DNA of 42,189 nt. Source: Calditrichota bacterium (GTDB lineage Bacteria; Zhuqueibacterota; JdFR-76; BMS3Abin05). The position numbers and the translations under genes were made by a program. Positions 1 to 42,189 of this stretch are shown here, in pieces (the stretch's first letter is position 1; every line of letters begins with the position of its first letter). Location: contig JAADHR010000050.1 of NCBI GenBank assembly GCA_013151735.1, positions 1 through 42,189 on the forward strand, read 5' to 3'. Under the pieces are notes generated by a model. It searched no databases. It saw only the letters and a program-made list of their open reading frames with translations, and was not told the origin of the DNA.

Positions 1-210
1 GTTGAGAATGCGCCTTTTGGCATTGAGTCTGCTAAAAAAGCCGGCCTGTTTTGTGTCGCAGTGGAATCCACTTTGAATGCCGAGTATCTTCGTGAAGCCG
101 ATCTGATTTTCCCGGGATTACCGGATGTCCTGAAGAATCTGGACAAAATTCTGCAACTTGCGGAAGCAAGGGATGAAATCCTGGTTAAAAATAATGCATA
201 TAAAATTTGA
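1..210 (+). CDS. HAD-superfamily phosphatase, C-terminal fragment (5' end outside window)
   Basis: Frame 1 is open from the first base to the TGA at 208-210. The visible 69 residues begin VENAPFGIESAKKAGLFCVA, which matches the last conserved motif of beta-phosphoglucomutase/phosphoglycolate-phosphatase-like HAD hydrolases: the acidic residue plus the 'G..AA..AG' loop that holds the Mg2+ ion. The tail then follows as a short strand and helix (FPGLPDVLKNLD). The nucleophile and cap domain lie upstream of the window, so the substrate cannot be judged. A likely alternative within the family is a generic sugar-phosphate phosphatase. The next gene starts 13 bp after the stop, so the two may be co-transcribed. 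Confidence 0.75.
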   Translation, partial: VENAPFGIESAKKAGLFCVAVESTLNAEYLREADLIFPGLPDVLKNLDKILQLAEARDEILVKNNAYKI

Positions 211-223
211 GGGCTTTGAACAC

Positions 224-1357
224 ATGATTTTAAAATTTCTGCGAGTTGTTTTGATCTTTTCCGTCTCACTTGTTTTTTTCGCCGGCTGTCACGAAACAAG
301 CACCCAGCCGACATCGGTCGAACCGGTCGTTCAATCCATTCAGGCCCCGGAAAAGGTGTACACGGAATCGAATGAGATGATTACCATTCGTGTGAATGCC
401 TGGGACCCTCAGGGCGTGTCCGATTTGAAAACCGTCACCTTTACGCTTCTGGATTCTTCGGGTGCCTTTGCTTCCGGTCATTTTAACGATGACGGGACTG
501 ACGGGGACATCATCCCCGGAGACGGGCAATTTACCGGTGTATTTTCCGGGAAGGATTTTGCCGGGCACGGAACACGGGTCTTTCTGCAGGTGGCGGCTGA
601 GGACCAAGAAGGGCACGTGAGTTCTCCTGCCAGGGATACGATTCTTGTTCATTCGGGGAAAATGAATGCCCTGCCGAAAATTATCTCAATTACCCTCCCC
701 GACAGTGTGAATCTGGCCGTGGATTCGGTCCTGACACTTTCGGCCGCACTAACCGACCCCGATGGGGAGGCTGATTTGCTGGGTTTGGGTGTTCAGGTAT
801 TTCCGGCTCAGGGAGTCAGTCCCGTGTGGCAAGACACACTTTTTTACACGGGTGCGTCCGGCACCGGGCAGATTGAGGGGCAGCTGCCCATTTTAATCTT
901 CAAAAACAAGCAGGGAGAGTACATTTTTCGTCTGACGGCGCTGGACAAATCCGGCGGGTCAAGCGAGGCTGTCATCCGAATGGTACACGTTTTCAAGATC
1001 GTTCACAACGATCCCCCGGTGCTGTCGGAACTTTCCGCACCCGACACGGTTTCCCGGTCGTCGGGACAACATTTTGTCCTGTCCGTAAGGGTGACGGATC
1101 CACAGGGACTGGCCGATGTGAGCCAGGTGTATTTTAACACCTACAAACCCGATGGAACGCCCTCCAGCGGAAATCCCTTTTTCATGCGGGATGATGGTCA
1201 GGGCGGCGATGCCACCGCCCACGATGGCATCTATTCCCTTGGAATTTCAATTTCCACTCAAAATGCAACCGGAAATTACCGATTTGTATTTTATGCGGTC
1301 GATTATTCCGGGGCAGTCAGTCAACCGATTGTTCATATAATTACGGTGGTTCCATGA
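224..1357 (+). CDS. Ig-like-domain surface lipoprotein
   Basis: I take the ATG at 224 as the start because it begins a lipoprotein signal peptide (hydrophobic residues 3-19, lipobox FFAGC, Cys22). The reading frame extends upstream to 158 but would bury the signal. The 377-residue product has about three repeated beta-sandwich units of roughly 100 residues. Each contains a 'D..G..D' strand and a calcium-like loop (GTDGDIIPGDGQFTG near residue 90, GGDATAHDGIYS near the C-terminus), as in 'choice-of-anchor X' and Ig-like surface modules. No enzymatic motif is visible. The stop overlaps the next start (ATGA, 1354-1357), so the protein is translationally coupled to the Asp-box propeller protein. 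A role as an outer-membrane-anchored partner of that secreted protein is an inference. Confidence 0.7.
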   Translation: MILKFLRVVLIFSVSLVFFAGCHETSTQPTSVEPVVQSIQAPEKVYTESNEMITIRVNAWDPQGVSDLKTVTFTLLDSSGAFASGHFNDDGTDGDIIPGDGQFTGVFSGKDFAGHGTRVFLQVAAEDQEGHVSSPARDTILVHSGKMNALPKIISITLPDSVNLAVDSVLTLSAALTDPDGEADLLGLGVQVFPAQGVSPVWQDTLFYTGASGTGQIEGQLPILIFKNKQGEYIFRLTALDKSGGSSEAVIRMVHVFKIVHNDPPVLSELSAPDTVSRSSGQHFVLSVRVTDPQGLADVSQVYFNTYKPDGTPSSGNPFFMRDDGQGGDATAHDGIYSLGISISTQNATGNYRFVFYAVDYSGAVSQPIVHIITVVP

Positions 1358-2790
1358 AAAAAATTGTTTTCCTCCTGGTGATGTTTGTTTTTTCGATGCC
1401 GGTGTCTTCTCAGGTTTTACAGAAGGGCTCCTGGGATTTGGGAAAGGCGTCTCAAAGTTCCCGGATTTCCGGAAACAGTATTACGGATATTCTTGTGAAT
1501 CAAAATGCGGTGTGGCTGGGTACCGGTGCGGGTCTTTCCAAGACAACAGACGACGGCGAAACCTGGCAAAATTTTGGGCACGCCGATGGATTGGGGCGCG
1601 GCGGCGTTTCGGCCTTTACTCTGGCCGGGGATACCATCTGGGTGGCCACGGCATTTGATTCCCTGACAAAAGATGCCGGACGGCTTCCGGCAGGCGGGGG
1701 ATTGAGCTGGTCCGCTGATGGGGGACTAACCTGGACGCACATCCCCCAGCCGGGGACAACGCCGGTTCAAAACGTCACGTTTGACATTGCGATTTTGCAT
1801 TCCACAATCTGGATTGCCAGCTACGGTGGAGGCCTGAAGAAATCCGAAGATTGGGGACAAACCTGGGTCGACAACCCCCCGGATTCCTTCTTTTTTGATC
1901 CTCTGGCGCATCTGAACCATCGGGCCTTTTCGGTGATTACGGTGGGCAATTCCCTCTGGGTGGGAACCGCCGCCGGAATTAATCGGAGTCTGGATGGAGG
2001 GAAAACCTGGGTCAATTTTAACCACACCAATGAGGAGCACCCCATTTCCGGAAATTTTGTGGTGGCACTGGCCCACCAGAGGCTTGGGAATCGGGACGTC
2101 ATCTGGGCGGCCACCATTCCGGCCGTCGATTCCACGGAATTCCGGGCGGTGTCCTGGAGCGACGATTTTGGCTACACCTGGCACACCACCCTGAAGGGAA
2201 ATTTTGCCCACAATTTTGCCTTTGACGATTCCGTCGTTTACGTGGCCACCGACAGCGGCCTGTTCAAATCGGCCGATGGGGGACAAACCTGGGCCCATTT
2301 TCCGCCGGTTGTAGATTCTCAAACGGGTGTCGCGTTACTGACAACCGAATTCTATTCGGCCGGCATCTCCGACGGGCACGTTCTCTGGGGCGGAAGCAAC
2401 GATGGGTTGGTTCGCACGGCGGACAACGGTCGTACCTGGAAAATTTTTCGAACCTTTGAACCGTTGGGGCAAAAGGGTGCCGGGGAAACATACGCCTACC
2501 CGAATCCGTTTTCACCCCTGCGCCAGAATGTGATCAACGGAAACGGCCACGTGCGGTTTCATTATTATCTGCCAAAACCCGCAACGGTTTCGGTAAGAAT
2601 TTACGATTTTTCAATGGATCTCGTGAAAACGGTGGTTTCCGGGAAAATGCGCCCGGCAGCAGGGGAGTACGACGAAGTCTGGGACGGAACCAACGATGCC
2701 GGAAATCCGGTGGCCAACGGGGTGTATTTTTATAAGATTGAGCGCTCGGGACTCGATCCGGTGTGGGGAAAGGTAATGGTTCTCAATTGA
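1354..2790 (+). CDS. Secreted Asp-box (BNR) beta-propeller protein with C-terminal sorting domain
   Basis: The 478-residue protein starts with a Sec signal peptide (MKKIVFLLVMFVFSMPVSS). Seven Asp-box motifs of the form S/T-x-D-x-G-x-T-W follow, for example TTDDGETW, SADGGLTW, SLDGGKTW, SADGGQTW and TADNGRTW. These mark the blades of a sialidase/sortilin-like propeller. No sialidase arginine triad could be assigned, so I do not call it a glycosidase. Residues ~395-478 are a FlgD-Ig/type-A sorting domain that opens with AYPNPFSP, contains WDGTNDAGNPVANGVYFYKI and ends in KVMVLN, as expected for type IX-like export and cell-surface attachment. It overlaps the upstream lipoprotein gene by 4 bp and lies directly before two PorV-like genes, which fits an exported surface protein and its export helpers. 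Confidence 0.75.
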   Translation: MKKIVFLLVMFVFSMPVSSQVLQKGSWDLGKASQSSRISGNSITDILVNQNAVWLGTGAGLSKTTDDGETWQNFGHADGLGRGGVSAFTLAGDTIWVATAFDSLTKDAGRLPAGGGLSWSADGGLTWTHIPQPGTTPVQNVTFDIAILHSTIWIASYGGGLKKSEDWGQTWVDNPPDSFFFDPLAHLNHRAFSVITVGNSLWVGTAAGINRSLDGGKTWVNFNHTNEEHPISGNFVVALAHQRLGNRDVIWAATIPAVDSTEFRAVSWSDDFGYTWHTTLKGNFAHNFAFDDSVVYVATDSGLFKSADGGQTWAHFPPVVDSQTGVALLTTEFYSAGISDGHVLWGGSNDGLVRTADNGRTWKIFRTFEPLGQKGAGETYAYPNPFSPLRQNVINGNGHVRFHYYLPKPATVSVRIYDFSMDLVKTVVSGKMRPAAGEYDEVWDGTNDAGNPVANGVYFYKIERSGLDPVWGKVMVLN

Positions 2791-2806
2791 AAAAAGGAGT
2801 GTACTG

Positions 2807-3784
2807 TTGAAAAAATACGCTGTAATGCTGTCGGGTTTCCTTTTTCTTTTTGCTACGTCGGTTTTTGCGTACGATGCCGGTGGATATGCGGGTTCCTTCC
2901 TGCGAATGGGGCTGGGTGCCCGGGCCATCGGGATGGGAAATGCGTTTACGGCAGTCCCTCAGAGCGCCTTCGCCGGATTCTACAATCCCGGCGGACTGCC
3001 GTTTCTGGAGAATCCTCAGGTGGCCTTTTCCGGAGGCATTCTTTCGCTGGACCGGACACACAATTACGTGGGATTTGCCACGCATCTGCATCCGCCAACG
3101 GACCGGAAATCGGCGGATTCCCGCACATCCTTTGATGCGGGTTTCTCCCTCGGGTGGGTGAATAGCGGCGTTTCCAACATTGACGGCCGGGATTCCAACG
3201 GAAAACCGCAGGGAAGCTTTTCAAGCTCCGAAAATGCCTTTCTATTTTCATTTGCCATTCGGCCGCTGAATCGTGTGGGCATCGGATTTAGTGCGAAGGT
3301 TTTGTACACGCGTTTGCCGAAGGTGAAAGAGGACAATTCGGCCCTGTCCACGCGCGGGATGGGACTCGATTTTGGTGTTATGGTGCACCCTGTAGATCGC
3401 CTCTTTTTGGGAGCGGTTCTCCAGGATGTCCGATCAAAATATTCGTGGAACACCGAACACGTCTGGGAACGGGGGACCACAACGGTTGATAATTTTCCAA
3501 AAATTCTCCGACTGGGTGGCTCTTACGTATTTGGGAAGAATTTTTTGATTTCAATGGAATCGCATTATAATTTTGAACAGGGCTGGCGGTTTTATTCGGG
3601 TGCAGAGTACAGCTACCAAAATCGATTGGTCGGACGGGTGGGCTTTAAGGCCGATCACTTGACCTTTGGTCTGGGAATCAATCTGAAAATCTGGCGGCTG
3701 AATTCTCAAGTAGCCTACGCCTACGATGCCAACCCCGTTCTGCCCTGGGGGGATCAGTTTGTATCGTGGATGATCGAATTGTAA
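2807..3784 (+). CDS. PorV/PorQ-family outer-membrane protein (first copy)
   Basis: The gene starts at TTG 2807, supported by a well-placed AGGAGT (2795-2800) and an immediate signal peptide (MKKYAVMLSGFLFLFATSVFA). The mature N-terminus GGYAGSFLRMGLGARAIGMG, followed by AFAGFYNPGGL, is the signature of the PorV/PorQ/UPF0164 family: FadL-like outer-membrane barrels that in type IX secretion shuttle substrates to the attachment complex. The rest is alternating amphipathic strands consistent with a barrel, and the 325-residue length is normal. It is 16 bp downstream of a protein with a sorting domain, which supports an export role. Whether it is a true PorV or a paralogue of other function cannot be decided here, because no other T9SS core gene is in the window. 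Confidence 0.7.
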   Translation: MKKYAVMLSGFLFLFATSVFAYDAGGYAGSFLRMGLGARAIGMGNAFTAVPQSAFAGFYNPGGLPFLENPQVAFSGGILSLDRTHNYVGFATHLHPPTDRKSADSRTSFDAGFSLGWVNSGVSNIDGRDSNGKPQGSFSSSENAFLFSFAIRPLNRVGIGFSAKVLYTRLPKVKEDNSALSTRGMGLDFGVMVHPVDRLFLGAVLQDVRSKYSWNTEHVWERGTTTVDNFPKILRLGGSYVFGKNFLISMESHYNFEQGWRFYSGAEYSYQNRLVGRVGFKADHLTFGLGINLKIWRLNSQVAYAYDANPVLPWGDQFVSWMIEL

Positions 3785-3891
3785 ATGCCGGGCCGGTACC
3801 GGAAACGGCCTGTTGAATCATTGCGGACTCGGGGTTTGGCGGGGCTGCCGTGTAAAAATTCAAATCTGTCGAATAGAGGAGGAGACGTATC

Positions 3892-4788
3892 TTGAAAGTG
3901 AAACTCGGTGCATTTTTGCTGGTGTTTGCCTTGCTGGTTTCCACAGGGCGTGCCCAAACGGGAATTTCGGGTCTGGCCCTGGAAGTGGGCGGCCAGGCAG
4001 CCGGAATGGGTGAAGCCTATTCTGCGGTAACCTCGACGCCGGTGGCCCTGTACTGGAATCCTGCCGGTTTAAATCAGGTTTCGGATGTGCAGATTGACAT
4101 GGCCCACAATCAGTGGATTCTGAATATTCGGAGCGATTTTGTGGCTATTGCCTGGCCGATCCGAAATTTTCACGTGGGTGCCTTTGTCAGCCTGACCAAT
4201 GTCGGAGGGATCGAATACCGGGAGGGACCGTCGCGAACCCCTCTGGCAACCGTCGGTGAAAGCTCCTTTATAACCGGTGTGGGTGCGTCCAAATCGGTGC
4301 GCTCCTGGCTTGATGTAGGTGTGGCTGTCAAATATCTGTACTACAAGATTTTTATCAATCAGAGCTGGGGAATCGCCCTGGATGCAGGGACGCAAATGCG
4401 AACCCCCGTGCAGGGATTGGTGCTTGCCGCAGTCATTCAAAACCTGGGAAAAATGACGCCAATCTACGATGAGACAATGAAACTTCCGGAGCAAATGCGC
4501 TTGGGCGTGGCTTACCGCATTCCCGGAAAAATTCTGGAAGGGAACTGGCTTTTTGCATCTGATTATTTTATTGGATTTTCGAGCAAAAATCACTTAAATT
4601 TTGGTGTTGAATACAGGCTGTTTCATCAATTGTCGCTGCGAGCGGGGTACCAGACGAATTACGAAATCAAGAGCTGGCATGCCGGGGCGGGTTTCAGAGG
4701 GCACAACTGGCAGATCGATTACGGTTTTGTACCTCTTAATTTGGGCCTTGACCCGGGGCACCGCGTATCGTTAACATTTTACTTGTAA
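3892..4788 (+). CDS. PorV/PorQ-family outer-membrane protein (second copy)
   Basis: TTG at 3892 is the start. GAGGAGGAG lies just upstream and a signal peptide follows (MKVKLGAFLLVFALLVSTGRA). The mature protein repeats the family hallmarks: LALEVGGQAAGMGEAYSAV, then PVALYWNPAGLNQV. At 298 residues it is somewhat shorter than the first copy, and the two are clearly diverged paralogues rather than a recent duplication. A 107-bp spacer with no convincing promoter or terminator separates them, so they are probably one transcript with 224-2790. Predicted location is the outer membrane. The function is inferred from the family only. Confidence 0.7.
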   Translation: MKVKLGAFLLVFALLVSTGRAQTGISGLALEVGGQAAGMGEAYSAVTSTPVALYWNPAGLNQVSDVQIDMAHNQWILNIRSDFVAIAWPIRNFHVGAFVSLTNVGGIEYREGPSRTPLATVGESSFITGVGASKSVRSWLDVGVAVKYLYYKIFINQSWGIALDAGTQMRTPVQGLVLAAVIQNLGKMTPIYDETMKLPEQMRLGVAYRIPGKILEGNWLFASDYFIGFSSKNHLNFGVEYRLFHQLSLRAGYQTNYEIKSWHAGAGFRGHNWQIDYGFVPLNLGLDPGHRVSLTFYL

Positions 4789-4963
4789 GCATAGCCGTTT
4801 CGATGGCGTTTGGCGGGCAACGGTTTTTGGGGTGGAACAGAACGGAATTTTGAGGTCTTGTGTTGTACCATCTGGAAAAAAGCGGGTACTGGAAGAACAG
4901 AGAAAATACTAAGTGTTGAAATGAAATCCGCCTTTGGCGAATGACGTGAGGTAAGGAGTAAGA

Positions 4964-7108
4964 GTGAAGACGGTTACGCTTGTTTTTGGGGTTCATGATC
5001 ATCAACCGGTTGGAAATTTTGATTTTGTTTTTGAAGATGCGTATCAGCGGGCTTATTTACCCTTTTTGGATGTTCTGGAGGCCCATCCAAGAATTCGACT
5101 GGCCATGCATTATTCGGGTATTCTTTTTGAGTGGATTTTGGAGCATCACCCGGATTACGTGAATCGTCTCCGGAAAATGGTCCGGTCGGGGCAGGTAGAA
5201 ATGATGACCGGAGCGTATTACGAGCCGATTTTAATTTCCATTCCGGATGCGGACAAAAAAGGGCAAATTCTAAAACTGACGAAAACACTCAAGAAACAAA
5301 CCGGCTATTCCGCAAAGGGGCTGTGGTTGGCAGAGCGGATCTGGGAACCCCATCTGCCCAAGGTTTTAAAAGAGGCAGGGGTTACCTACACCATTGTCGA
5401 TGACAGCCATTTTAAATATGCGGGTCTTCGGGAGGAAGAACTGACCGGCTACTATGTGACGGAGGAACAGGGAACGACGCTCAACATTTTTCCGATTAGT
5501 GAAAAATTGCGTTACGCTATTCCATTTAAAGAGGTTGACGTCACGATGGATTTTCTGCGCAGCCTTGCCACGGAAGATGGGTCGAAAATGGCCATTTTTG
5601 CGGATGACGGAGAAAAATTTGGCGTGTGGCCGGGAACCTACGACCATGTCTACGAGAAGGGTTGGCTGGATGCCTTCTTTACGGAACTGGAAAAGAATCT
5701 GGATTGGATCCGGATGATTCATTTTAGCGAGGCCGTTGACCAGATCAAACCCCTGGGACGGGTATATTTGCCCACGGCGTCGTACCGCGAAATGATGGAA
5801 TGGGCCCTTCCGGCTCAGGCCACGCGCGATCTGGAGGATTTTGAAGATGTTTTGAAACTTCAAAATCTTTTCGAACCGTACGGAATTTTTGTTCGCGGCG
5901 GATTCTGGCGGAATTTTCTGGCGAAATATCCGGAATCCAATAATATGCACAAAAAAATGCTCTACGTGAGTGAAAAGGTGTGGCGGGCAAAAGACGCACT
6001 CTCAAAATCGGATTCCAAAAAGGCGCTGGATCAGCTCTGGGCAGGCCAGTGTAACTGCCCCTACTGGCATGGCGTATTTGGCGGCTTGTACCTGGCCCAT
6101 CTGCGTTTTGCCATTTATCGGAATTTGATTCGGGCAGAGGTCCTTGCCGATCGGGTGTTATCGTCCGCGGAAACGATTCGGGTGCTCAAAAGGGATTTCG
6201 ACGGTAACGGCTACGATGAGCTTTTGGTCGAAACGCCGCTCGCCAACCTTTATTTTGATCCTCAGATTGGCGGGCAATTGTTTGAATACGACCTTCGTCA
6301 AAAGGCCATCAATTTACTGGATACCATGAGCCGCCACGAAGAAGCGTACCATCGCAAACTCACCGAAGCCGCTCAAAATTCACCCTCCGACTCCGGGGAT
6401 GAGGTCGCTTCCATTCACGATTTGGTGGTCACCAAAGAAGAAGGACTTGAAAAGCTGCTGAATTACGATTGGTACAAGCACCACAGCTTGATCGATCATT
6501 TTTTTAATCCGAATACAACCGTTGAACAGCTTATGGCGGTTAAATATGGTGAGGACGGGGATTTTGTCAATCAACCCTACACGGTTCGAACCCAACACAA
6601 AGACGGGAAACTGCTGGTCGTCCTTACTCGGGATGGCGGTGTTTGGGTTGAAGGCGTCCTGACGCCTGTTCGGGTTCAGAAAAAGATTTGGGTCGCGGCT
6701 GATCAATCCGTCCTGGATGTGACCTATTCCATTGAAAACAAATCCGATCGCACAGTGCCCCTGTTTTTTGGGGTGGAATGGAATTTTGCGTTGATGGCCG
6801 GGAAAAGTCCCGATCGCTATTACGAGATTCCGGGAGTCACCCTGGAAGAGAATTTTCTGGCCAGTGTGGGGGAAACCCCCGAGGTTTCCGAACTTTGGCT
6901 AAAAGATGAGTGGCTCAAACTTGGTATTCAGTTTTTATTTGATCAACCGGCTACACTGTGGCGCTTTCCCATCGAAACCGTTTCACTTTCCGAGGCGGGA
7001 TTCGAAAAGGTCTATCAAAGCTCTGCCGTGGTGCCCACATGGAGATTTGAGCTGAAGCCGGGACAAAAAAAATCCCTGCATTTTGTGAATAAAATAGTCT
7101 CCCTTTAA
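4964..7108 (+). CDS. GH57 4-alpha-glucanotransferase / alpha-amylase-type enzyme
   Basis: The start is GTG 4964, behind a strong TAAGGAG. The 714-residue protein has no signal peptide and so is cytoplasmic. All diagnostic GH57 regions are present: HDHQP (11-15), GQVEMMTGAYYEPI (76-89), GLWLAERIWEP with the presumed nucleophile Glu124, and FADDGEKFG with the presumed acid/base Asp214. These align with Glu123 and Asp214 of the Thermococcus litoralis 4-alpha-glucanotransferase. The C-terminal half (~290-710) matches the DUF1925/DUF1926 beta-rich domains of that subfamily. The likely role is disproportionation or hydrolysis of alpha-1,4-glucans such as glycogen. It is not next to other glycogen genes. 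Amylase versus transferase specificity cannot be told apart by sequence reading. Confidence 0.88.
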   Translation: MKTVTLVFGVHDHQPVGNFDFVFEDAYQRAYLPFLDVLEAHPRIRLAMHYSGILFEWILEHHPDYVNRLRKMVRSGQVEMMTGAYYEPILISIPDADKKGQILKLTKTLKKQTGYSAKGLWLAERIWEPHLPKVLKEAGVTYTIVDDSHFKYAGLREEELTGYYVTEEQGTTLNIFPISEKLRYAIPFKEVDVTMDFLRSLATEDGSKMAIFADDGEKFGVWPGTYDHVYEKGWLDAFFTELEKNLDWIRMIHFSEAVDQIKPLGRVYLPTASYREMMEWALPAQATRDLEDFEDVLKLQNLFEPYGIFVRGGFWRNFLAKYPESNNMHKKMLYVSEKVWRAKDALSKSDSKKALDQLWAGQCNCPYWHGVFGGLYLAHLRFAIYRNLIRAEVLADRVLSSAETIRVLKRDFDGNGYDELLVETPLANLYFDPQIGGQLFEYDLRQKAINLLDTMSRHEEAYHRKLTEAAQNSPSDSGDEVASIHDLVVTKEEGLEKLLNYDWYKHHSLIDHFFNPNTTVEQLMAVKYGEDGDFVNQPYTVRTQHKDGKLLVVLTRDGGVWVEGVLTPVRVQKKIWVAADQSVLDVTYSIENKSDRTVPLFFGVEWNFALMAGKSPDRYYEIPGVTLEENFLASVGETPEVSELWLKDEWLKLGIQFLFDQPATLWRFPIETVSLSEAGFEKVYQSSAVVPTWRFELKPGQKKSLHFVNKIVSL

Positions 7109-7120
7109 TCGATTGAACGG

Positions 7121-8704
7121 ATGAAAAAAACGGCATCAAAAAAGCGTTTTTTCCTTGTTCTGCTTGTAACGGGTCTCTTCCTGTATCAGTTTGGCGGACA
7201 AATTCTTTTGTCCACCACCACCACATTTGACCAGATCCGGCGCTTCATCATGGCCTTTAATGCCATCCGGGAATTCTACGTGGACGATGTGAGTCCGCAG
7301 GTTCTGGTGAATTCCGGGATCCGCGGGATGTTGGAAGAACTGGATCCCCACTCCGTATTTATTCCTCCCGAGCAGTTGAAGGAGCTTAACGAGGAATACT
7401 CGGGCGAATACACCGGCGTGGGTATCGAATATGTGGTTCAAAATCGCTTGCCTGTTGTGATTTCACCCATTCCGGACACGCCTGCTGATAGATTAGGCAT
7501 TCGGCCGGGTGATACCATCGCAGAAATTGATGGTGAATCGACTTACGGTTTGACCGATGAAGAGCTTCGCCGAAAGCTCCGCGGGCCGCCCGGAACCACC
7601 GTCCGCCTGACCATTCGGCGGGAAACGCTGTCAACGCCGATTACATTTACGCTGACGCGGGCTGAAATTCCGGTATTGAGCGTTCGAACCCATTTTATGC
7701 TGGAACAGGGGGTTGGGTACATTTACCTGTCGCGCTTTTCAAAAACAACCAATGAAGAATTCCAAAAGGCATTGGTCGATCTGGAACTGGCGGGAATGAA
7801 GAAGCTGATTCTGGACATGCGTTACAATCCGGGCGGCTATCTGGAACAGGCGGTAAAGGTGGCCGATAAATTTCTGCCCGGCGGAAAACGAATTGTTTAC
7901 ACGCGCGGGCGCATTCAATCGGCCAATGAGGATTATTATTCTACTGATCGGGACACGCACCCCAATTTCCCGCTGGTTATTTTAATCAATCACGGGACCG
8001 CTTCTGCAGCAGAAATTGTGGCCGGTGCGTTGCAGGATTGGGATCGGGGGGTGATTGTGGGGGAGACGAGTTTTGGAAAGGGGCTCGTTCAGAATCAAAT
8101 TCCATTAAAAGATGGTTCGGCCATTCGAGTCACCATTGCCCGGTACTACACCCCCAGCGGGCGCCTCATTCAACGACCCTACTCAAAAGACCTGTACAGC
8201 TATTACAATCAAACAGCTGACGATACCAGACAAAATCCTTATGCGCTAAAGAAGGTGTACACCACATTTTCGGGTCGAAAAGTTTACGGAGGGGGCGGAA
8301 TCCGTCCGGATATCCTCATAAAAACACCCAAAATTACCAGCACAACCTCACTTCTTTTATCAAAACAGGCATTTTTTGAATTTGCCGTCACCGAAAGCCA
8401 CTACCTGAAAAGTCATTATCGTTCATTTGAAACGTATAATGCCTTGTTTGATGTGGATGCCTATGAGCTCCAGAAGTTTTTAACCTTTTTGGAAGATAAA
8501 AATATTTACATAAATAAACGGGAGTTTTTAAAGGATCGGAAATTTATTCAACGCGAAATCAAGGCGGAGATCGCCCGCAACTTGTGGGGAACGCAAGCCT
8601 ATTATCGCATTTCAGTCAAAAATGATCCTCAGGTGAAAGAAGCCTTGCGTGCATTTCCTCTGGCCGAGAAATTGGCATCGCTGGAAACGGGTCTCAAAAA
8701 ATAA
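7121..8704 (+). CDS. S41-family C-terminal processing protease (CtpA/Prc type)
   Basis: The 527-residue protein has an N-terminal signal anchor (9-30), so it should act in the periplasm. An S41 N-terminal helical region follows (LDPHSVFIPP, 75-83), then a PDZ domain (~95-180, with the GIRPGDTI carboxylate-binding area), then the S41 catalytic core. The Ser/Lys dyad is visible: Ser295 in GTASAAEIVAGAL and Lys320 in GETSFGKGLVQ. The substrate-exit strand RYYTPSGRLIQ is intact. A C-terminal extension (~400-527) rich in helix and charged residues goes beyond the minimal family length. It lies 12 bp after the GH57 gene, so it may share its transcript. No functional link between the two is obvious. 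Confidence 0.88.
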   Translation: MKKTASKKRFFLVLLVTGLFLYQFGGQILLSTTTTFDQIRRFIMAFNAIREFYVDDVSPQVLVNSGIRGMLEELDPHSVFIPPEQLKELNEEYSGEYTGVGIEYVVQNRLPVVISPIPDTPADRLGIRPGDTIAEIDGESTYGLTDEELRRKLRGPPGTTVRLTIRRETLSTPITFTLTRAEIPVLSVRTHFMLEQGVGYIYLSRFSKTTNEEFQKALVDLELAGMKKLILDMRYNPGGYLEQAVKVADKFLPGGKRIVYTRGRIQSANEDYYSTDRDTHPNFPLVILINHGTASAAEIVAGALQDWDRGVIVGETSFGKGLVQNQIPLKDGSAIRVTIARYYTPSGRLIQRPYSKDLYSYYNQTADDTRQNPYALKKVYTTFSGRKVYGGGGIRPDILIKTPKITSTTSLLLSKQAFFEFAVTESHYLKSHYRSFETYNALFDVDAYELQKFLTFLEDKNIYINKREFLKDRKFIQREIKAEIARNLWGTQAYYRISVKNDPQVKEALRAFPLAEKLASLETGLKK

Positions 8705-8785
8705 GCCTTCGGCGGCAAATTCAAAAATTTTTGGAACAAAATAATTTGTAAATAGTCTTATTTGTAAAAATATATAAAAAAGGTG

Positions 8786-8814
8786 TTGACTTTTTACAAA
8801 AAATTAATTATTAT
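8786..8814 (+). promoter_or_regulatory. Sigma70-type promoter of the exbB-exbD-exbD-tonB operon
   Basis: A -35 box TTGACT (8786-8791) is separated by exactly 17 bp from a -10 box TATTAT (8809-8814). It lies in a very AT-rich spacer between the S41 protease and exbB. Transcription would start near 8821, giving a leader of about 57 nt before the exbB ribosome site AAGGAG. This is the clearest housekeeping promoter in the window. Confidence 0.75.
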
Positions 8815-8877
8815 TTTTCACGTATTATCTAAATGTAAATATGGAGACTTGTACCAACTTAAGGAGTGTAACACATC

Positions 8878-9501
8878 ATGGTAGAATATTTTGTCAGAGG
8901 CGGCGCCTTTATGTGGCCAATTTTATTTTTCTTCGTTTTTGGATTGGCGGTTGTAATTGAGCGATTCTGGACACTGTCCCGTGCATCCATCAATACACGA
9001 AAATTCATGGAAAAGATTCGAGGAGCCCTGGATGAAGGCGGCATTCCAAAAGCGATGGAAGTGTGTGAAAACACGCGAGGTCCCATTGCATCCATTTTCC
9101 ATGCAGGCTTGTTACGGTCAAATCGCGGTATCGATCAGGTCGAAAAGGCCATTATGAACGCCGGCGCTATTGAAATGTCCTTTTTGGAAAAAGGGTTAAT
9201 CTGGCTGGCCACGGTTATTAGCATTGCCCCAATGCTTGGTTTTACCGGAACGGTACAAGGAATGGTGCAGGCATTTGACGCCATTGCTGCAGCCAATGAC
9301 ATTTCTCCGGCAATTGTGGCAAATGGTATTTCCGTCGCCTTGTTGACTACATTATTTGGTCTAATCGTCGCTATTACGATTCAGTTTTTCCATAACTATT
9401 TTGTGGATAGAATTGACCACATCATTGTTGATATGGAAGAAAGCTCAACAGAGTTTATCGACGCCCTTTTGGAACGTGAAGATAAACTTGGTTTGAAATA
9501 A
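8878..9501 (+). CDS. exbB: ExbB/TolQ/MotA-family proton channel subunit
   Basis: ATG 8878 follows AAGGAG at good spacing. The 207-residue protein has the three-helix ExbB/TolQ layout: a first helix at ~12-30, then the large cytoplasmic loop, then two C-terminal helices. The family core GLIWLATVISIAPMLGFTGTVQGMVQAF and the last helix VALLTTLFGLIVAITIQFF are intact. It forms the inner-membrane proton-driven motor with ExbD, which energises TonB. It is the first gene of a four-gene operon ending at a strong terminator (11218-11254). No ferric-siderophore receptor is nearby, so the outer-membrane client is unknown. TolQ-like use is less likely because the operon ends in tonB rather than tolA. Confidence 0.9.
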   Translation: MVEYFVRGGAFMWPILFFFVFGLAVVIERFWTLSRASINTRKFMEKIRGALDEGGIPKAMEVCENTRGPIASIFHAGLLRSNRGIDQVEKAIMNAGAIEMSFLEKGLIWLATVISIAPMLGFTGTVQGMVQAFDAIAAANDISPAIVANGISVALLTTLFGLIVAITIQFFHNYFVDRIDHIIVDMEESSTEFIDALLEREDKLGLK

Positions 9502-9525
9502 TTCTAAGCGAGAGGGATTTAAATC

Positions 9526-9927
9526 ATGCTTTTAGAAAAGGAAAGAGAACGAACAGCTGAAGTCCCAACATCCTCTCTTGCCGATATTGCATTTTTATTG
9601 TTAGCATTTTTTCTGGTTACAACTACAATTGATGTGGATAAAGGAATTGGATTGACCTTGCCTCCCATCGGTCAGGAAATAAAGGTTCGTGAAAAAAATA
9701 TCACGAATGTGCTGATTAATGAACAGGGCGAGGTTCTGATTGATAATCAATTGGTACAGATTCCAGCCATTAAGGATATTATCAAACAGAAAATTATGCA
9801 AAATCCCAAATTGATCGTATCCATCAAGACTCAACGGGGTACAAAATATGGTACCTACATAAAGGTGCTGGATAAGATCAAGGCAGGAGGAGCGACCAGA
9901 ATTTCAATAGCCGAACCGGAAACGTAA
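9526..9927 (+). CDS. exbD: ExbD/TolR-family protein (first copy)
   Basis: The 133-residue protein has a short cytoplasmic N-terminus, one transmembrane helix (~18-36) carrying the conserved protonatable Asp20 in SLADIAFLLLAFFLV, and a periplasmic TolR/ExbD fold (~60-130: NVLINEQGEVLID, IVSIKTQRGTKYGTYIKVLDKIKAGG). It partners ExbB in proton-driven energisation of TonB. The start ATG 9526 is 25 bp after exbB, with GAGAGGG upstream. Two ExbD copies in a row is a common FCB-group arrangement and suggests a heteromeric stator. Confidence 0.88.
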   Translation: MLLEKERERTAEVPTSSLADIAFLLLAFFLVTTTIDVDKGIGLTLPPIGQEIKVREKNITNVLINEQGEVLIDNQLVQIPAIKDIIKQKIMQNPKLIVSIKTQRGTKYGTYIKVLDKIKAGGATRISIAEPET

Positions 9928-10018
9928 CGTTTTTCACTCGGCTCGGGATTTTCAGTTTCCCGCCTACAGGGAACAATATGACAAAAAAAGATGTTTACTT
10001 TAGCAGGAGAATAAATAA

Positions 10019-10531
10019 ATGTCAGATAATTCTGATAAGCACAATGAAAAACCTACAGGAGAAACAGGTGGTCCGTCAGAAGCCTCTTCGAAAGGAGCGG
10101 TGTACAATCCTCCTGAAAAAATAAAGTTTAAGAAAAAACAGAAGGCTTCTTCTCAGATTCCAACGGCTTCGATGCCGGATATTGTCTTTATGTTGTTGCT
10201 GTTTTTTATGGTTTCGACTGTAATGAAACAATATACCGGGCTGCCTGTAAATCTTCCGACGGCTCATAAGATTGAGAAATTGCCCGGCAAACGAAATGTG
10301 CTTCATATCTGGATTGATAAAAAGGGCCGTATTTCGATTGATGATAAACTGGTTGAATTAGGAGCCGTAAAAAATATTGTTTATAATAAACTTGTTGAAA
10401 ATCCGCGTATTATTGTCTCCATGAAAATCGATAAGGATTCGGATATGGGGATTGTGATGGATGTGCAACAAGAATTGCGAAAAGCAAATGCTTTGCGCAT
10501 CAATTATTCAACAAAATATGGAGAATCATGA
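10019..10531 (+). CDS. exbD: ExbD/TolR-family protein (second copy, long N-terminal tail)
   Basis: This 170-residue paralogue differs from the first by a hydrophilic, probably disordered N-terminal tail of about 45 residues (rich in S, G, E, K), which would lie in the cytoplasm. The membrane helix with the essential acid follows (Asp54 in TASMPDIVFMLLLFFMV), and then the periplasmic ExbD domain (HIWIDKKGRISIDDKLVELG, MDVQQELRKANALRINYSTKYG). A ribosome site AGCAGGAG precedes ATG 10019. The 91-bp spacer after exbD1 holds no strong hairpin, so the operon should continue through it. The tail may set distinct partner contacts; this is inference. Confidence 0.87.
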   Translation: MSDNSDKHNEKPTGETGGPSEASSKGAVYNPPEKIKFKKKQKASSQIPTASMPDIVFMLLLFFMVSTVMKQYTGLPVNLPTAHKIEKLPGKRNVLHIWIDKKGRISIDDKLVELGAVKNIVYNKLVENPRIIVSMKIDKDSDMGIVMDVQQELRKANALRINYSTKYGES

Positions 10532-10542
10532 GGTGATTAATC

Positions 10543-11193
10543 ATGGAAATTAGCGAACGCCTTAAATTCAAGCTCGACTATAAAAAGAGGCTTGAGCTTG
10601 GTTTGGTCATTTCGCTTTTACTACTTATTGTTGCTTTTCAAGGATTTAAGCGATTTCAGTCGAAGCGAGAATTACCAAAGGCGGAAAAGGTCATCATTAA
10701 GGCAGAGGAAATTCCGCCTACTGAGCAAATTAATCGTCCGCCTCCACCGGAACGTCCGGCTGTGCCTGTTCCGACAGAAGATGAGGATGTTCCCGAAGAC
10801 GTGACGATTGAGAGTACCAATATCGATTTTAATGAGGAACCGCCTCCACCGCCTCCACCGCCGGAAGAGGAATCGGAAACGCCTATTTTTGTGGCTTACG
10901 ATAGTCCCCCGGAACCCATTGGCGGATTCGGCGCCATTCAGAAAAACCTGAAATATCCTGAAATTGCGCGCAAGGCGGGTGTAGAAGGAACGGTGATTAT
11001 TCAGGTTCTGATTGATGAAAAAGGCCGGGTCATCAAAACAAAAGTTTTGAAATCACTCGGGAACAACGGGTGTGACGAAGCAGCGATTTCAGCCATTCGC
11101 AAAACCCGATGGAAACCGGCTATGCAGCGAGATAAACCGGTAAAGGTCTGGGTGAGTATTCCGGTGATCTTCAAATTGAAAAATTCTGGATAA
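10543..11193 (+). CDS. tonB: TonB energy transducer
   Basis: The 216-residue protein has an inner-membrane helix (~18-33), a proline-rich periplasmic spacer (PPPPERPAVPVP near 66-77 and a run of eight prolines near 100) and the C-terminal TonB domain (~120-214: GGFGAIQKNLKYPEIARKAG, GTVIIQVLIDEKGRV, AAISAIRKTRWKPAMQRDKPV). It transmits the ExbB/ExbD proton-motive cycle to outer-membrane transporters. It starts 11 bp after exbD2 with GAGGTG upstream, and is closed by a perfect-stem terminator 25 bp after its stop. As the last gene of the operon its assignment is firm. Confidence 0.92.
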   Translation: MEISERLKFKLDYKKRLELGLVISLLLLIVAFQGFKRFQSKRELPKAEKVIIKAEEIPPTEQINRPPPPERPAVPVPTEDEDVPEDVTIESTNIDFNEEPPPPPPPPEEESETPIFVAYDSPPEPIGGFGAIQKNLKYPEIARKAGVEGTVIIQVLIDEKGRVIKTKVLKSLGNNGCDEAAISAIRKTRWKPAMQRDKPVKVWVSIPVIFKLKNSG

Positions 11194-11217
11194 TCAATCG
11201 GTTCGAAAGACACAATT

Positions 11218-11254
11218 AAGGGCAGTATCCCGGAAGGAATACTGCCCTTTTTGT
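11218..11254 (+). terminator. Rho-independent terminator of the tonB operon
   Basis: A perfect 11-bp stem (AAGGGCAGTAT, 11218-11228, with its complement at 11239-11249) closes a 10-nt loop. It is followed by a T-rich run to 11254. It sits 25 bp after the tonB stop and ends the four-gene transcript. Confidence 0.9.
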
Positions 11255-11511
11255 TTTGGAGGTATGAGCGCCCTGCAAAATCGTATCAGCTTAACTGATT
11301 AAAATAAGAATAGCATTTGCGGTCAAGAATTTATATATTTTAGTGTTTTTAAAACTATCAAAACATACCTTGAATTCCGGGAAAAAATATTTGGATCACA
11401 ATGCCAGACTATTTTTATTTGTGGATGGGCCGCGTTGCCTGGTTGACGTAGTCTGTTTCGGGGCTGGCCGCATGCTCTTTGAGGATAAACCCATATTCCC
11501 CCAACTAAAAA
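11255..11511. other. Intergenic spacer before the SpoIID-like gene
   Basis: This AT-rich stretch (densest around 11315-11390) follows the tonB terminator. Including the terminator, 318 bases have no gene. TTGACG at 11442 has no acceptable -10 box at the right distance, and no strong hairpin or repeat was seen. It presumably carries the promoter for the downstream envelope genes, but I cannot point to it. Confidence 0.5.
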
Positions 11512-12765
11512 ATGACAGTTAATCGGAAAAAATATTCTTTGGCAGGGGCTTTTATTGCGGGCCTTATGCTTTTAGTTGGCTGCGCGGGGCTAACTCCCCA
11601 GCCGGTCAATCGGAATGCCGTTCCCCGGCTGCACGTTTTGTTGATTCGGGATGCACCGGAGGTTCAGATCTCCTTTAAGGGGACCATTCAGATTCGCCAA
11701 TCAGAAAATCTTCTGTTTAAGCTGCACGCCAAACATAGCCCGCTAACGATCAGGCCGTCGGAAGAAGCGGGTCTTGTTTTAGAAAACGGGCAAACTCGTT
11801 TTGAAACACGGTCCGATTCCATTCAATTGTGGTCAGAAGGGAAGCATCTGTTTGCCCTTCGGAGCAAACATTACCGCGGAGGCCTGTGTATTTCCATTAC
11901 GAAAACCGGCAACCTGCGTGTTACCAATGAACTTGATCTGGAATCGTATTTGAAAGGGGTTGTCCCTGCCGAGATTGGAGAGGGAAACCGGCAAATATTA
12001 GAGGCCCTTAAAGCGCAAGCCGTTGCTGCCCGAACGTACGCCTTTGAAAAAATGCAAAACACAAAAAATGGAAATCCACCCGTTTTACAGGCCACCGTTT
12101 CGGACCAGGTTTACGGGGGTGCCGATGCGGAATCCCGGTGGACCACTCGCGCGGTAGAAGCCACCACGGGAGAGATTGCCGTTTTTCACGGGAAACCCAT
12201 TCACGCCTTTTATTCTTCCACCTGCGGCGGCCGGACGGAACCCGGCCGGGATGTGTGGCCGCAGCTTTATGCGCCCTATCTGAAGGGCGTTGCTGATGAT
12301 TTTGGAGAAGGGGCCTTTTGCCGGGATTCCCCGCATTATCGGTGGTTGGAGTTCTGGTCCTCCGGCGAGTTGGATTCCCTGCTTGTAAAGAATCTTTCCG
12401 ATCGAAAAATGTACCGGCCACGCTGGGGACATCTGAAAGACCTAAAGGTGCTCAGCCGGTTTCCTTCCGGAAGAGTAAAGGATTTACTGATTGTTTTTCA
12501 ATATGGAAAACAGATCATTCACGGAAATCGAATTCGCTGGATTCTTACCCCGGTCGATCGGCCCGTTCTAAGAAGCACCCTGTTTCGTCTGATCTTGTAC
12601 CGGGATAGAATGGGACTTCAGGGTATCCTGGCCGTTGGCGCTGGAAACGGCCACGGTGTGGGACTGTGCCAGTGGGGCGCCATGGGGATGGCAAAGGCGG
12701 GTTTCCGGTACGACCAGATTTTAAAGCAGTATTACCGGGGCGTAGAACTGCGAAAGCTCTATTAA
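11512..12765 (+). CDS. SpoIID/LytB-domain lipoprotein (peptidoglycan lytic transglycosylase-like)
   Basis: The 417-residue protein starts with a lipoprotein signal (LMLLVGC, Cys24). The SpoIID core begins with DLESYLKGVVPAEIGEG. Glu154 in that motif corresponds to the catalytic Glu of SpoIID, which cleaves denuded glycan strands. The second half contains YSSTCGGRTEP and the signature GHGVGLCQWGA (380-390). In non-sporulating Gram-negatives such proteins act on septal or peripheral peptidoglycan. It is followed by a SPOR-domain lipoprotein, and SPOR domains bind the denuded glycan that SpoIID-type enzymes degrade. The pairing therefore supports a cell-wall role. No ideal ribosome site is seen before ATG 11512. 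Confidence 0.82.
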   Translation: MTVNRKKYSLAGAFIAGLMLLVGCAGLTPQPVNRNAVPRLHVLLIRDAPEVQISFKGTIQIRQSENLLFKLHAKHSPLTIRPSEEAGLVLENGQTRFETRSDSIQLWSEGKHLFALRSKHYRGGLCISITKTGNLRVTNELDLESYLKGVVPAEIGEGNRQILEALKAQAVAARTYAFEKMQNTKNGNPPVLQATVSDQVYGGADAESRWTTRAVEATTGEIAVFHGKPIHAFYSSTCGGRTEPGRDVWPQLYAPYLKGVADDFGEGAFCRDSPHYRWLEFWSSGELDSLLVKNLSDRKMYRPRWGHLKDLKVLSRFPSGRVKDLLIVFQYGKQIIHGNRIRWILTPVDRPVLRSTLFRLILYRDRMGLQGILAVGAGNGHGVGLCQWGAMGMAKAGFRYDQILKQYYRGVELRKLY

Positions 12766-12930
12766 TCTCTTATTTCTTTAAAAAAGGGAGTGGCATCCAA
12801 AAAGGGGATAAAGGGTCTTGTATTAAAAGCAGTGATCGTTGGGTTTGGAAAAACACCGAAGGTGTTTGCATGAGCGATAAAATATTTTTTACGTTGACGC
12901 CAATTGCCGTTGGCGAATTGGAGAGTCACA

Positions 12931-13401
12931 ATGCGTCAAAAAAATAAGTGGGTTTCATCGCTTGCATTAATTATTCTTGCAGGTATTCTCGCTGGGGGGT
13001 GCGCGGGTTTGCAGCCTCCGGTGCGGTATGTATCAGACGAGCAATTCGAAAAGGGACTGACCACCTCTGAGCAGGAATTCAGGAAACCCATTGACATTCT
13101 TCAGGGAGAGTGGTCTCCGGCCGATTCGTCGGACAGTCAGGCTGAATCGAAAACACGGCGGACTCATGTGCAGGGGAACTATTTTATTCAGATTATTTCC
13201 CTTTCAACGCCGCGTCAGGCGAAAAGATTTGTCCGGACAATGAAAAAGCTATACCCTCAGGCCGCGTTTTTTATCCGGCAGCGCGGAAAATATTGGGCGG
13301 TTTGGGTGGGCCGTTTTCGAAATCGAAAGGATGCACAAAAGGCCCTGGCCTCCACGTGGGTAAAAAAATTTCCCGATGCCTGGGTTGTTCACGAAAAATA
13401 A
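12931..13401 (+). CDS. SPOR-domain lipoprotein
   Basis: I choose ATG 12931 (GGAGAG upstream) over an in-frame TTG at 12904 because it begins the lipoprotein signal directly (hydrophobic 9-22, GGC with Cys24). The 156-residue product has a spacer of ~60 residues and a C-terminal SPOR domain (~85-156: YFIQIISLSTPRQAKRFVRT, then AVWVGRFRNRKDAQKAL). SPOR domains bind peptidoglycan strands lacking stem peptides at division sites. The spacer upstream (12766-12930) has two small hairpins, AAACACC-GAA-GGTGTTT at 12850-12866 and CGCCAA/TTGGCG just before the start, which might affect translation. Confidence 0.8.
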   Translation: MRQKNKWVSSLALIILAGILAGGCAGLQPPVRYVSDEQFEKGLTTSEQEFRKPIDILQGEWSPADSSDSQAESKTRRTHVQGNYFIQIISLSTPRQAKRFVRTMKKLYPQAAFFIRQRGKYWAVWVGRFRNRKDAQKALASTWVKKFPDAWVVHEK

Positions 13402-13464
13402 TATGCTACCGGTGCGTATTTGAGTTAACGCCATAATAAATACAGGATTAATTCAGAATTTTTT

Positions 13465-13992
13465 ATGAACCATCTTCCACGAAAAATTGTAGGTTTGATT
13501 ATTATTATTTTGGGTTTTCTTGTCCTGGGATGTGTAAACCCCTTTGCGCCGAGAATTCAGGCATTGGGTGATTCTCAACTCATTGTCACTCAACAAAAAA
13601 CGCCGGAAGAAGTCCTGCAAAATTTTCGTTACGCGTATGTTTTTAAGGATTCGCTTCTTTACAGCGATCTGTTGGATAGTAATTTTATCTTTGTCTATTT
13701 TGATCCGAGTCTTGGGACGTCCGGGCAGTTTGTATCCTGGGGACGTGACCTGGATCTGAAAACGACTGGAAGGCTTTTTCGCCAGTTTGATGTCATTGAT
13801 CTGGTTTGGAACTCTACCGTTTACACGAACGTTCAAGAATCTACGGCCGAGTTATCAAAGAGTTTTGACCTCACACTCATGACCGGCGATGAAGACTTTC
13901 GAATCACCGGGAACGCCGTTTTTAGTTTCCGCAAAAACCCGTATGACCATAAGTGGAGGATTGTCCGCTGGAAGGACGAATCCAATCTTTAA
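13465..13992 (+). CDS. Small lipoprotein of unknown function, possibly NTF2-like fold
   Basis: The 175-residue protein has a lipoprotein signal (LIIIILGFLVLGC, Cys23). The mature part begins with a helix carrying TPEEVLQNFRYAYVFKDSLLYSDLLD, followed by strands that end in WRIVRWKDES. The order (long helix with 'A...D...Y..LL', then a curved sheet ending in a W-x-I-V-R-W strand) resembles NTF2/SnoaL-like domains used as binding modules. I do not recognise a named family and no catalytic residues can be assigned. It precedes the large metallopeptidase-barrel gene by 20 bp, so co-expression is likely. Confidence 0.6.
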   Translation: MNHLPRKIVGLIIIILGFLVLGCVNPFAPRIQALGDSQLIVTQQKTPEEVLQNFRYAYVFKDSLLYSDLLDSNFIFVYFDPSLGTSGQFVSWGRDLDLKTTGRLFRQFDVIDLVWNSTVYTNVQESTAELSKSFDLTLMTGDEDFRITGNAVFSFRKNPYDHKWRIVRWKDESNL

Positions 13993-14012
13993 GTAAAAAT
14001 CAGGAAGGTATT

Positions 14013-17000
14013 ATGAAACGCATATCAGCGGTTTTTTTGGTTTTATTACTTCCCGCGCTTGCTTTCGGTCAATTTGGGAAAAATAAGGTCCAATACACCG
14101 ATTTTCACTGGGAATATCTGCAATCCGAGCATTTTGATGTCTATTATTACCCGGGTGCCGAGAAGCTGGCCGAATTTGTGGCGGATGTAGCCGAATCCAG
14201 CTACGTATCGCTCCGAAATGATTTTCGGTACGATTTGGTTGACCGTGTGAAAATTATTGTTTACAAAAGCCACAATGATTTTGAACAGACCAATGTTTCT
14301 TCAGGACTGCCGGAAGAGTCGGTAGGAGGCTTCACGGAATTCTTCAAGAACCGGGTCGTTATTCCGTTTGAAGGGGATTACGAACAATTTCGCCATGTCA
14401 TTCACCATGAGCTTACCCATGCCGTTTCCATGCAGATGATCTACGGGGCCGGGGTTCAGTCCATTGTGATGGGAATGATGCGTTTCCAGATTCCCCTGTG
14501 GCTGGCGGAAGGTTTGGCTGAATATGAAAGCCTTCGCTGGGATACGGAAAGTGACATGTACATCCGGGATGCAGCCATCAACGGCTATTTGCCGCCCATT
14601 CAATCCATGTATGGTTTTATGAATTACAAAGGGGGACAAAATGTACTGTATTACATCGCTCAAAAATACGGCAATGAGAAAATCGGAGAAATCCTCGGAA
14701 AGATAAAAATCAACAAGAATATTGACCGCGGCCTGAAGCAGTCCATTGGGATCGGTGTAAAAGACCTTTCGAAGCGGTGGCACAAATATGTCAAAAAGCA
14801 GTATTGGCCGGATATTGCAGATCGCCTGGAACCGGATGATTTTGCTAAAAAAATGACGGATCACGTGAAATATCAAAATTTTATCAACAACAGTCCCTCT
14901 CTTTCTCCAAAGGGCGATAAGATCGCTTTCCTTTCGAATAAATCCGATTATTTTGATATTTACGTGATGAGTGCCATTGACGGGAAGATGCTGGGTCGGG
15001 TGGTCAAAGGGCAGCGAACCATGAATTTGGAAGAGCTGCACTGGCTTAAACCGGGGATTACCTGGTCGCCCGACGGGAAACGAATTGCTTTTTCTGCAAA
15101 GGGAGGCCCGAGAGATGTACTCCACATTGCGAGCGTGAGAAAACGAAAAATCGTAAAAACCTACAAGGTCGATCTCGATGGAATTTTTGCACCGTCCTGG
15201 TCGCCGGATGGGAAATCCATTGTATTTTCAGGGATAAAAAACGGACAAAGTGATTTGTACCAACTCACCCTGAAAACGGGAAAACTGACGCCTCTTACCA
15301 ATGACATTTTTTCCGATCTGGAACCCCGCTGGTCGCCCGATGGGAAAGCCCTGGTTTTTACAAGCGACCGCGGTCCCTACACTCGTCCCGATGATTTGCC
15401 GAAAGGCTTCAAAATTCAGAATCACAATTATTCCAATCACGATATTTATGTTTTGCATTTACCATCCAGGCGGATTGAGCGCATCACGAAAACAAAGTTT
15501 ACCGAAAAAAATCCCACCTGGTCGCCCGATGGAAAGAAAATTGTGTATGTGTCGGATGCGAATGGTATTTTTAATTTTTTCGTGTACAATACCGAAACCG
15601 ATTCGACTTACCCGATTACGAATGTTCTGACGGGTGTTTTCCAGCCATCATGGGTGGGAGATGAGCTGGCGTTTACAACATTCTACAACGGGGGGTATGA
15701 TATCTATCTGATGAAAAACCCGGGCGCGATTAAGCCGGGGGATATTCACTTAAAGGATACGGAATTCATTAAAAAGGTAAAGGCCGGAAAAATACTTCTG
15801 GCATCTACCTATCGGAAACTCAAGGAGCAGCCCAAATCCAAACTGGGAATGCGATCTGCAAATGACTTTCGGCATTTTGTTTTCGGCCGGAATTTACGGG
15901 CCAATATTCAACGGCCTGCGGGAAAAAATACCCGGAATGTTTTTCTGGATTCCACACAGTACAAACTGGCCTCCGGCGCGTACAAGCAGCATCCGTACCG
16001 GCTTAAATTTACACCCGATCTGGTGTATGGAAACGCCGGTTACAGTCAGTTTTTTGGGGTTCAGGGATCGACGGTGCTTTCGCTCTCGGATATCCTCGGA
16101 AACCATCGAATCGATATTTATTCCAATCTCTTTTACGACCTGCGCAATTCGGATTACCAGTTTGCCTACTATTATTTGCCCCACCGGATTGATGTGGGCG
16201 TAGGCGCCTTTCATTATGCCTACTTTTTTGTGACCGGTTGGAATACGATTATTCGGGATCGGAATTACGGCGGGAGTTTTTACCTGTCCTATCCTTTTAA
16301 TCGCTACCAGAGGCTCGATTTCAGCACGACCTTTCTGGGGATTGACCGCCGGGACCTGTATTTTGATGTCAAACTCTACCAGCGGCGGGTTCTGGTATCC
16401 GGGTTGAGCTACGTAAAGGATACCGCCCTCTGGGGATGGACGGGCCCCAATAACGGTATGCGGATGAATCTTTCCCTCACATTCAGTCCGGGGGGCTGGG
16501 CGCACAGCATGGATTTTAAAACGGTTCGCCTGGACTACCGAAAGTATTTCCGGCTGAAAAAGGGGTACACCTTTGCCTGGCGTCTGGCCGGGGGGGCATC
16601 GTTCGGAAGAAATCCACAAAAATTTTTCCTCGGCGGCATGGACAATTGGATTAACCTCCGCTTTAAGGGCGGACTTCGAATTGACAATGCCGATGACGTG
16701 TATTTTTCATCATTCGAAACACCCCTGCGGGGCTATGATTATTACGAGCAGATTGGTACCCGCTTCTTTTTGACCAACTTCGAGGTGCGCTTTCCGTTTA
16801 TTCGATATTTTATCATGGGAACCCCTCCCCTCTACTTGCAGAACATCCGGGGGACGCTCTTCTGGGATATGGGAAGTGCCTGGGAAAATGACAGCAGTTT
16901 TCGCTTTTTCAGCAAAAGCCCCCTTGGCAATGTGAGAATGGACGACGTGCTGGCAGGATACGGTTTTGGGGTTCGCATTTTTCTGGGCTATTTCTTGCTG

Positions 17001-17084
17001 CGGTTCGACACCGCCTGGAAAACCAATATTGCCACCAGAAGCCGTTCGCCCCGATATTATGTCTCGTTAGGTGCTGAATTCTAA
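14013..17084 (+). CDS. Metallopeptidase (MA clan) / PD40 propeller / outer-membrane barrel fusion
   Basis: ATG 14013 is chosen because it opens a Sec signal peptide (MKRISAVFLVLLLPALAFGQ) behind AGGAAGG. An in-frame upstream extension to 13953 overlaps the previous gene. Domains of the 1023-residue product: a gluzincin-like peptidase (~25-280) with zinc motif HELTH (132-136) and LAEGLAEYE (164-172, probably supplying the third ligand); a TolB/PD40 propeller (~300-590) with repeated 'W-SPDGK.I.F.S' units; and a C-terminal region (~690-1023) of alternating amphipathic strands ending YVSLGAEF, as in Omp85/BamA-like barrels. The terminal aromatic residue fits BAM-dependent insertion. The domain chain suggests a surface or periplasmic protease tethered by its own barrel. 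That role is inference. Confidence 0.72.
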   Translation: MKRISAVFLVLLLPALAFGQFGKNKVQYTDFHWEYLQSEHFDVYYYPGAEKLAEFVADVAESSYVSLRNDFRYDLVDRVKIIVYKSHNDFEQTNVSSGLPEESVGGFTEFFKNRVVIPFEGDYEQFRHVIHHELTHAVSMQMIYGAGVQSIVMGMMRFQIPLWLAEGLAEYESLRWDTESDMYIRDAAINGYLPPIQSMYGFMNYKGGQNVLYYIAQKYGNEKIGEILGKIKINKNIDRGLKQSIGIGVKDLSKRWHKYVKKQYWPDIADRLEPDDFAKKMTDHVKYQNFINNSPSLSPKGDKIAFLSNKSDYFDIYVMSAIDGKMLGRVVKGQRTMNLEELHWLKPGITWSPDGKRIAFSAKGGPRDVLHIASVRKRKIVKTYKVDLDGIFAPSWSPDGKSIVFSGIKNGQSDLYQLTLKTGKLTPLTNDIFSDLEPRWSPDGKALVFTSDRGPYTRPDDLPKGFKIQNHNYSNHDIYVLHLPSRRIERITKTKFTEKNPTWSPDGKKIVYVSDANGIFNFFVYNTETDSTYPITNVLTGVFQPSWVGDELAFTTFYNGGYDIYLMKNPGAIKPGDIHLKDTEFIKKVKAGKILLASTYRKLKEQPKSKLGMRSANDFRHFVFGRNLRANIQRPAGKNTRNVFLDSTQYKLASGAYKQHPYRLKFTPDLVYGNAGYSQFFGVQGSTVLSLSDILGNHRIDIYSNLFYDLRNSDYQFAYYYLPHRIDVGVGAFHYAYFFVTGWNTIIRDRNYGGSFYLSYPFNRYQRLDFSTTFLGIDRRDLYFDVKLYQRRVLVSGLSYVKDTALWGWTGPNNGMRMNLSLTFSPGGWAHSMDFKTVRLDYRKYFRLKKGYTFAWRLAGGASFGRNPQKFFLGGMDNWINLRFKGGLRIDNADDVYFSSFETPLRGYDYYEQIGTRFFLTNFEVRFPFIRYFIMGTPPLYLQNIRGTLFWDMGSAWENDSSFRFFSKSPLGNVRMDDVLAGYGFGVRIFLGYFLLRFDTAWKTNIATRSRSPRYYVSLGAEF

Positions 17085-17119
17085 ATGTGATCTAATTTAA
17101 GAAGGAGGAATTTGTACGT

Positions 17120-17854
17120 ATGGAGAATTTGAACTTGCTGACTGCTTTTCTGGGCGGAGTTATTTCATTCTTGTCACCTTGTGTGCTTCCATTGGTTCCG
17201 GCTTACATGTCGTTTATTTCCGGAATTTCATTTCAGGATATGACATCTGAGAATCGCGGCGCGGACGAAGTCAAGCTGGTCATGCTTAAATCGATTGTTT
17301 TCATTCTGGGATTTTCCCTCGTATTCGTTCTTCTGGGTGCTACAGCCACCTTTATGGGCAAATTCCTTCTAACCCATATGCGGATTATTATGAAAATTGC
17401 GGGTGTCATCATTATTATTTTTGGTCTCCACACGGCCCGCGTATTTCAAATACCCTTTCTTAATTACGAAAAACGATTCCACACGTCGGGGTCGGAACTT
17501 AGCTATCTGGGCACGTTCACACTGGGCCTGGCCTTCGCCTTCGGGTGGTCTCCCTGCATCGGGCCCATTCTGGCCGCCATTCTGGCCATGGCCAGTGTTC
17601 AGGATACGGTGATGAAGGGCGTGTTTTTGCTCGTTGCGTACTCCCTGGGGCTGGGCGTTCCGTTTTTCCTGACCGGCATTGCCACGAACTGGTTTTTGCG
17701 GGTATTCTCTGGCATAAAGAAACATTTTAAGACCGTCGAATTGATCAGCGGACTGTTCTTGATTGCCATTGGTGTGATGTTTTTCTTTAATTGGTTTACG
17801 CAGTTGTCCGCTCTTTTTGTGCGATTGTTTCCGTGGCTGATAAAAGTGGGTTAA
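17120..17854 (+). CDS. ccdA: CcdA/DsbD-type thiol-disulfide transmembrane reductase
   Basis: The 244-residue protein has six predicted membrane helices. It carries both family cysteines in their typical contexts: Cys21 in FLSPCVLPLVPAY (helix 1) and Cys146 in GWSPCIGPIL (helix 4). CcdA passes reducing equivalents from cytoplasmic thioredoxin to periplasmic partners, for cytochrome c maturation or disulfide repair. A strong GAAGGAGGA precedes ATG 17120. It sits 35 bp after the peptidase-barrel gene and is followed by a good terminator. The periplasmic thioredoxin-like partner is not in the window. Confidence 0.9.
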   Translation: MENLNLLTAFLGGVISFLSPCVLPLVPAYMSFISGISFQDMTSENRGADEVKLVMLKSIVFILGFSLVFVLLGATATFMGKFLLTHMRIIMKIAGVIIIIFGLHTARVFQIPFLNYEKRFHTSGSELSYLGTFTLGLAFAFGWSPCIGPILAAILAMASVQDTVMKGVFLLVAYSLGLGVPFFLTGIATNWFLRVFSGIKKHFKTVELISGLFLIAIGVMFFFNWFTQLSALFVRLFPWLIKVG

Positions 17855-17970
17855 ACAACGGAAACACCGTCATAAAAAGGGACTCATCCGATTTGTTTTT
17901 TAATGCGACGATCTGAAATGAACGGGTCACAGTGAGTCGTTTGGCCAGTGGCAAATAGGGACGTATTTTG

Positions 17971-18002
17971 AAAGGGTCAGCTCGAAAACTGACCCTTTTT
18001 TA
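17971..18002 (+). terminator. Rho-independent terminator after ccdA
   Basis: A perfect 10-bp stem (AAAGGGTCAG, 17971-17980; complement 17989-17998) with an 8-nt loop runs into a T tract. It lies about 115 bp downstream of the ccdA stop and separates the envelope-gene block from the VTT gene. Confidence 0.85.
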
Positions 18003-18099
18003 TCGGCTACGTCCAATAATTACAGTTTCTTAATATTTTTGTTTGCATTTCAGGGGCAACTTTTTTATATTTAAACCGCATTTTTATAAAGGCTTGTTT

Positions 18100-18795
18100 A
18101 TGAAAACCAGTGTACGCGGACATACATCAAATTATCTCGACGGAATTATTCCTTTTGATGTTCCTGAGGAAGAAGAGAAAAAGATCAGCATTATTAAATG
18201 GGCTCTTTTCATCGGATTGGCTCTTGGCAGTTTTCTGATTTACTATTTAAAGCTGTTACCCGGCCACTATAATGAATTGCTCTTTTTCTTTCTGGTGTTT
18301 AGTGTGTCCTGTAATTTTATTCCATTTCCTACCTATCTCCTGGTCATTTATATCAGTCACGATTTTAGCCCGTTTTTAATTACAGGCCTCGGCAGTATCG
18401 GGGCGACCATTTCCGGATTGATGGAATATAATTTTTTCAGCATCCTCCTCCGTTTCGATAAAGTTTCTCGCATCCGGAAAAATGGCCATTACCAAAAATA
18501 TGCCGGCTATTTTGAAAAATTCCCGTTTTTCAGTATCCTCGTGGCTTCTTTTCTCCCGTTACCATTTGATTTTATTCGGATTATGGCCATTACCCAAAAA
18601 TATTCAAAATGGCGTTTTGCTGCGGCCACATTTCTCGGGCGCATTCCAAGAATCTTTATTATTGCCTATTTGGGAAAACAAATTCCGTTTGCAAAAACGC
18701 TTGTCTGGGTTTTGCTTGGCGGAATCGTGTTGTTTGAGGTGGCGCGCCGAAGCATTCTTTATTTTAAACGGCAGCCTGCCTCTGATCAGCTTTGA
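18100..18795 (+). CDS. VTT-domain (SNARE-associated/DedA-like) inner-membrane protein
   Basis: I use ATG 18100, 57 bases inside the open frame, because AAAGG lies just upstream and the extension is not conserved-looking. The 231-residue protein has about five hydrophobic segments after a charged N-terminus. The central stretch FPTYLLVIYISHDFSPFLITGLGSIGATISGLMEYN, together with KFPFFSILVASFLPLPFDFIRIMAI and a later FLGRIPRIFIIAYLGK, has the layout of the VTT/TVP38 fold (re-entrant loops with a conserved F-x-P-x-P/R). Relatives include lipid scramblases and DedA transporters. The substrate is unknown. It is the first gene after the ccdA terminator. Confidence 0.68.
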   Translation: MKTSVRGHTSNYLDGIIPFDVPEEEEKKISIIKWALFIGLALGSFLIYYLKLLPGHYNELLFFFLVFSVSCNFIPFPTYLLVIYISHDFSPFLITGLGSIGATISGLMEYNFFSILLRFDKVSRIRKNGHYQKYAGYFEKFPFFSILVASFLPLPFDFIRIMAITQKYSKWRFAAATFLGRIPRIFIIAYLGKQIPFAKTLVWVLLGGIVLFEVARRSILYFKRQPASDQL

Positions 18796-18884
18796 GGTTT
18801 CTGTAAAGACGCGTGACAATCGATTGAAAACAAATTCCATTTCTGAAAAACGGTTTTCTTGAAAAGACAGTTATGTGAGAGTTG

Positions 18885-20021
18885 ATGAAAAAAATCTGTA
18901 TGCTGAGTACGGTTCACCGAAGCAATGATGTCCGCATTTTCTATAAAGAAGCTGTTTCTCTCTCCCAATCGGGGTTTCAAGTTGTCTTGTTGATTCATGA
19001 CGATTCCGGAGACCGGGTTGATCGGGGGGTTTATCTAAAAGCGATTGGTCCGTCTCCTAAACGCAAGTCGGATCGATTGCCCAGCTTGTTTAAAATCTAC
19101 AAAATGGCTTTGGCGGAAAAAGCGGATGCCTACCATTTTCACGACCCGGAGCTTTTGCCCGTCGGATTCTTACTCCGAATGCGCACACGCCGGCCGGTCA
19201 TTTACGATTCCCACGAAAATTATGCGGCAACCGCTTTTGCAAGAGACTGGATTCCGGACCGCATAAAATCATGGGTTTCTTTTGTCGTAAATAAGGCAGA
19301 GGTTTTTATTTCCCGGCGGTTGACAGTGGTGATTACGGTGGTGGAGGATCAGGATGCGCGGTTCAGGCGGTCCCATTGCAAGACCCTGCCGATTTACAAC
19401 TATCCCATTTTGGCTTTTTTCCCCGACCCGGTAAAACCCTGGGAAGATCGTCCCATTCATGCCGCCTACGTCGGAGGATTATCCATGGCCAGAGGCGTTC
19501 GTACTCTCCTCGGTATTGCAAAAAAAATTAAGACGATCATTCCCGATTTTCGGATGCTCTTGATTGGCCCGTTTAGTGATCCCTTTGTTGAAAAAGAGGC
19601 GCTTGCGCAAATCCGCCGGAATCAACTGGAAGAAACCATTATTTATGATGGCGTGCTTCCCAGTGAATCCATTGGGCAAAGGCTCCAACAGGTGAAGCTC
19701 GGGTTAATCCCTTTTGAGAAGAATCCCAAGTTTGAAAAGATGTTTATTCCGACCAAATTGTTGGAATATATGGCCAGCGGAATGCCCATCATTGCCAGCG
19801 ATTTTCCGTCGAATCGCTTGTTTATTGAAAAATATTCCCTTGGGAAATTGGTCCCTCCCGGAGATGTGGATGCGTTTGTGGAGGCCATTGTCCATCAGTT
19901 AAGGGATCGGGAGGGTTCCATAGAAATCAGCAAGCGGGGTGTTGAAATTGCACGAAAAAGCTATCGGTGGGAAAATGAGGCAGCGAAACTCATCCATTTT
20001 TATCAAAACGTGTTGAATTAA
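18885..20021 (+). CDS. GT-B glycosyltransferase (GT4-like)
   Basis: The start is ambiguous between TTG 18882 and the adjacent ATG 18885; I take the ATG. The ~378-residue protein has the two Rossmann domains of a GT-B enzyme. The N-terminal acceptor domain (~1-185) has ICMLSTVHRSNDVRIFYKEA, a YHFHDPELL segment and VIYDSHENY. The C-terminal donor domain (~190-378) has HAAYVGGLSMARGV and FIPTKLLEYMASGMPIIASD, with Glu in the LLEYMA loop where the EX7E family places a nucleotide-contacting acid. It should be cytoplasmic or membrane-associated and add a sugar to a lipid or polysaccharide acceptor. It is coupled to the next gene by a 1-bp gap. Confidence 0.82.
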   Translation: MKKICMLSTVHRSNDVRIFYKEAVSLSQSGFQVVLLIHDDSGDRVDRGVYLKAIGPSPKRKSDRLPSLFKIYKMALAEKADAYHFHDPELLPVGFLLRMRTRRPVIYDSHENYAATAFARDWIPDRIKSWVSFVVNKAEVFISRRLTVVITVVEDQDARFRRSHCKTLPIYNYPILAFFPDPVKPWEDRPIHAAYVGGLSMARGVRTLLGIAKKIKTIIPDFRMLLIGPFSDPFVEKEALAQIRRNQLEETIIYDGVLPSESIGQRLQQVKLGLIPFEKNPKFEKMFIPTKLLEYMASGMPIIASDFPSNRLFIEKYSLGKLVPPGDVDAFVEAIVHQLRDREGSIEISKRGVEIARKSYRWENEAAKLIHFYQNVLN

Positions 20022-20022
20022 A

Positions 20023-21447
20023 ATGTTGGTTCACGACACATCGAAAATCGCAGAGAGTTTTCTGTACCATATCTGGGATGGTGGTCATCTCAAGCAGGAA
20101 AACCTTCGCACGACCGATGGCAAGCCGATTGAGATCATTTCCAAAGGCAAATGGAATGTGGATGCCGGGCCTGATTTTCGTGAAGTTATTTTGAAAATCG
20201 ATGGGCAGTTGCAGCGCGGGGACGTCGAAATTCACACCCAGGAAGCCGATTGGTTTACCCACAAACATCAGATCGACCCCAAATATGAACAGGTTATTCT
20301 TCATGCGGTCCTGTGGGAAAGCAAAACCGCAAAACCGGCCAGAACAAAATCGGGCCGAATCATTCCCACGCTGATTCTGGGGAACTTCCTGGATGAGTCT
20401 CTGGAGCGTTTGCAGGTTACCATTGAAGGGGAATTGTTTGGCACGAAGCGAATCCCGAATGTTTGTCTGCTGGGGCAGCGGAAGAAGGCGGAAATTGCAG
20501 TGGCGCTGGACAAGTGGGGGTTGGAGCGGCTTCGGATTAAAAAAGACCGGTTCAAGGAGGAATTAAATTATTTCAATTATGATCAATTGATTTATCAGGG
20601 GATTATGGAAGCGCTGGGGTATTCAAAAAATCAGCGGCAATTCCTGAAGCTGTCCCTGAAAATGCCGGTAGAAATCATCTGGGAAATTGTTCGTACGTAC
20701 GCCGCGGAAAAACAGGAGCTGGTGGCCCAGTCGCTGTTATTTGGGGCCGCTGGATTTTTACGGGAAGACCGAATGTCTTCGTCTGACTATGTGCGAAAAT
20801 TACAAAAAATGTGGCAGCGCCTTTCGCAAACATTCGATTTTGAGCCCCTGGCTGCGCATGAATGGCAGTTTTTTCGCTTGCGTCCCACAAACTTTCCCAC
20901 CCTTCGGATTGCGGCAATGGCGCATCTGGTCGTCGCTTTTCATGACCGGGGGTTTCATGCCCGTCTGTTGGATGTCTTCTTGAATAAAAAAGCATCCCCC
21001 GGGAAATTGGCCAGGGACATTCGAAAGTTGTTGGTGGTTGAGGCCCGGGGATACTGGCAAACCCATTATCAATTGGCGGGCGAAGAGACGGCGCATCCCC
21101 AATTTCATTTAAAGCACCTTATCGGAAACGGACGGGCCAACGAAATTGTGGTGAACGTTATTTTCCCCCTGCTTCTCGCATTCGCCGAGGAAACCGGCGA
21201 TAGCGAACTGGCCATGCGGATAAGAGAAACCTATCTTCATTCACCCAAGCTTCAGGAAAACAAAATTCTTCGCCAGATGAAGGAACAGATCCTTTCGCTG
21301 GACAAAGAAAAAGTGGCCGTCGTGGTTTCGGCGGCGCGTCAACAGGGTCTCATTCACATTTTCAAGCATTTTTGCAGAAGCTGGCGCTGTTCCGAGTGCA
21401 TAAAAGCAGTGGCCCGGGAAATCAATCGGGAAGGGTCTGAGATCTAA
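20023..21447 (+). CDS. DUF2851-family protein
   Basis: The 474-residue protein begins ESFLYHIWDGGHLKQENLRTT and carries GKWNVDAGPDFREVILKIDG, RGDVEIHTQEADWFTHKHQ and VILHAVLWE. These conserved blocks define DUF2851, a family frequent in Bacteroidota and relatives. The acidic and His-rich pattern (GPDF, DVEIH, DW..H.H, LH.VL) could form a metal site, but no activity is established that I know of. The C-terminus has a cysteine cluster (HFCRSWRCSECIKA) that may bind zinc. ATG 20023 lies 1 bp after the glycosyltransferase stop, so translation is coupled. The ogt gene follows after 12 bp. Confidence 0.85.
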   Translation: MLVHDTSKIAESFLYHIWDGGHLKQENLRTTDGKPIEIISKGKWNVDAGPDFREVILKIDGQLQRGDVEIHTQEADWFTHKHQIDPKYEQVILHAVLWESKTAKPARTKSGRIIPTLILGNFLDESLERLQVTIEGELFGTKRIPNVCLLGQRKKAEIAVALDKWGLERLRIKKDRFKEELNYFNYDQLIYQGIMEALGYSKNQRQFLKLSLKMPVEIIWEIVRTYAAEKQELVAQSLLFGAAGFLREDRMSSSDYVRKLQKMWQRLSQTFDFEPLAAHEWQFFRLRPTNFPTLRIAAMAHLVVAFHDRGFHARLLDVFLNKKASPGKLARDIRKLLVVEARGYWQTHYQLAGEETAHPQFHLKHLIGNGRANEIVVNVIFPLLLAFAEETGDSELAMRIRETYLHSPKLQENKILRQMKEQILSLDKEKVAVVVSAARQQGLIHIFKHFCRSWRCSECIKAVAREINREGSEI

Positions 21448-21459
21448 CAGGGAAATAAA

Positions 21460-21963
21460 ATGGTCACTTATGGGATTTATTATTTGGATGGCCTGGGAAA
21501 TGTGGGCATCGTTTCCACAGAAAACGGGGTGTATCGGATTTTTTTGCAATTAACCGACAAAAATCAATTGGTGAGGGAAATGGAGGCAAAAACCCATCAG
21601 AAAATCCAGGAAGACAGTCTCCGAAACCGTCCATATTTTGAAGAGATTCAGTCGTATTGGAAAGGCGGTCGGAAAGAATTTGATCTGCCGCTGGATTGGT
21701 CAGCCGTTTCTTCTCCTTTTGACAAACGGGTTTTACGCACGTTGCAAAAAATTCCCTTTGGAGAAACGATCTCGTATCAGGGGCTGGCCGAGAAGGCCGG
21801 GTACCCCAAAGCCGCCCGGGCCGTGGGAGGCGTCATGCGGCGCAATCCGTTTCCCATTCTTATTCCCTGCCATCGGGTTCTGCGAAAAGGCGGAGGTCTG
21901 GGCGGATATACCGGGGGGATTGATCTAAAAATACGGCTTTTGCGGATAGAAGGCCGGATTTAA
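21460..21963 (+). CDS. ogt: Methylated-DNA--protein-cysteine methyltransferase
   Basis: The 167-residue single-domain protein has the suicide-repair motif IPCHRV with acceptor Cys137, the arginine finger in [13 protein letters not shown] (Arg120), and the helix-turn-helix region [13 protein letters not shown]. The C-terminal GGYTGG loop is also present. It transfers a methyl group from O6-methylguanine to its own cysteine. The N-terminal ~75 residues are the usual poorly conserved RNase H-like domain. AGGGAAA precedes ATG 21460. It closes the three-gene run glycosyltransferase-DUF2851-ogt. Confidence 0.92.
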
Positions 21964-22004
21964 TTTGTCTCTTTCCTTTCTTTTCTCCAGCGTTCATAAA
22001 TTGC

Positions 22005-22033
22005 TTGACTGTACAGTCAATAGTTTTTATCTT
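22005..22033 (+). promoter_or_regulatory. Promoter with a 16-bp palindromic operator over its -35 box
   Basis: TTGACTGTACAGTCAA (22005-22020) is a perfect palindrome. Its left half also supplies a consensus -35 box, TTGACT (22005-22010). Seventeen bases on is TATCTT (22028-22033), an acceptable -10. A dimeric repressor (the symmetry resembles TetR/AcrR-type operators) bound here would block polymerase. The regulator is not adjacent. Confidence 0.65.
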
Positions 22034-22080
22034 TAAAAAAGAAGTATTTAGTCGTTAAATAATCCGCACGTTGGTGAGCG

Positions 22081-22111
22081 GCCATAAGCCCATTTTGTGA
22101 TTGGGCTTTGG
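22081..22111 (+). other. Leader hairpin upstream of the holin-like gene
   Basis: Bases 22081-22092 (GCCATAAGCCCA) pair with 22102-22111+ (TGGGCTTTGGC) in an 11-bp stem with one bulged base and a loop of about 9 nt. There is no T tract after it, so it is not a standard terminator. It lies in the ~120-nt leader between the promoter and ATG 22161. Confidence 0.5.
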
Positions 22112-22160
22112 CAAATAGGTCATAAAATGACGAGTGGATTGGTTAAAGGGAGGAATCCTA

Positions 22161-22541
22161 ATGCGCGGTTTTGTGGTTCGCTGGGTTGTAAATGCGCTGG
22201 CATTGATTTTGACAGCGATGATTATTAAGGGAATGGATTTTCAGGGCATTCTTTCCCCGTTTGTGGCTGCACTGGTTATCGGCGTTTTAAACGCCGTGCT
22301 GCGTCCTTTTCTGATTTTGATTACCCTTCCCATCAATATTCTTTCGTTGGGGGTGTTTACATTTGTTGTGAATGGTTTTCTTATTTACATGACGGCCAAA
22401 GTGGTGAACGGATTCACCATTGAAAATTTCTGGGCCGCTTTCGTTGGGGCTATTTTACTGAGCATTATCAGCTTTCTTTTGAGTCTTTTCATCAGCGATA
22501 AGGGAAAGATTGAGACGCTCACTGCCAGACGGTCCAAGTAG
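22161..22541 (+). CDS. Phage-holin-family-4-like small membrane protein (DUF360-type)
   Basis: ATG 22161 is preceded by a strong AGGGAGGA, so it is preferred to the in-frame upstream codon at 22134. The 126-residue protein has four hydrophobic helices, with the family pattern 'A..I.G.LNA.LRP.L....LP' (LVIGVLNAVLRPFLILITLPIN) followed by SLGVFTFVVNGF. Despite the 'phage holin' family name these are widespread chromosomal inner-membrane proteins, and there are no phage genes here. The function is unknown. The gene has its own apparent promoter/operator and a structured leader, suggesting that it is individually controlled. In the spacer after it (22542-22719) only a weak GGGGG/CCCCC hairpin near 22610-22655 was seen. 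Confidence 0.78.
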   Translation: MRGFVVRWVVNALALILTAMIIKGMDFQGILSPFVAALVIGVLNAVLRPFLILITLPINILSLGVFTFVVNGFLIYMTAKVVNGFTIENFWAAFVGAILLSIISFLLSLFISDKGKIETLTARRSK

Positions 22542-22719
22542 CGGCTGAACCGTGCTCTTTTTCTCTCATGAAAAAGACGCTGCAGGAATGAGCCTTTTGT
22601 GATAATGAGGGGGCAGTTTGCCGGTGAAAGAATCCCCCCAGTCTTTTTGTTTGTACCTTCGCGGCGATGTCCGCCTGGGGCAGGTTGGATTGAGCTTGCA
22701 GAAAGAATGATTACGGGTT

Positions 22720-23541
22720 ATGAAATTGACATTTTTTAAAGAAGAAACACTGGCTGTCAAGGAATCCTGGCGATTTTTTCGCGAGAAGGTTCGCGAATAT
22801 GAGGATCACACCGGGCGATTGGCCTATCTTTTTTGGGACACGCTTCGCTTTAGTTTCCGCCGCCCTTTTGAATGGGATACCGTGCTGGAATATCTGGAAA
22901 AGCTGGGGGTAAAATCTCACGGCATTGTGATGCTGACCTTCTTTTTTCTCGGAATGGTTATTACGGTGCAGGTGGCCTTTTCCCGATCCAATTTTGCCGG
23001 ACGGGCTATTGTGGGGGCAGCGGTTGCAGCCGGCCTGGTGAAAGAGTTTGGCCCGCTTCTCACCGGTTTACTGGTTGGCGGACGAGTGGGGTCGGGCATG
23101 ACGGCGGTGATTGGCTCGATGAGTGTTACCGAACAGATTGATGCCATTCGCTCCCTTGGGGCCAGCCCCATAAAAAAATTGGTGGTTCCCCGCTTTTTGG
23201 CCACGCTTGTGATGATGCCCGTTCTTACAATAATGGGTGATTTTTGGGGAATGGTCGGCGGTCTGGTGGTGGCCAAATTAAATCTGCGGATGAGCACCTT
23301 CCAGTACATCAATCCGGCCATAAACGCCCTGGCCATTTCGGATATTACGGTGGGCATCGTCAAATCCGTTTTTTTCGCCATTATTATTTCAATGGTGGGG
23401 TGCTACAACGGCTTCAGCGTACGTCACGGCGCCGAAGATGTGGGAAACTCGACCACGAATACCGTTGTAGCCAGTTTTATCCTGATTATGATTTCGGATT
23501 TCTTCCTGACAAAACTCTTTGTAATTTTTATTGGCGGCTGA
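22720..23541 (+). CDS. mlaE: MlaE-family ABC transporter permease
   Basis: The 273-residue protein has a cytoplasmic amphipathic N-terminus (~1-60) and then the MlaE domain. Hallmarks are GMVITVQVAFSRSNF, VGAAVAAGLVKEFGPLLTGLLVGGRVGSGMTAVIGSMSVTEQIDAIRSLG (the permease EQIDA helix that contacts the ATPase) and MVGCYNGFSVRHGAEDVG. Acting with MlaF and MlaD, it moves phospholipids between the membranes to maintain outer-membrane asymmetry. The next gene (mlaF) starts 3 bp after its stop. Confidence 0.9.
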   Translation: MKLTFFKEETLAVKESWRFFREKVREYEDHTGRLAYLFWDTLRFSFRRPFEWDTVLEYLEKLGVKSHGIVMLTFFFLGMVITVQVAFSRSNFAGRAIVGAAVAAGLVKEFGPLLTGLLVGGRVGSGMTAVIGSMSVTEQIDAIRSLGASPIKKLVVPRFLATLVMMPVLTIMGDFWGMVGGLVVAKLNLRMSTFQYINPAINALAISDITVGIVKSVFFAIIISMVGCYNGFSVRHGAEDVGNSTTNTVVASFILIMISDFFLTKLFVIFIGG

Positions 23542-23544
23542 TGG

Positions 23545-24273
23545 ATGAACGATTTTATTGTTTTCGAGGATTTGCATAAGCGCTTTGGAGAACACGAGGT
23601 GCTGAGAGGCATCAATCTCTCCATTGCAGAAGGAGAAACCATTGTTATTCTTGGCGGCAGCGGTGCCGGAAAAAGTGTGCTTTTGCGTCACATCAACGGT
23701 CTCCTGAAACCCGACGAAGGACGCATCCTGGTGGACGGAGAAGACATTACTGATTTTTCCGAAGAACAGCTTATTCCTGTGCGAACAAAGGTGGGAATGG
23801 TTTTTCAGGGCGGTGCGCTGTTCGATTCCCTGGATGTTTTCGAAAATGTGGCCTACGCGCTGCGGGAACACACCCATTTTTCGGAAGAAGAAATCGCCGT
23901 CCGTGTACGAGAGAAGCTGCGATTGGTGGGGCTTGAGGGCTCCGAGGATATGATGCCGTCCGATTTGTCCGGAGGGATGAAAAAGCGGGTCAGCCTGGCG
24001 CGGGCCCTTGCGATCGAGCCCAAAGGGCTGTTGTACGATGAACCCACAACGGGTCTGGATCCGATTATTGCAAAAAAAATAAATGAGATGATCCGGAATC
24101 TTCAAGAAATTCTTGGGGTGACATCGGTTGTGGTCACACACGACATTAAAAGTGCGTTTACCGTTGGGGATCGAATTGCTCTTTTGTACAAGGGGAAAAT
24201 CCGATTTGTGGGCACTGTTGAGGAAACCCGTGCAACAGATGATCCGATTGTAAGAGAATTTATCGAAAGTTAG
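23545..24273 (+). CDS. mlaF: MlaF-family ABC transporter ATPase
   Basis: The 242-residue ATPase has Walker A GGSGAGKS (37-44), the ABC signature LSGGM (141-145), Walker B LLYDEPTTGLDP (162-173, catalytic Glu166), and a switch His in VVVTHD. SGGM rather than SGGQ in the signature is typical of the MlaF subgroup. ATG 23545 is used; an ATG at 23541 overlapping the mlaE stop is in another frame. It powers the MlaE permease. Its own stop is followed by 167 bp without a gene before mlaD; that gap shows no terminator. Confidence 0.92.
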   Translation: MNDFIVFEDLHKRFGEHEVLRGINLSIAEGETIVILGGSGAGKSVLLRHINGLLKPDEGRILVDGEDITDFSEEQLIPVRTKVGMVFQGGALFDSLDVFENVAYALREHTHFSEEEIAVRVREKLRLVGLEGSEDMMPSDLSGGMKKRVSLARALAIEPKGLLYDEPTTGLDPIIAKKINEMIRNLQEILGVTSVVVTHDIKSAFTVGDRIALLYKGKIRFVGTVEETRATDDPIVREFIES

Positions 24274-24440
24274 CTTTGTGATTTTTAGAAACGGCAGGAA
24301 AGCACGGGTGTTGCAGAACCTTAAACGAATTCTTTTTGTTTTAAAGGATTTCCATCTGCGGAAAAGTGATTTCGCTTTTTCAGGAAATGGAATCTCCGCT
24401 ATCGGGCAAGAACTGTTGGATCAAATAAATAGGAGTTTCC

Positions 24441-25460
24441 ATGAATAGACGATTTGTTCGAGAGTCTCGTGTGGGCGCCCTGATTTTGGTGGCTTTTATT
24501 GTTCTGATTATTGCCATTTTTTCAGTGGGTCAGCAGCAAAAGGTGTTCGGAGAAAAGGTCCGCTACAAGATTTTATTCTCCAATATTAACGGGCTCCATC
24601 GGGGCGACGCGGTGATGCTGAACGGGGTCAACGTAGGCTATGTGGAACGCATTCAATTTCCGGAAGATCTGTCCAAACAGAGTATCGAAGTGACGATTCG
24701 CGTACAGAAGGATATTCACAACCGGATTCGGGAGGATTCAGAGGCTCGGATCGGCTCGCTGTCTTTGGTCACCACGCGTTTTGTAAGTCTGTCGATGGGA
24801 AGCGCGTCCAGCCCTCCCCTGCCTCCGGGATCGTACATTCGGGCAGCCAAATCAATTGGGTATGAGGATGTGCTGAGCAGCAGTGATGTGGTCATTCAAA
24901 ATATTGGCACAATTGCCGAGAATTTGCAAAAGATCGTTGCCAACATCTCGGAAGGGAAGGGGCTTCTGGGAAACCTTATCACACAGCCGAATCCGGAATT
25001 TCAGGAAACCCTGTCGAATTTGCAGAAGACCAGCCGGGATTTGAAAGTGCTTCTTGCTCAGGCCAAAGCAGGGAAAGGCGCCCTGGGGTACATGCTGAGT
25101 GATACCGTCAATGTGGCAAAAACGGTTGAAAATCTGCGGGAAACCAGCGAACGCTTAAACCGGGTCTCGAAACAGCTGGAAAATTCCCAGTCGCTGATCG
25201 GCAAGCTGCTGAATGACCCGAAATACGGGAAGAGCGTTGCGAAGAATTTGGCAGATGTTTTGCAGTCACTCAAAAATATTACGGCAAAAATTGACTCCGG
25301 CAAGGGCACATTGGGTGCGATGGTAAACGATCCGGAAATGTACTGGGCCTTGCGTGATGCCCTGTACGGCGTCGAATCCAATCGGTTTTTGCGGTGGTTT
25401 TTGCCCAGGACACGAGAAAAAGGCGAATCTCTCCGAAAGGAGATGAAACGGCGGAAATAG
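24441..25460 (+). CDS. mlaD: MlaD/MCE-domain phospholipid-binding protein
   Basis: The 339-residue protein has one N-terminal membrane helix (~11-29) and a single MCE domain (~38-125: ILFSNINGLHRGDAVMLNGVNVGYVERI, LVTTRFVSLSMG). A long helical periplasmic tail follows. The tail carries four spaced copies of a motif of the form G-K/S-G/L-x-L/I-G-x-L/M (GKGLLGNL, GKGALGYM, SQSLIGKLLNDP, GKGTLGAMVNDP), each about 40-55 residues apart. This repeat is common in long MCE proteins and may tile the hexameric needle. GGAGTTTCC upstream sets ATG 24441. It completes the MlaEFD complex of the inner membrane. Confidence 0.9.
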   Translation: MNRRFVRESRVGALILVAFIVLIIAIFSVGQQQKVFGEKVRYKILFSNINGLHRGDAVMLNGVNVGYVERIQFPEDLSKQSIEVTIRVQKDIHNRIREDSEARIGSLSLVTTRFVSLSMGSASSPPLPPGSYIRAAKSIGYEDVLSSSDVVIQNIGTIAENLQKIVANISEGKGLLGNLITQPNPEFQETLSNLQKTSRDLKVLLAQAKAGKGALGYMLSDTVNVAKTVENLRETSERLNRVSKQLENSQSLIGKLLNDPKYGKSVAKNLADVLQSLKNITAKIDSGKGTLGAMVNDPEMYWALRDALYGVESNRFLRWFLPRTREKGESLRKEMKRRK

Positions 25461-25500
25461 GGAAGCACGACAATCAATCTCTTAAAAAGGGAACGGAACC

Positions 25501-26409
25501 ATGTTTGGATTAGGAAAACCGGTAAAGGTAGGTTTGGCCCTTGGGGGCGGTGGAGCCAAGGGATTTGCACATCTGGGCGTGCTCAGAGTGCTGGAAGACA
25601 ATCATATTCCGATTCAGATTATTACGGGAACAAGCGCCGGTTCGATTGCGGGGGCCATGTACGCCCAGTTGGGACGCATTGACGCGGTTGAAGAAAAAAT
25701 GCTTGGGCTTCTGCGGACGGATTTCATCAAAAAAAATAAATTGGATCTCATGGTTCCGCCCAAAGAGTGGGAGCGGCAAAAACTCCTCAAGCGGGTGGGA
25801 TATTTTGTAAAACAGCAGTTTATTCTTTCCCGGACCTTTGTTCGGATGAGCTTCTTCGAAGCCGATGTTTTGGAAGAGGCTCTTTCGTATCTGCTGGAAG
25901 ATACGGATATTCGCGAAACCAAAATTCCTTTCGGCGCTGCCACGGTAGATTATCTCTCCGGACAAAGGATTCTTTTGACGGAGGGCCCGATTCGAAAGGC
26001 CGTGGCGGCCAGCTGCACCATCCCCGGCGTATTTCCGCCGGTTCCCTGGGACGGCATGAAATTGGTAGATGGGGGCGTAACCAGCCTGGTTCCGGTTGTT
26101 GAAGCGCATGAAATGGGCGCCACATTCGTGATCGGGGTCAATGTGAGTCCCGGGATTGAAGAGGACCTCGATGTTCGGAATGCGCTTGAACTGATGTTCC
26201 GGGCAGACGAAATTACCAGTCATTATTTGACCATGGAACAATTGAAACAGGCTCACGTTGTCATCCACCCCGATTTAGGCCGGATTCACTGGGCCGATTT
26301 TAAAAATGCGGATACCATGATCCGCATTGGAATGGAAACGGCAGAGAAAAAGATTACGGAAGTCAAAAAAGCCCTGAAAAAGAAAAAACGCCATCATTGG
26401 CTTATTTAG
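25501..26409 (+). CDS. Patatin-like phospholipase (RssA/YchK type)
   Basis: The 302-residue protein has the full patatin dyad: oxyanion loop GLALGGGGAKGFAHLGVLRV (11-30), nucleophile Ser45 in GTSAGS and Asp190 in VDGG. It lacks a signal peptide and should be cytoplasmic or bound to the inner-membrane face. The closest architectural matches are bacterial NTE/RssA-like lysophospholipases or phospholipase A. It begins 40 bp after mlaD with AAAGGGAACGG upstream and appears to be the last gene of the mla operon. The context suggests that phospholipids brought to the inner membrane could be hydrolysed here; that link is inference. Confidence 0.87.
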   Translation: MFGLGKPVKVGLALGGGGAKGFAHLGVLRVLEDNHIPIQIITGTSAGSIAGAMYAQLGRIDAVEEKMLGLLRTDFIKKNKLDLMVPPKEWERQKLLKRVGYFVKQQFILSRTFVRMSFFEADVLEEALSYLLEDTDIRETKIPFGAATVDYLSGQRILLTEGPIRKAVAASCTIPGVFPPVPWDGMKLVDGGVTSLVPVVEAHEMGATFVIGVNVSPGIEEDLDVRNALELMFRADEITSHYLTMEQLKQAHVVIHPDLGRIHWADFKNADTMIRIGMETAEKKITEVKKALKKKKRHHWLI

Positions 26410-26457
26410 GGGCAGCTGAATATCGTGTTTTTTCCGTGATGATCCCGCAATGTTCAT

Positions 26458-27057
26458 TCAGCGTTTGCGTGACTTCGGGAAGAAGATGAAGTCCCTGTGC
26501 TTCTGCCAGATTTTTTCAAGAAAGGGTTCACTGCCCGATGCCACATGAAAGGCCTCAAATGAGGCCGCGTTTTTCCCGGAATAATTTTGATGGTACGTTT
26601 CAGCGGGGTAAAATTCTTGGGCGGGCAGAATCAGGGTAACAATGGGGTTTTCAAAGATGCCGGATTCCGCCAGCGCCTGCCTGGATTCTTCTGCCAATTC
26701 CTTTTGTTGCGCGTTGATGTAAAAAATAGCTGTGGTGTACTGAGGTCCCCGATCGTAAAATTGGCCCCCGGGGTCTGTTGGATCGATGTGTTTCCAGTAG
26801 ACCTCCAGTAAATCCTGATAGGATACCTTCGCGGGGTCGTAACGGACCAACACCGCCTCAAAATGACCCGTTGCCCCCGTGCACACCTCTTTATAGGTCG
26901 GATTGGGCCTGTCGCCGCCCGTGTAACCGGACGTTACTGACAGCACACCGGGCACCTGTTGAAAAACCGCGTCCATGCACCAGAAGCAGCCGCCCGCAAA
27001 AATTGCCTGATGATGGGTTTCAGTTTGATCCGGCGGGGTAGGTTTTTGGCTCGTCTT
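26458..27057 (-). CDS. msrA: Peptide methionine sulfoxide reductase A with no standard start codon
   Basis: The frame encodes a clear Msr[21 protein letters not shown] with catalytic Cys24, [27 protein letters not shown], and [23 protein letters not shown]. The first ATG in frame (26974-26976) lies after GCFWC and would remove the active site. Upstream there is no ATG, GTG or TTG before the in-frame TAA at 27091-27093. A GGGAGG site (27063-27068) sits 5 bases before the in-frame codon AAG (27055-27057), where ATG would be expected. I use that as the 5' limit, which gives 199 residues. Either the start was lost by a single substitution, or a rare start codon is used, or the base is a sequence error. 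The gene is convergent with the patatin gene. Confidence 0.8.
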
Positions 27058-27404
27058 GTTATCCTCCCGATAAAATGGGTTCTTACAGGATTATTAATCA
27101 GAAACCTGTTTTAAGACTATCTTAAAAATAGGTGACCAATTCATCCAATTTGTCATCATTAACGTGTGCGTTTAATTTAATAAAATTGAATCCGGCATGC
27201 AATACATTCATATAAAAAAAGGAAATTTAAGGAAAGAGCACATCACGCCTAAAAACTCTTTCGGCTATTTAAACTGGATTTCTTCTTTTGTATTTCTTAA
27301 ATTATTAACGGGTTAACCTAAATCGGTTGTTTCACCGTGAATCCAAAATGATGGCCCATTAACACCATCGCCAATTAACGAATGTAACCATCGGAACCAG
27401 AAAC
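27058..27404. other. Divergent intergenic region between msrA and the histidine kinase
   Basis: These 347 bp are AT-rich and contain no plausible gene. They hold the msrA ribosome site (27063-27068, - strand) and a 19-bp palindrome (27109-27127). I saw no sigma54 promoter and no TGCGA-N9-TCGCA site of the kind found at 31147-31234. Both flanking genes presumably have promoters here, but none is clear enough to call. Confidence 0.5.
27109..27127. promoter_or_regulatory. 19-bp palindrome, candidate operator upstream of msrA
   Basis: TTTTAAGA-CTA-TCTTAAAA has perfect 8-bp arms around a 3-bp centre. It lies ~52 bp upstream of the msrA 5' limit, where a promoter would be. The arms are AT-rich, so chance is a real possibility. 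Confidence 0.35.
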
Positions 27405-29546
27405 GTGACGATTTTTGCATTGCCGGTGAGTCTGGCATTTGTCATAAATCTGACACTTGCCATTTTCGTTTTTCTTTATAATCCACATCGGTTGGTGAAT
27501 CGCCTGTTCGGCCTCTTTGTTTTCTTCTTTGCCATCTGGAATCTGGGCGAATTCATCATGATTATTAGCAAGGTAGATGCCATCACCCTCTGGGGCATCC
27601 GCCTGATTCTGTTCGGAATGTTTTTGTCCCCGGCCTTTTTTCTCCATTTCAGCCTGATTTTCCCCCGTCGGATCCGTTTGCCCATTCTGGAAAAACTGGA
27701 ACTCATTCCCATTTACACGGTTCCCCTGTTTTTATTTCTGATTTCAATCTGGGGCACACACATTGAAATTCACCGCATACCCGAACTGGACAATATTTGC
27801 TACTATTCGTTTAACATTCGCAGCGTGCTGGGGCTGGTACGGGTTTCTCTGATTGTTGCGTACAGCTTTCTTTGGTACGGCTGGGGGGTTTTGAATCTGA
27901 CCCGTGCCCTGCGCAAAAGGGTTTCGGCCCGGGAACAGTTAAAAATAAAATACCTTATTATCGGCGTTGGTCTTATTTTTTTGATTGGAATTCTGGTGGG
28001 GTTATCCCGGCTGTTTTTTTCCACCGGCAAAATGTTCTTTTTCCTGGGAAGCTCTTACACCATTTTGATTAGTCTGTTTCTGGGGGCCGCCATTTTCAAG
28101 GTCAAACTCTTGAACATTCGCCTGCTGATATCCAAAAGTCTGACGTATTTTATTGTAACCAGTCTGCTGCTGTCCGTTTACATCCTTCTGATCAAAAACA
28201 TTGCCCAGATGCTGGCTGAGGCCTATGGGGTCACGTCCAGTCTGATCGAAGGCGGGCTCATTGTTATTTTTGTCTTCCTCCTGCGTCCGCTGGAAAAGGT
28301 GGTCAGCACATTTTTGGATCAATTCTTTTTTAAAGAATACTTTCAGATGCGGGAGCGAATGAGTTCCTTTCAGCGGGAATTGTTGAGCTGCCTGGACCAA
28401 ACCCACCTGGCGTGCAAAATAACCGATTTTTTATCCAAGGAAATCGGGTTTCCCAAGGTGATGATTGTCATTTCGGATGATCAGGCTATGGGGCGGTATC
28501 GATCGGCGTGTGCTGTCGGATGGCGGAAAAAGGTTGAATTTTTCGAAAGCGATCCCCTGATTGAGTGGATCCGGAAGAAAAAAGCGCTTCTCGGACGCGA
28601 CGAGCTGCTCAGTCTGCTTCCTCAAAAAGAACGGGAAAAACCGCCATTTAACCACACAGCCCTTATTCTGCCGTTGATTGGGGAAGAAAATGTGCTGGGT
28701 CTTGTGTTCCTGTCCTTCTTTCCCAATCAAAGGAAATTCTCGGAAGATTGGCTTGAATTACTGGAAATTTTTGCCAGCCAGATTTCATTGGCCATTTTGC
28801 GGGTTCAAACCATTCAAAAGGTGCAGGCCAAAGAACGGGAACTGGTTCAGGCCGAAAAATTGGCGGCTTTGGGACGAATGATTGCCATCGTTTCCCATGA
28901 AATCCGAAATCCTCTTGGCGTCATTCAAACCTCTGCGGAAACGCTTCTGGAACAACCCGATCATCTGACGGAAACTCAAAAGGAGATTTTGACGTTTATC
29001 TTGCAGGAAACCGATCGGCTCACGCGTATTTTGACCGATTTCCTGACATTTGCCAAACCACAGCCCATTCGCAGGGTTCCCGTGGAATTGCAGACCCTGG
29101 TGAGCCGGGTTTTTCGAATGCTGGAAAGGGAAGCCCAACAAAAGGGGCATGTACTGCGACTCGAAAAAAGTTCCCGGCCCATTTGGGTCAAAGGGGATCC
29201 GGATCAATTGTATCAGGCCCTTTTGAATCTGGGACTTAACGGATTGGAAGCGATGTCCCGCGGCGGCGAGTTGATTATTCGCCTGATGCCGATTTCGAAA
29301 AAGTGGGTGGCTCTCGAGGTGGAGGACCAGGGAAAGGGAATTGCCGTTGAAGATCAAAAGAGAGTGTTTGATCCCTTCTTCACAACCAAAGAAAAGGGTT
29401 CGGGTATTGGGTTGGCTATCGTGAAACGTATTATAAAGGAACACGGGGGAAATGTGGAATTTGATACGAACGCCGAAGGGACCGTTTTCAAAATCTACTT
29501 ACCGCTGAATGAGAATCGATTAATGAATCCGAAAGAAATGGAATAG
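27405..29546 (+). CDS. Membrane-bound sensor histidine kinase (7TM, GAF-like, HisKA, HATPase)
   Basis: GTG 27405 begins the 713-residue protein directly at its first helix. Residues 1-~240 form seven or so hydrophobic helices as in the 7TM histidine-kinase sensor region. Residues ~320-470 resemble a GAF domain (FLSKEIGFPKVMIVISDD, HTALILPLIGEENVLGLVFLSFF). HisKA carries phospho-acceptor His498 in AIVSHEIRNPLG. The ATPase domain has the N box LNLGLNGLEAM, the G1 box DQGKGI and the G2 box GSGIGLAI. It should respond to a membrane or small-molecule signal and phosphorylate the NtrC-type regulator encoded 83 bp downstream. The signal is unknown. Confidence 0.88.
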   Translation: MTIFALPVSLAFVINLTLAIFVFLYNPHRLVNRLFGLFVFFFAIWNLGEFIMIISKVDAITLWGIRLILFGMFLSPAFFLHFSLIFPRRIRLPILEKLELIPIYTVPLFLFLISIWGTHIEIHRIPELDNICYYSFNIRSVLGLVRVSLIVAYSFLWYGWGVLNLTRALRKRVSAREQLKIKYLIIGVGLIFLIGILVGLSRLFFSTGKMFFFLGSSYTILISLFLGAAIFKVKLLNIRLLISKSLTYFIVTSLLLSVYILLIKNIAQMLAEAYGVTSSLIEGGLIVIFVFLLRPLEKVVSTFLDQFFFKEYFQMRERMSSFQRELLSCLDQTHLACKITDFLSKEIGFPKVMIVISDDQAMGRYRSACAVGWRKKVEFFESDPLIEWIRKKKALLGRDELLSLLPQKEREKPPFNHTALILPLIGEENVLGLVFLSFFPNQRKFSEDWLELLEIFASQISLAILRVQTIQKVQAKERELVQAEKLAALGRMIAIVSHEIRNPLGVIQTSAETLLEQPDHLTETQKEILTFILQETDRLTRILTDFLTFAKPQPIRRVPVELQTLVSRVFRMLEREAQQKGHVLRLEKSSRPIWVKGDPDQLYQALLNLGLNGLEAMSRGGELIIRLMPISKKWVALEVEDQGKGIAVEDQKRVFDPFFTTKEKGSGIGLAIVKRIIKEHGGNVEFDTNAEGTVFKIYLPLNENRLMNPKEME

Positions 29547-29629
29547 ACCGTTTCCGCGCGTGGTGTAGCGGCACTTAAAATACGAGCCATTTCAGAGGCT
29601 CCGGTTTTTCAGACCAAGGAACCCGTCCG

Positions 29630-31039
29630 ATGAGCAAAAAAGAAAGCATTTTGATTGTTGAAGACGAACCCCGGCTGCTGCGATTGCTGGAAATAAACCT
29701 TCAATCCCAGTTTGATGTCACCACCGTTTCAAATGGCACCGAGGCCCTCTCAAAAATTCAGAAGGAGTCATTTGATGCCATCCTGTCGGATATCCGCTTG
29801 CCGGGTGCGTCGGGCATGGATATTCTGAAGGCCTCCATTCGGAAGGATCCCGAAATTCCGGTTATCCTCGTTACGGCCTTTGGAACGGTGGAAAATGCCG
29901 TGGAAGCCATGAAGATCGGGGCGTTTGATTATCTGGTAAAGCCGGTGAAAATCAAAGAACTGAAAATGGTTCTGGAGAGGGCGTTCCAGTTTCGTGCGCT
30001 TCGACGCGAAAACAGGGAACTCCGAAAAACCATCCGTTCCCTTCGAATGAAGCTGCCGGAATTTATTACCGTCAATCCGCGGATGCAGGCTATTCTAAAG
30101 CGGGTTCGGGATGTGGCCCCCACAGGGGCAACCGTGCTGATTCAGGGCAAAAGCGGTACGGGGAAGGAGTTGATTGCTCAGATGATTCATCAGCTCAGCG
30201 ACCGCTCCGACGGGCCGTTTGTACCGGTCAATTGCGCGGCCATTCCTCAGGATTTGTTGGAAAGCGAACTTTTCGGACACGAAAGGGGAGCCTTTACAGG
30301 AGCGGTTCATCAAAAAAAGGGGAAATTTGAACTGGCCAATGGAGGCACCTTTTTCCTGGATGAGATCGCCGAACTGCCGCTCAATTTACAGGCCAAACTT
30401 CTGCGGGTGCTGGAAACCCACCAGGTCAGCCGGGTGGGGGGAACCCAAACCCTCGACGTGGATGTACGGGTCATCGCCGCTACCAACCGGGACTTACAGA
30501 AACTTGTCAGGGAAGGCGGGTTTCGCGAAGACCTGTTCTACCGGTTAAATGTGGTTAAAATTAGTTTGCCGGAACTGAGAGAACGGCCGGATGACATCCC
30601 CGTGCTGGTGGATTATTTTCTGCGGAAGTATCGGGAGGAGCTTAAAAAGGACGTGACCTCTGTTTCGCCGGAGGCTCAGCGGGTGTTGATGCAGTACCCC
30701 TGGCCGGGAAATGTGCGCGAACTGGAAAATGTGGTGTACCGCGCCGTTTTATTTGTGGAAGGGACTGAAATCCGGCCGGAGCATCTTCCGGAGGAGCTTC
30801 GGGCCGGTGGGCATGAATCGGGACATGATATTCCGCAGACAAAAGATGAATTGCTCGCTGCCAAGAAAAAGTTGAAACAGGAGGTTATCCAGGCCCTCGA
30901 AAAACGCTTTCTTGAAAATGCGCTTCAGGACAATGAGTGGAATATTTCCCGAACGGCCCGCGCCGTGGGAATGGATCGGCGGCAGCTTCAGAACATGATT
31001 CGCCGCCACAAGATTGCATTTCCTTCCATAAAAGAATAG
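29630..31039 (+). CDS. NtrC-family sigma54-dependent response regulator
   Basis: The 469-residue protein has all three modules. The receiver (1-~120) has the acidic pocket E11/D12 and phospho-acceptor Asp54 (ILSDIRLPG). The AAA+ domain has Walker A GKSGTGKE (173-180), the sigma54-contacting loop GAFTGA (220-225), Walker B FFLDE (Asp244-Glu245) and arginine fingers in the [11 protein letters not shown] region. The C-terminal Fis-type helix-turn-helix (~435-463) reads [22 protein letters not shown]. Intact GAFTGA shows that it is a true sigma54 activator. Its probable targets are the twin inverted repeats at 31147 and 31216 and the sigma54 promoter at 31308, all immediately downstream. AAGGA lies before ATG 29630. 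Confidence 0.95.
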
Positions 31040-31097
31040 ACAGGCATTGACGGCGGGCTTCCCCGATGTGTTTCGCCCTTCCCTCGACTTCGCCCGG

Positions 31098-31129
31098 GAG
31101 CCGGCCAAATCGCTCGGTTCTTGTTTTTT
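31098..31129 (+). terminator. Probable terminator of the kinase-regulator operon
   Basis: GAGCCG (31098-31103) pairs with CGGTTC (31115-31120), one pair being G-U. The stem can be lengthened by two wobble pairs at its base. TTGTTTTTT follows. The stem is modest, but the position (58 bp after the regulator stop) and the T tract fit. Confidence 0.5.
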
Positions 31130-31146
31130 AGGATTTGCAGTTGGCC

Positions 31147-31165
31147 TGCGATTAAAATACTCGCA
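31147..31165. promoter_or_regulatory. Enhancer-like inverted repeat, site 1
   Basis: TGCGATTAAAATACTCGCA is an inverted repeat TGCGA-N9-TCGCA. It matches site 2 (31216-31234) in arms, spacer length and flanks: 20 of 25 bases agree over the extended sites. It lies about 145-160 bp upstream of the sigma54 -24 element, a normal distance for binding of an NtrC-type activator. Confidence 0.7.
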
Positions 31166-31215
31166 CATCTAATCACTTAATTATAAACCATTATCCCCCA
31201 TTCCTCAATCCAACC

Positions 31216-31234
31216 TGCGAATAAACCATTCGCA
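31216..31234. promoter_or_regulatory. Enhancer-like inverted repeat, site 2
   Basis: TGCGAATAAACCATTCGCA has the same TGCGA-N9-TCGCA form as site 1. The two centres are 69 bp apart. This copy lies about 75-92 bp upstream of the sigma54 -24 element. Confidence 0.7.
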
Positions 31235-31307
31235 CTTCCGCCTCCCACACGCGGCAAGTCATTTTTCAACATACAAAAAAACAATAGGTTAGATTGTACG
31301 TAAACTC

Positions 31308-31323
31308 TGGCATTCCAATTGCA
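31308..31323 (+). promoter_or_regulatory. Sigma54 (-24/-12) promoter
   Basis: TGGCATTCCAATTGCA fits the consensus TGGCAC-N5-TTGCA with one mismatch (T for C at the sixth base), and the GG and GC dinucleotides are correctly spaced. Transcription would start near 31334, about 50 nt before ATG 31386. It is directly downstream of a gene for a GAFTGA-bearing activator. Confidence 0.8.
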
Positions 31324-31385
31324 CATAAAAGAAACAGATGGTTGGTTAAATGAAATAATTCATTGAGGAAAGGAGGGATTAAAAA

Positions 31386-31706
31386 ATGTGGCAAGGCTGG
31401 CTGAGTGGTATTTTGGGATTGTGGTCTATTGTGGCCGCGTTTGTGTTGACCGGTTCTAAAACCGGAAACATTATCAATGATCTCATTCTTGGGATCGTAT
31501 GGTTTATCGCCGGTTTCACATTAACCAAAATGTGGAATGGTTGGGTAGTCGGAATCCTCGGAATCTGGTTTGTCATTTCCGCGTTTATTTTTCCGGCGGC
31601 AGCAACCACGAATTTCTGGAATGATCTGATTGTTGGAATTATCGTGGCTGTGGTAGGATTCTTGAGCCTGACGGAACGCAAGGAAATGCAGCACAAAACG
31701 GCGTAA
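31386..31706 (+). CDS. Small SPW-repeat membrane protein
   Basis: The 106-residue protein has four hydrophobic helices arranged as an internal duplication. Each half has a tryptophan segment (LGLWSIVAAFVL and LGIWFVISAFIF) followed by a second helix (DLILGIVWFIAGF and DLIVGIIVAVVGF). This is the layout of SPW-repeat proteins, whose function is not established. The ribosome site AAAGGAGGGATT is very strong, so high expression is expected once the sigma54 promoter fires. It is the first gene after that promoter and is closed by a terminator-like hairpin, so it may be the chief output of the adjacent two-component system. Confidence 0.78.
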   Translation: MWQGWLSGILGLWSIVAAFVLTGSKTGNIINDLILGIVWFIAGFTLTKMWNGWVVGILGIWFVISAFIFPAAATTNFWNDLIVGIIVAVVGFLSLTERKEMQHKTA

Positions 31707-31716
31707 CGGCTTATTT

Positions 31717-31756
31717 GGGGATGGTCTGTCTGAAAAAGGCCATCCCCTCATTTTTT
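31717..31756 (+). terminator. Terminator-like hairpin after the SPW gene
   Basis: GGGGATGG (31717-31724) pairs perfectly with CCATCCCC (31740-31747) across a 15-nt loop and is followed by TCATTTTTT. It lies 10 bp after the SPW stop and 22 bp before the next ATG, so it may only attenuate transcription into the radical SAM gene. Confidence 0.65.
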
Positions 31757-31778
31757 AAAGAAAGAAGGTGAGTGGGTC

Positions 31779-33218
31779 ATGCGGGTGTTGCTTCTGAATT
31801 CGCCTACGAAAAATTTCTACGGACAGCTGGGGATTCAGCTTCTTCCCCTGGGGTTAGCCTATCTGGCAGGATCGCTGCTGGAAGATGGGCACCAGGTGGA
31901 TGTGGTTGATTTAATGGCCGAACCGGAAAAGGAATCTCAAATCGATTTCGGAAAATATGAACTGGTGGGAATTTCTTCGGATACACCCCGGTATCCAAAA
32001 TCGCTGCAGCTGGCGCGACGGGCAAAAGCAGAAGGCGCCCTTGTGGTGATGGGGGGGTACCATGTCACCTTCCAGGACCGTGAGGCGATTAACAGCGGAG
32101 TGGTGGATTTTGTGGTTCGCGGTGAAGGAGAATATGTGCTTCGCGATCTGGTGAATGCTCTGGAACACACGGGCGATGTTTCGCATGTCAGGGGCATATC
32201 CTACAAGGCCGATGGAACCTGTGTCCGGAATCCGTCCGCGCCGTTTATTCAGGATCTGGATGCCATTCCTCTGCCCCGGCGCGATCTGTTTCCGAAGAAC
32301 AAATATCTCTCAACCTACGACAATCGCCCCATGACCACAATGGTGACCTCGCGGGGCTGTCCGTTTGATTGTGCCTTCTGTTCCGCTTCCCGATTTGGCG
32401 GCCTGAAGTGGCGGACACGAAGTCTTGATTCCATTCTTGACGAAATGGCGCTCCTCATTCACCAGGGCTACCGATCCTTCTTGTTTGTTGACGATAATTT
32501 TACACTCAATCCCCGCCGGGTTCTGGATTTTGCCGGTGAAATCCTGCGGCGCAAATGGGACATTCGATGGTGGTGTTTTTCCCGGGTGGACACAATTGTC
32601 AAAAATCCGGATATGGTGAGAAAAATGGCAGAGGCCGGAAATCGCACCATGTTTTTGGGGCTGGAAAGTGCCCATCAATCCATATTGGACGGGTGGGGGA
32701 AAAAGATTACCGTGGACGAGCAAAAGGAAGCGGTCAGAATTCTAAAGGAAAACGGTATTGGGGTGTACGCGAGTTTTGTTTTGGGAGATCGACAGGACAC
32801 AAAAGAGTCCATTAAACAGACCATCCGCTATGCCCGGGAACTGGACCCGGCAACCTGTCAATTTTCGGTGCTGACACCCTACCCGGGGACACGCCTTTTC
32901 GAAGAGTTGCGGGCGAAGAATTTAATTCTCACATACGATTGGAGGTATTACGACGGCATCCACAGCGTGATCAAACTGGAGAATCTGGATCCCGTGGAAT
33001 TGCCGAAACTGGCCATCCGGGCTTATCGAAAACTCTATTTTCGCTGGAAAAACATCCCTGTCCTGATCTGGAATGTGCTTAAAAAGCCCGTAAATTTCAA
33101 GTTCTATTTTGACGAAATTTTCTCGGGTCTGAGGGTGATGAAAGCGCTAAGCAAAAGCAAATTCGATTTAACCAAACCATCGGCTGGTAAACAGGCCCTT
33201 CAATTAAGACGAGCCTGA
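31779..33218 (+). CDS. B12-binding-domain radical SAM enzyme (class B-like)
   Basis: The 479-residue protein has an N-terminal cobalamin-binding Rossmann fold (~1-140: RVLLLNSP, LGLAYLAGSLLEDGHQVDVVDL, VVMGGYHVTF, VVRGEGE). The lower-ligand His of the DxHxxG motif is not visible, as in many members. The radical SAM core follows (~180-400), with cluster ligands Cys194, Cys198 and Cys201 in RGCPFDCAFCSA and later motifs FVDDNF and MFLGLESA. A basic C-terminal tail of ~80 residues ends it. Related enzymes methylate unactivated carbons or cyclise cofactors and lipids. The substrate is unknown. AAGAAGGTGAG precedes ATG 31779. It may be read through from the sigma54 promoter. Confidence 0.85.
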   Translation: MRVLLLNSPTKNFYGQLGIQLLPLGLAYLAGSLLEDGHQVDVVDLMAEPEKESQIDFGKYELVGISSDTPRYPKSLQLARRAKAEGALVVMGGYHVTFQDREAINSGVVDFVVRGEGEYVLRDLVNALEHTGDVSHVRGISYKADGTCVRNPSAPFIQDLDAIPLPRRDLFPKNKYLSTYDNRPMTTMVTSRGCPFDCAFCSASRFGGLKWRTRSLDSILDEMALLIHQGYRSFLFVDDNFTLNPRRVLDFAGEILRRKWDIRWWCFSRVDTIVKNPDMVRKMAEAGNRTMFLGLESAHQSILDGWGKKITVDEQKEAVRILKENGIGVYASFVLGDRQDTKESIKQTIRYARELDPATCQFSVLTPYPGTRLFEELRAKNLILTYDWRYYDGIHSVIKLENLDPVELPKLAIRAYRKLYFRWKNIPVLIWNVLKKPVNFKFYFDEIFSGLRVMKALSKSKFDLTKPSAGKQALQLRRA

Positions 33219-33441
33219 TTGCGAAATGAAGTAAAGGGGGAAATCGATTAGTGGTTCATTGAAAAAAGGGTGCTTTGCGGGTACATAATATTTGAGTTCG
33301 TTCTGAAAACCGTGAGTAAAAAAATGTGCGAATTTATTTTTAACAAAATGCATTCGTGAAGATTCGTAAAATGAGTGGGCAGCGGCTATTGAAAACAAAT
33401 GCACATTTTTCAGATAAATAACAGAAAAGGAGGGAAAAGAA

Positions 33442-34932
33442 ATGTTGGATTTTATGAGAATCGACCGCGTTTGGAAATCCACGTCTGTGGCGCTTTTGGA
33501 TACAATTTTGAGGCAGGAACTTCTCAGAAAGTGGATTTTAAAACAGGGGGAAAGGCAGTTGTACAAAAACTTTATCATTGAGAATCCGGATGACCGGCCG
33601 GATAAGGTTCAGGAATTGCGTTATCGGGTAATGAAAAACCTGTTTCTGGCGGTTGACAAGGCCCTGGAAGAAGGGCGCATCTCACCATCCGTGCGCCATG
33701 CCGTGATTAACAATTTCGTTGGAAATGTGATTATTGGAGAAAGTGACCGGCAGGCACCCTTTCGGGAAAAGTACGGGTTCGATCCGCCGACCTTTCTGAC
33801 CATCAGCCCCACGCGTCACTGCAACCTGAACTGCATCGGCTGCTATGCCGGCAGCGATGCCAAGTCCTGGGAAAAACTGGATTACGACGTTCTGACCTGG
33901 ATTATGGAAGAAAAACGGCGCGAGTGGGGGTCTCACTTTACGGTGATTTCCGGCGGTGAACCCCTCATGTACAAAACGGATGACGGACACGACATTTTCG
34001 ACTTGTTCGAAGATTTCAACGACAACTATTTCCTGATGTACACCAACAGTACCCTAATCACACCGGAGGTGGCAAAACGACTGGCTGATTTGGGAAATGT
34101 GACCCCGGCAATTTCAGTGGAAGGCTTCGAAAAAGAAACCGACGAGCGTCGGGGGAAAGGCGTGTTCAAGAAGATCCTGCAGGCTTTTGAAAATCTTCGG
34201 AATGCCGGTGTTCCCTTTGGAATTTCTGCCACCGCAACGCGGCAGAATGTGGATGTGCTGATGAGCGACGAATTTGTAGATTTCTATTTCGAAAAACAGG
34301 GCGCCATTTACGGATGGATGTTCCAGTACATGCCCATTGGCCGAAAATTCACGCTGGATTTGATGGTTACGCCCGAACAGCGTTTGGAAATGTACAAACG
34401 TGAAGAATACATGATCTACAACCGGAATGTTTTCCTGGTGGATTTCTGGAACGGCGGGCCGATTTCAAACGGCTGTATTTCGGCCGGAAGAAGCGGCGGT
34501 TATTTTTACATCGACTGGAACGGCCACATCGCTCCCTGTGTGTTCTTCCCCTACTACGTGGCCGATGCGAAGGAACTGTACCAAAATGGCGGCCATCTGA
34601 GCGATGTGCTGATGCATCCGCTGTTCAAGGCCATTCGGAACTGGCAGGATAGTTATGGCTACCGGCGTCCCGCGGAAAAGGTTGGCAATTACATTGTGCC
34701 GTGCCCGATTCGTGATCATTACAAGATGGCCTATTCGGCGATTATTAAAACGGGTGCCAAGCCCCTGGATCCGAATGCTGCCGAAGCCCTTGAAGACGAG
34801 GGCTACCGCAAGGGCTTGATTGAATACGGTAAAAAGGTGGACGAATTGACCCGGCCCATCTGGGAAAAGGATTATATTGAACCCGTCAAGCGAAGAAAAC
34901 AAATGGAGGAGCAGATGCCCAAAGTGGCCTAA
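33442..34932 (+). CDS. Radical SAM enzyme with SPASM-like C-terminal cysteines
   Basis: The 496-residue protein has a ~118-residue N-terminal extension, mostly helical, that is not part of the SAM fold. The core has Cys127, Cys131 and Cys134 in CNLNCIGCYAG, and VISGGEPL as the SAM-binding GGE motif. Cys345, Cys366 and Cys421 follow the core in NGCISAG, HIAPCVFF and VPCPIRDH. They are spaced like ligands of an auxiliary iron-sulfur cluster (SPASM type). SPASM enzymes usually modify peptides or proteins, but no obvious precursor peptide is adjacent; the next 70 bp contain only a terminator. AAAAGGAGGGAAAAG is a very strong ribosome site. The 223-bp leader region upstream is AT-rich, with only weak promoter candidates near 33259. 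Confidence 0.85.
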   Translation: MLDFMRIDRVWKSTSVALLDTILRQELLRKWILKQGERQLYKNFIIENPDDRPDKVQELRYRVMKNLFLAVDKALEEGRISPSVRHAVINNFVGNVIIGESDRQAPFREKYGFDPPTFLTISPTRHCNLNCIGCYAGSDAKSWEKLDYDVLTWIMEEKRREWGSHFTVISGGEPLMYKTDDGHDIFDLFEDFNDNYFLMYTNSTLITPEVAKRLADLGNVTPAISVEGFEKETDERRGKGVFKKILQAFENLRNAGVPFGISATATRQNVDVLMSDEFVDFYFEKQGAIYGWMFQYMPIGRKFTLDLMVTPEQRLEMYKREEYMIYNRNVFLVDFWNGGPISNGCISAGRSGGYFYIDWNGHIAPCVFFPYYVADAKELYQNGGHLSDVLMHPLFKAIRNWQDSYGYRRPAEKVGNYIVPCPIRDHYKMAYSAIIKTGAKPLDPNAAEALEDEGYRKGLIEYGKKVDELTRPIWEKDYIEPVKRRKQMEEQMPKVA

Positions 34933-35000
34933 AATCCGGTTGTTTTTTCCCGGATTTCAGTCAAAATGGGAGGGTCTGAATGAAAACAGGGGGATTCAAG

Positions 35001-35038
35001 AAAAGGGAGTTCCGGAAACGGAACTCCCTTTTCGTTTT
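35001..35038 (+). terminator. Strong Rho-independent terminator after the SPASM radical SAM gene
   Basis: A perfect 14-bp stem (35001-35014 with 35019-35032; left arm AAAAGGGAGTTCCG) is closed by a GAAA tetraloop of the stable GNRA class, then TTTTCGTTTT. It is the best terminator in the window. Confidence 0.93.
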
Positions 35039-35168
35039 CGGGCCTTCTCAGAGGTGCCAAAATTTACTTGCATTTTTGCCGAATCTTAATAATATTTTAA
35101 TAAGAAGCTTTGAAAAAATCAGGATTTCTGACACAGATAATTGCCCGCAACAAAATAAGCTAAACAAG

Positions 35169-35198
35169 TTGTGACAAAAGTTAATTTGCTATTAATAT
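35169..35198 (+). promoter_or_regulatory. Possible promoter for the HAD/guanylyltransferase genes
   Basis: TTGTGA (35169-35174) is followed at 18 bp by TAATAT (35193-35198), in an AT-rich zone with no other candidate. Both boxes are imperfect. It lies about 160 bp before ATG 35359. Confidence 0.35.
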
Positions 35199-35358
35199 AG
35201 GGTCACTTTACAATCAATTGAAAAATATGTTATAACGTTACGTTTTTCTATTATTGATCCTCATCCCTTGGGGGTGGGTTGAAAAAAGTTAAATAATAAA
35301 ATCCGATTTTTTCGAAGCTTTTTTATAAACAGAATCCCATTTCCCGCGAGGTGAAACA

Positions 35359-35823
35359 ATGACAATCGCAATCCCTGGAAAACCAACCCTTGAGTTAACC
35401 CATCTGGTTCTGGATATGAACGGGACCCTCTCTTTGGACGGGGAAATCCCCGGCTCCGTGCGTGAGCGGTTGGTGGCTCTTGCCCCTCTGTTTAAAATTC
35501 ACCTGTTGACAGCCGACACATTTGGAACAGCCCGGCGTGAGGCATCGGACCTGCCTTTATCGTTTGTAAAGGTGAGTCAGGAGGGCTATCTGGATAAACT
35601 GGTTTTTGTTCGGGAATTGGGTCGTAACCAGACCGTGGCAATTGGGAACGGCTTTAATGATCACCTCATGTTAAAAGAGGCGGCTCTGGGCATCGTTGTT
35701 TTGGGGCCCGAAGGAACGCATCCCCTTGCCCTTTTGAATGCGGATATTATCGCTTCGCGCATTGAGGATGCTCTGGATTTATTGCTTCATCCGAAACGGA
35801 TTACGGCGACACTTCGCACATAA
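35359..35823 (+). CDS. Soluble P-type-ATPase-like HAD phosphatase (COG4087-like)
   Basis: The 154-residue protein is a capless HAD domain. Motif I reads LVLDMNGTL (nucleophile Asp19, with Asn21 where most HAD phosphatases have Asp). Motif II is LLTADTFG (Thr51). Motif IV is AIGNGFNDHLML. The overall pattern resembles the phosphorylation domain of P-type ATPases cut free from membrane and actuator parts. It is cytoplasmic. GAGGTGAAAC precedes ATG 35359, and the sugar-nucleotide gene follows after 41 bp. A sugar-phosphate phosphatase role in that pathway is possible but unproven; broad-specificity housecleaning is the alternative. Confidence 0.75.
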   Translation: MTIAIPGKPTLELTHLVLDMNGTLSLDGEIPGSVRERLVALAPLFKIHLLTADTFGTARREASDLPLSFVKVSQEGYLDKLVFVRELGRNQTVAIGNGFNDHLMLKEAALGIVVLGPEGTHPLALLNADIIASRIEDALDLLLHPKRITATLRT

Positions 35824-35864
35824 AAAACAAAAAATCGACATAAAATGAATCTCCGGGAGGACGC

Positions 35865-38354
35865 ATGAAAGCAGTCATCATGGCGGGCGGATTTGGCACA
35901 CGGCTAAAACCCCTGACCAACAACCTTCCCAAACCCATGGTACCGGTTGCAAACAAGCCAATGATGCAGCACATCGTTGAATTGCTCAAAAAACACGGGC
36001 TCACAAGAATCATTTCTCTGCTCTTTTACCAGCCCGAAAAAATCCGGAGCTATTTCAAGGATGGCTCTGCTTTCGGCGTAGAAATGAATTACAATCTCTC
36101 CAATGATGATTACGGCACGGCCGGAAGCGTGAAAAATGCCGAATGGTTCTTGGACGACCGTTTTCTGGTGATTTCCGGAGATGTGTTAACCGACTTTGAT
36201 CTCTCAAAAGCCATTCGCTTTCATGAAGAAAAGAAAAGTCTGGCCACTCTGGTTCTGACCCGCGTTACCAATCCTTTGCCGTTTGGTGTGGTCATTACGA
36301 ATGAATCCGGACGGGTGGAGCGTTTTCTGGAAAAACCGACCTGGGGGCAGGTGTTCAGCGATACGGTCAACACGGGCATTTACATTCTGGAACGAAGCGT
36401 GCTGGATTACATCCCGGAAAAATCGGATTTCGATTTCAGCAAGAATCTGTTTCCCCTTTTGATGTCGGAGGGAAAACCCATCTACGGCTACATTGCCGAG
36501 GGTTACTGGCAGGATGTGGGGGATTTGAAGCAGTACCAAACGGCACAATTGGATGTGTTGGAGGGGAAAGTAAAGATAACCATTAACGGTACAAAAATCG
36601 GGGAAAACTGGTTTGGTAAGAATTGCAAAATCGGCGAAAAAGCGGTTATCGAAAAGGGCGCCATTATCGGCGACAATTGTGAAATCAGGGATGGGGCGTT
36701 TGTTTCCCGCTCGGTTATCGGCAGCAACAGTTTCGTCGGAGACGGGGCTCAGGTGCGCGACACCGTCCTGTGGGAAAATGTAACGGTCGGTCCCCATGCA
36801 TCGCTTCTGGCGGACGTGGTGGCGGATCATTCGACCATCGAGAATGAGGCCATTCTTGAAGAAAATGTATTCGTAAGCGATCATTCCAAAATCGGTGCCC
36901 GTTCTCTGCTTAAAGCCAATATTAAAATCTGGCCGAACAAGGAGATTGAAGAAGGTGCCGTACTCACGTCCAGTTTTATCTGGGGCGATCGCTGGCTTCG
37001 GGAGCTTTTTGCCAATTCCCGCGTCACCGGGATCATCAATCTGGAGATGTCGCCGGAGTTTGGCGCCAAATTGGGGGCAGCGTACGGGGCCTACCTGGGC
37101 AAGGGGAAACATGTGCTTTCCAGCCGCGATTCCTCCGAAGGCGCCCGGATGATCAATCGGTCGCTTATTTGCGGGTTTATGTCGTCGGGTGTCCACGTGG
37201 ATGACCTCCGCATTGCTCCGATTCCGATTGTGCGCTATCAGCTTCATCTGGGAAAAGAACAGGGGGGCATTCATGTCCGGCAATCCCCGAAGGACGAGCG
37301 AAAAGTGGATATTATCTTTTTCGATTTTGATGGAAAGGATTTGCCGGTAAATAAGACCAAATCCGTTGAACGATTGTTTATGCAGGAGGATTTTCCGCGC
37401 GCCTCCTTTCGGGAAGTGGGGAAGTTGGATTTTCCCGTGCGCGTGATGGAATCCTACACGGAAGATTACCTGAAACACATCAACACGGATGCCATCGAAC
37501 AGGCGCGCTACAAAATTGTTATCGATTATTCCTACGGAGCGTCTGGGCTGGTTCTGCCGTCGATTTTGGGCTCGATGGATTGCGAAGTCATTTCGGTGAA
37601 CGCCTATTTGGATGCCCATCGGGTGTACCGGCGGTGGGAGGATTTTCGCTACGGGATGCTTCAGCTTTCGAATATCGTCACCTCTCTAAAAGCAGATGTG
37701 GGGTTTTTGATTGATGCGGATGCCGAAAGTCTGACGGCGGTGGATGAAAACGGAAAGTATTTCAGCAATGAATATTTGCTGCTTCTGGTGACGAAATTGT
37801 TCCTTCAAACCTACCACCCGAAGAAAATTGCCATTCCGGTAAATGCTCCCGCAGCCATCGATCGAATAGCAAAAGATTCCGGGACGGAGGTTATAAAAAT
37901 CCGTGCCGATCACCGTTCCATGATTGAGGCAAGTTTAAAGGAGAAGGCAGAATTTGTGGGCGGTACGCGCGGGGGATTTATTTTTTCGGATTTTCATTTT
38001 GCGGCAGATGCCATGTTTTCGATGGCGAAAATTCTGGAATTAATGGCGTTGAACAAGATCCATCTGGGAGACCTCGCAAAAAGCATTCCTCCGCCCATTA
38101 TGGGACGTAAAGAAGTCGCCTGCAGCTGGGAATTAAAAGGGCGTGTCATGAGGCGGCTGATTGAGGATACCAAACATCAAAAAAGAGAACTGGTTGACGG
38201 CGTAAAAATTATCTGTGATGATGCGTGGGTACTGGTTGTTCCGGATCAGGAAACACCGCAATTTCACATCACGGCAGAGGCCCAAAACCGCGATCGTGTG
38301 GATGCCCTTCTTGTGGAATATGAGGCCAAAATTCAGGAATGGCAAAACGTGTAG
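35865..38354 (+). CDS. Mannose-1-phosphate guanylyltransferase / phosphomannomutase-like fusion
   Basis: The 829-residue protein has three parts. Residues 1-~235 form a nucleotidyltransferase with the pyrophosphorylase signature AGGFGTRLKPLTNNLPKPM. Residues ~250-370 form a left-handed beta-helix with hexapeptide repeats (IGENWFG, IGEKAVIEKGAIIGDN). Residues ~375-829 form an alpha-phosphohexomutase fold. Its key motifs are altered: SSRDSS (419-424) replaces the TASHNP phosphoserine loop, DADAES (617-622) replaces the DxDxDR metal loop, and GGTRGGF (699-705) replaces the GE(M/A)SGH sugar loop. The N-terminal half should make GDP-mannose (or another NDP-sugar). The C-terminal half may be inactive, regulatory or of new specificity. 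GGGAGG precedes ATG 35865. Confidence 0.85.
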   Translation: MKAVIMAGGFGTRLKPLTNNLPKPMVPVANKPMMQHIVELLKKHGLTRIISLLFYQPEKIRSYFKDGSAFGVEMNYNLSNDDYGTAGSVKNAEWFLDDRFLVISGDVLTDFDLSKAIRFHEEKKSLATLVLTRVTNPLPFGVVITNESGRVERFLEKPTWGQVFSDTVNTGIYILERSVLDYIPEKSDFDFSKNLFPLLMSEGKPIYGYIAEGYWQDVGDLKQYQTAQLDVLEGKVKITINGTKIGENWFGKNCKIGEKAVIEKGAIIGDNCEIRDGAFVSRSVIGSNSFVGDGAQVRDTVLWENVTVGPHASLLADVVADHSTIENEAILEENVFVSDHSKIGARSLLKANIKIWPNKEIEEGAVLTSSFIWGDRWLRELFANSRVTGIINLEMSPEFGAKLGAAYGAYLGKGKHVLSSRDSSEGARMINRSLICGFMSSGVHVDDLRIAPIPIVRYQLHLGKEQGGIHVRQSPKDERKVDIIFFDFDGKDLPVNKTKSVERLFMQEDFPRASFREVGKLDFPVRVMESYTEDYLKHINTDAIEQARYKIVIDYSYGASGLVLPSILGSMDCEVISVNAYLDAHRVYRRWEDFRYGMLQLSNIVTSLKADVGFLIDADAESLTAVDENGKYFSNEYLLLLVTKLFLQTYHPKKIAIPVNAPAAIDRIAKDSGTEVIKIRADHRSMIEASLKEKAEFVGGTRGGFIFSDFHFAADAMFSMAKILELMALNKIHLGDLAKSIPPPIMGRKEVACSWELKGRVMRRLIEDTKHQKRELVDGVKIICDDAWVLVVPDQETPQFHITAEAQNRDRVDALLVEYEAKIQEWQNV

Positions 38355-38482
38355 CCCTGCTGCACGGGTGCCTGTCCCAATCGAAAAAACCGGAGGTTGG
38401 CGGATGGTGTTGGAGTGGAAGGGAGCCTCCGAAACGCGCGGGTTCAAGAAAAGGTATTTTTCGGACGAAAAAAGGAATAATC

Positions 38483-38830
38483 ATGAAAAATAGACTGGTT
38501 GTGGCCGCAATGGCAATGGCCGTTCTCGTTTCATTCTCGTGCAAAAAGGACGCACACATGTCGAAAAAATATGATCCGGCCCTGAGGCATCTTTTGGAAT
38601 CGGCCTCAATTGAATCGTCTTCCGGGACGTCTATCCCCATCATCGGAACGTGTTCTTCGGAAATCACCGATTCGCTACGAGCCGTTCTGGAAAAGGCCGG
38701 TGCACGCGTGGGAACGATTAGCGGACGGTTTTTCACGGCGGACATTCCGAGATCAAAATTGGAAAAAATAGCCTCACTTTCTGAAGTACGCTACTTACAA
38801 TTGGCACCCAAAGCAAAACCCACAAAATAA
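38483..38830 (+). CDS. Small lipoprotein resembling a subtilase propeptide (I9-like)
   Basis: ATG 38483 is chosen (AAAGGAATAATC upstream) because it starts a lipoprotein-type signal (AMAVLVSFSC, Cys20). The 115-residue product, after a linker, has one small domain (~52-110): SIPIIGTCSSEITDSLRAVLEKAGARVGTISGRFFTADIPRSKLEKIASLSEVRYLQLA. The same order of elements, with the same landmarks (L..I...G..VG...G.F.TA.IP......IA....+.Y+...P), appears in the propeptide region of the protease encoded 9 bp downstream (residues ~68-128). It is therefore likely a separate inhibitor or folding helper for that protease. The resemblance is by eye. Confidence 0.65.
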   Translation: MKNRLVVAAMAMAVLVSFSCKKDAHMSKKYDPALRHLLESASIESSSGTSIPIIGTCSSEITDSLRAVLEKAGARVGTISGRFFTADIPRSKLEKIASLSEVRYLQLAPKAKPTK

Positions 38831-38839
38831 GGTTGATGA

Positions 38840-41095
38840 ATGATGATACTGAGTCTTAAAAGAGGTACAGCCCTGGCCATTTTTTTATTTTTTGGTTTTA
38901 CCACGCTTTTCGCGGGGACGTTATCCAAAAATTCAAAAGTATCTCCTTACGTAAAAGTGTTGATGGATCGTCTGGAACAGAAAAATATTTCCGTGTCCGA
39001 TTACAGCGCCCTTGGATTGGAAAAAGCGGAACACGGTTTAAGGATTTCCCTTCTTCTGACCAAAACGGATGAATCTTCTCTGCGGGCAAAAATCCAATCG
39101 ATCGGGGGCGATGTGGGATCGGAAGATGGAAAATTCTTAACCGCATACATTCCGGAAAACCGTGTGGCAGATGTTGCCGGATGGGATGATATTGCTTACA
39201 TCACCCACTACTTGCCGGCGCGTCCGGTGCTGGATGTAAGTTCCCGGGTGATTCAGGCCAATTGGGTGCACGACGGGCAATCGCCGCTTTCACGCGGATA
39301 CAAGGGGAAGGATGTTATTATTGGAATTGTGGATTCCGGTGTGGATTGGTCCCATCCGGGGTTCAAAAATGCCGACGGCACCACGCGGATTCTTTATATT
39401 TGGGACCAAACCGCGTCAGGAACAAAACCAGCCTTTTTCAATTATGGAACCGAGTGGACCTCCAGTCAAATCAATGCCGGTAACTGCACGGAAATTGACG
39501 GACCCGGCAGTTCGGGACACGGAACCCACGTGACGGGAATTGCCGCCGGGAATGGGCGTCCCGATGAAAAATATGTGGGAATCGCGCCTCAGGCCGATAT
39601 TATTGTGGTGAAAACGGATTTCGATTTTAATCACATTATCGATGCGGTCGAATACGTATTCCGGCGTGCGGGGGCACTGGGGAAACCGGCTGTGGTAAAT
39701 CTGAGTCTGGCCACTCAGCAAGGGCCCCACGATGGTACCACCACCCCTGAGCAGATGCTGGCAAGTAAAATAGGCAAAGGCCGGGTTATTGTGGCGGCGG
39801 CTTCCAATGAAGGGAACATCAATGTACATGTCTCCTACTCAATTGCCAACCAGGAAAGAGCCACCGGGTTTGTGGCCTATTCCAACGATACACACGACGT
39901 GGATGTGGATGTTTGGTATTCCGGCGGAAATATCGATGTCGCTCTGGCAGGTCTGGATGAGAATTTAAACGTCTTGACATCCAGTGCATGGGTCAGTCCG
40001 GGGGGGCGGATTGCCAATCGAACCTTTTCTGCTAACGGCACAACCTACGGTATTTACACCATTGATGCCACAGAGACCAACAATCCGTTTAACGGACTCC
40101 GTCACGTGTATATTGAAATTACCAATGCCAACGGATCCTATGATTTCACGTCGGATGTCATTACCTGGGTCTTGAAAACGCGGGGAACCGGTACGCTCAA
40201 CGCCTGGGTTTACGGGGATAACGGAGAATTTGATTCCTTCTCCGGGACGATGAACGGCCTAACCTTTGTCGGCGGTGATAACCGGTGTAGTGTTGGAATG
40301 CCGGCCACATCCGATGCCCTGATTGCGGTGGGGTCATTTGTCACCAAAACCCGGTGGACAAGCCAGGACGGGAATACGTACCAGGTGAGCAACGCACCCC
40401 TCATAGGCGACATCTCCCCGTTTTCCAGCCGGGGACCCACCCGGGACGGCCGCATCAAACCGGATGTTATGGCACCCGGTGAAGTCATTGCCTCCGCTAT
40501 GTCTGCAGATGCCAACCTGATGACGACCTCTCCGCAAAGGGTTTTGCCCGGCGAAAAGTATCTGGTTTTACAGGGCACCAGTATGGCCTCTCCTCACGTG
40601 GCGGGGGTTGCGGCTCTCATGCTGGAAAAGGACCCCGGATTAACGGCTTCGCTGATTAAAAATTTTCTCAAACAGACGGCTTCATCCGATACCTACACCG
40701 GAACGCCTCCCAACAACGATTGGGGGTATGGTAAAGTAAATGCGTTTCGGGTCATGTCCTTTCTGGCCACGAATGTCCAGAACCCAAAACAAGCCGCTAT
40801 TCCCGAAAAACTGAACCTGATGGAGGCGTATCCCAACCCGTTTTCGGCTGTTGGGCAACAGCTGGCCGTAATTTCTTACGACCTGCCGCGGGAAGGAACG
40901 GTTCGGCTTCGAATGGTGAATCTTCTGGGGCAAACCGTAAGGATGTTTACGCCGGGAAAACAGGCCGCAGGAAGGCACCGTATTTTTTGGAACGGCCGAA
41001 ACGAACAGGATCAGATCGTGCCTTCGGGAATCTATTTTTACGAACTCACTGCGGGACACGTGCATCAGATCAAAAAAATGGTGCTGGTACGGTAG
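38840..41095 (+). CDS. Secreted subtilisin-like (S8) serine protease with C-terminal sorting domain
   Basis: The 751-residue protein has a signal peptide (~1-26), a propeptide (~30-130), the S8 domain and a C-terminal sorting domain. The catalytic triad is intact: Asp165 in GIVDSGVDWSHPG, His227 in GHGTHVTG and Ser581 in GTSMASPHVAG. An insert of ~200 residues lies between His and Ser (FVAYSNDTHDVDVDVWYSG... region), as in large surface subtilases. Residues ~670-751 form the FlgD-like/type-A sorting domain (AYPNPFSAV, WNGRNEQDQIVPSGIYFYEL, ending KKMVLVR). The protease is thus likely exported and anchored at the surface. The start ATG 38840 lies 9 bp after the propeptide-like lipoprotein gene, so the two are co-expressed. 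Confidence 0.9.
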   Translation: MMILSLKRGTALAIFLFFGFTTLFAGTLSKNSKVSPYVKVLMDRLEQKNISVSDYSALGLEKAEHGLRISLLLTKTDESSLRAKIQSIGGDVGSEDGKFLTAYIPENRVADVAGWDDIAYITHYLPARPVLDVSSRVIQANWVHDGQSPLSRGYKGKDVIIGIVDSGVDWSHPGFKNADGTTRILYIWDQTASGTKPAFFNYGTEWTSSQINAGNCTEIDGPGSSGHGTHVTGIAAGNGRPDEKYVGIAPQADIIVVKTDFDFNHIIDAVEYVFRRAGALGKPAVVNLSLATQQGPHDGTTTPEQMLASKIGKGRVIVAAASNEGNINVHVSYSIANQERATGFVAYSNDTHDVDVDVWYSGGNIDVALAGLDENLNVLTSSAWVSPGGRIANRTFSANGTTYGIYTIDATETNNPFNGLRHVYIEITNANGSYDFTSDVITWVLKTRGTGTLNAWVYGDNGEFDSFSGTMNGLTFVGGDNRCSVGMPATSDALIAVGSFVTKTRWTSQDGNTYQVSNAPLIGDISPFSSRGPTRDGRIKPDVMAPGEVIASAMSADANLMTTSPQRVLPGEKYLVLQGTSMASPHVAGVAALMLEKDPGLTASLIKNFLKQTASSDTYTGTPPNNDWGYGKVNAFRVMSFLATNVQNPKQAAIPEKLNLMEAYPNPFSAVGQQLAVISYDLPREGTVRLRMVNLLGQTVRMFTPGKQAAGRHRIFWNGRNEQDQIVPSGIYFYELTAGHVHQIKKMVLVR

Positions 41096-41128
41096 AACAG
41101 GTAACAAGCTGCAACGATCATTGAGCCT

Positions 41129-41143
41129 TTCAACTTCGCTCAG
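41129..41143. repeat. 15-bp motif, left copy
   Basis: TTCAACTTCGCTCAG matches the reverse complement of 41260-41274 (TTCGACTCCGCTCAG) at 13 of 15 positions, so the two form an inverted pair around the tandem repeat. From memory, motifs of this type occur as dispersed intergenic repeats in many bacterial genomes. Confidence 0.6.
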
Positions 41144-41160
41144 GGCGCGATCAATCAATC

Positions 41161-41263
41161 GTTACGCGAAAGTTTACCGGTCGTTATGTGGGATGTTACG
41201 GGTCATTGAGTTATGTGAGATGTTACGGGTCGCTGAGTTATGTGAGATTTTACGGGTCGCTGA
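41161..41263. repeat. 27-bp tandem repeat, three copies plus a degenerate partial copy
   Basis: Copies lie at 41183-41209, 41210-41236 and 41237-41263, head to tail with no spacers. Each begins GTTATGTG and ends in GGGTC plus CATTGA or CGCTGA. Copies 2 and 3 differ at one base; copy 1 differs from copy 2 at three. Bases 41161-41182 match the first 22 bases of the unit at 17 positions and look like an older, truncated copy. Confidence 0.9.
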
Positions 41264-41274
41264 GCGGAGTCGAA
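41260..41274. repeat. 15-bp motif, right (inverted) copy
   Basis: CTGAGCGGAGTCGAA is the inverted partner of 41129-41143. It overlaps the last four bases of the third tandem copy, so the tandem unit probably grew from this motif. The wider context GTCGCTGAGCGGAGTCGAAGCGAC could also form a short hairpin. Confidence 0.6.
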
Positions 41275-41330
41275 GCGACTGCAAAAAAAACCATTCTTTC
41301 AGAAGATTGCGTATTTGAAAAATTTAGGGT

Positions 41331-41651
41331 TCTACTGGAATTTTTGTGAATCTTTTTTCTTGAAACACGAAAAGCATTCTATTTCCGACCCTCCCTCCGG
41401 CCCCCTCCCTGAGATCAGGGAGGGAGAGTCAGGGGGTGGGTTCAAAAGGCCCGGTTCTATTTCCAAAGAGAGTGTCTTTTCCATAAAAAAGCCAATAGAA
41501 CCATCTTTTGAATTTAGGCTTTCGAAGTAACAGGGAGGGTTGTCCGAGGAAATTTTACTGGAGGGGAAAGTAAGAAATGCCTGTTTTCTGTCTGACAAAG
41601 AATTTCATTGATTAGATTTCGTGGAAACAAATCCACAAAAATTCCAGTAGA
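41331..41651. mobile_element. MITE-like element of ~321 bp with perfect 18-bp terminal inverted repeats
   Basis: TCTACTGGAATTTTTGTG (41331-41348) has its exact reverse complement at 41634-41651. Similarity continues imperfectly for some 20 bases inward (both arms reach a CACGAAA) and a few bases outward (TTAGG). The interior has no gene. It carries a 10-bp-arm palindrome (41403-41424) and an 8-bp inverted pair GGTTCTAT/ATAGAACC (41453-41460, 41495-41502). No target-site duplication was identified. The right end lies 2 bp from the stop codon of the AlkD-like gene. With no transposase inside, it would be non-autonomous. Confidence 0.6.
41403..41424. repeat. GC-rich palindrome inside the MITE-like element
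   Basis: CCCTCCCTGA (41403-41412) and TCAGGGAGGG (41415-41424) are perfect complements separated by two bases. The CCCTCC motif also occurs just to the left (near 41391). It stands out in composition from the AT-rich surroundings. Confidence 0.75.
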
Positions 41652-41653
41652 GC

Positions 41654-42189
41654 CTAATTTATTAAACGCAAGGCTTCCTTATAACTCAATTTATCAAGTT
41701 GTGTATGTTTTGTAAATTCTATAACCCAATTGGAATTAACCTTGCTGTATTGCCTTAAAATCCAACCGATAGCTTTATTGATAAAAAACTCTTTTGAACC
41801 AAGCAGGGAATTGATTATATAGGCTAAAAACTCTGTATCTAATTCATTTTCGTAATTCAGTTGAAAAAGAATTGAAGTTCTTTGCAACCAAATATTATCA
41901 GAAGCAATCCATTTCTCAATATTTGTATTTCTTTGGTCAGGATAAATTTTAAAATATTCACCCACCAATTTGGGTGCAATAAAATCTACTGTGTCCCACC
42001 ACGATTTATGAGTAATCATAAATTCAAAAAGTTTAATGTCGTTTTTATCAAACTGTTTGTTGTATTTTTCCGTTAATTCTTGTGCAAAATATTGATATTC
42101 TCTTTCAGGCTTTTCCCAAAGGATTTTTACAATCTTTTCTAAATTATTTTTAGGCGGTAAATAGTCTTTGGCAAAAAAGGGTTTTTGTA
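41654..42189 (-). CDS. AlkD-like DNA alkylation repair protein (5' end outside window)
   Basis: The - strand frame is open from the window edge to TAG at 41654-41656, giving 177 visible residues; the N-terminus is missing. Conserved AlkD (HEAT-repeat DNA glycosylase) features are present: LWEKPEREYQYFAQELT, FMITHKSWWDTVDFIAPKLVG (the Trp and Asp of WDTVD match the catalytic-pocket pair of Bacillus cereus AlkD), NIWLQRTSILFQL (the pocket Arg) and FINKAIGWILRQYSK (the later Trp). It excises N3- and N7-alkylated bases. The gene is much more AT-rich than its neighbours (about 30% G+C over the lines counted), which suggests recent acquisition. It ends beside the MITE-like element. Confidence 0.85.
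   Translation of the reverse strand, partial: QKPFFAKDYLPPKNNLEKIVKILWEKPEREYQYFAQELTEKYNKQFDKNDIKLFEFMITHKSWWDTVDFIAPKLVGEYFKIYPDQRNTNIEKWIASDNIWLQRTSILFQLNYENELDTEFLAYIINSLLGSKEFFINKAIGWILRQYSKVNSNWVIEFTKHTQLDKLSYKEALRLIN

Follow-up and report, generated by a model that had tools for sequence, protein, structure and literature searches.

Among sigma54-dependent systems, ZraSR drives the neighbouring single-gene envelope-stress target zraP, and PspF activates a membrane-protecting gene by way of upstream sites and IHF. At PEP-CTERM promoters a regulator motif, which may itself repeat, lies approximately 60 bp upstream of the -24/-12 element, and the motif 1 published for PrsR has TTTACA as its last bases (Haft et al. 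2006, PMC1569441). For the SPW-repeat family of membrane proteins, a search of the literature returned structure modelling alone (PMC8078820), with nothing on regulation or function. Here we analysed a window of 42,189 nucleotides (the whole of the stretch of DNA studied, from contig JAADHR010000050.1 of a Calditrichota bacterium), in which a sequence-only reading had proposed a local sigma54 circuit assigning one regulator, through twin sites, to an SPW-repeat gene. The features of the locus, with the evidence for each, are as follows.

27405..29546, + strand: sensor histidine kinase (Pfam, motifs, hydropathy)
29630..31039, + strand: NtrC-type sigma54 activator (Pfam, motifs, clade membership)
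31147..31165, no strand: predicted distal activator-site dyad, TGCGATTAAAATACTCGCA (pattern, shuffles, conservation)
31216..31234, no strand: predicted proximal activator-site dyad, TGCGAATAAACCATTCGCA, 69 bp from the distal (pattern, shuffles, conservation)
31274..31291, + strand: tentative third conserved element (motif search)
31308..31323, + strand: predicted -24/-12 sigma54 promoter, TGGCATTCCAATTGCA (pattern, conserved in relatives)
31369..31379, + strand: strong ribosome-binding site, AAAGGAGGGAT (sequence)
31386..31706, + strand: SPW-repeat membrane protein of 106 aa, the putative target gene (PF03779)
31717..31756, + strand: terminator-like hairpin, GGGGATGG...CCATCCCC, then TCATTTTTT (hairpin scan)

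Pfam and motif checks agreed with the description of the upstream pair as a kinase and an activator with intact GAFTGA and a Fis-type domain. The kinase was found to consist, in order, of a HisKA_7TM-like multi-helix N-terminal membrane region, GAF, HisKA (HEIRNP at residue 498) and HATPase_c, with PF16927 scoring 28.4 bits, just under the cut-off of 28.6. The activator carries receiver, sigma54-interaction (AAA+) and Fis-type HTH_8 domains, with SDIRLPG at residue 53 of the receiver, Walker A GKSGTGKE at 173, GAFTGA at 220-225 and DRRQLQN in the HTH_8 recognition helix; by its receiver Asp, Walker A, GAFTGA and Fis-type HTH it is a response regulator of the NtrC-family type (domains, motifs and invariant columns). 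The genome, a draft of 225 contigs, encodes approximately 34 sigma54 activators, and a check for rpoN found it on contig C108 (212 bits). A patatin-like phospholipase gene lies upstream of the kinase (25501-26409); such a gene often precedes the kinase in Calditrichota and is found near SPW genes in some Melioribacteraceae (together L023, L024, L025, L026 and L074). The downstream radical-SAM, HAD and sugar-nucleotide genes were ruled out as parts of the module, being kept in Bacterium BMS3Bbin03 alone.

The promoter was confirmed as the sole TGGCAY-N5-TTGCA match in the window, where 0.07 would be expected; it has the TGGCAY-N5-TTGCW form with GG/GC spacing and is conserved, and from its spacing transcription is predicted to start at approximately 31333. 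The gene that follows the very strong ribosome site scored 72.5 bits with PF03779 (cut-off 31.5), and a structure prediction of fair confidence (pLDDT 82) placed four helices at residues 2-20, 25-45, 50-68 and 73-104, so modelling it as a clear two-repeat, four-helix member of the family; a structure search of the PDB gave no relatives below E 0.47. Directly after its stop codon there is a strong hairpin (31717-31747) followed by a T-run, absent from a stricter scan in which the loop was limited to 8 bases, and the unit is therefore probably monocistronic, comprising promoter, one gene and terminator.

Upstream of the promoter, the two reported copies of TGCGA-N9-TCGCA were present as described and nowhere else in the window (0.03 expected; two copies in 0 of 100 shuffles), and a recount of the palindromes with their flanks likewise gave 20 of 25 bases in common. 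Their centres lie approximately 108 and 177 bp upstream of the predicted SPW transcription start. In the closest relative, Bacterium BMS3Bbin03 (genome G001, locus L023) of the same genus, whose SPW protein is 82% identical, the half-site bases of the dyads were identical at 20 of 20 positions and the central bases at 11 of 18, with a period of 69 bp in both genomes and the -24/-12 core conserved (TGGCATAGTGATTGCG). The spacer between the dyads matched at only 19 of 50 bases (38%), and the remaining intergenic region aligned no better than shuffled sequence. Selection on binding sites would be expected to leave the half-sites intact while the spacer diverges, which suggested that the dyads may be such sites.

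To see how widely this arrangement occurs, GTDB genomes were scanned, giving 54 SPW loci. An activator of this kind stood directly upstream of the SPW gene in 31 of the loci examined, with the dyad pair in 29 of those 31; a 7TM/GAF-type kinase usually precedes the activator, and in most cases compared the kinase orthologue adjoins it on its upstream side. The hosts are Calditrichia/Calditrichaceae (Calditrichota), KSB1, Bacteroidales, Melioribacteraceae/Ignavibacteriales (Ignavibacteria) and deltaproteobacterial or Syntrophus bins. As judged from these loci, kinase, NtrC-type activator, twin dyads, -24/-12 promoter and SPW membrane protein form a conserved module, and the general site is predicted to be TGYGAAATNNNATTTCRCA, of which the dyads of the window would be a diverged form (22 of 32 matches to the cross-phylum consensus; 20 bits with the site model). 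The TGYGAAATNNNATTTCRCA pair was found in 36 of the 38 SPW upstream regions that have TGG[CT][AG]-N7-TG (p<=0.01, 200 shuffles each), a count that is partly circular because the consensus was read from those loci; the site model nevertheless picked up L024 and L031, two loci outside its training set, with scores of 37 and 36 bits. Across loci the 19-bp dyads are spaced 63-71 bp apart, and the distance from the start of the proximal dyad to the -24 box is usually 78-107 bp. The distal dyad is symmetric, with a ATTTCACA end; in the proximal the usual end is ATTTCCCA, and this contrast persists from phylum to phylum.

The same loci bear on whether the -24/-12 match could be fortuitous, with the SPW gene served by a housekeeping promoter and the conservation due to another feature, for example an mRNA leader. 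The plain -24/-12 pattern had approximately 22 matches in the genome of the window against 7 in a reversed control, so some single matches must be chance. However, TGGCAC-type elements recur approximately 55-90 bp before SPW start codons, and within that range TGG[CT][AG]-N7-TG was found across phyla and usually beat its own shuffles. A housekeeping promoter was rejected, as a scan of the + strand from the activator to the SPW start gave no sigma70-type match, and an RNA element was rejected, as no Rfam family matched the SPW upstream region. We consider a chance promoter extremely unlikely.

Some loci departed from the common arrangement. At L010/L032 (G005) neither the kinase nor the activator is in a single frame, each being split over several, and the dyads persist beside a degraded -24/-12 element (TGGTAC...GTGTA), as would be seen in a decaying module or with frameshifts in the draft. 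In a Bacteroidales locus (L048) four SPW genes follow the activator in a row. WOR-3 genomes (L042, L044, L045, L047, L050, L068) have SPW genes without the dyads, -24/-12 elements or activator clade, and some of these genomes carry several SPW copies.

The dyads could in principle bind some other regulator, repressor or activator, with the adjacent NtrC-type gene a mere neighbour. Such palindromes are typical of one-component regulators as well, and any other of the approximately 34 sigma54 activators of the genome could act at them. Against this, the 29 SPW-linked activators tested formed one clade with support of 1.0, in a tree where 25 other sigma54 activators of the same genome all fell outside. 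Their recognition helix, G[YM][DN]RRQ[IL]QN[LM], is near-invariant and unlike those of the 25 others. The activators of the window and of BMS3Bbin03, the deepest branches of the clade, have a variant 10-residue helix in place of GYDRRQIQNL, and their dyads have diverged too, which would fit a joint change of protein and site.

A profile of the activator C-terminus, searched in 19 genomes, tested the association in trans. Matches of 70-134 bits were obtained in 8 of the 10 genomes with dyad-bearing SPW genes (in G106 on a fragment), including G087 and G094, in both of which the activator is encoded apart from the dyad-bearing SPW gene; the match was missing from G110 and G118, small or fragmentary draft MAGs for which absence is weak evidence. 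None of the 8 genomes whose SPW genes are free of dyads (Fibrobacter, WOR-3, Aminicenantes, Acidobacteria, Thermotogaceae and Parcubacteria bins, again draft MAGs) had a strong match, the best scoring 35 bits, and G119 was left unclassed, as a contig end cuts off its SPW upstream region. Dyads and activator clade thus usually appear to co-occur across phyla, also when non-adjacent. With the dyads also at a typical enhancer distance from the -24/-12 promoter and their spacing constrained, we regard a different regulator as improbable. The elements are present and conserved, the activators are a single clade and the two co-occur; this recurrence of clade, twin dyads and SPW gene across several phyla largely bears out the assignment of regulator, site and target that had been proposed from one locus. 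Both of the sequence tests suggested with that proposal gave results in its favour, as did both of the refuting conditions open to computation, a genome lacking rpoN and loss of the repeats or the -24/-12 element in close relatives, neither of which was found.

Between the proximal dyad and the promoter, a motif search recovered a further element, TTGtaaTTCAAtaAGTTA; most copies lie 25 or 34-36 bp upstream of the -24 box, and the log-likelihood was 242 compared with 183-195 in six shuffles. In the window its core, AAACAATAGGTTA (31279-31291), differs from the IHF core WATCARNNNNTTR at a single position; the second copy within the same genome reads TATCAAGAAGTTA, and some copies match the IHF core. 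With one mismatch or fewer, WATCARNNNNTTR was found in 11 of 37 loci where approximately 3.9 were expected, a modest excess, and the genome has three HU/IHF-family genes, with HU and IHF not told apart. An IHF-like site is a reasonable reading, and the element is possibly one.

The scan of the whole genome that had been suggested to define the regulon returned two twin-site loci, both upstream of SPW genes, with 47.6 and 20.3 bits from the twin-site model and the next match a weak one at 15.7 bits. The locus outside the window is on contig C155 (L008, 9308-13675), a further kinase-activator-SPW module with near-consensus dyads; its activator gene has one in-frame TAA inside the AAA+ domain. 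This stop may be a draft error, or the activator of the window might act on the SPW gene there. Exact TGCGA-N9-TCGCA occurs at 8 sites in the genome, 3 of them upstream of the two SPW genes and the remaining 5, by inspection, apparently in or at coding sequence, and none of the other 20 TGGCAY-N6-TGCA matches in the genome has good dyads. A large regulon was ruled out by these palindrome positions, dyad-less promoters and weak lower model matches; with good twin sites at just two places, each preceding an SPW gene, a dedicated switch is the better reading, and the regulon in this genome appears, from its sites, to be the SPW genes only. A strong TGGCACG-type -24/-12 match without dyads precedes each of two genes of small heat-shock protein appearance, as judged by eye (L089 and L090, contig C157), for which sigma54 control by another activator is possible.

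Twin-site matches across 28 other genomes were almost all SPW promoters. BMS3Bbin03 has a second target (L109/L110, G001:C16:83373-83967) with twin dyads at 69-bp spacing and TGGCACACAGATTGCT, encoding a small membrane protein of approximately 96 aa weakly similar to PF04226 (19.3 bits, below cut-off); a counterpart in the genome of the window was rejected, as the orthologue on C66 lacks the sites. In a Bacteroidetes bin (G106) there were two further candidate dyad pairs (L142 and L143), upstream of a predicted exported or outer-membrane-like protein and of a protein starting MQLLDRQLRK. The additional target and these candidates suggest that SPW is not the sole target everywhere.

Taken as a whole, and on sequence evidence throughout, the locus is very probably a dedicated two-component, sigma54-dependent switch with SPW as its single output. 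By analogy with the well-studied NtrC family, phosphotransfer, binding, bending and transcription would proceed as follows. The membrane kinase would sense a signal, probably membrane-related, and phosphorylate the activator, dimers of which would bind both dyads and then assemble on the pair. Helped perhaps by DNA bending at the third element, the activator would remodel sigma54-RNA polymerase at TGGCATTCCAATTGCA, with opening at -24/-12. The output would be one mRNA for the four-helix SPW membrane protein, ended by the terminator. The patatin-like phospholipase neighbour and the small membrane-protein target of BMS3Bbin03 suggest a membrane or envelope response, and, most speculatively, SPW might help the inner membrane to cope with stress. 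A tentative extension, which we hold to be doubtful, is that 7TM-type kinases and DRRQxQN-type activators induce SPW effectors, and sometimes other small membrane proteins, in a cross-phylum pathway of membrane homeostasis not recognised before, along the lines of the Psp or Zra responses.

Through this switch, a family of uncharacterised membrane proteins becomes linked to a single kinase, activator clade, DNA site and promoter type, in the same geometry in several phyla. The switch gives a handle on the role of SPW, through the signal of the kinase or through deletion or overexpression of the single target, and a natural set in which to study how sigma54 enhancers keep twin-site spacing and site symmetry; the site model also annotates part of the sigma54 network of poorly known phyla.

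Of the described systems, PrsK/PrsR is similar in having a membrane histidine kinase with a tandem NtrC-type regulator, and the pair could be a member of it, with SPW among many exopolysaccharide or PEP-CTERM-type targets. The kinase scores in TIGR02916 and the activator in TIGR02915, and the single-gene target, upstream motif, spacer and -24/-12 box resemble the layout of PEP-CTERM promoters (PMC1569441). These scores were far under the curated cut-offs (132 against 300 bits and 426 against 503 bits), and the site is TGYGAAATNNNATTTCRCA, upstream of SPW and with ATTTCRCA where the published motif 1 ends TTTACA before PEP-CTERM genes. Two sites are nearly always present here, the gene controlled would be SPW, and the genome of the window showed no multi-gene regulon; we consider membership very improbable. 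AtoS/ZraS and AtoC/ZraR were among the best NCBIfam matches for kinase and activator, but fell far short of the equivalog cut-offs (AtoC 493 against 714, ZraR 371 against 760, ZraS 193 against 479), and both sensor region and target differ from those of ZraSR and AtoSC. The activator also scored under the PspF cut-off (TIGR02974, 299 against 444 bits); unlike PspF it has a receiver domain and a partner kinase, and its putative target is not PspA. The type of mechanism is known, and the regulon appears undescribed in the literature searched. With the curated cut-offs missed and a DNA site unlike the PrsR motif, we therefore propose that the regulon, its site and its target family are all new, and that it would work overall like sigma54 two-component systems such as ZraSR.
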